DNA of 44,745 nucleotides from Thermoplasmata archaeon (GTDB lineage Archaea; Thermoplasmatota; Thermoplasmata; Lutacidiplasmatales; UBA184), in assembly GCA_022750455.1 (NCBI GenBank), contig JAKIVR010000013.1, forward strand, positions 1-44,745, in the 5' to 3' direction. How positions within the stretch are numbered: position 1 is the first letter of the stretch; each line of letters starts with the position of its first letter. Below the pieces are notes generated by a model that had not been told where the DNA came from, did no database searches, and saw only the letters and a program-made list of their open reading frames with translations. Below are positions 1-44,745 of the stretch, one piece after another. Made by a program: the position numbers and the translations under genes.

Positions 1-1248
1 ATCCAGCTCGACGAGGTCGCCTTCCCGATCCTCCTCGCGGGGCAGCTCGCGCGGGCCCACGCGCTCGAAGCGTTCGATCCGTACCCGATGGTCCGGGCGG
101 CCGTGCGCTATCTCATCCTTAACGGCCCGGTGACTGGCCAGGAGAGATGGGAGGAGGCGGCGGGATTCTCCCCGTCGACGATCGCCACCAACATCGCGGC
201 CCTCGTCGTCGCGGAAGAGTTCGCCCGGATGCGCAATGACCGAACGAGCGGCGAGCTGCTGTGGGACCACGCCGACTTCCTCGCCGACCACTTGGACTCG
301 TGGACGGTCACCCACCAAGGGACCCTCCTGCCCGGCACGCCGCGCCACTTTGTTCGGATCCTCCCGGCGGTCGCGGGGAATCCGCGGGCGCCGGAGGACC
401 TCGAATCGGCGCAGCTCACGCTCGCCAACCAGGCACCGGGGGACCCCACGGCGTACCCGGCGCGGGAGATCGTCGACGCCGGATTCCTGGAGCTCGTGCG
501 GTATGGCGTCCGTCGGCCGGACGACCCGGTCATCCTCGACTCGCTCCGGGTGATCGATGCGGCCCTGAAGGTCGAGACGCCGTACGGACCGGTCTGGCGG
601 AGGTACCCCCACGACGGCTACGGCCAGAAGACGGACGGACGGCCGTTCGGAAAGAGCGGACGGGGCGGCGGCTGGCCGTTGCTGACCGGGGAACGCGGCC
701 ACTACGAGCTCGCCGCCGGCCGAGACCCGGCGCCGTTCCTGCGAACTCTCGAGCAGATCGCGGGACCGTCCGGGTTGATCCCGGAGCAGGTGTGGGACCT
801 CCCCGACCTCCCCGCCATGCACCTCGCGCTCGGTCGTCCGACCGGGGCCGCGAACCCGCTCATGTGGGCCCACGCCGAGTACATCAAGCTCCTCCGCTCC
901 GCCGAGGACCGGGCGGTCTTCGACCGGATCCCCGCCGTCGCCGACCGGTACGGCTCGGCCTCCGAGCGTCGGGGCCCCCGTCGGGAGGTCTGGAAATCGG
1001 CTCGGCAGCCGAGCTCGATCCCCCGGGGAACGACGCTGCGGATCCTCGCCGGAGAGCCGTTCGTTCTGCACTGGTCCCGGGATGGCTGGGCGTCGGTCGA
1101 GGACACGGAATCGAGGGGATGCGCCCTCGGGATCGACTGGGTCGACCTGCCGACGGACCGGGAGACGACCGGCCCGCTCGTGTTCACGTTCCGGTGGCGG
1201 AGCTCGGGGGCCTGGGAAGGCGCCGATCACCGCGTCGAGCTCATCTAA
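1..1248 (+). CDS. Glycoside hydrolase family 15 (glucoamylase-like), C-terminal part; 5' end lies outside the window
   Basis: Frame is open from base 1 (IQLDEVAFPILLAGQLARAHALEAFDPYPM...). GH15-like motifs: PYGPVWRRYPHDGYG, GGGWPLLTGERGHYELAAG, GLIPEQVWD. Confidence 0.85.
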   Translation: MQLDEVAFPILLAGQLARAHALEAFDPYPMVRAAVRYLILNGPVTGQERWEEAAGFSPSTIATNIAALVVAEEFARMRNDRTSGELLWDHADFLADHLDSWTVTHQGTLLPGTPRHFVRILPAVAGNPRAPEDLESAQLTLANQAPGDPTAYPAREIVDAGFLELVRYGVRRPDDPVILDSLRVIDAALKVETPYGPVWRRYPHDGYGQKTDGRPFGKSGRGGGWPLLTGERGHYELAAGRDPAPFLRTLEQIAGPSGLIPEQVWDLPDLPAMHLALGRPTGAANPLMWAHAEYIKLLRSAEDRAVFDRIPAVADRYGSASERRGPRREVWKSARQPSSIPRGTTLRILAGEPFVLHWSRDGWASVEDTESRGCALGIDWVDLPTDRETTGPLVFTFRWRSSGAWEGADHRVELI

Positions 1249-1320
1249 CGTCCGAACCGGCGGTCGGCGTTAAGTTCCCCAGCTCGCTCGGGGGTCGTCC
1301 TCCTCCCGAGGAGCTCCTCC

Positions 1321-1719
1321 ATGCCGCGATCCATCGAGTTCGGAGATCACGAACTGGTCCTTCGGTTCACGGGACTCCTCGCCTTCGAGACCCTGACCGC
1401 GACGTTCCGGATCCCGTACGACGCCATCCGCTCCGTGACCACCGAGCCGTTCCAGGCCCCGTTCGGGACGTTGCGGATCTTTGGCACGAGCATTCCGTTC
1501 ACGGATATCCGGGAAGGGCGGTTCATTCACGGCTCCGAGTGGTACTTCCTCTCGTTCGAGCATCGCGACAAGACCGTGACCCTCGAGCTCGCGAACTTTC
1601 ATCACGGGGCTCACCCGGATCCGTACCGGTTCGTGGTGATCGGGAGCGACGACCCGGCCGGGCTGCAAGCGGCGATCGAGGCGGCCCGGCTCCGGGCGAA
1701 ATCTCCCTCGTCAGCGTGA
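1321..1719 (+). CDS. Hypothetical protein, 132 aa, mostly beta (PH-like?)
   Basis: Intact ORF with ATG, purine-rich GAGGAG just upstream, TATA-like gttaagtt near 1269; no overlapping strong candidate. Confidence 0.55.
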   Translation: MPRSIEFGDHELVLRFTGLLAFETLTATFRIPYDAIRSVTTEPFQAPFGTLRIFGTSIPFTDIREGRFIHGSEWYFLSFEHRDKTVTLELANFHHGAHPDPYRFVVIGSDDPAGLQAAIEAARLRAKSPSSA

Positions 1720-2889
1720 GACGACAGGGAACTTTCGGCCGAGCGCCCGTTCGAGGGCCGCCATCGTCGTCCCGACCCGGGCGCTCTCCCGATCGGCATC
1801 GATCGACGGCACCGAGCCCATCCACGTGTCGGGTGCCGGGCTCCCGAACGTCTCGGTGAATTCGCGACGCCAGTTCGGGGGCGTGGGCTCGTGCTCGGAG
1901 GTGGGGATCGGGATCCCGGCGAGTGCGCCCGCGTCCCGGGCGAGAGTTTGCGCCACGGCGGCGGCTCCGTACCCGCCCCCGCCGGTCGCGAGGATCCGGG
2001 CCGGGCCGGTCTCGTGGGCCCAGTGGTGGACGAGGGAGACGGCGGCGGCGTGGCCCGGGCTGGAGTAACGAAGGCGCGCGAGCGGATCGCCCGCGAGGCC
2101 GTCGGCCCCCATTTGCACGACGACGAGCTCCGGTCGGAACTCCTGGAACAACGGGGGGACGAGACGCTCCAGGGCCCCGAGGAGGGAGAGGTCCCCGGCC
2201 CCGGGAGGCAACGGCACATTCACCTTCAATCCCACCCCGTCGCCGCGTCCCGTCTCCTCAATGGCGCCGGTCCCGGGGAAGAGCGTCCGGCCGTCTTGGT
2301 GGACGTCGATGTGGAGCACTCGGCCGTCCTCATAGAACCCGTACATCACGCCGTCCCCGTGATGGGCGTCGATGTCGACGTACGCGACCCGTCCCGAACC
2401 GGACGTACGGAGCCACGCCGAGATCGCGATCGCCACGTCATTGTAGATGCAGAAGCCGCTCGCATGGTCCGGGGCCGCGTGATGGAGCCCTCCGCCCGGC
2501 TGAAACCCGTGTCGGTGGGGCTGCCCTTCGGAGGATCGGAGCGCATCGAGAGTGCCCTGTACTAGACGGGCGGAGGCCTCTGCGCAGCCCGAAAATGAGG
2601 GAGTGTCTCCCCCGTCAAGGAGCCCGAACGGGGGCGAGGAGGCTCGCTCCACGCGCTCTACGTACTCGCGGGAGTGAAAACGGAGGATTGCGTCCCGGGG
2701 CGCCGGCGATAGCTTCGAGGTCGAAGATTGCAGTGGGTGCGATGCGTCGGGGCCCAACTGGCCGATCTCTTCCAACAACCGAACCGCGGAGCGTCGACTC
2801 CGCTCCGAGAACGGATGCTGAGGTCCGAAATCGTACTCGAGAAACCGGTCGTCCCAGACGACCGTCAGCGGGCAACGGGTCTCGTTCAA
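1711..2889 (-). CDS. Histone deacetylase / AcuC-like deacetylase family protein
   Basis: HDAC motifs: FGPQHPFSERSRRSAV, GGGLHHAAPDHASGFCIYNDVAIA, DIDAHHGDGVMYGFYEDGRVLHIDVHQDG, VVQMGADGLAGDPLA. The ORF track extends it to 3957, but the family starts near 2889; TTG at 2889..2887 overlaps the upstream stop (TTGA). Confidence 0.88.
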   Translation of the reverse strand: MNETRCPLTVVWDDRFLEYDFGPQHPFSERSRRSAVRLLEEIGQLGPDASHPLQSSTSKLSPAPRDAILRFHSREYVERVERASSPPFGLLDGGDTPSFSGCAEASARLVQGTLDALRSSEGQPHRHGFQPGGGLHHAAPDHASGFCIYNDVAIAISAWLRTSGSGRVAYVDIDAHHGDGVMYGFYEDGRVLHIDVHQDGRTLFPGTGAIEETGRGDGVGLKVNVPLPPGAGDLSLLGALERLVPPLFQEFRPELVVVQMGADGLAGDPLARLRYSSPGHAAAVSLVHHWAHETGPARILATGGGGYGAAAVAQTLARDAGALAGIPIPTSEHEPTPPNWRREFTETFGSPAPDTWMGSVPSIDADRESARVGTTMAALERALGRKFPVVSR

Positions 2890-3842
2890 TTCCGGACCGT
2901 CGGCGGCGAACGGGAGCGCCAGCTCTCCAGGACATCGTGGAGGGTCGTGGACAGTGGGATCTGGGGCGACCAGCCAAGCGCCCGTAGCCGGGAAATGTCC
3001 GCCAAGTGGACCGGCTCGTCGACGCGCCGCAGCCGGTTTTCCTCCTCGAGCACGTCGCACGGTTGGGCGGACATTTCGAGCAGTTGGTCGAGGATCCCAC
3101 GCATCGAGTACGCTTGCCCGCACCCGACGTTGTACGCTCCGCCGGGCTCGCCTCGCTCCACCACAGAGGCGAACGCCCGCACCGTGTCCCGAACGTCGGT
3201 GATGTCTCGCCGTCCGTGGAGCGATCCCACCCGGACCGGCCGGGGCGCCGGCCCACGTTCGACCGATGCGATCTGGCTTGCAAAATCGTTGCACGCATCG
3301 CCCAACTTTCCCGGGCCTGTCGTGCCAAAGATCCGGAGGCGGAAGGTCTGCAGTCCGTGGCTGGCGAAATATTGGTAGCAGAGGAGGTCGGCCGCGGCTT
3401 TGCTGGACGCATACGGGCTCGCCGGTCGGAGGGGAGCGTCCTCCGGGGTGGGGACCTGCGCAGGCGCACCGTACTCCGTGGCGCTGCCCGCGAAGGCGAG
3501 CTTGGCCTTCGGGGCCTCGTGCCGGACCGCCTCGAGGAGATAGAGCGTTCCCATCACGTTCGTTTCGAAGGTCCCGGTGGGATCCGTCCAGGAGGGCTGC
3601 ACGAACGCCTTCCCGGCGAAGTGGAATATCACGTCCGGGCCCGCGAAGCGCACGGCCTCTCGGACCGCTCGCGCATCGGTGATCTCGACGGGCATCATCT
3701 GCGCTCGCTCGAGCCCGGGGGTTCCAGCCGGTCCCTTCGAAGCCCCGTGGTAGGCGACCACCACCGAATCGCCCCGGTCGAGGAGATGTCGGGCCAGGTG
3801 GGCTCCGAGGAATCCCCTGCCGCCCGTGATGAATGCCCTCAA
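2886..3842 (-). CDS. NAD-dependent epimerase/dehydratase, GDP-4-keto-6-deoxymannose reductase (RMD)-like
   Basis: SDR Rossmann motif ITGGRGFLGAHLARHL, AGSATEYG, YASSKAAAD, RIFGTTGPGK; divergent neighbour is Gmd. Start codon is TTG. Confidence 0.82.
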   Translation of the reverse strand: MRAFITGGRGFLGAHLARHLLDRGDSVVVAYHGASKGPAGTPGLERAQMMPVEITDARAVREAVRFAGPDVIFHFAGKAFVQPSWTDPTGTFETNVMGTLYLLEAVRHEAPKAKLAFAGSATEYGAPAQVPTPEDAPLRPASPYASSKAAADLLCYQYFASHGLQTFRLRIFGTTGPGKLGDACNDFASQIASVERGPAPRPVRVGSLHGRRDITDVRDTVRAFASVVERGEPGGAYNVGCGQAYSMRGILDQLLEMSAQPCDVLEEENRLRRVDEPVHLADISRLRALGWSPQIPLSTTLHDVLESWRSRSPPTVRN

Positions 3843-3935
3843 ACCGCTCTCCGCGTGATTTTCCCCGATTGAGAATCGTAGTGGTTTGTAAGCGCATCGA
3901 CCACCTCGGGAGACGGGCTTTTAGGGAGGACCTCC

Positions 3936-5975
3936 GTGCGGCGCTCCGTGCCGTCAAGCCAGGAAGGACGCCGAGCCCTCATCACGGGGTTCACGGGTCA
4001 GGACGGGAGCTATCTCGCCGAGCAACTCCTCGAGAAGGGGTACCAGGTCTACGGTCTCGTCCGCCGCCTCTCCACCCCCAATACCCGGAACATCGCCCAC
4101 CTCCACGATCGGGTGACGTTCCTCGATGGAGACCTCCACGATGCGGCGTCGCTCGACACGGCCATGCGCGCGGCCGAGCCGGACGAGATCTACAATCTGG
4201 CGGCCCAGAGTTTCGTGGGGGCCTCGTTCAACCAGCCCGTCGTGACGGGGGAGGTCACCGGGTTGGGCGCGCTCCGGATGCTCGAGGCGATGCGCTCCCA
4301 CGCCGACAAGGCCCGCTTCTATCAGGCGGCGTCGAGCGAGATGTTCGGAAAGGTTGCGAGCTCGCCACAGGACGAAGCCACACCGTTCCATCCACGCAGC
4401 CCGTACGGGGTTGCCAAGGCGTACGCGTTCTGGGCGTGCGTGAATTACCGAGAGAGCTATGGGATGTATGTTTCGAATGGGATCCTTTTCAATCACGAGT
4501 GCGTGACCCGGGAGACCCCAGTGATCATTCGCGATCCGTCCGGGTTCGTTGATTGTCTTCCCATCGCCGACGTCCTGCCGGATCCCGGGCATCTCCGCCA
4601 GGCTCCGCTGTCGTTTGATGTCTGGGATAACGGAGGATTCACCCGGGCCAGTCTAGGTACGGCGAATTGGAACGGCCCGCAGTCGGATCGGGCAGTGCAT
4701 CGAATCGTGGCCCGTTGTGGCGAGATCCGTGCCACGGCGAATCACAAGCTAATGCGCTCGGACGGATCGGAGATCTCGGCCGAATCGGTCACCCCGGGAG
4801 AGCGCTTGCTCCGGACTCGACTTCCGCCGGCGCCCGGCCGAACCAAATTGACTGCCCAGTTTTCCCGTCTCTTGGGGCTCCTCGCCGCCGAAGGAAGTGT
4901 CACCTCCGAGGAGCACCCTGTCGTCACGTTCCGGAATAACGAGAAGCGACTCCTCGACGACGTCCAGAAACTATGGGAGCAGGTGGCGGGAGGGACCGTG
5001 GCAGACTTTCCCGGAGTCTCCGGATTCACGGGGGAGCCTACCGGTGGCCTCCGGCTCAACGGAAGTCCGACGTTCGCGTCGTACCTCCGGACGATCCTCT
5101 ACACCAAGCAGAGTCAGAAGCGCGTGCCGCACATCGTGCTCAACTCGGACGAGGCGGCATGGCGGGCATTCCTGTCGGGGTACAACGAGGGAGACGGGCT
5201 CCGAGCCGGACACGGGAGGCGCGAATTCAAAAATTTCAAGACGTCGTCCCCTACACTGGGTGCCGGCTTGTGGTGGATGGCCTCCATTACGCTCCCGCAG
5301 AAGCTCACCTTGAACGTGGATTTCGTTCGGCGGGGCCCCCTCCAGGATCAGCTGTATTGGTACTACTCCATCAACTTGGGGTCCGACGCGGTGAGAGCCA
5401 AGACGAGTCATCTCGCCCGGCTGTCCGACGAGGTCAAGCTGGTGGCGCCCGATCGGTACATCGGCTGGGTCTATGACATCGCGACGGCCTCGGGCACGTT
5501 CCATGCGGGGATTGGCGACTTGGTCATCCACAATTCTCCCCGTCGTGGCCACGAGTTCGTGACGCGGAAAATCTCCGACGCCGTCGCCAAGATCTCCCTC
5601 GGTCGTGCGAAGACCGTGCGCCTCGGGACCCTCACCACCCGGCGGGATTGGGGGTACGCGCCGGAGTACTGCGACTTCATGTACCGCGTGTTGCAAGCTC
5701 CGCGCGCGGACGACTTCGTAGGAGCGACAGGGGAGACGCACTCCGTCGAGGAGTTCGTCACCGAGGCGTTCCGGTGCGTGGGGATCACCGACTGGAAGCC
5801 GCATGTCGTCATGGACCCGAAATTTGCGCGGCCGGCAGAGGTGGACACGCTGCTCGGGAACGCCCGGAAATCGAAGGAACAGTTGGGGTGGGAGCCGAAG
5901 GTCCGGTTCCTCGAGCTCGTGAAGATCATGGTCGAGAACGACCTGCAGCTGATCCGAGCCACTCCGTCGGTGTGA
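3936..5975 (+). CDS. gmd: GDP-mannose 4,6-dehydratase precursor interrupted in frame by an intein; spliced product about 334 aa
   Basis: N-extein ALITGFTGQDGSYLAEQLLEKGYQVYGLVRR...GILFNHE; C-extein SPRRGHEFVTRKISDAVAKISLG...RDWGYAPEYCDFMY. Joined, they restore the conserved Gmd motif GILFNHESPRRG. GTG start with upstream gggagga. Confidence 0.93.
   Translation: MRRSVPSSQEGRRALITGFTGQDGSYLAEQLLEKGYQVYGLVRRLSTPNTRNIAHLHDRVTFLDGDLHDAASLDTAMRAAEPDEIYNLAAQSFVGASFNQPVVTGEVTGLGALRMLEAMRSHADKARFYQAASSEMFGKVASSPQDEATPFHPRSPYGVAKAYAFWACVNYRESYGMYVSNGILFNHECVTRETPVIIRDPSGFVDCLPIADVLPDPGHLRQAPLSFDVWDNGGFTRASLGTANWNGPQSDRAVHRIVARCGEIRATANHKLMRSDGSEISAESVTPGERLLRTRLPPAPGRTKLTAQFSRLLGLLAAEGSVTSEEHPVVTFRNNEKRLLDDVQKLWEQVAGGTVADFPGVSGFTGEPTGGLRLNGSPTFASYLRTILYTKQSQKRVPHIVLNSDEAAWRAFLSGYNEGDGLRAGHGRREFKNFKTSSPTLGAGLWWMASITLPQKLTLNVDFVRRGPLQDQLYWYYSINLGSDAVRAKTSHLARLSDEVKLVAPDRYIGWVYDIATASGTFHAGIGDLVIHNSPRRGHEFVTRKISDAVAKISLGRAKTVRLGTLTTRRDWGYAPEYCDFMYRVLQAPRADDFVGATGETHSVEEFVTEAFRCVGITDWKPHVVMDPKFARPAEVDTLLGNARKSKEQLGWEPKVRFLELVKIMVENDLQLIRATPSV
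4500..5534 (+). other. Intein (345 aa) with LAGLIDADG homing endonuclease domain, in Gmd
   Basis: Starts Cys1 (CVTRETPVIIRD); block B-like ATANHKLMRSDG; two LAGLIDADG-like motifs LLGLLAAEG (about 4872) and FLSGYNEGDG (about 5169); C-terminal block WVYDIATASGTFHAGIGDLVIHN; +1 residue Ser. Boundaries are in frame (188 codons N-extein). Confidence 0.93.
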
Positions 5976-6016
5976 GATCGAAGGTTCTCAGCGCCGCCCG
6001 GTGAGTCGCTCCGGGT

Positions 6017-6256
6017 TCAGGAGCGCACGCTTCCGGCCGCCACGGTGGAGGCCGTCGGGTGTCGTCGCCCGTCGGCGATCACAACCCCTGTGACCAATCC
6101 GGCGAAGAGCGCGGCGCCGAGCCCGAGGAACCACCACGAGTCGTTCCCCGTCGGCCCCCAGGCGAGAAGCAAAAGGAGCGCCATGCTCCCCGCGGCGATC
6201 CCGATCATGTGGATCGCGGGAGGATCGCGCAGTGAAGGTCCAGTTGCCGCGGCCAT
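6017..6256 (-). CDS. Small membrane protein, 79 aa, two predicted TM helices
   Basis: MAAATGPSLRDPPAIHMIGIAAGSMALLLLLAWGPTGNDSWWFLGLGAALFAGLVTGVVIADG...; the longer antisense ORF to 7012 overlaps purT and is unlikely. Confidence 0.5.
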   Translation of the reverse strand: MAAATGPSLRDPPAIHMIGIAAGSMALLLLLAWGPTGNDSWWFLGLGAALFAGLVTGVVIADGRRHPTASTVAAGSVRS

Positions 6257-6365
6257 AGGTTCCGGGAATGTACCAAGGTAGGCTGCGGTCCTTAAACCCT
6301 CTGCTGAAAAGAGTTTCACTATTCTCCGTAGGGCTCTTCCGCGGCCCGGTCCTTCCCCGGTACCG

Positions 6366-7679
6366 ATGCCCGCCTCGACGGTGAACGAGATCCCGTTCCG
6401 CGACCAGATGGAGACGCCCCTCGTCGGTCGGGCCCCCCGCTTGCTGCTGCTGGGAAGCGGCGAGCTCGGGCGCGAGATCGCCATCGAGGCGATCCGTCTC
6501 GGCGCTGAGGTGATCGCCGCGGACCGGTACGCGGGAGCTCCCGCGATGCACGTCGCCCACCGGCACCACGTCCTGGCCATGACGGACGCTTCGGCCCTGC
6601 GGCAACTCGTCGAGACGGAGCGGCCCGACGCCATTGTTCCCGAGATCGAGCAGATCGCGACGGACGAGCTGGTCCACCTCGAAGCGGAAGGTTGGCACGT
6701 CATTCCCCGAGCCGAGGCGGCGCGGGCCACCATGGACCGGGAGAGGATCCGGCGTCTGGCCGCCGAGACGGCCGGTGTCCCCACCTCGAAGTACGGGTTC
6801 GCGGACGACGAGGAGGGCGCGCGCCGGGAGATGAAGAGATTGGGGCTGCCGTGCCTCGTGAAGGCGATCACGAGCAGCTCGGGCCACGGGATGACCGTCG
6901 TGCGGGCGCCCGCGGAGCTCGGGGCCGCGTACCGGGAGGCCTCGGAGCACGGCCGGATCGTGAACCCCCGCGTGATGCTCGAAGAGTTCGTGCCGTTCGA
7001 CGCCGAGGTCACCGTCCTGACGCTCCGCCACTACGACCCGGCCGGGCAGATCCGTACGACGACGCTCGACCCGATCGCCCACCTCCGGCCCGGGGTCCTA
7101 TACCATGAGAGCTGGCAGCCGGCCGCGATATCCCCCTCGGTGGCGGGACAACTGTCGCACGTGGCGCAGGCGGTCACCGATCGGCTCGGAGGACTTGGGA
7201 TCTTCGGGGTCGAATGCTTCGTTCGTGGCGACCGCGTCCTCTTCAGTGAGGTCTCTCCGCGGCCCCACGACACGGGACTCGTCACTCTGGGCAGCCAGTG
7301 GAACTCCGAATTCGCGTTGCATGCGCGCTCGATCCTCGGCCTGCCGTACTCGGGGCCGGAGCTGACCGTGCCGGCGGCGGCTCATGTCATTGCGGGCGTC
7401 TCGACGGGGGGGAACCCCACGTATGGCGGGTTGAGCTCCGCGCTCGGGATGCCCGGGGTCCGCCTCTTCCTGTTCGGCAAACCCGAATCGTACCCCGATC
7501 GTCGCCTGGGCGTCGCGGTCGCTCGCGGGAGCACGATCACCGAAGCCCGCCAGAGGGCCGAGTTTGCGGCCCACGCCGTGGAACGCGAGGTAGGGGTCGG
7601 CCGGACCCTCGCCCCGGGTCGGGAGAGCCCGGACGCTCCGCGACGCCCGATCGCCCGGTGGGACGCTCGCCGGTACTGA
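6366..7679 (+). CDS. purT: Formate-dependent phosphoribosylglycinamide formyltransferase (PurT), ATP-grasp
   Basis: LLLLGSGELGREIAIEAIRLGAEVIAADRYAGAPAMHVAHR, ITSSSGHGMTVV, PHDTGLVTLGSQ, SEFALHARSILGLP motifs. Confidence 0.92.
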   Translation: MPASTVNEIPFRDQMETPLVGRAPRLLLLGSGELGREIAIEAIRLGAEVIAADRYAGAPAMHVAHRHHVLAMTDASALRQLVETERPDAIVPEIEQIATDELVHLEAEGWHVIPRAEAARATMDRERIRRLAAETAGVPTSKYGFADDEEGARREMKRLGLPCLVKAITSSSGHGMTVVRAPAELGAAYREASEHGRIVNPRVMLEEFVPFDAEVTVLTLRHYDPAGQIRTTTLDPIAHLRPGVLYHESWQPAAISPSVAGQLSHVAQAVTDRLGGLGIFGVECFVRGDRVLFSEVSPRPHDTGLVTLGSQWNSEFALHARSILGLPYSGPELTVPAAAHVIAGVSTGGNPTYGGLSSALGMPGVRLFLFGKPESYPDRRLGVAVARGSTITEARQRAEFAAHAVEREVGVGRTLAPGRESPDAPRRPIARWDARRY

Positions 7680-7727
7680 ACCCCCGTCCCCCCGGATGGC
7701 CGCGGAGCCGTGCGTCCGAGCCAGAAC

Positions 7728-7745
7728 TATGTCACCAGCGACATA
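7728..7745. promoter_or_regulatory. Putative PadR operator: TATGTC-accagc-GACATA
   Basis: Perfect inverted repeat fitting ATGT-N8-ACAT, immediately upstream of an AT-rich TATA-like stretch (ataatcaaatact) and the padR-type gene. Confidence 0.7.
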
Positions 7746-7775
7746 ATCAAATACTCAGCGGAAATTCCGACCGTC

Positions 7776-8324
7776 ATGCCTGTCCTTGCCCGAGCACCGG
7801 CCGACGCGTTCCACCGTCGTCTGGTGGGCTTGTACGCCCTGACGTTGATGGAGCGCGAAGGCCCGGTCCACGGGTACCGGGTCGCCGAGAGGATCGCCGA
7901 GCAGACGGAGGGGGCGTGGCGGCCCGGCCCCGGGGCGGTCTATCCTTCATTGCAAAAGCTCCAAACGTGGGGCCTCGCGCGCTCGGTGACGAAGGCGCGG
8001 CGTCGAGAGTATACGATCACCCCGGCGGGCCGCTCGCTCCTGGTGGGAATGCGGCAGCGACGTGGGCGGTTCGCCACGGGGCACCCCGATCTCAGCATGC
8101 TCTGGGCGGAGGTCATGGGGGTCGAGGGGGCTCGCGAGCTCCTACTGCTCCGCCTCCGGCGGGTGATTGATGGGCTGGAGGCGTACTTGGCGCGGAACGA
8201 TCCGGCGCTGCCGGTGGAAGTACAGTTCCGGCGGGATGCGATGCAGCTGCTCGCCGTGGCATTGGAAAAGATCGAACGTCCGGCCCCTCAGGGGACGAGC
8301 CGGAGCCGCCGAGGCTCCCGATGA
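7776..8324 (+). CDS. PadR family transcriptional regulator
   Basis: Winged-helix PadR features: YALTLMEREGPVHGYRVAERI, WRPGPGAVYPSLQKLQTWGL, RREYTITPAGRSLL. Start chosen at ATG 7776 rather than the track start 7710, because the operator and TATA lie between them. Confidence 0.85.
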   Translation: MPVLARAPADAFHRRLVGLYALTLMEREGPVHGYRVAERIAEQTEGAWRPGPGAVYPSLQKLQTWGLARSVTKARRREYTITPAGRSLLVGMRQRRGRFATGHPDLSMLWAEVMGVEGARELLLLRLRRVIDGLEAYLARNDPALPVEVQFRRDAMQLLAVALEKIERPAPQGTSRSRRGSR

Positions 8325-9304
8325 GCGGGGACGCCATTCGCGCCCGGGACCTCACCAAGATCTACGGCCAGCTCTCCGCGGTGGACCACCTGAACTTCAC
8401 GGTCCGGTCCGGCAGTGTCTTCGGGTTGCTCGGTCCGAATGGGGCGGGCAAGACGACGATCATCAAGCTGCTGACCGGGCTCTCAGAGATCACGGCAGGG
8501 GAGGCGACCGTCGCCGGGTTCGACGTGCGTCGGGACCCGATGCAGGTCAAGCGACGCATCGGCTGGGTCGCGGCGGAGGTGATCCTCGACGACGATTTCA
8601 CGGCGTGGGAAAACCTCTGGCTCCAGGCGAAGCTGCAGCGGGTCTCCGCGTGGAAGCCCCGGGCCGAGCAGCTCCTGGCGTACTTCGATCTCACCGACCG
8701 TCGGAAGGACAAAGTGGGGACGTTCTCCACCGGGATGCGGAAGAAGCTCGAGATCGCCCTCGCCCTCCTGCACGAGCCGGAGATCGTGTTCATGGACGAG
8801 CCGACGATCGGACTCGATCCGAGTACCCGGCACATGCTCTGGGAGCTGATCGCCGGCGTGAACCGGGAGTTCGGGATCACGGTGCTGCTCACCACCCACT
8901 ACATCGAGGAGGCCGATGCCCTGTGCGACCAGATCGCGATCATCGACCGGGGCAAGTTCGTCGCCACCGGAACGCCGGCCGAACTGAAGGCCCGCGTCCA
9001 GTCGGACTTTATCGAGATCGAGACGACCGAACTGGTCGACGAGACGCGCTGGCGGGCCATCGCGGGCGTCACGGACGTCCGCACGGAAGGCCGGAGCTGG
9101 ATCCTGCGGACGCCCTCCGCACAAACGACGCTGCCAAACGTCTTCGCGGCCCTGCGGACGGACCAGATCCAGCGGATCAACATCGAGGCGCCGAGCCTGG
9201 AGACCGTCTTCTTGGATGTCACCGGTAAGCACCTGGATGCCGCCGGGCCCGAGGTCCACGACTTCCGGAAGTTCTACTCGACGGTACGGAGGGCGCGCCA
9301 ATGA
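8321..9304 (+). CDS. ABC transporter ATP-binding protein (DrrA-like, ABC-2 type)
   Basis: Walker A GPNGAGKTT, signature FSTGMRKKLEIA, Walker B IVFMDEPTIGLD, LTTHYIEEAD. ATGA overlap with padR. Confidence 0.93.
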   Translation: MSGDAIRARDLTKIYGQLSAVDHLNFTVRSGSVFGLLGPNGAGKTTIIKLLTGLSEITAGEATVAGFDVRRDPMQVKRRIGWVAAEVILDDDFTAWENLWLQAKLQRVSAWKPRAEQLLAYFDLTDRRKDKVGTFSTGMRKKLEIALALLHEPEIVFMDEPTIGLDPSTRHMLWELIAGVNREFGITVLLTTHYIEEADALCDQIAIIDRGKFVATGTPAELKARVQSDFIEIETTELVDETRWRAIAGVTDVRTEGRSWILRTPSAQTTLPNVFAALRTDQIQRINIEAPSLETVFLDVTGKHLDAAGPEVHDFRKFYSTVRRARQ

Positions 9305-10137
9305 GCACGGAGAACCGCCTGGGGACCGTGCTGGCGCCTCCCGCGACCGCGGCAGACGCGCGGGTCCCTCAATGGAGCCAGTTCACGGGACTGTACGCCC
9401 GCGAGCTGCTGCGCACGTTCCGGAACCCGTGGGTCCTCTTGATCACCGTCGTCCAGCCGTTCATGTGGCTCGCGTTCTTTGGGAGCAGCTTCAGCGGCGC
9501 CTCGCCGGCGATCGTAGAGACACTGTTCCACACGAACAATTACATGGCCTTCCTTCTCCCGGGCGTTCTCTCCACCTCGATGCTTACCGTCGGGATGTTC
9601 GGGTCGATGAGTACGATCCAAGACAAGCGATTCGGCTTCATGAAGCGCATCCTGTTGACCCCCACGAGTCGCTCCACGGTCTATCTCAGCAAGGCGTTGG
9701 GATCGGCGACCCGGGGCCTCGTCCAGATCCCGGTGATGATCATCGCCGCCCTCGCCTTCGGCGTTCGGTTCCAAGGGACCCCGCTCATGTGGGCCGGCTG
9801 GCTGCTCGGGCTGTTCTTCCTCGGGTTCGGGATGTGCTGCTTCTTCCTGGCCGTGACCTCCTCCAGTACGGACTGGCAGACCCCCGGCGTGATCTCGAAC
9901 TTCATCACCATGCCACTGATGTTCGCAAGTGGGGCGCTCTTCCCCGCCGCCAACTTCCCGGGCTGGATGCAGACGATCGCGGCGTACAATCCGGTCTCCT
10001 ATAGCGCCCTCCTCGGACGCGGGATCGTGGTGAACGGCGTCCCGGACTGGACGTACCTCGGCTACCTCGGACTGTTCGCGACCCTCATGTTGGTCGGCGG
10101 GACGCTCGTGGCGAGCCGATACCTGAAGATCGAGTGA
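9301..10137 (+). CDS. ABC-2 type transporter permease
   Basis: Multi-TM ABC-2 membrane protein; ATGA overlap with the upstream ATPase; LLRTFRNPWVLLITVVQPFMWLAFFG typical N-terminus. Confidence 0.9.
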   Translation: MSTENRLGTVLAPPATAADARVPQWSQFTGLYARELLRTFRNPWVLLITVVQPFMWLAFFGSSFSGASPAIVETLFHTNNYMAFLLPGVLSTSMLTVGMFGSMSTIQDKRFGFMKRILLTPTSRSTVYLSKALGSATRGLVQIPVMIIAALAFGVRFQGTPLMWAGWLLGLFFLGFGMCCFFLAVTSSSTDWQTPGVISNFITMPLMFASGALFPAANFPGWMQTIAAYNPVSYSALLGRGIVVNGVPDWTYLGYLGLFATLMLVGGTLVASRYLKIE

Positions 10138-10169
10138 GCGGGGCCGGTCCGCTCCGGCCCCATCGGCCG

Positions 10170-10310
10170 TCAGTCGTACTTCGCGTCGTCCCCCATCCGG
10201 GTGACCGGCTGCCCGCACTTTGGGCAGAGTACGAGGCGCCAGTCCTCTTCGACCGGGACGATCGCCTGGCACTGGGGGCAGACGATCTGGCGCCCCTCCG
10301 CCGTCGTCAT
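10170..10310 (-). CDS. Zinc-ribbon microprotein, 46 aa (not in the supplied ORF track)
   Basis: MTTAEGRQIVCPQCQAIVPVEEDWRLVLCPKCGQPVTRMGDDAKYD*: two CPxC knuckles. ATG overlaps the stop of the upstream hydrolase (ATGA). Confidence 0.8.
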   Translation of the reverse strand: MTTAEGRQIVCPQCQAIVPVEEDWRLVLCPKCGQPVTRMGDDAKYD

Positions 10311-11137
10311 GGGCCCGGTTCGGGGGCGGAGGCGCCGAGCGTTCGCTCGAGGAACCCCTTCAGGCGGCTCCAGGCGTCGGCGGCAGCCACGGCGTTATAG
10401 ACGGTCGGCCGGGTGTCGTTGAAGAACGCGTGGGCGGCGTCGGGGTACACGTGCGTCTCGAACGGGCGGCCGGCGGCGCGCATCGCCTCCGTCAACGACG
10501 GCACCGTATCGGTGATCCGGGCATCCTTTCCGCCGTAAAGGCCCAACACCGCGGCCCGGATCCGCGGGACGCGGTCCAGAGGGGGGTTCGCGCCATAGAA
10601 GATCACGCAAGCGCGGAGCTCCGGGTCCAACGTCGCGAGCTGGGCGCAGAGACCGCCTCCCATACAGAACCCGAATGCCCCCGTCCGGTTCGGGTCCACG
10701 AACGACTCGGACCTCAGGAAGTGGGCCGCATCGAGGAGCTCGTCGGCGAAGACGGCCTGGCGGGCCGGGCTCATCACGTCCTGCAACGTCCGGATCGCCC
10801 TCTGTCGTTCGGGCGGCATCGTGTCCAACGCCGCCCCCCATTTGGCGGGGTCACGCTGCACCTCGGGCGGGGCGCCGCGGAGGAACGTCATCCCGGCGAG
10901 GATATTCTCCGGGCGCATAGAGGTTCGGAGGTCGCCGGTGTACAGGTCGGGCGCGAGCGCCACGTACCCCTCGGCCGCGATCCGTCGGGCGACGTCCTTG
11001 ATGTGGTCGTCCAACCCCCAGAGCTCATGGACGACGAGGACCGCGGCCCGGGGCGTGGCCACCGGATCCGGGCGGGCCAGGTACGCTTCGATCTGCCGGT
11101 CCTTCGCCGGGAACGTCACCATCGAATCGTGCGACAT
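10307..11137 (-). CDS. Dienelactone hydrolase family protein
   Basis: LVVHELWGLDDHIKDVARRIAAEGYVALAPDLY, GFCMGGGLCAQLA, YPDAAHAFFNDTRPTVYNAVAAADAW. Confidence 0.92.
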   Translation of the reverse strand: MSHDSMVTFPAKDRQIEAYLARPDPVATPRAAVLVVHELWGLDDHIKDVARRIAAEGYVALAPDLYTGDLRTSMRPENILAGMTFLRGAPPEVQRDPAKWGAALDTMPPERQRAIRTLQDVMSPARQAVFADELLDAAHFLRSESFVDPNRTGAFGFCMGGGLCAQLATLDPELRACVIFYGANPPLDRVPRIRAAVLGLYGGKDARITDTVPSLTEAMRAAGRPFETHVYPDAAHAFFNDTRPTVYNAVAAADAWSRLKGFLERTLGASAPEPGP

Positions 11138-11225
11138 CTGAACCGTCCTACGCGGGCGGTCGGGGCAAGATTCGCCGGCTCTTATGGTCCCGCCGGCCGC
11201 AGCACCTCGGCGCGCTCCGAGCGGA

Positions 11226-13934
11226 TCAGCGGATCCGTTCGAGGGCGAGCGAGCCCAAGACCAAGGACGTGGTCGTCGCCCGGTACTCGATGCGTTGCCG
11301 GTAGACGAGATCGCCCATCCCCCGAACGGAAAGCCAGGTCCGACCCGCGTCGGACTCGAAGAGGATCGCGCCGTCGACCCGGTTCAGCAGCTGTTCGACC
11401 CGTTTCGGCGGGACCGTGGCGGGATCGATGCCCGAAACCGTCGTCGCGTGGTGCGTTTTGAGGAGCGAGACGAGATTGTTGACGAACTCGAACGCGTCGG
11501 CGTCCTCCCCGTGCGCCAGGCAGGCCGAGAGATGGGTGAACGCCACGCGGACGGGCGTCGGCGTCGTTTCGGCGCGGGGGTCGACGAGCGCGCTCGCGAT
11601 CGTCGAGAGCAGGCCAGCGAAGTCGCCCGGGCCCTTCACGACATAGTGGTGGCCGTCGTCGCCACCGGCGGACGTCGGGGTCCCCGTCGGGTTCGTGGCG
11701 TCCACCCAAGTGACCCGACCAGTCTGTTCGTACTCCTTGAACTGGGGCAGGATCAGGCCCATCTCCGAAGCGAGTTCCACGGGCGTCCGCGCGGTCGTCA
11801 CCACGACGACCCGTTCCCCGCGGCGCAGACCATCGGCGAGGAACGAGTTCACCGCCACCTCGCGGCCGAGGAACGGAGCGCCCAGCAGCAACACGTGGCC
11901 GTTCGCGGGATAGCCGCCTTGCAGCACGTCATCGAGACGGGGGATCCCGGACGGAACCCGGGAGATCTTTCGTCCACCGGGGATCCGTTGGATCGACGGG
12001 GTCGAGGCAGGGGAAGTCGGAGGGAGCGGTGGGAAAGCGGCGTCGGTCGGGGGAGCCATCCAAGGCACCGGTTCTTCGCTGGTCCCTTCGTCCCGGTCCC
12101 GCAAGGAGGCGGGCAGGCCGATCAACGTGGTGCCGGCGTCCTCGCTGCGTTGCCGTTCGAGTGTGACCTCGGCGGCCCGGGCATCGAGGATCTTCTCGCG
12201 CTCCGCGGCGCGGCGTTCTCGTCCGGTCAGCTCCGCCTGCGACGACATCAGCTCCTCCTGACGCTGGCGGAGCGCACTCTCCCGCGCCGCAACGAGCGCC
12301 TCCTTCCGACGCGTCTCTTCCGCCCGAGCCTCCAGCTCGGCGGCCCGACGGGTGACCGCGCTTTGATCGGCCGTGGCCGCGGTCGCCTGGGCCTCCCATT
12401 CCCGTTTCCGATTCTCGAACAGTTGTCGCTCGGTGGTGCTGTCAGATTCGCGCTTTTGCGTCTGGGTCTCCCGAGCGGCGAGCGCCTGTCCGCGCTGTTG
12501 GAGCTCCAACGATTGGCGTTGGACCGCTTGCGCCCTCGAGTCCAGCTCGACCGCCCGGCGCTGGAGCGCCGACCCCTGGGCGTCGAGTGCCTCCTTCATG
12601 GCGACCGCTTGGTGGTTGGCCACGAGCGCTTCGGCAGGCGTGGCCGACGAGGCGGCGGCGGTCGTTCCCTGCGCCTCGCGCAAGGCCACTCGGTCCTCTC
12701 GCTGACGAACCTCGGCCTCGCGGGCCTCGGCGACCCGGAGCTGAGCCGCGGCCTGCGCCGCGACATCCGGCGCCGCCGCGGCCTCCCGTTCACGGTTCGA
12801 GAGAGACATCTCGCGCTGGAGGAGTGAGTTCTCCGCCGCGCTGACCTTCGCCTCCCGGTCCCCCCGCAGGGATTCCCAGGCACGGAGATCGGCGTCGCGG
12901 CGGCCGACTTCGGCCTTTTCCCGGTCGACGGTCTGTTCGCGTTGGGAAATATCCGCGAGCTGGACGGAAGCACGCTGAAGCTCCTGTCGTAATGCCGCGC
13001 CGCGCTCCTCGACGTCGCGCTCGTAGTTCTTCAATTGAGATTCGACGTCCGCGTACGCCAGTTTCTGTCGTCCGAGCGCCCGCTCGGTGCTCTCGGAGTC
13101 GGCCTCGCGGCGGATGAGCGCCGTCTCCCGGAACTGGAGCGCGTCCTCGCGCTTGCGGAGGTCATCGGCAAGCCGGAACACCCGGGCCTCGTTCGACGAC
13201 AGCAGTTCGCGCTGGTGCGCCTGGGTCCCCGTCGAGATCAGATGGAGCCACGAACCGGAGAACAGGTACAATCCGGCCGCGGCGAGCAACGTCAGGGTGA
13301 GCCCCTGCGGATTTCCCGGACTTGCGACGCTGGCGAGGGCGAGCGCCACCGGGATCGCGGCCGAACCGACTCCGATGATCTGCCGTTGGCCGAACCCGCG
13401 CCAGGTCAGCGCCATCCCGATGAGCGCGCCCGAGATCACCAGCATCTCGAGCGGGTACATCCACGGAAAGAGCGTCCAGCTGCCGGTCGGGCCGACGCCG
13501 CCGAGCGAGGCGATGTAGAGGAATGTCAGCACGCCGAAGCCGGCGACGCTAAGAACCGTGATCCAGAAGTGGGGCTCCCACGGCCAGAGTTGGTACTCCT
13601 CCCACTTGACGAACAGTCCGAAGAACGAGAGCAGCCCGCCCCCGACGAGCGGAAGCCCCGCGAACAACGCCGCGTAGAGAGCGGTCCCAGCCGACACCCC
13701 GTGCGTAGTCAAAGCCGACGGGAGCGGCTGGTTGTAGGCGACGACCACGATCCCATCGGCGAAGAGAAGCAGGTACAGGATCAAGGTGTAATACTGGGCC
13801 GTCCGGCCCAGCCGCAGCTGGAGCAGCGCGTCCTCGCGCGCGTACGTCAGGTCCCCGTCGTTCAGGAGGCTCCGCGTCCGCGGCAACGCGGACGGGGGCG
13901 AGGACGGCAGGGGCGACGAGGGATCTGGTACCAC
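11226..13934 (-). CDS. Membrane/coiled-coil protein with C-terminal KaiC (RecA)-like ATPase domain
   Basis: About 6 TM segments (13240..13830), long Q/R/E/A-rich coiled coil (about 12170..13200), then RVPSGIPRLDDVLQGGYPANGHVLLLGAPFLGREVAVNSFLADGLRRGERVVVVTTARTPVEL, resembling KaiC with a changed Walker A. Confidence 0.85.
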   Translation of the reverse strand: MVPDPSSPLPSSPPSALPRTRSLLNDGDLTYAREDALLQLRLGRTAQYYTLILYLLLFADGIVVVAYNQPLPSALTTHGVSAGTALYAALFAGLPLVGGGLLSFFGLFVKWEEYQLWPWEPHFWITVLSVAGFGVLTFLYIASLGGVGPTGSWTLFPWMYPLEMLVISGALIGMALTWRGFGQRQIIGVGSAAIPVALALASVASPGNPQGLTLTLLAAAGLYLFSGSWLHLISTGTQAHQRELLSSNEARVFRLADDLRKREDALQFRETALIRREADSESTERALGRQKLAYADVESQLKNYERDVEERGAALRQELQRASVQLADISQREQTVDREKAEVGRRDADLRAWESLRGDREAKVSAAENSLLQREMSLSNREREAAAAPDVAAQAAAQLRVAEAREAEVRQREDRVALREAQGTTAAASSATPAEALVANHQAVAMKEALDAQGSALQRRAVELDSRAQAVQRQSLELQQRGQALAARETQTQKRESDSTTERQLFENRKREWEAQATAATADQSAVTRRAAELEARAEETRRKEALVAARESALRQRQEELMSSQAELTGRERRAAEREKILDARAAEVTLERQRSEDAGTTLIGLPASLRDRDEGTSEEPVPWMAPPTDAAFPPLPPTSPASTPSIQRIPGGRKISRVPSGIPRLDDVLQGGYPANGHVLLLGAPFLGREVAVNSFLADGLRRGERVVVVTTARTPVELASEMGLILPQFKEYEQTGRVTWVDATNPTGTPTSAGGDDGHHYVVKGPGDFAGLLSTIASALVDPRAETTPTPVRVAFTHLSACLAHGEDADAFEFVNNLVSLLKTHHATTVSGIDPATVPPKRVEQLLNRVDGAILFESDAGRTWLSVRGMGDLVYRQRIEYRATTTSLVLGSLALERIR

Positions 13935-13972
13935 TGACCTCTCCCGGGTCCTCCGTTCCTCCGCTGGGCACG

Positions 13973-14944
13973 CTACTTAATCATGCCTTTGGATTGGCGA
14001 GGCGTCCGACGGGCGGCGATGAGCAGCGCCGAAGCTCTTCGGAGTCGCTCCGGTTCGCGTCCGACCGCCTCCTCCAGCTCGAGCAGATGGCTCCACGCGA
14101 CCGGATCCTGTTGGACGCCGGCCGCCCGTTCGGGATCCGCGCCAAGGCACGGGGCGACGGCGAGCCGCTCGATGACCTCGAGACGGTGGTCGGCGAGTCG
14201 GCTCTCGATCTGAGCGAGCGACCAACGTTGGAACTCACTGGGGTTCGCCTTTTCGACCGGCGCGAACGGCCGGAACGGTTGGAGGTGGACCCGCGGGTGC
14301 AGGGCGCGGACGGGCGACCGCAGGAGGCGTCTCACCGCGCCGGGAGGCAGTCGGTGAAGGTACTCCGCCCGCTCCCCGGCCCCGACGGCAAACTCCAACA
14401 CGACGATCCCGCCATCCGGAGAGGCGCATCGAACGAGCTCTTGGAGGATCGTCGACGCCCGTTCGCCGCCGAACCCTACGACGTTACCGAGAGCGACGAC
14501 CCCGGAGAACCGGTCGTCCCGGAACGGCAGACGAGTGGCGTCACCGCGGACGAATTCGGTAGGGACGGAGCGCTCCCCGGGCTCGGCGCCGTCGAGCGTC
14601 TCGGCCGCCCGGTGAAGCATGCGGTCGGAGAGGTCAAAGAGCACCCGCGGGTGGTCCCGGTCCCCGATCAAGGGGGAGAATCGTCCCGGACCCGAACCGA
14701 CCTCGAGGACCGCGCCTGGGACGGCCGGCGGGTGTCGACGGAGGAATCGTCCCCGGAGCTCTCGGAACAGATCCCGCTGTGCCGTCCCCTCGTACCTGCG
14801 CCACTCTCGCTCGACCCGGTACTCGTCCGCGGCGACGTACCGCTCCCGGGGCGAGGAAGCTTCCTCCCCCGGGTCGTACCGCAATGGCGGGAGAGCTCGA
14901 GGAGCGACCCGGCGCCGGTCACGGAGTTCCCTGAGGGCGGGCAT
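13973..14944 (-). CDS. Class I SAM-dependent methyltransferase
   Basis: VLEVGSGPGRFSPLI, RGDATRLPFRDDRFSGVVALGNVVGF, methyltransferase motif I/II/post-II arrangement. Confidence 0.82.
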   Translation of the reverse strand: MPALRELRDRRRVAPRALPPLRYDPGEEASSPRERYVAADEYRVEREWRRYEGTAQRDLFRELRGRFLRRHPPAVPGAVLEVGSGPGRFSPLIGDRDHPRVLFDLSDRMLHRAAETLDGAEPGERSVPTEFVRGDATRLPFRDDRFSGVVALGNVVGFGGERASTILQELVRCASPDGGIVVLEFAVGAGERAEYLHRLPPGAVRRLLRSPVRALHPRVHLQPFRPFAPVEKANPSEFQRWSLAQIESRLADHRLEVIERLAVAPCLGADPERAAGVQQDPVAWSHLLELEEAVGREPERLRRASALLIAARRTPRQSKGMIK

Positions 14945-15018
14945 TCGTGCTGGGTCCTCTCTGGGAGTGTCACGAGACGGTGTAATATACGGTTGCGAGG
15001 GTTTGGGACCAGGATTCC

Positions 15019-15162
15019 ATGCCGTACTATGAGTGCCCGAAATGTGGCGGCGGTTACGTGATCGACGTTCTCCCGAGCGCCAAGCCGACGTGCGACCGCG
15101 ATGGAGCCCGCCTGAAGCGGACGAGCGACGCTTCGTACGAGCGGAACGCCCGGAAGGACTGA
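15019..15162 (+). CDS. Small zinc-binding protein, 47 aa (not in the supplied ORF track)
   Basis: MPYYECPKCGGGYVIDVLPSAKPTCDRDGARLKRTSDASYERNARKD*; CPKC plus one further Cys; TATA-like tgtaatatac at 14981 about 33 nt upstream. Confidence 0.65.
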   Translation: MPYYECPKCGGGYVIDVLPSAKPTCDRDGARLKRTSDASYERNARKD

Positions 15163-15189
15163 CCCGTCTCCGCTCCGACCTCGCGGGCG

Positions 15190-15570
15190 ATGTCCCTCTC
15201 CCCCGGCTCCCGAAAGGTCGAGGCGCTACTGCGCGCTCTGCCCCAGGGGCTGCGACCGGTCGCGAACGCTCTTCGCCGGAGCATTCGCGAGGTCGCTCCC
15301 GAACTCACGGAGGACGTGAAGTGGAACAGCCCGGTGTGGCTCGGTCCGCGGAGTGGGAAGATCGTGGTCAACCTCCAGGTCTATGACAATCATGTGAACC
15401 TCGGCTTTTGGCGAGGCGCGGAGTTGGCGTCCGCCCATCCGGCGATCGAAGGCACCGGGAAGAGCCTTCGTCACGTCAAGATCCGTTCGCCCGGCGACGC
15501 TTCGACCGCCCCCGTCCGGAAGGCGATCCGGGCGGCGGTCCAATTGGACCGGTCGGATCCCCCGGCTTAG
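15190..15570 (+). CDS. DUF1801-like domain protein
   Basis: LRRSIREVAPELTEDVKWNSPVW, NLQVYDNHVNLGFWRGAEL, GTGKSLRHVKI match the DUF1801 pattern. Confidence 0.78.
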   Translation: MSLSPGSRKVEALLRALPQGLRPVANALRRSIREVAPELTEDVKWNSPVWLGPRSGKIVVNLQVYDNHVNLGFWRGAELASAHPAIEGTGKSLRHVKIRSPGDASTAPVRKAIRAAVQLDRSDPPA

Positions 15571-16001
15571 CGGCGGGAACGGCGTCGAGTACGGCCCATT
15601 CGAAGGGCGGCACGGACGATCTCGGCGTGATCGAAGGCGAGAGCGGGGAGGGAGCGTACGGGAACCCACGCGGCGTCCCGGGCGTCATCTCCCCCGACCG
15701 GCACGCCCGCGCGTCCTCCGATCCGGAATGCCACGGTGACCGTGGGACCCCGAGGGTCCCGGCCGGGACCGGAGAAGACGCCGATCAGGCGGACCGAACT
15801 CCCTCGCAATCCGGTCTCCTCCCGGAGCTCCCGCAGGACCGTGCCCTCGACGCCCTCGTCTCCCTCGACATATCCGCCGGGCAACGCCCACCGGCCGCGG
15901 AACGGAGCCCGCCCGCGGCGTACCAGAAGAACCCGCCCGTGATCGATCCAGACCGCGTCCACGGTCAGCTTGGGACCCGGGGGCCACGTCGGAGGAGTCA
16001 T
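15567..16001 (-). CDS. NUDIX hydrolase
   Basis: Nudix box GGYVEGDEGVEGTVLRELREETGL. Confidence 0.92.
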   Translation of the reverse strand: MTPPTWPPGPKLTVDAVWIDHGRVLLVRRGRAPFRGRWALPGGYVEGDEGVEGTVLRELREETGLRGSSVRLIGVFSGPGRDPRGPTVTVAFRIGGRAGVPVGGDDARDAAWVPVRSLPALAFDHAEIVRAALRMGRTRRRSRR

Positions 16002-16057
16002 GGAACGGAACGCTCACGGGTCGGCCGCCGCGCGGAGCGTGGTGGCCGAACTCCCGA

Positions 16058-16198
16058 TTACGGCAACGCCGCGGCGGCGGCGAAGCACTTCGAACAGAGG
16101 GCGTGGAGCTTCGGGTACCCCTCGGCCGGGAGCGAGGTCACGCTGGTGATCGTGGCGCCGCACGAGTCGCAGATCATGATGTTATCCTTCATCGGCAT
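16058..16198 (-). CDS. Zinc-ribbon microprotein, 46 aa (not in the supplied ORF track)
   Basis: MPMKDNIMICDSCGATITSVTSLPAEGYPKLHALCSKCFAAAAALP*: CxxC...CxxC. Confidence 0.7.
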   Translation of the reverse strand: MPMKDNIMICDSCGATITSVTSLPAEGYPKLHALCSKCFAAAAALP

Positions 16199-16294
16199 CG
16201 AGTATCGTCCCCCGCCAGCGGTCGTCCGCCAACGCGAGTCCGAAAACCGACATGATGATAAAGGCGACCGGACCTATTTTATTGGAGGAGCGCC

Positions 16295-17131
16295 GTGAAC
16301 CCGTACAAGCTTTCCGTGGCCGCCGGCCGGCCGCTCGCCTCCGGGTTCAAGATGCCCGTTCTCGGGTTGGGGGTCTACTTGGTCCCACCGGGCGCTCCCA
16401 CTCGAGACGCGGTGTCGGCGGCTCTCCAGAGTGGCTACCGACTTATCGACACGGCCAAGGGGTACCAGAACGAGGCGGACGTCGGGCAGGCGATCCGCGA
16501 CTCCGGGATCCCCCGGGACGATCTCTTCATCACCACCAAGCTGCCGAACCAAGACCACGGCTCCGAGCGCGCGCTCCGATCGCTCGAATCGAGCCGCAAC
16601 GCGCTCGGGGTCAGCTTTGTCGACCTGTACTTGATCCACTGGCCCGTTCCGGGCGTGCGGCGGGCGACGTGGAAGGCGCTGGAGAGGATGAACCGGGACG
16701 GCTCCTGCCGCGCCATCGGCGTGAGCAACTACACCGTCCGTCACCTCGAGGAGCTGATCTCGAACGCGGACATCGTCCCCGCCGTCAACCAGGTCGAGCT
16801 CCATCCGTTCCTCGCGCAACCCGAGCTGCGAGACTTCTGCCGGAAGCACCGGATCCAGGTCGAAGCGTACAGTCCCCTGATCCGGGGGGACCGGTGGAAC
16901 CACCCGACGATCCGGGACATCGCGGTCTCGCACGGCCGGACCCCCGCGCAAGTGCTGCTCCGATGGGGGATGCAGCACGACGTGGTCGAGATCCCGAAGT
17001 CGGTCCATCCCGAGCGGATCGCCGAGAACGCCGCCGTCTTCGACTTCTCTCTCTCCTCGGACGAGATGGCGCGCCTCGATTCGTTGGATGCCCGATACCA
17101 CACCTGTTGGGACCCGACCGACGAACCGTAG
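16295..17131 (+). CDS. Aldo/keto reductase
   Basis: MPVLGLGVYLV, YRLIDTAKGYQNEADVGQAIRDSG, LFITTKL, DLYLIHWPVPG, GVSNYTVRHLEEL, NQVELHPFL. GTG start with ggagg upstream. Confidence 0.93.
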   Translation: MNPYKLSVAAGRPLASGFKMPVLGLGVYLVPPGAPTRDAVSAALQSGYRLIDTAKGYQNEADVGQAIRDSGIPRDDLFITTKLPNQDHGSERALRSLESSRNALGVSFVDLYLIHWPVPGVRRATWKALERMNRDGSCRAIGVSNYTVRHLEELISNADIVPAVNQVELHPFLAQPELRDFCRKHRIQVEAYSPLIRGDRWNHPTIRDIAVSHGRTPAQVLLRWGMQHDVVEIPKSVHPERIAENAAVFDFSLSSDEMARLDSLDARYHTCWDPTDEP

Positions 17132-17163
17132 ACCCGCGGGGGGGCGACCGACCCCGAACCCGA

Positions 17164-17200
17164 TGTCAGCGACGACTGACACTAGTCTCAGCGACCAGTC
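17164..17200. promoter_or_regulatory. Cluster of overlapping palindromes (TGTCAG-N6-CTGACA; CTGAcACTAGTcTCAG)
   Basis: Perfect inverted repeat 17164..17181, near-perfect 16-bp palindrome 17176..17191, and direct repeat TCAGCGAC (17167, 17188) in the 250-bp intergenic region upstream of the giant surface gene. Confidence 0.45.
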
Positions 17201-17384
17201 TTCAAGAGCCACCTCCCCTATCGGGGAACGATGCGGGCGAGCCGGCATGCTCGGGCACTCCCACTCTCGGCCTCGCGCCGGAGGGATGCGCTCCGCGATC
17301 TATCCGGTCCGATCCCGCGGCACGGTCTTTCGGTCCCCACGAATGAGTAACCAGATTAAGGACCGCGGAGCTCGTTCGCGACCT

Positions 17385-20300
17385 ATGGGGAGAGAGACCG
17401 CCCAGGCCGGCCGTTCGGCCCCCAAGCTCTCCTTCCCGAACCGGGTCCTCCCCGCGGGCCGGATCCGGCCGCGGATGGCGGCGCTCCTGATCGCCTTCAT
17501 CGCGGTCGCGTCCGCCGCGTCCGCCGGAGTGGTCTGGGTCGCGCCCGGGCTCTCCGTCGGGACGCATCCCATTTCCACCGCCCTTCCCTCGACGGCCACC
17601 CCCGCCACGAATCCCGCGGTACCGCCGACCTCCGGGCTGCCGGGGACGAACCCTACGTCCGTGATTTCGCTCCCTCCCGACTTCCGGCCCACCGGTTTCC
17701 TGGCCCCGCCTCCCCCCTCCCCGAATTCCAATTCCACGGGCTCTTCGACACTCCCCCCGGCGACCGCTCCGGCCCCCTCGAACTCGGAGACCGGGGCCGG
17801 GATCCATCCGCTCGCTGCCCCGGGCGGCGTCACCGTCACGGGCACCGTCCTCGCCCAACCACCGCCCCAGCTCCCCATCTCCGGGGCGACGGTGACGGTG
17901 GAGACCGTCGGGCAGGCGTGCACGCCAGGATGCCCGAGCGTCACGACGGGCGACACCGGCACGTTCACCGTGGCGAACGTGGATCCCGGCACGATCCTCG
18001 TGACGGTCCAGGCGGGCGACAACCTGACGAACTACACGACGCTCTTCGGGGTCACGGCGGGCTCCGTGTCGGCCGGGACCATCTATCTCGTCCCGGACGC
18101 GATCGTCTCCGGGTGCATCAAAGGCGCCGACCCGACGCATGAGGCGGTCTCGGGCGTGGCGATCTCGGGGGTCACGCGGGACGGCTCGCTCCAAGCCGTG
18201 CCCGACTTCTTCTCCGGTTCGAACGGATGTTTCAACACGCCCGGCGTCGCCGTCCCTCCCGGTCCGTCGGTGATCGACTTCACGCCGCCCGAAGGCTCGG
18301 AGTATCTGAAGAACGACACCTACGTCGACCTCGCCCCCGGCCAGCACTTCCGACTTCCGTACACCGTCTACCTGTCGGTCGGCGTCACCGTCAGCGTGAA
18401 CTTGTGGGACTCCGTCAGCAAGCGACAGATCACGGGCGGGCAGGGGTACGTCGCCCTCACCGTCACGAGCCGGTCCACCGGGGTCTCCTTCGGGCAAGGC
18501 GAAGCGGTGCCGATCGGAGAGACCCCGTCGGCGTACGCCCCGCCCGGGAACGACACGTTGACCGTCGACATGGACGGCTTCTTGGAGAACTCCAGCCCCG
18601 TGAGCGTGCCGACCCTCCCTCCCGGGCACACCGTCCGGTTAGGCACCGTCTGGCTCGTCCCGGATGGGGCGATCTCGAGTTCGACGGGATTCACGTGGCC
18701 GACCGCCGTGAAACAGTCGGACTGGTACGGGGATGTCGGGCTGGTCGTCGTGACCGTCTGCAGCCTCGACGGCTTCCTTCCCGCCTACAGCATCTCCTCC
18801 GACTACAACGGGGTCACGATGACCTCGAGCACCTGCTTGACGAGCTGCCAACCCGAAGGCGCCTCGTTCGAGGTCAACGCCCCGCCTCTCCGCACGCGGA
18901 TCGCGATCGCCCCCGACCAGGGGACGTGCCAACCGGGGGACCCGACGTGGCCGACGAATCTGATGTTCCCGGTCGTCGGCAACGACAGCTTCGCCAACGT
19001 AACCGCGGGCAGCGCCACGACGGTGCCGGCGATCGACTTCACGCCGGGCACGTACGTCGAGGGGATGGTGGAGCCCGGGAACAACTGGACGATCACCGCC
19101 TGCTCGACCGATGAGGTCTCGATCTGCATGCCGTCGTCCGGACCGATCAACACCCGGGGGCTCGATGGGCCGTGCACGGACGGGGACCAAGGGAGCCTCG
19201 GCTACTGTCCGTACGATCCCGAGCACTGCCCGGAACCGTCGACCGCCCATGCCGGGGAGACGTTCTGCATGGCCGTCCCCCCCGGGCCGGACCAGTTCTC
19301 CGTCTCCTCGCTCGATCAAGGGGACAACATCACCTGGGCCGAGATCGCTCCCGGCTCGTTCGGCGGTCCCCTCCAGCTTTCGGCGGTGTCGTCGAACCAC
19401 ATCACGTCGATCAACCTCTCCGCCGGCCAAGGCGAGGTCTCCGGGGTCCTCGAGGACTCCGTCACCGGCCTTCCGATCCCGAACTGGTTCACCCCGCACG
19501 TCTCCGCCTCCCCGGCCGGCCAGCTTCCCTGGGGCGGGGGGACGGGATTCGCCTCGAACGGCTTCTTCAACGTCTCCGTGACGAGCGGTTGGCTGTCGAT
19601 CGTCGGGACGGCATCGGACTACCTCAGCAACGGGACCTGGGTGTTCATCAACAACAGCGGCTCTATGGTCCCTCTCGGGACGGTGAACCTCACGCCGGTC
19701 GCCTGGGTCCAAGGGCAGATCTTCGACGCGAACGGGACCCCGATCGTCTACGCCGACGTGCAGACGTGCGACATCGACCTGACCAACTGCCAACCGGTGC
19801 TCAGCAACGGGATCACGGGGACCTCCGGCCAGTACTCCGCCAAGGTCGCGGCCGGGCGCGGGACGGTCGGCACGTACCTCGTGGAGGCGAGCGCTCCCGG
19901 CTACATCACGAACTTCACGTGGATCAATGTCACCGATCCCGGCGGCGTCTACACGGTACCGCCGATCAACCTGACCCCGTTCCTCTCTGTGCACACCCGC
20001 GGGCTGCAGCCCGCCGGAGGCTCGACGCCCGCGCCGGACCCGTACGAGTACTTGGTCGGGACGATCCTCGACAACACCTCCGGGCTCGGCGTGCCGCTCG
20101 CGACGATCGCTCTGACCCCGGTCGGAGGGGGCTTTTCGAGCAATCTCGCCGGCTCGATCACGGACGGGGGTGACTTCAACTACACCGTGACGACGGGACA
20201 GTTCTGGGCGAACATCACGGCCCCGAACTACTACCCGCAGAGCTTCTTCGTGAACATCAGCGGGCTGATCCCGCAGCTGAGCCTGGGGACCGTACTTCTG

Positions 20301-23201
20301 GAACCGTTCACCGGATACGTCACGGGCCAACTCTCCATCGCCCCGTGGGCGTCGATCACGTCCACGGATGGCGTCGGTCCGGGCGCCGTGCAGATCTCCG
20401 TCTGTCTCGCGGCGGCGACCTCGGTCTGCGGGGTCGGCTCCGCCGATGTGAGCGGCTTCTTCAACGTCAGCGCCCCGTGGGGATACCACGACTCGGTGTA
20501 CATCAGCCCTGACGGCGGAGTGCCAGGCGGGGTCGGTTCGGCGCCGTTCGGGTTCCTCAACGCCACGTCGAACGCGAACGTGGTGAACGCCTCGAACCGG
20601 ACGTTCGTCCGGACCGGCTTGACGATCTTCGGCGTCATCACCGGGGACGTCCGCGACGACAGCACTGCGAACACGACCCCAGTCCGCTACGGTTCGTTCT
20701 CTCTCGCCACTCTCAGCAATCGGACCGGGGTGCCCGCCGGGGCCTCGGAGACGTTGACCGGCGGCGGCGGCTTCACGGTCTTCGTCCCTCCGGGGAGGGT
20801 CGCGGGGGTCGCTCTGGGCAGCGCGTACGTCCCGTACAACTTCACCTCCCCCGTGAACTTGCCGAACGTCACGTCGCCCAACGTGACGACGTTCGGTCCG
20901 ATCTCCCTCCAGCACTTCGGGTGGATCACGGGCCACGTCCGCTCGTCGGTGGTGCCGCAGGGGGGATGGAACGACTGGGTGCCTGCGGCGGGCGTCTCGA
21001 CCCAGTCGTACGATCCGACTTCGCGCCTATCGCTCACCGGTCAGACGTCGTCGGACGACACGGGCTACTTCAACGTCACCGCGCCCCCGTTCCGCGGCGT
21101 GGAGCTCACCATCCTCGCGCCGGATTTCAATCAGACGGGGGCGTTCGACCTGACCGTGAATCAAAGTCGTACCCTCGTTCTCAACTCGACCTCCCTGCCG
21201 GCCGCGGTGCCGTGGGGCTGGGTCGCGGGCGACGTGATCGACCCGACCCTGCTCCGGGCCGTCGTCGGCGCGTCCCCGACGGTGGTCGACTCCGGTACCG
21301 GCACCTTGCAGTCAAAGACCGGCGTCTTCGCCTCCGAGACGGGAGAGTTCCTCACGGACGCGGTCCCGGGACCCACGGACCTCATGACGGTCCAGGCCGC
21401 CACGTTCCTGACGAACACCTCGGTCGTGAACGTCACCCCCGGCAACGTCACGACCGTCGACCCGGTCCGCTTGACCGCGACGGGGGTCGTGGCGGGGAAC
21501 GTCTTCGGTCTGCCGGCGAACATCACCCTCGGGGGCGCGCAGGTGTCGGTGTGCGGTCTCTCGAGCCCGCAGTGCTCCAACTTCACGACCACGGCGAACC
21601 AGGCCGGCGTCTTCTGGGCGTCCGCGCCGCCAGGGACGGACCGGATCAACGCCTCGTTCGCGAACTACGCGCCGAACGTCTCCATCGTCGTCACGGTCGC
21701 CCCCGACTCGTGGCAGTGGGTCGGGTCGGTCCTGCTCTCCGAGTACGCGACCCTGACCGGGACGATCCTCGGGCTTCCGAGCGGATTGCCGGTGGTCCAT
21801 GCGAACGCGAGCCTCTGTTCGGCGGTCGTCTTCCCCGGAGAGCCGACCGGGCCGTGCGGGCTGACGGTGGAGTCGGACGCGGTCGGGGGCTTCACCATGA
21901 GCGTCCCCGCTGGCACGTACATCCTGGCGTTGGACGCCGGAGGATACGCTCCCACGTATCTGCCGATCTCGATCCGCCCCGGCGAGCAGGTGAATCTCGG
22001 GACGTTCCTCCTCGAGCAGGACGGCGTCCTGCAAGGGTTCGTCGTGGGATCTGACACGGATTCGCCGGTCGTCGGCACCCAGGTGTTCGGTTGCTCCACG
22101 CAGGGAGATGGGGGCTGCACCGGAACGGTGGGGACCAACTCGACCGGAGGATTCTCCGTGGACGCGATGCCCGGGCTGTACGTGCTGACCGCCACCGCCC
22201 CCGGCTACCAGGACTCCGATCTTCCCGTCCGGGCGCAGAGCGGGGCCACCACGATCGTCGGATTGATCCTCCTCGTTCCCGTCGGTTCGAACCAGCTGTT
22301 TGCCGTCTCGGGAACGATCGTCGGCTCGAACAGCTCGGCGCCGATCGCTGGCGCGACGGTGATCAGTGCCGGGGGGTACGCGTCCCAGCCGAGCGCCTCG
22401 GACGGGGCGTTCACGATCTACGTTCCCTGGGGCACCTACGACTTGGTCGCCCGCGCGGCCGGCTACGACGCGGCCTCGCTGACCGTGGCCGTCCATGACA
22501 ATGTGACGGGGATCGATTTCTCGCTCTACCCATCGGCGTTCACCCTCTCCGGGGAGGTCCGGGACGGATTGACGAACGACGTGCTGGATGGGGTCGAGCT
22601 CCAGCTGACCCTCACCCAGAGCGCGCTCGCCTCGACCGACGCCGATGGCCATTACGCCGTCCTGTTGTCGAACGGGACGTACGCCGTGACCGTCCTCTCC
22701 CCCGAAGGAGCAGTATATGAACCTCTAGCCTTTGTCGTAACTATCAACGGAGCGAACGTACAACGGAACGTGACGCTGTTTCCCCCGTCGACCTCGATCG
22801 ACGCGCTCACCGTCGACGCCAGCAGCGGTCTGCCGGTCGCCAACGCGACGGTCACTTTCGGCGGAACGACCTCGACCGGGATCCCGTGGACGACGACGCT
22901 CCACAGCACCCCGTTGGGAACGATCTCCCTGACGATCTACGCGGGCACCTACGTCGTCCAGGTGAACGCGTCGGGCTTCACGGGCCTCAATCAGGACCTC
23001 GTGCCGCACGGCGCGAGCCAGCAGATCATCCTCACGCTCACCCCTACGGCGCCCACGCTCCCCGCGACGACCAGTACTCCGTCCCCCCCCGCGGGCGATG
23101 CGGAGTGGGCGTACGGCGCGGCGATCGCGATCGCCGCCATCGCCCTCGGAGGCATCTTCCTCGCGACCCGTCGCTCTCCTCGGAAGGGAGGCGCGGCGTG
23201 A
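17385..23201 (+). CDS. Giant secreted/surface protein with many carboxypeptidase-regulatory/Ig-like repeats and C-terminal TM anchor
   Basis: N-terminal hydrophobic segment MAALLIAFIAVASAASAGVVWV; repeated G.V.D..t..PV.gA.V..........t...G.F.......G.y.l...A.gY motifs; many N-X-S/T sequons; C-terminus EWAYGAAIAIAAIALGGIFLATRRSPRKGGAA. Track start 17088 probably too far upstream; ATG 17385 preferred. Confidence 0.85.
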   Translation: MGRETAQAGRSAPKLSFPNRVLPAGRIRPRMAALLIAFIAVASAASAGVVWVAPGLSVGTHPISTALPSTATPATNPAVPPTSGLPGTNPTSVISLPPDFRPTGFLAPPPPSPNSNSTGSSTLPPATAPAPSNSETGAGIHPLAAPGGVTVTGTVLAQPPPQLPISGATVTVETVGQACTPGCPSVTTGDTGTFTVANVDPGTILVTVQAGDNLTNYTTLFGVTAGSVSAGTIYLVPDAIVSGCIKGADPTHEAVSGVAISGVTRDGSLQAVPDFFSGSNGCFNTPGVAVPPGPSVIDFTPPEGSEYLKNDTYVDLAPGQHFRLPYTVYLSVGVTVSVNLWDSVSKRQITGGQGYVALTVTSRSTGVSFGQGEAVPIGETPSAYAPPGNDTLTVDMDGFLENSSPVSVPTLPPGHTVRLGTVWLVPDGAISSSTGFTWPTAVKQSDWYGDVGLVVVTVCSLDGFLPAYSISSDYNGVTMTSSTCLTSCQPEGASFEVNAPPLRTRIAIAPDQGTCQPGDPTWPTNLMFPVVGNDSFANVTAGSATTVPAIDFTPGTYVEGMVEPGNNWTITACSTDEVSICMPSSGPINTRGLDGPCTDGDQGSLGYCPYDPEHCPEPSTAHAGETFCMAVPPGPDQFSVSSLDQGDNITWAEIAPGSFGGPLQLSAVSSNHITSINLSAGQGEVSGVLEDSVTGLPIPNWFTPHVSASPAGQLPWGGGTGFASNGFFNVSVTSGWLSIVGTASDYLSNGTWVFINNSGSMVPLGTVNLTPVAWVQGQIFDANGTPIVYADVQTCDIDLTNCQPVLSNGITGTSGQYSAKVAAGRGTVGTYLVEASAPGYITNFTWINVTDPGGVYTVPPINLTPFLSVHTRGLQPAGGSTPAPDPYEYLVGTILDNTSGLGVPLATIALTPVGGGFSSNLAGSITDGGDFNYTVTTGQFWANITAPNYYPQSFFVNISGLIPQLSLGTVLLEPFTGYVTGQLSIAPWASITSTDGVGPGAVQISVCLAAATSVCGVGSADVSGFFNVSAPWGYHDSVYISPDGGVPGGVGSAPFGFLNATSNANVVNASNRTFVRTGLTIFGVITGDVRDDSTANTTPVRYGSFSLATLSNRTGVPAGASETLTGGGGFTVFVPPGRVAGVALGSAYVPYNFTSPVNLPNVTSPNVTTFGPISLQHFGWITGHVRSSVVPQGGWNDWVPAAGVSTQSYDPTSRLSLTGQTSSDDTGYFNVTAPPFRGVELTILAPDFNQTGAFDLTVNQSRTLVLNSTSLPAAVPWGWVAGDVIDPTLLRAVVGASPTVVDSGTGTLQSKTGVFASETGEFLTDAVPGPTDLMTVQAATFLTNTSVVNVTPGNVTTVDPVRLTATGVVAGNVFGLPANITLGGAQVSVCGLSSPQCSNFTTTANQAGVFWASAPPGTDRINASFANYAPNVSIVVTVAPDSWQWVGSVLLSEYATLTGTILGLPSGLPVVHANASLCSAVVFPGEPTGPCGLTVESDAVGGFTMSVPAGTYILALDAGGYAPTYLPISIRPGEQVNLGTFLLEQDGVLQGFVVGSDTDSPVVGTQVFGCSTQGDGGCTGTVGTNSTGGFSVDAMPGLYVLTATAPGYQDSDLPVRAQSGATTIVGLILLVPVGSNQLFAVSGTIVGSNSSAPIAGATVISAGGYASQPSASDGAFTIYVPWGTYDLVARAAGYDAASLTVAVHDNVTGIDFSLYPSAFTLSGEVRDGLTNDVLDGVELQLTLTQSALASTDADGHYAVLLSNGTYAVTVLSPEGAVYEPLAFVVTINGANVQRNVTLFPPSTSIDALTVDASSGLPVANATVTFGGTTSTGIPWTTTLHSTPLGTISLTIYAGTYVVQVNASGFTGLNQDLVPHGASQQIILTLTPTAPTLPATTSTPSPPAGDAEWAYGAAIAIAAIALGGIFLATRRSPRKGGAA

Positions 23202-25381
23202 ACGCGGCCGGTGCGCCCAGCCCCCGCCGGTTCTTCGTCTTCGCCGCCGCCGTCGGTCTCGCCTTCATCGCGATCTCAGGCGTGGGAGCGACGTTCCTCG
23301 GGGTGCAGAACTCCTTCTCGGTCCAAGATGCCGTGACCGCGGCGGAGAACGTGCTTGGCAGCGCGACGACGGCGACTCCGGCCCCCGGGGTCACTTCGGC
23401 CCCGGCGTTGAGCCTCGGGATCGCGGCGGATCCCCACAGCATCTGCGCGTTCGATCAACAGACGTGTTCCGCCGGCGCCGGGGAGTCGCGGGTCACCTTG
23501 ACGGCCCAGGCCTCCTCCGCGGCGACGAAGTCGTGGCCCGCCGTGCAGATCGCGTTCGTGCTCGACACTGGCTCGTACGACGGAGATTACGACCCGACGG
23601 ACAACTGGCCGGGGATCGACCCGTGCCAGCTCGCCGCCCCGAACGTCGGACCGCTCTGCGAGGAGTCGAACGGCCTGCCGTTCTTCACCACCAACGCCCA
23701 ACAGATCGCGACGGCGATCGGCGATGCGAACCCGAACTCCCAGGTCTCGTTCGCGCTCGTCGATTTCCATGCGACGTACGACCACGTGTGGGACGACGGC
23801 GATGCGCCGGACCAGTACCACGTCGATATCTCCAACTTCGTCCCGGCGAACCAGTTCGGGAGCGCGGTGCAGAGCACCTTCGTCGCCACCCAGCTCCAGG
23901 GCGCGTGGCTGATCCACCCCGGTGAGGGGCGCGGCTACATCGAGACCGAGAACGGCCTCGACGACTCGTTCCTGCACAGCGACTCGATCACCGCGCTGTA
24001 CGGCGCGATCATCGGCAGCGGCCTGACCTGGTCGGAGGGGACCCACCACGTGATCGTCCTGATGGGCGACGGAGCTCCCCGAGCGCCGGGCTACCAACAG
24101 AACTACTGCATCAGCCCCTCGGCGTTCAATGAGTACGGCAACTACCAGACCGGGGCCGGATGCTACTCGGGGACGTGCGAGCCGTCGTTCTCCTTCGGCT
24201 CGGTCTCCAGTCCCCCGTGCGAGGGATGGACGACGTCCCAGGACGGGAACGCCAGCCACTCGATCGCGGGGCTGACGAAGACCTCGCCCACCTGTACCGA
24301 CTCCGTCGGCGGGAGCTGCACGGTCGACGTGATCAACTACTACGACGGCATCACCGACCCGTACTCCCACGCCTGGCCGACCCAGTACGACAGCCTCGGC
24401 GGCGGCCCGGGAGGCGCCATGACGCTCCAGAACTCGGAGCGCCAGCTCGAGGCGGGTTGCGACCTCGCCGAGGCGACCGGCGGCAGCTGGGACGGGCCGT
24501 CGTTCTTCCAGTGCTCCGACGGGCAGAGCGGTAATTTGAACTACGTGCCGATCGGCAGCCCGTTCGCCCCGAACACCCAGAACCCGTCGTTGATGAACGC
24601 GCTCCGCCAGATCAGCTTCGGACCGGTCGTCTCGAGCCTCGCCGCCACCGGGACCGGGGTGCCTCTGTTCAGCTACGTCTCCTTCGGCAGCATCCACCTG
24701 GCGCCGAACCCCCAGTTCCAGACCGTCTGCACCCTCTCCACCGGCCAGCTCTGGGGCGGAGGGAACAAGTGTCCCGCGACCCCGGTGAACCTTACCTCGC
24801 CGAGCGGGGTCCACTACTGGGGCTGGAACTGGTCGAACAACGCGTCGCAGAACAAGCTGTACATCGGTGACTCGTGGTCCGTGTCGTTCTGGGTCGTCGC
24901 GACGGGACCGCCGTACGAGCTCGTCCCCGTGGACGCGTGCATCACCGAGGAGTGCAACTTCGGAGGTAGCACCTCCGTCGGCGGGGTCTACTCCTCCGCG
25001 ACGTACCTCCCGGCGTCCAACCTCTCCGTGGTGACCGAGTCGTTCCCGCTCGGCTCCGTCAACGTCATCGCCTCGGCGAGTCCCGCGCCGCCCCCGACCG
25101 CTCCACCGGCGGCGCCGGTCCCGCCCCCCGGGATCCCCGTCGCCTCTCCCACCCCGATCTCCGTGCAATCCCCCGTCGGGGTCTCGGCACAGATCGGGAT
25201 CGGTGAGGTCGCCTTCCAGGCGACGGCCGTCGGATTCCTGGTCGGAGCGGCGGTCCGGGTCTCCCAGCGCAACCGACCGATGGCGGTCGTGAACCTGGCG
25301 GGCAAGCCGAAGCACATCCGCTCCGCGTTCGACTCCGAGTCGGGTCTCGGCTCCGGGGCGGGCGTCGGTCGATTCGAATAG
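23198..25381 (+). CDS. Secreted VWA-like domain surface protein
   Basis: GTG at 23198 overlaps the upstream stop (GTGA); signal-like RRFFVFAAAVGLAFIAISGVGATFLG; VWA-like VQIAFVLDTGS...HHVIVLMGDGAPR; Pro-rich linker and C-terminal hydrophobic segment. Confidence 0.7.
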   Translation: MNAAGAPSPRRFFVFAAAVGLAFIAISGVGATFLGVQNSFSVQDAVTAAENVLGSATTATPAPGVTSAPALSLGIAADPHSICAFDQQTCSAGAGESRVTLTAQASSAATKSWPAVQIAFVLDTGSYDGDYDPTDNWPGIDPCQLAAPNVGPLCEESNGLPFFTTNAQQIATAIGDANPNSQVSFALVDFHATYDHVWDDGDAPDQYHVDISNFVPANQFGSAVQSTFVATQLQGAWLIHPGEGRGYIETENGLDDSFLHSDSITALYGAIIGSGLTWSEGTHHVIVLMGDGAPRAPGYQQNYCISPSAFNEYGNYQTGAGCYSGTCEPSFSFGSVSSPPCEGWTTSQDGNASHSIAGLTKTSPTCTDSVGGSCTVDVINYYDGITDPYSHAWPTQYDSLGGGPGGAMTLQNSERQLEAGCDLAEATGGSWDGPSFFQCSDGQSGNLNYVPIGSPFAPNTQNPSLMNALRQISFGPVVSSLAATGTGVPLFSYVSFGSIHLAPNPQFQTVCTLSTGQLWGGGNKCPATPVNLTSPSGVHYWGWNWSNNASQNKLYIGDSWSVSFWVVATGPPYELVPVDACITEECNFGGSTSVGGVYSSATYLPASNLSVVTESFPLGSVNVIASASPAPPPTAPPAAPVPPPGIPVASPTPISVQSPVGVSAQIGIGEVAFQATAVGFLVGAAVRVSQRNRPMAVVNLAGKPKHIRSAFDSESGLGSGAGVGRFE

Positions 25382-25445
25382 GCCCCCGGGCGGGGTCGCG
25401 AGGCGACCCAAGACCGCTTTAACCTCGGCCGCTCACCCCGATATC

Positions 25446-26357
25446 GTGTCCGTCTCGATGGAACTCCCCTGGGACGCCCGCCTCGCCCGAAAGCTCGGAG
25501 AGACCGGCTCCGCGTTCCAGCAGTTCCGGGACCACGCGAACCTCTTCTGGACGATCGCGCTCGTCCTCGGCTTCGCCGGTCTGACGGGGGTCGCGGCCCA
25601 GGCGGCTATCCAACTGCCGTTCACCCCGGTGCCGATCACCGCCCAGGTCGGGGTCGTGCTGCTCGCAGGCGGATTCTTGGGTCGGTGGCGCGGCGCCCTC
25701 TCCCAGGTCGCGTACGTCGCTCTCGGCGCCCTCGGGGCCCCCTGGTTCGCGCCGGCCGCCCACGCCGCCCCCTTCACGTCCGGCGGGATCGCGGTCGTCG
25801 AGAGCGTGAACGGCGGCTACCTGATTGGATTCATCGTGGCGGCGTTCGTGATCGGCCAACTGCTCGGCACCCGACCGTTCCGATCGACGTATGCGGGCAA
25901 GCTCGCCGTCCTGCTGATCGGGGTCGGGATCATCTATCTCGCCGGCGCCCTCCAGCTGGCGTACGTGCTCCACACCGACTTCGCCACCACGATGGCGTTC
26001 GCCGTGGTGCCGTTCGTCCCCGGGGACGTGATGAAGGCCGTGCTCGGCGCGGGGCTGCTCGCGGGGCTCGCGCTCCCGTCCGGCTCCGATCCGTCGTCCC
26101 CCCCCGTCGCCTCCCCGTGGCGACGGAGCGACGTCGTCCTGCTCGCGGTCGTGATGGCAGGGGTATGGCTCCTGGCGGCCGCGATCCCGTTCGGGGAACC
26201 GAGCCAGATCGGGGGATTCACCCGAACCGCGATCGAGCAGTATTACGTGGTCGCCGCCATTATCGCCACGATCGGCGTCGGGCTCGCTGTCGCGGCCCGC
26301 CAACGGCTGTTCGCGGTCGGTCAGTACTGGTCGGGTGCGCGGACCGGGACGAACTGA
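25446..26357 (+). CDS. bioY: BioY family biotin transporter with C-terminal membrane extension
   Basis: LPFTPVPITAQVGVVLLAGGFLG, AYVALGALGAPWFA, GGYLIGFIVAAFVIGQL, FVPGDVMKAVLGAGL motifs. Confidence 0.88.
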   Translation: MSVSMELPWDARLARKLGETGSAFQQFRDHANLFWTIALVLGFAGLTGVAAQAAIQLPFTPVPITAQVGVVLLAGGFLGRWRGALSQVAYVALGALGAPWFAPAAHAAPFTSGGIAVVESVNGGYLIGFIVAAFVIGQLLGTRPFRSTYAGKLAVLLIGVGIIYLAGALQLAYVLHTDFATTMAFAVVPFVPGDVMKAVLGAGLLAGLALPSGSDPSSPPVASPWRRSDVVLLAVVMAGVWLLAAAIPFGEPSQIGGFTRTAIEQYYVVAAIIATIGVGLAVAARQRLFAVGQYWSGARTGTN

Positions 26358-26366
26358 ACCTCGCGT

Positions 26367-28784
26367 TCAGCGATCGTCGACGGCGCGGCTGATCCGCTCG
26401 CCGATGCGGAGCAGCTCGAGCCCTTTGCCGACGCCCCGATCGGCCTCGGGGAACGGATGGTCCGCAAAGTACCCCGAGACCTCCCGGGAACGCCCGAGAC
26501 CGAGCGTCGGGATCGCCGCCTCGAGGAACTTGGAGAGGAGCGGCGTGCCGGTCGTCCGCTTCGCCATCGAATCGAGGTGCTGGGTGCACCAGGCCCAGGT
26601 CGCGCCGCCGGCCATCTGGTTGCGACTGAGCTCCCCCAAGAGCGTCACGGAACGATTCAGAGGCATCTCGCCTCGCCCCACGAGCGCGAGGCAGGCGTCG
26701 ACGGTCGCCGGGTCGGGGATCGCCGCGAGGGCAGTCGCCATCTGCGTCGCCTCGTCCTCCCCGCGGGCCCGCTCCATCTTCCCCAGGAGCGTCTCGTACG
26801 CCCCGCCCCCGCGCGCGATCGCGTAGGCGAGCGCGATCGCCGGTCGAAGCTCGGCGTCGGCGCGGTCGATCCCCTGGAACCGGGGTGCCAGCGTCTCCGC
26901 GAACTGCTGGTCGATCCGGGTGAGCCCGAGCAACGAGCGTCCCCGCTGGCTGCTGCCGATCTCCGTCTCCCCGCCTTGGGGCTCGATCCCGAACCGTTGG
27001 ACCTGCTCCCGGAAGAAGGCGAGGAACGCGCGCCGGAGGGAGCCATCCCCCCGGTCGAGGAACGGCTCGAAGTCGGTGAGTCCCGCCCGGACCTCGGAGG
27101 AGGTGAGATAGCCGGCGAACGGCCCGAGCCGGCCGATCAGGTCGACGTAACTGCGAACCGGCCGGATCCCGGCGCGGACGAAGGCGCCGGTGTCCGAGAT
27201 CAGGCCCCACCGGTCGACGTCGTCGAGTTGAGCGGCCTCTTCCACGAGCTGGGAGAACGTCGTCGGGTCGTACGCGATCCGGTAGAATCCCGATCGCTTG
27301 GGATTGGCGAGGAGCGGCCCCACGCCCGGCCCAAGTCGGATCTCTCCCTCCCGTCCCTCCACCAATGCCCGCCCGGCCGTCGCGCCCCGTTGCCAGGCGA
27401 ACGGGATCGGCCAGGGAGCTTCGCTCGGGTCCGAGCCCAAGTAGGTGAAACGCCGCTGGGACCACTGCAGCACGTCGCCCTCGACGCGCGCGTCGAGCAC
27501 CGGATACCCCGGCCGGTCGATCCACGCCCGCATGACCCGAGTGACCGGGCCTCCCGCCGATTCCTCGAGCGAGTTCCACAGGTCGTTGCCGGTCGCGGAG
27601 CCGTACGCGTGGCGCTTCAGGTACCGGTTGACCCCGTCCCGGAACACCGTCTCGCCGAGGTACCCTTCGAGCATGCGGAGGATCGTGGCGCCCTTTCCGT
27701 ACGTCACCTCGTCGGCGATCTGGGCGAGCTCGCTGGGACGCCGCACCGCGACGTCCACCGGGTGGGTCGAGGTGAGAGCGTCCCCCTCGAGGCCCCAGCG
27801 CGTGAACCGAAGGACGAAGTCCGACCAGGTGTCGAGGTCGGGGTACAACGCCGCGTCGATCGTCGCCTCGGCGAACGTCGCGAACGCCTCGTTGAGCCAG
27901 AAATCGTTCCACCAGGCGTTCGTGACCAGATTGCCGAACCACTGGTGCGCGATTTCGTGACTGATCGTCTCCCGGATCGCCCGCCGCAGCCGTGCGCTCG
28001 TCGACTGTTCGACCACCAGCAGCGTCTCGCGGAAGGCGATCGCCCCCCAGTTCTCCATCGCTCCGGCCCAGAAGTCCGGGACGGCGACGAGGTCGAGCTT
28101 CGGGAGCGGGTACGGAATGCCGTAGAACGACTCGAATGCCGGGAGGACCCGGCACGCGTGCTCGAGGGCGAACTGTCCCGCGCTCTCCCGCCCGGGGGGA
28201 AGCTGCACCCGGATCGTCACCGGGCCGGCCTGTCCCGTCAGCGGGGAGAATGGCCCGACCCCGAGATAGAGAAGGTACGTCGACATCCGGGGGGTGGGCG
28301 CGAAGGCGATCCGTCGCCGATTGCCGACGACCTCCTCCTTCGCCGGTTCCGTGTTGAAGATGACCCGGCTCGAGGCGTCGACCGTCACGGTCCACTCGAA
28401 CACGCCTTTCGCGGACGGGATGTCCCAGCACGGGAGGACGCGGCGCGCGCCCGTAGGGTACATCATCGAGCTGATGAGGGTCCGACCCGGCCCGAACGGC
28501 GACCGATACAACCCGGTCAGGCCCTTGTCGAGGATCCGACCGGAGTACTCGATCGTCAGCGTCCGACGCCCCGTGCCGGCCCCGGGGATGACGAGCTGCT
28601 CCTCGGCCGGGTCGTACGTGTGCGGAAGGGAGTTGCCGTCGACGAGGATCGAATGGATCGTGAGATCTTTCGCATGCGGTCGGAGCTCGCTCTCGTCACC
28701 GTCGAGATCGATCGCGACCCGGCCGCGGAACGAGAGTCCGCTCTCGTCCAGGTCGAGGTCGATGCGGTACCGCTCGATACGCAT
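26367..28784 (-). CDS. M1 family zinc aminopeptidase (tricorn-interacting factor F-like)
   Basis: GAMENWG, HEIAHQWFGNLVTNAWWNDFWLNEAFATF, MMYPTGARRVLPCWDIPSAKGVFE. Confidence 0.95.
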   Translation of the reverse strand: MRIERYRIDLDLDESGLSFRGRVAIDLDGDESELRPHAKDLTIHSILVDGNSLPHTYDPAEEQLVIPGAGTGRRTLTIEYSGRILDKGLTGLYRSPFGPGRTLISSMMYPTGARRVLPCWDIPSAKGVFEWTVTVDASSRVIFNTEPAKEEVVGNRRRIAFAPTPRMSTYLLYLGVGPFSPLTGQAGPVTIRVQLPPGRESAGQFALEHACRVLPAFESFYGIPYPLPKLDLVAVPDFWAGAMENWGAIAFRETLLVVEQSTSARLRRAIRETISHEIAHQWFGNLVTNAWWNDFWLNEAFATFAEATIDAALYPDLDTWSDFVLRFTRWGLEGDALTSTHPVDVAVRRPSELAQIADEVTYGKGATILRMLEGYLGETVFRDGVNRYLKRHAYGSATGNDLWNSLEESAGGPVTRVMRAWIDRPGYPVLDARVEGDVLQWSQRRFTYLGSDPSEAPWPIPFAWQRGATAGRALVEGREGEIRLGPGVGPLLANPKRSGFYRIAYDPTTFSQLVEEAAQLDDVDRWGLISDTGAFVRAGIRPVRSYVDLIGRLGPFAGYLTSSEVRAGLTDFEPFLDRGDGSLRRAFLAFFREQVQRFGIEPQGGETEIGSSQRGRSLLGLTRIDQQFAETLAPRFQGIDRADAELRPAIALAYAIARGGGAYETLLGKMERARGEDEATQMATALAAIPDPATVDACLALVGRGEMPLNRSVTLLGELSRNQMAGGATWAWCTQHLDSMAKRTTGTPLLSKFLEAAIPTLGLGRSREVSGYFADHPFPEADRGVGKGLELLRIGERISRAVDDR

Positions 28785-28810
28785 GCGTAGGCGTAGCCCG
28801 GGGGGGTTAG

Positions 28811-29971
28811 TTAGGGCTTGCTATGGCCGCCCGACCAGAGAGCTCGGGCCGCCACGACGTGAGAGATCTCGCTCGTCCCGTGCGCGAGCCGGGCGCTGCG
28901 CAGGTCGCGATACCGCTGTTCGTGCGGGAGCCGTCGCGAGTACCCTCGACCGCCATGGAACTGTATGGCGTGATCGACCGCGGTGAGCGCCGCTTCTCCC
29001 GCGAGCCACTTCGCGAGTGCGGCCTCCCCTTCGGCGCTCTCGCCGGCGTCCAGACGTTGGAGCACCCGCTCGACATACTCCCACGCCGACTCCAGCCGGG
29101 CCCAATCCTCGACGAGCGGGAACGAGACGCCCTCCTGTCGAGAGATCGGTTGGTTGAAGGCGACTCGGTTGGCGGCGTACGCGACCGTCTCGCTCCACGA
29201 GGCCCATCCGACTCCGAGATAGATGCTGCCGAGGAGGGCCCGTTCGTGCGTGAGCTCCCCGCGCAACGCCTCGAGGATCCCCCCTTCGGGTCCAATCCGA
29301 TGCGCGGCGGGTACTGGGACGTCGTGGAAGGTGATCGTCCCCCGACGCATCCACCGCTCCCCCATGTCGGGGACCAGTTCGCGTTCGATCCCGGGCGCCT
29401 CGAGGGGTACGAGGAAGGCGGAGAGTCCCCGGCTCCCGGCGGCGGCCCCTTCGGTCCGTGCGTACACGATCGCCGCGGACGCATCCACGGCGAACGCCGC
29501 CTCGCTCTTCACGCCGTTGAGCACGTACTGGTCCCCGCGACGGGTCGCCAGAGTTTGGATCCCGCCCACGTCCGACCCCGCCTCGGGCTCTGTGATCAGA
29601 TTCCCGACCAACTTGGTCCCTCGGAGAAGCGGCTCAAAGTACTCGGATCGGAGGGCGCTGGTGCCGACGTGGAGCAGCAAGCTCGAAAACTCCGGCTGCA
29701 ACGCGAGCTTCGCAAAGACCGTACCGCCGCGCCGGGCCAGGCCGAACAGCAGACGCCCGGCGCGGACGGCGCTGAGGCCGAGCCCTCCCGCGTCCGTCGG
29801 GATCGTGAGGCCGAGGAGGCCCAGCTCCCCCATCTGCCGGAACTCGGGCCAGGGAAACTCCGATCGTTCATCCAGTTCCCGAGAGCGAACGCCGAGACGA
29901 CCGTTGTCATCGAACCGGGCGATCCTCTCGTCGATGGGGTCGGGTGCCGGGGGGGGTGGGGGGATCGTCAC
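28811..29971 (-). CDS. Acyl-CoA dehydrogenase family protein
   Basis: LGLLGLTIPTDAGGLGLS, NLITEPEAGSDVGGIQT, DHAIQFHGGRGYSRRLPHEQRYRDLRSARLAHGTSEI. GTG 29971 overlaps the upstream stop; track ORF extension to 31276 is spurious. Confidence 0.92.
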   Translation of the reverse strand: MTIPPPPPAPDPIDERIARFDDNGRLGVRSRELDERSEFPWPEFRQMGELGLLGLTIPTDAGGLGLSAVRAGRLLFGLARRGGTVFAKLALQPEFSSLLLHVGTSALRSEYFEPLLRGTKLVGNLITEPEAGSDVGGIQTLATRRGDQYVLNGVKSEAAFAVDASAAIVYARTEGAAAGSRGLSAFLVPLEAPGIERELVPDMGERWMRRGTITFHDVPVPAAHRIGPEGGILEALRGELTHERALLGSIYLGVGWASWSETVAYAANRVAFNQPISRQEGVSFPLVEDWARLESAWEYVERVLQRLDAGESAEGEAALAKWLAGEAALTAVDHAIQFHGGRGYSRRLPHEQRYRDLRSARLAHGTSEISHVVAARALWSGGHSKP

Positions 29972-31251
29972 GACCGATCCTCGTTCCGAGGGGGGGGATC
30001 CGAGCCGACGACGCCGCTCGCCTCGAGCGCCGCCGTCCGTTCGGCCGAGTAGCCGAGGAGTGTTTCCAGGATCGCCGCGTTGTCCTGTCCGAGCCACGGC
30101 GCTCCGCGCCAGACCCGGCCGGGGGTCGTGGAAAACTTGGGGGCGATCCCGGCTCCTTTGACGTGACCCGCCACCGGATCCTCCCACTCGACGAACATCT
30201 CCCGGGCGACATAATGGGGATCTTGCGCGATCTGCTCGATGGTCTGCACGCGGGTGATCGCGGAATCGGTCTCCCGCCCGATCGCTTCCAGTTCGGCGAG
30301 CGTTCTCGCGGCACAGAACTCGATGATGGGGGGATCCACCTGTTCGCGGTGAGCCGTCCTCCATGCCATGTCGTCCCAAGGGCCTGGAGCGATCCCCAAT
30401 CGCTCTCGGAGCCGGAGCCACGCGGACGGGGTCGGTGCCGCCACGACGACCCACCCATCCTTCGCCCGGTGGACGTCGTACGGATGGAGACGCTGGTGAG
30501 CATTTCCGTACCTCCCCCGCACCACACCGCGGAGGAAGTAATCGAGGGCGAGGTTTTCGAGCAGAGTGAAGAATATTTCGTATTGCGCGACGTCGATCGA
30601 CTGGCCTTGCCCGGTCCGTTGGGCCGAGATCCAACCCATGAGCGCGGCGCCGGCCGCCGCGAGACCGGTCACGCTGTCGTTGAGCGCGGTGCCGGCTCGC
30701 ACGGGAGCCCCGGGCTCGGGGGGCCCTTGCAACGAGAGGAATCCGCTGTACGCTTGGGCGACCAGGTCGTACGACGGCTGCGAGATCCGCTCTGGGTCCC
30801 CGGTCTGACCCCACCCCGACACATGCACGATCGTGAGACGGGGATTCATCGCGTGGACGGTCGCGTCCGAGAGGTCGAGGCGGTCGTACGTCCCGGGCCG
30901 GGACGACTCGATCCAGATGTCGACATGTCGCGCGAGATCCAGGAACACTTGCCGGCCCTCGGGGCTCTTGACATCGAGTCCCAGCGAGAGCTTGTTCCGC
31001 GAGTACTGCACCCACGACTCCGAGACTTGGCTCTCGACGGCGGCCCCGGGCGGAGCGAGGGGCGGGAGGGTCCGGGTCGGGTCCGCGTACGGTCGGTGGA
31101 ACGGAGGCGACTCCACGTGGATGATCTCGGCCCCGAACTCGCCGAGGTGGGTCGCCGCCCAGGGCGCGGCCACGAACCGGCCCGTGTCGAGCACGCGGAT
31201 GCCGTGCAGGGGCCCGAACGGGGGAACGACCGACAAATGCCCCGGCGTCAC
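29968..31251 (-). CDS. CaiB/BaiF family CoA-transferase
   Basis: GIRVLDTGRFVAAPWAATHLGEFGAEIIHVE, NKLSLGLDVKSPEGRQVFLDLARHVDI, SGWGQTGD, YDLVAQAYSG. GTG at 31251 chosen; the first 52 aa of the track ORF look non-coding. Confidence 0.9.
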   Translation of the reverse strand: MTPGHLSVVPPFGPLHGIRVLDTGRFVAAPWAATHLGEFGAEIIHVESPPFHRPYADPTRTLPPLAPPGAAVESQVSESWVQYSRNKLSLGLDVKSPEGRQVFLDLARHVDIWIESSRPGTYDRLDLSDATVHAMNPRLTIVHVSGWGQTGDPERISQPSYDLVAQAYSGFLSLQGPPEPGAPVRAGTALNDSVTGLAAAGAALMGWISAQRTGQGQSIDVAQYEIFFTLLENLALDYFLRGVVRGRYGNAHQRLHPYDVHRAKDGWVVVAAPTPSAWLRLRERLGIAPGPWDDMAWRTAHREQVDPPIIEFCAARTLAELEAIGRETDSAITRVQTIEQIAQDPHYVAREMFVEWEDPVAGHVKGAGIAPKFSTTPGRVWRGAPWLGQDNAAILETLLGYSAERTAALEASGVVGSDPPPRNEDRS

Positions 31252-31342
31252 GGTCGGACGGCGGGCGAAATCGCATAACCGAGGAGGTTCACAGACAAAC
31301 CTCGACTTCCAAATAGCTCGGCGGGGAGCTCGGGGCCGAAGC

Positions 31343-32071
31343 ATGACCGAGCCACCGTGGATCCGTTGCGAAGGAGAGGCGTTCCGGGACGAGTTGAACC
31401 GATACAAGCTGCAGAACCACCCGTTCCGCCACCATCCGTTCTTCCAGACGATCGAGGCTGGGACCGCCCCGATGCCGTTGATCCATCGATGGGCCGCTCA
31501 GTTCTACCCGTGGCTTGCCTGTGTCCCCTCCGCGTATGCGGAACGGTTCGCCCGCTGCCCGACCGATCCGAAGTTCGCGCACTTTCGCAACCTGATCCTC
31601 GACCAGCTGGTAGAGGAAGCGGGGGACCCGCACGGCCAGTCAATCGGACACCCCGAGCTCTGGTTGCGATTCTGCGAGGGGATCGCCCTGCCTCGCGCCA
31701 CGGTGTTGGAGGCGACCCGATTCCCGAGCACGATGGTGGCGATAGATGAGTTCCTGTACTTGAACCGCGAAGTGCCGTTCTTCATCTCCGCTGCGGGCTC
31801 GTCCGAACCTCCCAACGTGGACCTGTGCTCGAGACTGCTCCCGGCGTGGCGCTCGAAGTACCACGTCGAGGAGCCGGCGCTGACGTACTACACCCTGCAC
31901 GTCACCGCGGATGTGGAGCACACCAAGTTCGTCAACGAGATGGTCGGTGCGTTCGCGTCGACGCCCGAGATCCGCCGTCAGATGTGGGATGCGATGTTGC
32001 GTGGGTTCGCGCTGCACCGATTATTGATCGACGGGGCGGTCGGCGAAGGGTACGTTCCACCCCCTCCGTGA
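31343..32071 (+). CDS. PqqC/TenA-like (heme-oxygenase-fold) iron-containing redox family protein
   Basis: HPFFQTIEAGTAPMPLIHRWAAQFYPWLACVP, LVEEAGDPHGQSIGHPELWLRFCEGIAL, HVTADVEHTKF. ATG at 31343 rather than track start 30833. Confidence 0.72.
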   Translation: MTEPPWIRCEGEAFRDELNRYKLQNHPFRHHPFFQTIEAGTAPMPLIHRWAAQFYPWLACVPSAYAERFARCPTDPKFAHFRNLILDQLVEEAGDPHGQSIGHPELWLRFCEGIALPRATVLEATRFPSTMVAIDEFLYLNREVPFFISAAGSSEPPNVDLCSRLLPAWRSKYHVEEPALTYYTLHVTADVEHTKFVNEMVGAFASTPEIRRQMWDAMLRGFALHRLLIDGAVGEGYVPPPP

Positions 32072-32204
32072 GCGACGGCTCGCGGAGAGTTCGGCAGCCG
32101 GAGCGGACTCGGGACCGACCAGGATCCTAACTCCGGGCGCGGGCACAATGGATATCTCCACCAGAGGCCCAGACGCTTCTCCGTCCCAGACGGCAGGGTG
32201 ACTC

Positions 32205-33293
32205 GTGCAGCCTTCATTCGGTGGACGGTTCCGTATCACGGTGACCGGCGCCAGCCACGGACCGGAGGTCGGCGTCGTGATCGAAGGCGTACCGAAGGGA
32301 ACCCGGATCGAAATTACTCGGGTACAGGAGGCGCTCGATCGGCGCCGGCCCGTCGGGAGGCGGCTGGCGACCAAGCGTCAGGAACATGACCGACTCCGGC
32401 TCGAAAGCGGGGTCGAGAGTGACCATGCCACGGGCGAGCCGATCCGGGCCCATGTCCAGAACGAGGACGTGCGAAGATCGGAGTACGAACGGTACCGAAC
32501 GGTGCCTCGCCCGGGACACGCGGACTACCCCGCGCGGATTCGTCTGGGGCCGGAAGCCGACCTCTCCGGTGGCGGGATCTTCTCCGGCCGGATGACCGTC
32601 CCGCTCGTGATCGCCGGTTCCGTCGCCGCGCAGCTCCTCGTTCCTCAGGGGATCGAGATCGCGGCGTTCACCCAACGGATCGGGGACGTCGCGGTCGTCG
32701 TGCCCGACAGTAAGCGGCCGGAAGAGATCCGCAGCGCGGCGATGACCCACGAAATCGGCTGCCCGGATGCGGCGATCGCCAAGAAGATGGCTGGAGAGAT
32801 CTCCTCCGCCCGACGGGCCGGGGACAGCGTCGGAGGGATCGTGGAGTGCCGCGTCCACGGACTGCCCGTCGGTTTGGGCGAACCGTTCTTCGACTCGATC
32901 GAGTCGGAGGTCGCCCATCTCGCCTTTTCGATCCCGGCGGTCAAGGGGATCGAATTCGGAGCCGGCTTCCGAGCGGCGGAGATGCGAGGCAGTGAGCACA
33001 ATGATCCGTTCTTCTGGGACGGCGAACGGATCGCCACCCGGACCAATCGCGCCGGGGGCGTGCTGGGAGGGCTCGCGACGGGGATGCCTCTCACCTTCCG
33101 CGTGGCGTTCAAGCCGACCGCGTCGATCGCCCGTCCCCAGGAGTCGGTGGACCTGCTGACGCACGCCCCCGTGCAACTCGTCGTGGTCGGACGTCACGAC
33201 CCGTGCATCGTGCCCCGCGCGGTGGTGGTGGTCGAGGCGATCGCGGCGATCGCCGTGGCAGACCTCGGACTGGCCGGAGGGTTCGTGGAATGA
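32205..33293 (+). CDS. aroC: Chorismate synthase
   Basis: FRITVTGASHGPEVGVVIEGVPKG, RPGHADYPARIRLG, GGGIFSGRMTVPLVIAG, GIEFGAGF, NRAGGVLGGLATGMPL, DPCIVPRAVVVVEA. Confidence 0.9.
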   Translation: MQPSFGGRFRITVTGASHGPEVGVVIEGVPKGTRIEITRVQEALDRRRPVGRRLATKRQEHDRLRLESGVESDHATGEPIRAHVQNEDVRRSEYERYRTVPRPGHADYPARIRLGPEADLSGGGIFSGRMTVPLVIAGSVAAQLLVPQGIEIAAFTQRIGDVAVVVPDSKRPEEIRSAAMTHEIGCPDAAIAKKMAGEISSARRAGDSVGGIVECRVHGLPVGLGEPFFDSIESEVAHLAFSIPAVKGIEFGAGFRAAEMRGSEHNDPFFWDGERIATRTNRAGGVLGGLATGMPLTFRVAFKPTASIARPQESVDLLTHAPVQLVVVGRHDPCIVPRAVVVVEAIAAIAVADLGLAGGFVE

Positions 33294-34366
33294 CCGATTC
33301 GACCGACCGAGTACCGGTCGCCATCCTGGGCGCGGGGGGGCTCATCGGTCAGCATCTGGTGCGCATGCTGGCCGGCCACCCTCGATTCGAGGTGCGAGCG
33401 TTCGGCGGAGGCGACCGAACTCGCGGCCGTTCGTTGGAGGACCTCTGGGCCCTGTCCGAAGAGCTGCCGCCCGAGGCCGCGGGAGAACGACTCCGGGCGT
33501 TCACGCCCGCCACCCTCTCGCGCGCGGGGATCCGGGTGGCGTTCTCCGCCCTACCCTCCGGCACGGCGGGACGGTTCGAATCCGAGCTCGAACGTCGCGG
33601 CGTGGCGGTCTTCTCGAACGCGGCCGATCACCGGATGGACCCGACCCACCCGCTGCTGATCCCCGAGGTCAACGGTCCGGACCTGGCGAGGATCCTCGGC
33701 GCGCCAGGACGACGCACGCCCCTCGTGACCAATCCGAACTGCTCGGGCACGGGCGTCGCCCTGGCGCTCGCGCCGGTGTGGAGCCGGCTGCGGCCGAAGG
33801 CGGTTCATCTCGCCACGTACCAAGCGATCTCTGGGGCCGGACTTCCCGGGGTCTCAGCGTACGCGATCACCGACAACGTCGTGCCGTACGTCGAGGAGGA
33901 GGAGGAGAAGGTCACGCGGGAGTGTCGACGGCTCCTCGCCACGACCGACCGTCATCCGGGAGGCGCGACGCCGGTTCCGTTCTTGGCCCATGCGGTACGC
34001 GTGGGCAGTCGAGACGGTCATCTCGTTGCGGTGACCGTGGAGGCGCGAGGCCGGCCGAGTCGCACCGACCTCCTCGACGCGTGGCGCCGGTTCGATCCGC
34101 TCGCCGCTCTCGACCTGCCGACAGCCCCCCATCCGCCGATCGTCGTCCGTCCTGAGGTCGACCGACCGCAGCCGCACCGAGACCGGTGGGCCGGGACGCC
34201 CGCACGGGCCCGGGGCATGGCGGCAACGATCGGAAGAGTTCGGTGGGAACCGCCGTACCTCCGTTTCTTCGTCCTAACCCACAATGCCGTGCGGGGCGGC
34301 GCGGGGGCGGCCGTGCTCAACGGAGAGTACGCCGCGGCGCTCGGATACCTCCCGACCGGTCGGTGA
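33290..34366 (+). CDS. asd: Aspartate-semialdehyde dehydrogenase
   Basis: AILGAGGLIGQHLVRML, FSNAADHRMDPTHPLLIPEVNG, TNPNCSGTGVALAL, QAISGAGLPGVSA. ATGA overlap with aroC. Confidence 0.9.
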   Translation: MTDSTDRVPVAILGAGGLIGQHLVRMLAGHPRFEVRAFGGGDRTRGRSLEDLWALSEELPPEAAGERLRAFTPATLSRAGIRVAFSALPSGTAGRFESELERRGVAVFSNAADHRMDPTHPLLIPEVNGPDLARILGAPGRRTPLVTNPNCSGTGVALALAPVWSRLRPKAVHLATYQAISGAGLPGVSAYAITDNVVPYVEEEEEKVTRECRRLLATTDRHPGGATPVPFLAHAVRVGSRDGHLVAVTVEARGRPSRTDLLDAWRRFDPLAALDLPTAPHPPIVVRPEVDRPQPHRDRWAGTPARARGMAATIGRVRWEPPYLRFFVLTHNAVRGGAGAAVLNGEYAAALGYLPTGR

Positions 34367-34424
34367 CGAGGAGGCCCAAGCTTTTGCCGCCCCCCGTCTC
34401 TGCTCTCGTCGGTCGGACCCTCGC

Positions 34425-35072
34425 ATGAAGACGTTCGTGAAGTTCTGCGGCCTCACCGAGGCTGCCAGCGTGGCGGAAGTTCCCGAGAACGGCGCCGGCG
34501 GGTTCGTGATCGATGTGCCTGGCTCCCCACGCTCCCTTACCATCGAGCAGGCGCTACCGCTCCTCGACGCATTGCCCCCCGGGGCGGAAGCGTGGGCGGT
34601 GGTGCTCCAGCCGTCGGCGGAGCGGATCCATGCCCTGTACGACGATCTGGGGATCGACCGCATCCAGGTCTACGGAGAGGTGCCCCCCGAGATCGAGTTC
34701 CTCGAACGGCATCACGTGGTCCCGGTCCTCCCGATCCTGCCGGTCGGGTCGACCGGAGAGGACCCGAAGGTGCCTCCCTCCGATGACTATCCGCGCCTCT
34801 TCTTCGACCTTCCGGGAACGCCCGTGGTCGGGGGTAGCGCCGAGCGCGTCGATTGGGCCCGATGCGCCCACCTCGTGGAAACGAACCCCGGCCGGAAATT
34901 CGTCTTGAGCGGGGGATTGACCCCAGAGAACGTCGGGGAGGCGCTGCAGACGGTCCGAACCTGGGGCGTGGATGTCGCCCTGGGAGTCGAATCGGCGCCG
35001 GGGACCAAGGACATCGCCCGGATGCGCGCGTTCAAGTCGGCCGTCGAGGCCGGCGAAGCCGGGCTCTACTGA
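34425..35072 (+). CDS. trpF: Phosphoribosylanthranilate isomerase
   Basis: VKFCGLTEAASV, GFVIDVPGSPRS, LSGGLTPENVGEAL, GVDVALGVESAPGTKD. ATG 34425. Confidence 0.85.
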   Translation: MKTFVKFCGLTEAASVAEVPENGAGGFVIDVPGSPRSLTIEQALPLLDALPPGAEAWAVVLQPSAERIHALYDDLGIDRIQVYGEVPPEIEFLERHHVVPVLPILPVGSTGEDPKVPPSDDYPRLFFDLPGTPVVGGSAERVDWARCAHLVETNPGRKFVLSGGLTPENVGEALQTVRTWGVDVALGVESAPGTKDIARMRAFKSAVEAGEAGLY

Positions 35073-35099
35073 GGGCACCGGCGGGCGCCGGATCCGTCG

Positions 35100-36347
35100 C
35101 TAGTCCCCATCGGAGTCGATGTCACCGAGCGCCGAGCTCCCATCATACCTCAGCAGCTCGACGATCTGCACGTCCCCCGTGGTCACGTGCGCCGGCAACG
35201 ACGCGAACGACAACGGGGGGGCATAGTACTGGGCATCCACCGAGATCCAGTACAGGAAGCTGGCGAGCCACAACGCCGAGTTCTTGGGGAGGAGCCCGTG
35301 GCCGGTGTGCACGAGATCGGTGTACGAGATCGCATAGGTAAACGTGGTGAGCGGGTACGAGACGTTCCCCCCCCCATCGAGCAACGAAACGTTCTGCCAG
35401 CTCTCGTTGCCGAGCGGTAGACCTCCATCGGAGGCGAGGACCGCGGAGGTGACGTTGGCGGACGAGGGGGCCACAAAGACCCCGGCCGGGTTCTGCACCT
35501 TGGCGTAGGTGAGTCCGTCCTCCTGGGCGTACGCGAGGCCGACGTAGGCGATGCCCCCCGGGGTCGCCTGGAGGGTCGACGCCGTCCCTCCATCCCCATT
35601 CGCTTCGATCCCGACGGGCCAGGAGAGCGTCGCACTTTGGCCGATGTCGGAGCTCCACGTCGCATTACTTCGGGAGAGGTATCCCGAGAGCACGTAGTTG
35701 GTGCTGCTTCCGGGCGCTCCGTGGATCGGAGTGATCGTAAGGCTCGAGGGGAGGTGGACGCCGGGATTGATGGCGGCGATCGCCGAATCGTTCCACGCGG
35801 TGATCTCGCCGAGGTAGATCCCCGCCAGGACGGCCCCCGTGAGGTTGAGTCCGGAGGGCACGCCGGGGACGTTGTAGGAGATCGCGAGCGCGCCGGTGGC
35901 GATGGGCAACGTCAGCACGGGGGCGGGGAAGCTGGCGAGCGTCGTCGCGTTCAACGGCTCTTCCGTCGTGGCGAAGTCGGTGCTCCCGGAGATCAATTGG
36001 GCCACACCTTCCTCGGCGCTCGACGAGTTGTAGGCGATCCGGACCGTGACGCATCCCTTGGAACCGGCGTACGCCCCGGTCCACATCTGCATCAAGGGCG
36101 CGACGAAGGTGGAACCGGAGCCGGTGAGATTGACGTCCCCGGAGCACTTGGGATCCAGGCCGAGGGTATTCGGAGAGTGGGTGAACCAGCCCGTGGCCCA
36201 CGCGGCTCCCGCTGTTAGGGCGATCACTAGGACGACGGCCACGCCGACCTGCACCAGGCGACGTTGACGCTTGGCCCGGAAATGTGCCTTCTCCTCCGGT
36301 TCGATATCGAGGGGCGGTTGGGAGAACGGTTTTACTGGCGTGCTCAT
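35100..36347 (-). CDS. pstS: Phosphate ABC transporter substrate-binding protein PstS
   Basis: N-terminal TM; LTGSGSTFVAPLMQMWTGAY, YNSSSAEEGVAQLISGSTDFATTEEPL, GEITAWNDSAIAAINPG, YLSRSNATWSSDIG. Confidence 0.88.
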   Translation of the reverse strand: MSTPVKPFSQPPLDIEPEEKAHFRAKRQRRLVQVGVAVVLVIALTAGAAWATGWFTHSPNTLGLDPKCSGDVNLTGSGSTFVAPLMQMWTGAYAGSKGCVTVRIAYNSSSAEEGVAQLISGSTDFATTEEPLNATTLASFPAPVLTLPIATGALAISYNVPGVPSGLNLTGAVLAGIYLGEITAWNDSAIAAINPGVHLPSSLTITPIHGAPGSSTNYVLSGYLSRSNATWSSDIGQSATLSWPVGIEANGDGGTASTLQATPGGIAYVGLAYAQEDGLTYAKVQNPAGVFVAPSSANVTSAVLASDGGLPLGNESWQNVSLLDGGGNVSYPLTTFTYAISYTDLVHTGHGLLPKNSALWLASFLYWISVDAQYYAPPLSFASLPAHVTTGDVQIVELLRYDGSSALGDIDSDGD

Positions 36348-36415
36348 GAGCCACGTGGTCGTCGGCCCCCGACAGGAGAACGACCCCCCTAGGATTCCTC
36401 AGGCAGGGGATATAG

Positions 36416-37363
36416 CTACCCACTCCCGACGACGGCGGGCGGGCCGGGCGTCGCGTTCAGGAGCTGCAAGTAGGCATCCTCCAGCGCGAGCGTGGCGTTG
36501 GAGAACTGGGCAATGGGACCCAGCCGCAGACAGCCGGCCAAGATCCGCCCTCGGGCCTCCTCACTTCCGTCAAATCGCAGCCGGTAGTGCAGGTCGGAGA
36601 GGCGCTCGACCGCTCCCACGTCCGCCCCGAAGGCGGAGAACGCCGCGAGGGGTACCGCCCGGAGGAACTCCACGTCGAGCTGCCGGCTCGGAGCCCTCGC
36701 GATCACGTTCTCGACGTGGTCCTTGAGGACGACGTGGCCCCGGTCGAGAATGAGGACATCGTCGCAGACCTCTGCGATGTCGGCGACCTGATGGGAGACG
36801 AGGAGAATGAGGTGGTCCTTCTTGAGCCGTCCGAGGAGGTTGCGGACGAGGACGCGCTCGGCCGGATCGAGGGCACTGCTCGGCTCGTCGAGGAGCAGAA
36901 CGCTGGGATCCCCGATCAAGGCGGCCGCCAAGGCGACCCGCTGACGCTGGCCCTTGGAGAGCGCGCCACACCGTCGTTCGAGCGGCGGCAGCTTCAGCTC
37001 CTCGTGCAGCCGGGCGATCTCGAAATCGATCCCCTCCCGGGACAGGCTCCGGATCTGGCCGACGGTGCGAAGGGCCTCCGCCACCGATTGGGTCGGGTAC
37101 GGTTCCGGGGTCTCGATGAGGGCGCCCACGTCCCACAGCGCGGCCTGCCGGTTCTCGGTGACCTCCAAGCCGTTCAAGAGCGCCCGGCCCCCCGTGGGCC
37201 GGAGCAGCCCCACCAGGAGTTTCAACGTCGTGGTCTTTCCGGCTCCGTTGGGTCCCAGGTACCCGATGGCGCCCGGGCCCTCGTAGCGGAACGTGACGTC
37301 GTCCAGAACGGGGCCGGCTTTGCGGAAGCTCTTCGACAGGTGCCGAACGTCGATGGACGGCAT
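36416..37363 (-). CDS. ABC transporter ATP-binding protein
   Basis: GPNGAGKTT, ALSKGQRQRVALAAAL, VLLLDEPSSALD, LLVSHQ. Confidence 0.93.
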   Translation of the reverse strand: MPSIDVRHLSKSFRKAGPVLDDVTFRYEGPGAIGYLGPNGAGKTTTLKLLVGLLRPTGGRALLNGLEVTENRQAALWDVGALIETPEPYPTQSVAEALRTVGQIRSLSREGIDFEIARLHEELKLPPLERRCGALSKGQRQRVALAAALIGDPSVLLLDEPSSALDPAERVLVRNLLGRLKKDHLILLVSHQVADIAEVCDDVLILDRGHVVLKDHVENVIARAPSRQLDVEFLRAVPLAAFSAFGADVGAVERLSDLHYRLRFDGSEEARGRILAGCLRLGPIAQFSNATLALEDAYLQLLNATPGPPAVVGSG

Positions 37364-37366
37364 GAT

Positions 37367-38218
37367 CTATCCGGTCGACTCCTTGCGATTGTACAGGAAC
37401 AGGCTCAGCAGGAAGAACACCACGACGTACGCGCTGATGATCACGGCCCCCTCCGACGGATACGCGGTCCAGAGGGTCGTGTACTGGCCGGTCCCGACCG
37501 GAAGTTCGGCCACGTGGCTGAAATCGATGTCGAGTACGTTGGGAATGCCGTTGCCGGCGTAGTTGAGCGAGAACCACGGCTCCTGGCCGGTCAGCTCCAC
37601 GGTCGTTTCCAAGGTCATGAAACCGACGTACAAAGTGAGGATCGTCGTGAGCACTCCCGCCGAGGGGGAACGTACCACGGCGCTGATGCAGAACGCCACG
37701 CTCACGGCGGCTAAGGTCAGGACGACGTACAGGCCGAAGGTGATGCCGACCTTGAGCCACGGGACATCGCCGATCCCGAAGAAGTAGGCACCGCCGAGGA
37801 TCCCGATCACGAAGAAGATGACCAGGATCGCCAGGATCGCGAGAGTCGCCGATACGTACCGCCCGGCGAGGAGGGTACGGCGATGGATCGGCAGGACCAG
37901 CATGTAGTAGCCGGTCCCCGTCGAAAAGTCGACGCTGAGGGCGTCCCCGGCAAAGAAGGCGGCCCCCATGAAGATCCACAGGTTGCCCCACTGGTAGAAG
38001 TTGCTCAGGTACTCCGAGTAGCTGTAGAGTTGGACCGCCCGGACGAGCGTGACCCCCGATTGGAGCTCGAGGAGGATGGTGACCGCCGAAATGAGTACGA
38101 TGAAGCCAAGGAGGCCGAGGAACCGATAGCTGCGGAGGTAGTGGCTCACCTGGCTGGTGACCACCGCATACCACTGTCTCAGTTCGTTCGGGCGGGAACG
38201 CGTCGGGCGCTCGGTCAT
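37367..38218 (-). CDS. ABC-2 family transporter permease
   Basis: Multi-TM protein directly upstream of the ATPase; ARYVSATLAILAILVIFFVIGILGGAYFFG. Confidence 0.85.
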   Translation of the reverse strand: MTERPTRSRPNELRQWYAVVTSQVSHYLRSYRFLGLLGFIVLISAVTILLELQSGVTLVRAVQLYSYSEYLSNFYQWGNLWIFMGAAFFAGDALSVDFSTGTGYYMLVLPIHRRTLLAGRYVSATLAILAILVIFFVIGILGGAYFFGIGDVPWLKVGITFGLYVVLTLAAVSVAFCISAVVRSPSAGVLTTILTLYVGFMTLETTVELTGQEPWFSLNYAGNGIPNVLDIDFSHVAELPVGTGQYTTLWTAYPSEGAVIISAYVVVFFLLSLFLYNRKESTG

Positions 38219-38304
38219 CGAACCCTCGGCGAGCCCCCCCGGACGGCGGGGTCCACCGACGTCCTCGACATTGGTTCGAAGTAGGTCATATTACCTCCCC
38301 CACC

Positions 38305-39066
38305 TCAGATCGCGTTCACGAGGAAGCCGAGCACGAACCCCGCCAAGAGTCCGAGATACACCAGCTGCTGGCGGGCGATAGAGGCGTCCCGGGTCTCCGC
38401 GGGCCGGAACGCGGCCTTCAGCATCGGCAGAATCGCGTACAGGATCGCTCCGATGGCAAGGGCGTCGAACAGCACATCGAGATTGACGCTGTTGTAGAAG
38501 TATCCCAAGATCCCCCCGAACACCGTCGGAAGACCTCCGATCAAGAAGAACAAGGAGATGAGTCCGAGCGACGGGCGGGTGGTGCCGAGGAACGGCGCCG
38601 TGATCGGGAACCCCTCGGTCACGTTCTGCAGGAAGAAACCGATGAAGATCACCGAGAGGAGGCCGGTGAGGCCGATCGCCCAGCTCGAGCCGAACACCAG
38701 CCCTTCGGTCAGGTTTTGAAATCCGATGGCGAGGGCGACGATGAGGGCCAGACCGCGGGGGCTGACGTCCTTCTCGCGTCCCGCTCGCTGCTCGGCGACG
38801 AACAGGATGCCGAAGGCGGCGACCAGCCCCACCACAAAGAGGACAGCGACCGTCGGGGCCGCGATGTACGAGCCGTTGGGGTACAGATCGGGCGCCACGT
38901 CCGAGAAGACATCGGCGAGGAGGAAGACGAGAATGCCGATCGCGATGGCATTGAGCATCACCAGCGTCCGCGATTGCATCTGCTTGGCGAGAATGATGGG
39001 TAGGGAGAGGAAGATCGACAATCCCATGATCGTCGACAGCAAGGCAAGCTCCGGCAGTCCGCTCAA
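38305..39066 (-). CDS. ZIP family metal transporter
   Basis: Eight-TM pattern with LIVALAIGFQNLTEGLVFG and FIGFFLQNVTEGFPITAP metal-site helices. TTG start. Confidence 0.85.
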   Translation of the reverse strand: MSGLPELALLSTIMGLSIFLSLPIILAKQMQSRTLVMLNAIAIGILVFLLADVFSDVAPDLYPNGSYIAAPTVAVLFVVGLVAAFGILFVAEQRAGREKDVSPRGLALIVALAIGFQNLTEGLVFGSSWAIGLTGLLSVIFIGFFLQNVTEGFPITAPFLGTTRPSLGLISLFFLIGGLPTVFGGILGYFYNSVNLDVLFDALAIGAILYAILPMLKAAFRPAETRDASIARQQLVYLGLLAGFVLGFLVNAI

Positions 39067-39212
39067 TTAGTCACCGCTGAGTGTGGAAACCGGGGGAGTT
39101 CATAATTCTGCCTGTGAATCCGTATCACGCACCATTCGCGTTGTGAACACCGCCCAGGGGCGGCGTTTCTCCCGACGAACCGGCGTTCTCGGTGTGTCCA
39201 ACCACTCACAAA

Positions 39213-39227
39213 CATCACAATGTGATG
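39213..39227. promoter_or_regulatory. Perfect palindrome CATCAC-AAT-GTGATG overlapping a candidate start codon
   Basis: Inverted repeat with 6-bp arms seen directly; its last 3 bases are the ATG of the 39225 ORF. Confidence 0.4.
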
Positions 39228-39365
39228 AGACGAACCCGAGTCCTCATTCGGCTCCCAAGTTCGGAGGCTTCCGGCGAGAAGGTCGTGTCGACGGAGCCGG
39301 CTCCACCGGCGACGTGGGTCCAATTGACCCAAGCGATGGCCGCCCGAGAGCTCGTCGAGGGGTGA
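39225..39365 (+). CDS. Possible small protein, 46 aa
   Basis: MRRTRVLIRLPSSEASGEKVVSTEPAPPATWVQLTQAMAARELVEG*; coupled by GTGA to the next ORF. Confidence 0.35.
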   Translation: MRRTRVLIRLPSSEASGEKVVSTEPAPPATWVQLTQAMAARELVEG

Positions 39366-39640
39366 GCCGTTCGAGCGCCTCGGGAATCACCCGCGACGAC
39401 GTCGACCGGTTGATTGCCCGGGAGCACGAGGCCGAATCAGTGATCAACCCCGATCCAGGGAACGGGCTGGGAGGCATCATGGGACTGTTGTGGGAGAGCA
39501 TGGCGGCGGACGAGCGCAAGCACGATGCCCTCCTTGAGCGCCTCCGAACGCCCGAAATGTTAGGCGAAACAGGAGCTCCTTCGCCTCTCTGGAGGCTCGC
39601 TCGAACCTCCGCCCGAACTCTCGCCGTCGGCCCGGGTTGA
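39362..39640 (+). CDS. Possible short ferritin-like (E..H) helical protein, 92 aa
   Basis: LIAREHEAESVI...GLLWESMAADERKHDALLERL resembles half of a ferritin-like/rubrerythrin four-helix bundle. Confidence 0.42.
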   Translation: MSRSSASGITRDDVDRLIAREHEAESVINPDPGNGLGGIMGLLWESMAADERKHDALLERLRTPEMLGETGAPSPLWRLARTSARTLAVGPG

Positions 39641-39782
39641 CACGCCTCCCCGCCGGGTCCGCCGGGCGCGGGGGCCCCGTGTTCCGGCGCTCGACTCCGA
39701 TAGCGAGGCTGAGGCCAGAGCTCGGTCGGATTCCTCGCGCGGAGGTCGGCGATGCCGTGGGGCCTAGTCCTGCCGGGCGCGA

Positions 39783-40388
39783 TCAGCCGGTCTGCTTGTA
39801 GGCGAAGTAGTAGAACACGAGGTACCCGAGGACCGTGTTCGCGACCCAGAGGCACCACGTCCCGATCATGAGCCAGCGAAAGTTCTGAATGGCGAGCCGT
39901 TTCGGAAATCCGGCCCACCGCATCCGAAGCAACAGATACACCGCGGCGACGGCGACGATGGAGCCCACCACGATGTGGGCCATCAACAGATTCGCGTCCG
40001 GCAGCGGGGTTCCTCCGTAGCTGAAGTACGAGCCCGAACCGCCGGTCCCGTATCCCAAGCCCCCAGGGGTGTAGTACCAACCCGACAGGAGGCTGGGGAT
40101 CATCCACACGACGAGGCCGATCCCCGAGAGGAGGATCGCCGCGGTCATGATGTTCTTGTGGACGTTTTCCGACGGGACAGGACCGCCCCGCGCGAACTCC
40201 CGGTGGGATCGGTGTCCGTACACCAGTCCGAGGGAAAGCAAGGCGAGCGCCCCGCTTTGGAGGGCCAAGTTCAGCTCGGCTCCGAGGGGGATCGGCGGGC
40301 CCATCGGCCACCGACTCGAGAGGGCCCAGATAATCACTTGCTCGGACCCGCGAGGCCACGCTCGACGGAGATTCGTGCGGAGGAGCAA
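39783..40388 (-). CDS. DUF420-like multi-TM membrane protein
   Basis: NVHKNIMTAAILLSGIGLVVWMIP, LLMAHIVVGSIVAVAAVYLLLRM, IQNFRWLMIGTWCLWVANTVLGYLVFYY. Real start may be the internal Met (MGPPIPLG...). Confidence 0.65.
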   Translation of the reverse strand: MLLRTNLRRAWPRGSEQVIIWALSSRWPMGPPIPLGAELNLALQSGALALLSLGLVYGHRSHREFARGGPVPSENVHKNIMTAAILLSGIGLVVWMIPSLLSGWYYTPGGLGYGTGGSGSYFSYGGTPLPDANLLMAHIVVGSIVAVAAVYLLLRMRWAGFPKRLAIQNFRWLMIGTWCLWVANTVLGYLVFYYFAYKQTG

Positions 40389-40454
40389 CGAATCCTCGGT
40401 CGGACGCGGGGGCCCGCCCGCTCGCGGCGATCCGGAGCTCCCGAAAGGATTCCG

Positions 40455-41516
40455 CTACGGTCGGATCCGTTCCAGCGAGAGGAACGCCACCGTCTCCGGA
40501 CCATCCACGACCGCGAACAGGTGCTCCTTTCGAACCCCTTGGGCGAGTCGAACGGCTCCGGCGACGAGCGGCCACGGGGTGGCAAATCGAACGGGCACCG
40601 CGCGAACGAGGTACTTCGCGTGGGATTGCTCGGGGTCCCGCAGGTAGGCCCGAAAATGAGCGCCGTACTTGAACCCCGTCTTGACGATCAGCCCCCGGGC
40701 GCGAAGCGCCCGGTACGCGGCGAGGCGCTCCGGAAAATCAGGATCGAGGCGTCGGGCCCGCGCCTTGAGGTGCTCCAAGGGCACGGGTCGGTGGCTCTTC
40801 GCGTCGCGGAGCGACAAGCGGCCGACCTCCATCAGATGGACGGACTCGAGCAGGGAGAGCTCCAGCCGGCTGCCGACCCGGCTTCCGTACGCGGCGCCCC
40901 GGCCGAGGGTCTCCACGCCGTCCACGTCGTGCACGAACACCCGGTCGTCCGCGACGAACGCCGGGAACGTCGCGGACGTGGCGACCGGCGGGAGCGTGCC
41001 TTTCGGGACGACCTCCCGGACACGGTAGTAGGTGAGGTCCGACTCTTCGTCGACGACCGCGAGGAGGAGGTTCTTACGAGCTCCCTGCGCCCGCGATCGG
41101 ATCTCCCGGAGCTCCTCGACCGATAGGTTCGTCCGTTCGGAGACCGGCACGACCCAGTACTTCGACGGGGTCTTGTTCAAGACCCCGCCGCGGGGGAGCA
41201 CCGCGAAGGCGCCCTCCCAGGGACCCGAGCGCACGACGTACCCCCGCTGGCGGAGGTCGCGGTAGACGAGATATCGGATCGGAAAGCCCGCCTCCGCGCG
41301 CAGCGCGTGGCGGTACACCGTCGGCCACTCCACCGGCCGGTCGCGTTCATCGACGAGGTCGATGCGCTTCATCTCCGAGAGATACGTCGTCTCGGGGCGG
41401 TCCAAGGTGAGCGTGCTGCCGCTGAGCGTCCCGAAGTATCCGCGGGCGTAGACCGTGGAGGCGTCGGCCGCGTCGGCGACCATCGCGGTCGCGTCGTTCC
41501 GAAAGCGACCCTTCAC
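40455..41516 (-). CDS. endA: tRNA-splicing endonuclease EndA, two-repeat form
   Basis: RALRARGLIVKTGFKYGAHFRAYLRDPEQSHAKYLVRAVP catalytic region, with an N-terminal degenerate repeat. GTG 41516 overlaps the pyrE stop (GTGA). Confidence 0.88.
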   Translation of the reverse strand: MKGRFRNDATAMVADAADASTVYARGYFGTLSGSTLTLDRPETTYLSEMKRIDLVDERDRPVEWPTVYRHALRAEAGFPIRYLVYRDLRQRGYVVRSGPWEGAFAVLPRGGVLNKTPSKYWVVPVSERTNLSVEELREIRSRAQGARKNLLLAVVDEESDLTYYRVREVVPKGTLPPVATSATFPAFVADDRVFVHDVDGVETLGRGAAYGSRVGSRLELSLLESVHLMEVGRLSLRDAKSHRPVPLEHLKARARRLDPDFPERLAAYRALRARGLIVKTGFKYGAHFRAYLRDPEQSHAKYLVRAVPVRFATPWPLVAGAVRLAQGVRKEHLFAVVDGPETVAFLSLERIRP

Positions 41517-42058
41517 GGGGGAGCCCCGCGCAACTCGGCGAGAGTGATGAGGGCGGTCAGCTCCACGCCCATCGCCCTCAGCTTCTCCGCGCCTCCACCC
41601 TCCCGGTCGACGACGGTCACGGCCCGGGTCACGGCGGCCCCGGCCGCGCGGAGGATCTCCACCGTGGTGACGAGCGAGCCGCCGGTGGTCGTGACGTCCT
41701 CGAGGACCAGACACGTCGCCCCCGGTGGCACGTGACCTTCGAACGTCCGAGCGGTGCCGTGGGTCCGGCCGGGCTTTCGCACGATCACGTACGGCAAACC
41801 GGCCTCCAGGCTCGTGGCGACGACGAGAGGCACGGCGCCGAGCTCCATCCCCGCCAGGATCTCCGCCTTCCCCACGTGGCGGGCGAGACGACGCGCGATC
41901 GGTCGGAGGCGCGTCGGGTGGGTCGAGACCTGCTTGATGTCGACGTACACGTCGCTCGTCTGCCCGCTCGTGAGGGTGAACTTGCCGAACCGGACCGCGC
42001 CGCACGCCAGCAGCATCGACTTCAGTTCGGCGAGATCGGGCTCCACTGCCTTCACCAT
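41513..42058 (-). CDS. pyrE: Orotate phosphoribosyltransferase
   Basis: FGKFTLTSGQTSDVYVDIKQV, GMELGAVPLVVATSLEAGLPYVIVRK, CLVLEDVTTTGGSLVTTVEILRAAGA. Confidence 0.93.
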   Translation of the reverse strand: MVKAVEPDLAELKSMLLACGAVRFGKFTLTSGQTSDVYVDIKQVSTHPTRLRPIARRLARHVGKAEILAGMELGAVPLVVATSLEAGLPYVIVRKPGRTHGTARTFEGHVPPGATCLVLEDVTTTGGSLVTTVEILRAAGAAVTRAVTVVDREGGGAEKLRAMGVELTALITLAELRGAPP

Positions 42059-42639
42059 GGGACCTTCTTCAGACCCACCCAGTAGCCCACGTAGTTGAAA
42101 GCGACGTGGAAGCCGATGGTAAAGACGACCACCCAGGCCACCGCCGCCCCACTGCCGAACGTCGCCCAGAACACACTGGGGAAGAGGAGGAATCCGAGGC
42201 CGACCGGGACGATCACGAACAAGGTCTGGTCCCAAGGGAAGAACCGCCCGGTGGGCGGGATGTCGCGACGTCGCTTGACGAACGAGCCGAGGGCATCCCC
42301 CGTCAGCGCGCCGGCCGCCAGGAGGATCACGACGGGGAGCGCTCCCAGCACGGTACTACTGTAGGCGGGGACGATCTGCAACGATGGCGGGGCGATCGAG
42401 AAGAGGTACGCCTGCATCATCCCGATCCCGACGGCAGGGATCGTGCCGAGGGAGAACCCCACCCACGTCTTGGAGGTGCCGAGGAGCCGGCGACCGTCCT
42501 TCGCCCAGACGCGGCCCCCGTCCATCGGGGGGTTCCGCCCGGGCCAAAAGCGGGCGAACGTGGGCAAGGCGTTGGCACTGTACGTGGGCAACAGCACCCA
42601 CAGGATCCCGGCCGGGACCAGATACCAGGCCTCGGCCAA
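42052..42639 (-). CDS. carS: CDP-archaeol synthase
   Basis: LPTYSANALPTFARFW, DGRRLLGTSKTWVGFSLGTIPA, GALTGDALGSFVKRRRDIPPTGRFFPWDQ typical of CarS/DUF46. Confidence 0.93.
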   Translation of the reverse strand: MAEAWYLVPAGILWVLLPTYSANALPTFARFWPGRNPPMDGGRVWAKDGRRLLGTSKTWVGFSLGTIPAVGIGMMQAYLFSIAPPSLQIVPAYSSTVLGALPVVILLAAGALTGDALGSFVKRRRDIPPTGRFFPWDQTLFVIVPVGLGFLLFPSVFWATFGSGAAVAWVVVFTIGFHVAFNYVGYWVGLKKVPW

Positions 42640-42654
42640 CGGGCCGTTCCCCCT

Positions 42655-44301
42655 TCAGACGTCGGCGACGAATCGCCGGATCGTCTCCGCGACGTCGGTG
42701 ATCAGCAACGGGTCCACGCTCTCCTCTGCGTCGTGGATGTTCGCGCGCCGGTCCATGCTGCCGAAGACGAGGGCCGGCATCGGATGGCCGGCCGGCGTCC
42801 GGATCCCGAGGAGGCTGCTCGCATCGGTGCCGCCGTACTCCCCGAAGACCTGGGAGCCGCCCAACGTCTCCTTCGCCACGCGCTGGAACCTCAGCAACAC
42901 CTCATCATCGAGGGCGAGGGCGTACCCGCTGCGCTGGCGGGCCGCGGGCGCTTCGAGATGCGCCGTCAGGGCGCCCCCCGAGATCGCCGCGCGGAGTGGG
43001 TCGAGGGCGAGAGAGACCCCCTTGGCGAGCGGGGTCTCGGGCGGTAGACGCACGTCCACCCCGAACGAGGCGAGCACCGTGGGGACGTCGTCGATCTTGG
43101 CGTTGATGATCGCCTCCTCGATGAGCCGGAGCGCCGCCGGGACGGGGTTATGCGCACGGTGAGGGTAGCCTCCGTGACCGCCGACCCCCACGACGGAGAC
43201 CGCAAGAGCGCCGGGAGGGATCTCGACGTTCGTGGCCCCTGGGCGCGTCGCTTCGAGGTGGAACGGAGCCGACAGTTGCATGGAGAGCCAGCGGGAGAGG
43301 GGGAGGAGCTGCTCGCCCATCCCTTGGAATACAAGGGTGACCGACCGGGGGATCTGGTTCGTGGCGTCCGTCTCGGCGTGGGCCCGGAGGAGCCGCGGAC
43401 GGATCGTGTTCACACCGTCCCCTTCTACATCGAAGCGGGTGACGGTCGCCCGCCCTGTGATGACCGCCTCGGGGGCCCCTTCGTCCGGCCACTCCGGGGA
43501 CGGGTACGTCGACTTCCACGTCTTGGCGATCTCGTTGAGATTGACGAGGATGTGGCCGAGCTGGAGCACGTGCTCGGTGTCGACCGGCGTTTCGAAACCG
43601 GCATCGAGCATGAGGACCCCAGAGGAAGCGGCGGCGATGTGGGGGCTGCCGTCCGGGATCAGGACCGAATCCCCGACGATCCACCGGTGGGGGTCGTTCG
43701 CGCGGAGTCGCGCGTCGCGGGCCTTCAGCGCCTCGATCCCGCCGAAGCCACCGGTCTCCTCATCGGGGCAGACGATGAGCCGGACGTTCCGCCGCTTCGC
43801 GTGGGTCTTGGCGAGCGCGCGCATAGCGAGCAGGGAGGCGAGGACACCGCTCCCGAGGTCGTCGTTCGATCCGCGTCCGTAGAAGCGGCCGTCCGTACGG
43901 AACGTCAGCACGTGGGGCGGCGTGAGCCATCGGTCGAGCTGTTCGGCCGGGACCGGGACGACGTCGTAGTGGGCAAGGAGGAGAATGGTGCTCGGGGCGC
44001 CCCGGTCGAGGTCGATCCTCAGGTTGGGGCGCGGGATCCCACGGTACTTGGTGGTGTCCTCTTCGGTGGAGGGGTCGTAGCGGGTGACGGTGAACCCCCA
44101 CGACTCGGCGGCCCGGGTGATGACGTCGGCCGCGGCGCCGTAGTTCGGCTTCTCGAACCGGTCGTGGAGAGGGTCTTCGAGATTGGTGGGAGCCGTCGCC
44201 ACCAGCTCGCTTAGGAACGAGAGACACTCGGCCCCGCCGATCGCTTCGATCGCCTCCGGTGTCGGGTCGGAGGGTGTGGGAAGATCCGGGGCCTTGCTCA
44301 T
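42655..44301 (-). CDS. M20 family metallopeptidase (DapE/ArgE/ACY1-like)
   Basis: ILLLAHYDVVPVP, YGRGSNDDLGSGVLASLLAMRAL, VCPDEETGGFGGIEAL, GGTDASSL. Confidence 0.9.
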   Translation of the reverse strand: MSKAPDLPTPSDPTPEAIEAIGGAECLSFLSELVATAPTNLEDPLHDRFEKPNYGAAADVITRAAESWGFTVTRYDPSTEEDTTKYRGIPRPNLRIDLDRGAPSTILLLAHYDVVPVPAEQLDRWLTPPHVLTFRTDGRFYGRGSNDDLGSGVLASLLAMRALAKTHAKRRNVRLIVCPDEETGGFGGIEALKARDARLRANDPHRWIVGDSVLIPDGSPHIAAASSGVLMLDAGFETPVDTEHVLQLGHILVNLNEIAKTWKSTYPSPEWPDEGAPEAVITGRATVTRFDVEGDGVNTIRPRLLRAHAETDATNQIPRSVTLVFQGMGEQLLPLSRWLSMQLSAPFHLEATRPGATNVEIPPGALAVSVVGVGGHGGYPHRAHNPVPAALRLIEEAIINAKIDDVPTVLASFGVDVRLPPETPLAKGVSLALDPLRAAISGGALTAHLEAPAARQRSGYALALDDEVLLRFQRVAKETLGGSQVFGEYGGTDASSLLGIRTPAGHPMPALVFGSMDRRANIHDAEESVDPLLITDVAETIRRFVADV

Positions 44302-44744
44302 CGGAGGATCGCCAAGATACAGAGGGAGCCTGTCAACAAGAGAGCGAGGGTCATGAGGACGGCGTCGGCGAACACCGCTCCCGTGTCAGCGAGGGAGGTC
44401 AAAAGCCGAGCGGTGTACGCGGGGCCGAGGACGGGCACGGCGGGGACCTCTCGTCGACCGACCGCTACCCCGACCAGCTCCAGATCGCTGCGGGCGACCT
44501 CCACGAGCGCACGGATGTCGCGGGCGAGCTCGGCGGCTCCGTACCTCTCCCCGATCGGGTTGACCCCGCCATCGACCTCGTGGACGACGTGGTTGTCCGT
44601 CGTCATCACCTCGGCGCGGTCCACGAGGCCTTCGAGCGCCTGGAGGATCGGCGCCCGGGCCCCGATCACCAGGTTGTTCCCGTCGATCAGGACGTACGCG
44701 GTGGTCTCTCCCGCCGCCTCGACGACGAGGGCGCGGATGCCTTG
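44298..44744 (-). CDS. DUF2070-like archaeal membrane protein, C-terminal part (gene continues past the window)
   Basis: Open to the window edge: QGIRALVVEAAGETTAYVLIDGNNLVIGARAPILQALEGLVDRAEVMTTDNHVVHEVDGGVNPIGERYG...; C-terminal TM. ATGA overlap with M20 gene. Confidence 0.65.
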   Translation of the reverse strand, partial: QGIRALVVEAAGETTAYVLIDGNNLVIGARAPILQALEGLVDRAEVMTTDNHVVHEVDGGVNPIGERYGAAELARDIRALVEVARSDLELVGVAVGRREVPAVPVLGPAYTARLLTSLADTGAVFADAVLMTLALLLTGSLCILAILR

Positions 44745-44745
44745 C

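Follow-up and report, generated by a model that had tools for sequence, protein, structure and literature searches.

We find that a gene of a Thermoplasmata archaeon encodes, in one chain of 902 residues, a six-helix membrane domain, a long coiled coil and a KaiC-fold head from which the residues of ATP hydrolysis have been lost. Proteins of this architecture (six transmembrane helices, coiled coil and pseudo-KaiC domain), which we call type A, form one clade within a wider pseudo-KaiC family; the catalytic loss extends throughout the clade, a methyltransferase gene is the usual partner in the order of the source organism, and sister proteins are encoded beside pilus genes. That this anatomy belongs to a non-hydrolysing adaptor we regard as very probable. 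The whole statement, that type A proteins are membrane-anchored pseudo-ATPase scaffolds or adaptors of a membrane machine, we put forward with moderate confidence. The window, by which we mean the entire stretch of DNA analysed, spans 44,745 nucleotides, and its source genome comprises 2.16 Mb in 129 contigs (93% complete).

Layout of the type A protein

The gene lies on the minus strand, with a GTG start at 13934, a stop codon at 11226-11228 and a Shine-Dalgarno-like GAGGT upstream of the GTG. An initial annotation, made from the sequence, had placed a 902-residue protein at 11226-13934, with coordinates and length that proved right and no strand given. Full-length type A orthologues (29-43% identity) keep the reading frame and the invariant residues; the open reading frame therefore represents a real, conserved gene.

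The N-terminal membrane domain occupies residues 26-235 (13230-13859, minus strand) and consists of an amphipathic start and six long helices ahead of the coiled coil, as modelled by AF2 on 75 sequences (pLDDT 89.4, pTM 0.83). The earlier estimate of about six transmembrane helices thus agrees with the model, while hydropathy shows four strong peaks in the window protein and five or six in most orthologues. Because there are six helices, both ends of the protein lie on the same side of the membrane. The charged loops between the helices, KWEEYQLWPWE and TWRGFGQRQ, suggest by the positive-inside rule that this side is probably the cytoplasm, for the N terminus as well as for the coiled coil and head. 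Seven residues of the membrane domain (L40, K110, H122, F123, W178, G227 and H231) are invariant among type A orthologues. The domain matched no Pfam family, giving scattered chance matches with few members, and its best match among PDB structures in Foldseek had an E-value of 0.06 and a TM score of 0.30. A sequence-profile search of the PDB returned a single match, to a designed coiled-coil chain (E 0.0014), which we did not find convincing as a relative.

Residues 240-600 (12135-13217, minus strand), rich in Ala, Arg, Glu, Gln and Leu, form the coiled coil. Heptad periodicity is strong over these ~360 residues: the hydropathy power at a period of 7.06 is 195, where shuffled sequences have a 95th percentile of 80, and so is not a product of chance. 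Orthologues share its RExxL heptad-like pattern. If the segment were one continuous helix, the rod could be up to ~50 nm long. A Pro/Ser-rich linker, recognised from sequence, follows at residues 601-655 (11970-12134, minus strand); the coiled coil of about 350 residues and the Pro-rich linker first noted here are thus both borne out.

The KaiC-like domain, residues 657-902 (11229-11966, minus strand), was delimited from PF06745, the AF2 model, PDB entry 2dr3 and an alignment of 78 sequences, and it ends in the family signature GSLALERIR. These C-terminal 246 residues score 47.2 bits against Pfam PF06745 (KaiC; cut-off 26.6, E 2e-12), the model adopts the KaiC fold (pLDDT 92.4, pTM 0.90), and its best solved match in Foldseek is PH0284 (2dr3; E 2e-14, TM score 0.73). 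By both fold and family score the head belongs to the KaiC/RecA-fold superfamily, where the initial annotation had placed it. The closest solved folds, PH0284, SSO2452 (2w0m) and PH0186 (2zts), are stand-alone archaeal KaiC-like ATPases; unlike type A, they are single soluble domains that carry neither a transmembrane domain nor a coiled coil.

Loss of catalytic residues in the head

The Walker A segment does read GAPFLGREV (residues 685-693; 11856-11882, minus strand), as had been pointed out. Active KaiC-like ATPases have GxxGxGK[ST] at this place, whereas the window protein has GAPFLGRE and its family GxxFxGKE. Likewise, the Walker B Asp and the catalytic Glu pair are missing from the window head, where the corresponding segments read RVAFTHLS and VTTARTP. 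All 78 aligned type A domains conform to GxxFx(G/E)(K/R)E: the fourth Walker A position is Phe and the Ser/Thr position is Glu in every one of them. The Walker B column contains no Asp in any of them, and all lack the KaiC Glu pair, the place of which aligns with A715-R716. The P-loop Lys, by contrast, is kept in 77 of the 78, with Arg in the window protein only. Because the P-loop Ser/Thr, the Walker B Asp and the catalytic Glu pair are all missing, ATP hydrolysis by the type A head appears, as judged from these residues, very unlikely, in line with the suggestion that the protein was probably ATPase-dead. The accompanying view that it was an unusual version holds in part: the Thr-to-Glu change has gone to fixation throughout type A, so the protein is no lone oddity, while the Lys-to-Arg change is peculiar to it.

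Among 41 sister domains compared, there is no Thr and a single Ser at the Walker A Ser/Thr place, the fourth position is always Phe, His or Tyr instead of Gly, and the Walker B Asp survives in only five (four Poseidoniia-like and one other). The simplest order of loss would have Ser/Thr disappear before Walker B, and the Lys after both, in the window protein alone. In the tree the window domain has a branch of 0.87, against 0.37 and 0.61 for the two nearest rows. Sequencing error was considered as the cause of the Lys-to-Arg change and set aside: the codon, CGC, is at least two changes away from AAA or AAG. We take the replacement, seen in one genome only, to be real, pending confirmation.

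A head of this kind might still act as a nucleotide-binding, non-hydrolysing switch, its Lys and Glu binding nucleotide or phosphate and thereby controlling ring assembly, with the Arg of the window protein perhaps locking it in one state. The near-universal Lys and the universal Glu would suit such a switch, and the archaellum protein ArlH offers the precedent of ATP binding without shown hydrolysis (PMC12024892). Against it, an aromatic residue or His replaces the P-loop Gly everywhere, Ser/Thr and the Walker B Asp are gone from type A domains, and the window protein has lost even the Lys on its long branch. We consider the switch unlikely.

Two other kinds of KaiC protein invite comparison. 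The cyanobacterial circadian KaiC has two tandem active domains, whereas the window protein has a single domain with its catalytic motifs lost. Inactivated KaiC domains are known as iKaiC, a term that reportedly goes back to Makarova et al. 2017. Such domains occur in archaeal signalling proteins (PMC5847659, in the parts of the paper available to us), and the window protein answers to the description of an iKaiC in having the KaiC fold, degraded catalytic motifs and fusion to other modules. The fusion partners named in those parts of the paper are REC or HalOD1 (PMC5847659); type A has instead six transmembrane helices, a long coiled coil and the GxxFxGKE signature.

Descent and distribution

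Type A is common in the family of the window (Lutacidiplasmatales-like soil archaea), most genomes of which have a full-length orthologue; beyond it, such orthologues occur in one or two further families of the class. Of 390 genomes drawn from across the phylum, 21 matched a profile of the membrane domain, all from the window's family, f5 and f16. A search of genome contigs yielded 80 loci that were kept, labelled Thermoplasmata, Thermoplasmatota or Euryarchaeota apart from one labelled 'bacterium'; the named relatives, Candidatus Lutacidiplasma silvani among them, are Thermoplasmata MAGs. Beyond the phylum, the search consisted of this genome-contig scan and one scan of viral contigs, and the latter gave no relative that would point to a viral origin.

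Sister proteins that lack transmembrane helices, either coiled coil plus pseudo-KaiC or the domain alone, are present across Thermoplasmatota. Those with a long coiled coil and a pseudo-KaiC domain, here type B, are mostly about 550-860 residues long; one is a second gene of the source genome (C42:43945-45447), and others occur in the majority of the remaining families in the class. The forms of family f19 measure about 240-320 residues, and the small genomes of f28 and f51, which we take to be Poseidoniia, encode single pseudo-KaiC domains of about 240 residues. Type A domains form one clade (support 100/98) nested within the pseudo-KaiC family tree, near the f19 forms (95/88) and type B, and thus share common ancestry with the Thermoplasmatota pseudo-KaiC family; because the outgroup branches are long, the deepest branching order is unsure. 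As to the taxonomic spread that the initial annotation had wished to see checked, type A is a single clade in Thermoplasmata and at the same time one of several architectures in a phylum-wide family.

Three genomes of the window's own family (G014, G034 and G036; loci L080, L168 and L079, respectively) encode the six-helix domain and coiled coil with no KaiC domain, and no significant KaiC remnants were found downstream of these versions. Since membrane domain and coiled coil persist there, the head is dispensable in these genomes. Such losses, with the long coiled coil and the missing catalytic residues, would also be expected of a structural, cytoskeleton-like or polar scaffold for the membrane or for cell shape, in which the KaiC fold is a protein-binding relic; the KaiC-like protein CirA of Haloferax, which affects cell shape and motility (PMC13286277), may be an analogous case. 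Yet the retention of the P-loop Lys in all type A domains but one, together with many invariant positions, exceeds the needs of a relic, and we think this scaffold rather improbable. A separate locus (L166 4767-6869, minus strand) encodes a partial relative of the membrane domain, joined through a Pro-rich linker to a KaiC domain that is fully degenerate; a long coiled coil is absent.

A methyltransferase gene as partner

Directly upstream of the type A gene, on the same strand and across a gap of 38 bp, lies a gene for a class I SAM-dependent methyltransferase of 323 residues (13973-14944, minus strand; PF13649, E 4e-13). The same immediate, same-strand arrangement recurs in 47 of 53 type A loci of the window's own order, with gaps mostly of about 20-70 bp, and the methyltransferase still precedes the KaiC-less versions in L079 and L080. 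Outside the own order it was found upstream of type A in none of 19 loci. It matches no CheR-type family. Fusion of the methyltransferase into the long reading frames of L096, L113 and L122 was looked for and not found.

This partnership raises a further alternative, a transmembrane sensor whose six helices would detect a signal, whose coiled coil would transmit it and whose pseudo-KaiC head would relay it to soluble partners, while methylation of the coiled coil by the methyltransferase sets adaptation in a loosely chemoreceptor-like manner. The invariant membrane residues do suggest more than a passive anchor, and the persistence of the upstream gene beside even a KaiC-less version is consistent with such a scheme. 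However, neither Pfam nor fold comparison revealed a known sensor or receptor domain, there is almost no extracytoplasmic mass, and the methyltransferase is both missing upstream at the 19 loci outside the own order and unmatched to any CheR-type family. On this evidence a sensor is rather unlikely.

The neighbours of the window gene are the methyltransferase and a dienelactone hydrolase, and it does not lie in an archaellum operon. We judge the Nudix-, triosephosphate-isomerase- and PurT-like neighbours in the own order, and the ribosomal and SecY-like neighbours of type A in other families, to be positional rather than functional. In four loci outside the own order (L139, L142, L149 and L151) type A stands beside a conserved block of ribosomal-like, SecY-like, DUF106-like and Cbf5/TruB-like genes, named by eye from sequence.

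Pilus linkage of the sister proteins

No pilus genes were found near type A in the window or in any orthologue locus examined, and a pilus role of type A would follow from its sister proteins, with some relatives contradicting a strict link. In several Thermoplasmata families (L059, L180, L181, L186 and L188) sister genes adjoin a run of DUF7289-like, T2SSE, T2SSF, T2SSF and second T2SSE genes. A Poseidoniia-like operon has the order T2SSE, T2SSF, T2SSF, Roadblock, a fusion of KaiC and Ras GTPase, and pseudo-KaiC (L173 6166-12703; L174 184-7054), and its last three genes, encoding a Roadblock/LC7 protein, a KaiC-like protein fused to a Ras/Arf-type small GTPase and a stand-alone pseudo-KaiC, also occur together in L172 (5060-7252) and L175 (5183-7402). 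We take the Roadblock and KaiC-Ras GTPase genes to resemble the bacterial MglA/MglB polarity pair. The source genome itself carries two type-IV-pilus-like clusters off the window's contig: one on contig 97 with two ATPases and a split platform (L200), and one on contig 13 (L201 6210-12321) with a single ATPase (T2SSE, two T2SSF) and its own degenerate KaiC-like gene of 209 residues.

Among 44 genomes, which were chosen rather than drawn at random and come in part from related, non-independent families, 21 have both a pseudo-KaiC and a strong T2SSE match, one has pseudo-KaiC only, six have T2SSE only and 16 have neither (Fisher p 5e-6). Both are absent from lineage f8 and part of f19. In 7 of the 21 genomes the two genes lie within about 10 kb of each other (binomial p about 5e-6 to 5e-5, for an assumed chance of 3.5-5% per genome). 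The link between pseudo-KaiC and pili is not strict, because G004, of the same genus as the window, has types A and B and no T2SSE match, and five genomes of the own family (G014, G027, G032, G034 and G036) have T2SSE and no strong pseudo-KaiC match.

A 2016 report already placed KaiC-family ATPases in the vicinity of archaeal pilus loci (PMC4858521). The pilus of Cuniculiplasma divulgatum, CdiP, has two ATPases and a split platform (PMC12448462), a layout that recurs in L181 and L200. Unlike the clusters of the sister proteins, its machinery is described there, in the accessible parts, with no KaiC-like component (PMC12448462). A conserved gene of about 140-180 residues accompanies type B on the opposite strand, usually as its direct neighbour, in L057, L059, L060, L061, L064, L180, L181, L186 and L188; the one member scanned had no Pfam or NCBIfam match.

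A proposed tethered adaptor

A precedent for the non-hydrolysing adaptor that we favour is ArlH (FlaH), which shares with the type A head the KaiC fold and a divergent Walker B (Foldseek match 4yds, E 4e-13). ArlH is a KaiC homologue that binds ATP, has never been shown to hydrolyse it, and docks under the ATPase ArlI (PMC12024892). It acts together with a T2SSE-family ATPase, no hydrolysis having been shown for ArlH itself, and may by analogy illustrate what such an adaptor does. Type A differs from ArlH, which retains Walker-type ATP binding, autophosphorylates, is soluble and belongs to the archaellum operon; the window protein scores 15.6 bits against the NCBIfam FlaH cut-off of 194, and ArlH is not among the matches listed. 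For the membrane tether, ArlX can be compared in the way it works rather than in sequence, having one transmembrane helix against six in type A, and we know of no KaiC domain in it. ArlX forms a ring around ArlH and ArlI (PMC12024892).

We propose that the six-helix domain of type A sits in the cytoplasmic membrane and that the coiled coil would oligomerise, holding the KaiC-fold head in the cytoplasm off the membrane. There the non-hydrolysing head may serve as a docking or ring-forming module and would work as ArlH does in docking on the archaellum ATPase inside the ArlX ring, tether and head being combined in one chain. The scaffold or cell-organisation role suggested by the initial annotation is plausible, its leads being the type-IV-pilus linkage of the sisters and the methyltransferase partner gene. 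Archaellum genes are reportedly missing from Lutacidiplasmatales (PMC9287336), and for this reason any motor served by type A would be of pilus type. A type-IV-pilus-type motor as the partner of the window protein is a tentative and rather unlikely identification; the partner may instead be a different membrane complex or a polarity complex. We give little credence to the most specific version, a one-chain, ArlX- and ArlH-like ring that would position or gate a type-IV-pilus motor or a roadblock/Ras-like GTPase polarity complex and be tuned by the dedicated methyltransferase.

The mode of action of archaeal KaiC-like proteins is an open question in the field, as are whether members without catalytic activity take a genuine part in signalling and by what means pili and motors are positioned and switched in archaea. 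The pseudo-KaiC family is a testable case, with a catalytic loss fixed across the class, a new conserved membrane domain, a methyltransferase partner gene and pilus-linked sisters, which in marine-type relatives share their loci with genes for a roadblock protein and a fusion of KaiC and Ras GTPase. In the open literature searched, which did not extend to Makarova et al. 2017, we found no description of the six-helix domain, its coiled-coil fusion to the head, the GxxFxGKE signature or the methyltransferase partnership.

Other genes in the window

Two further genes on the plus strand deserve mention. A GDP-mannose dehydratase-like enzyme (3936-5975) matches its family in two segments that flank a LAGLIDADG_3 match, and the gene probably carries an intein. 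A protein of 2037 residues (17088-23201), with about ten CarboxypepD_reg repeats and a PEGA domain, is probably a large surface protein.
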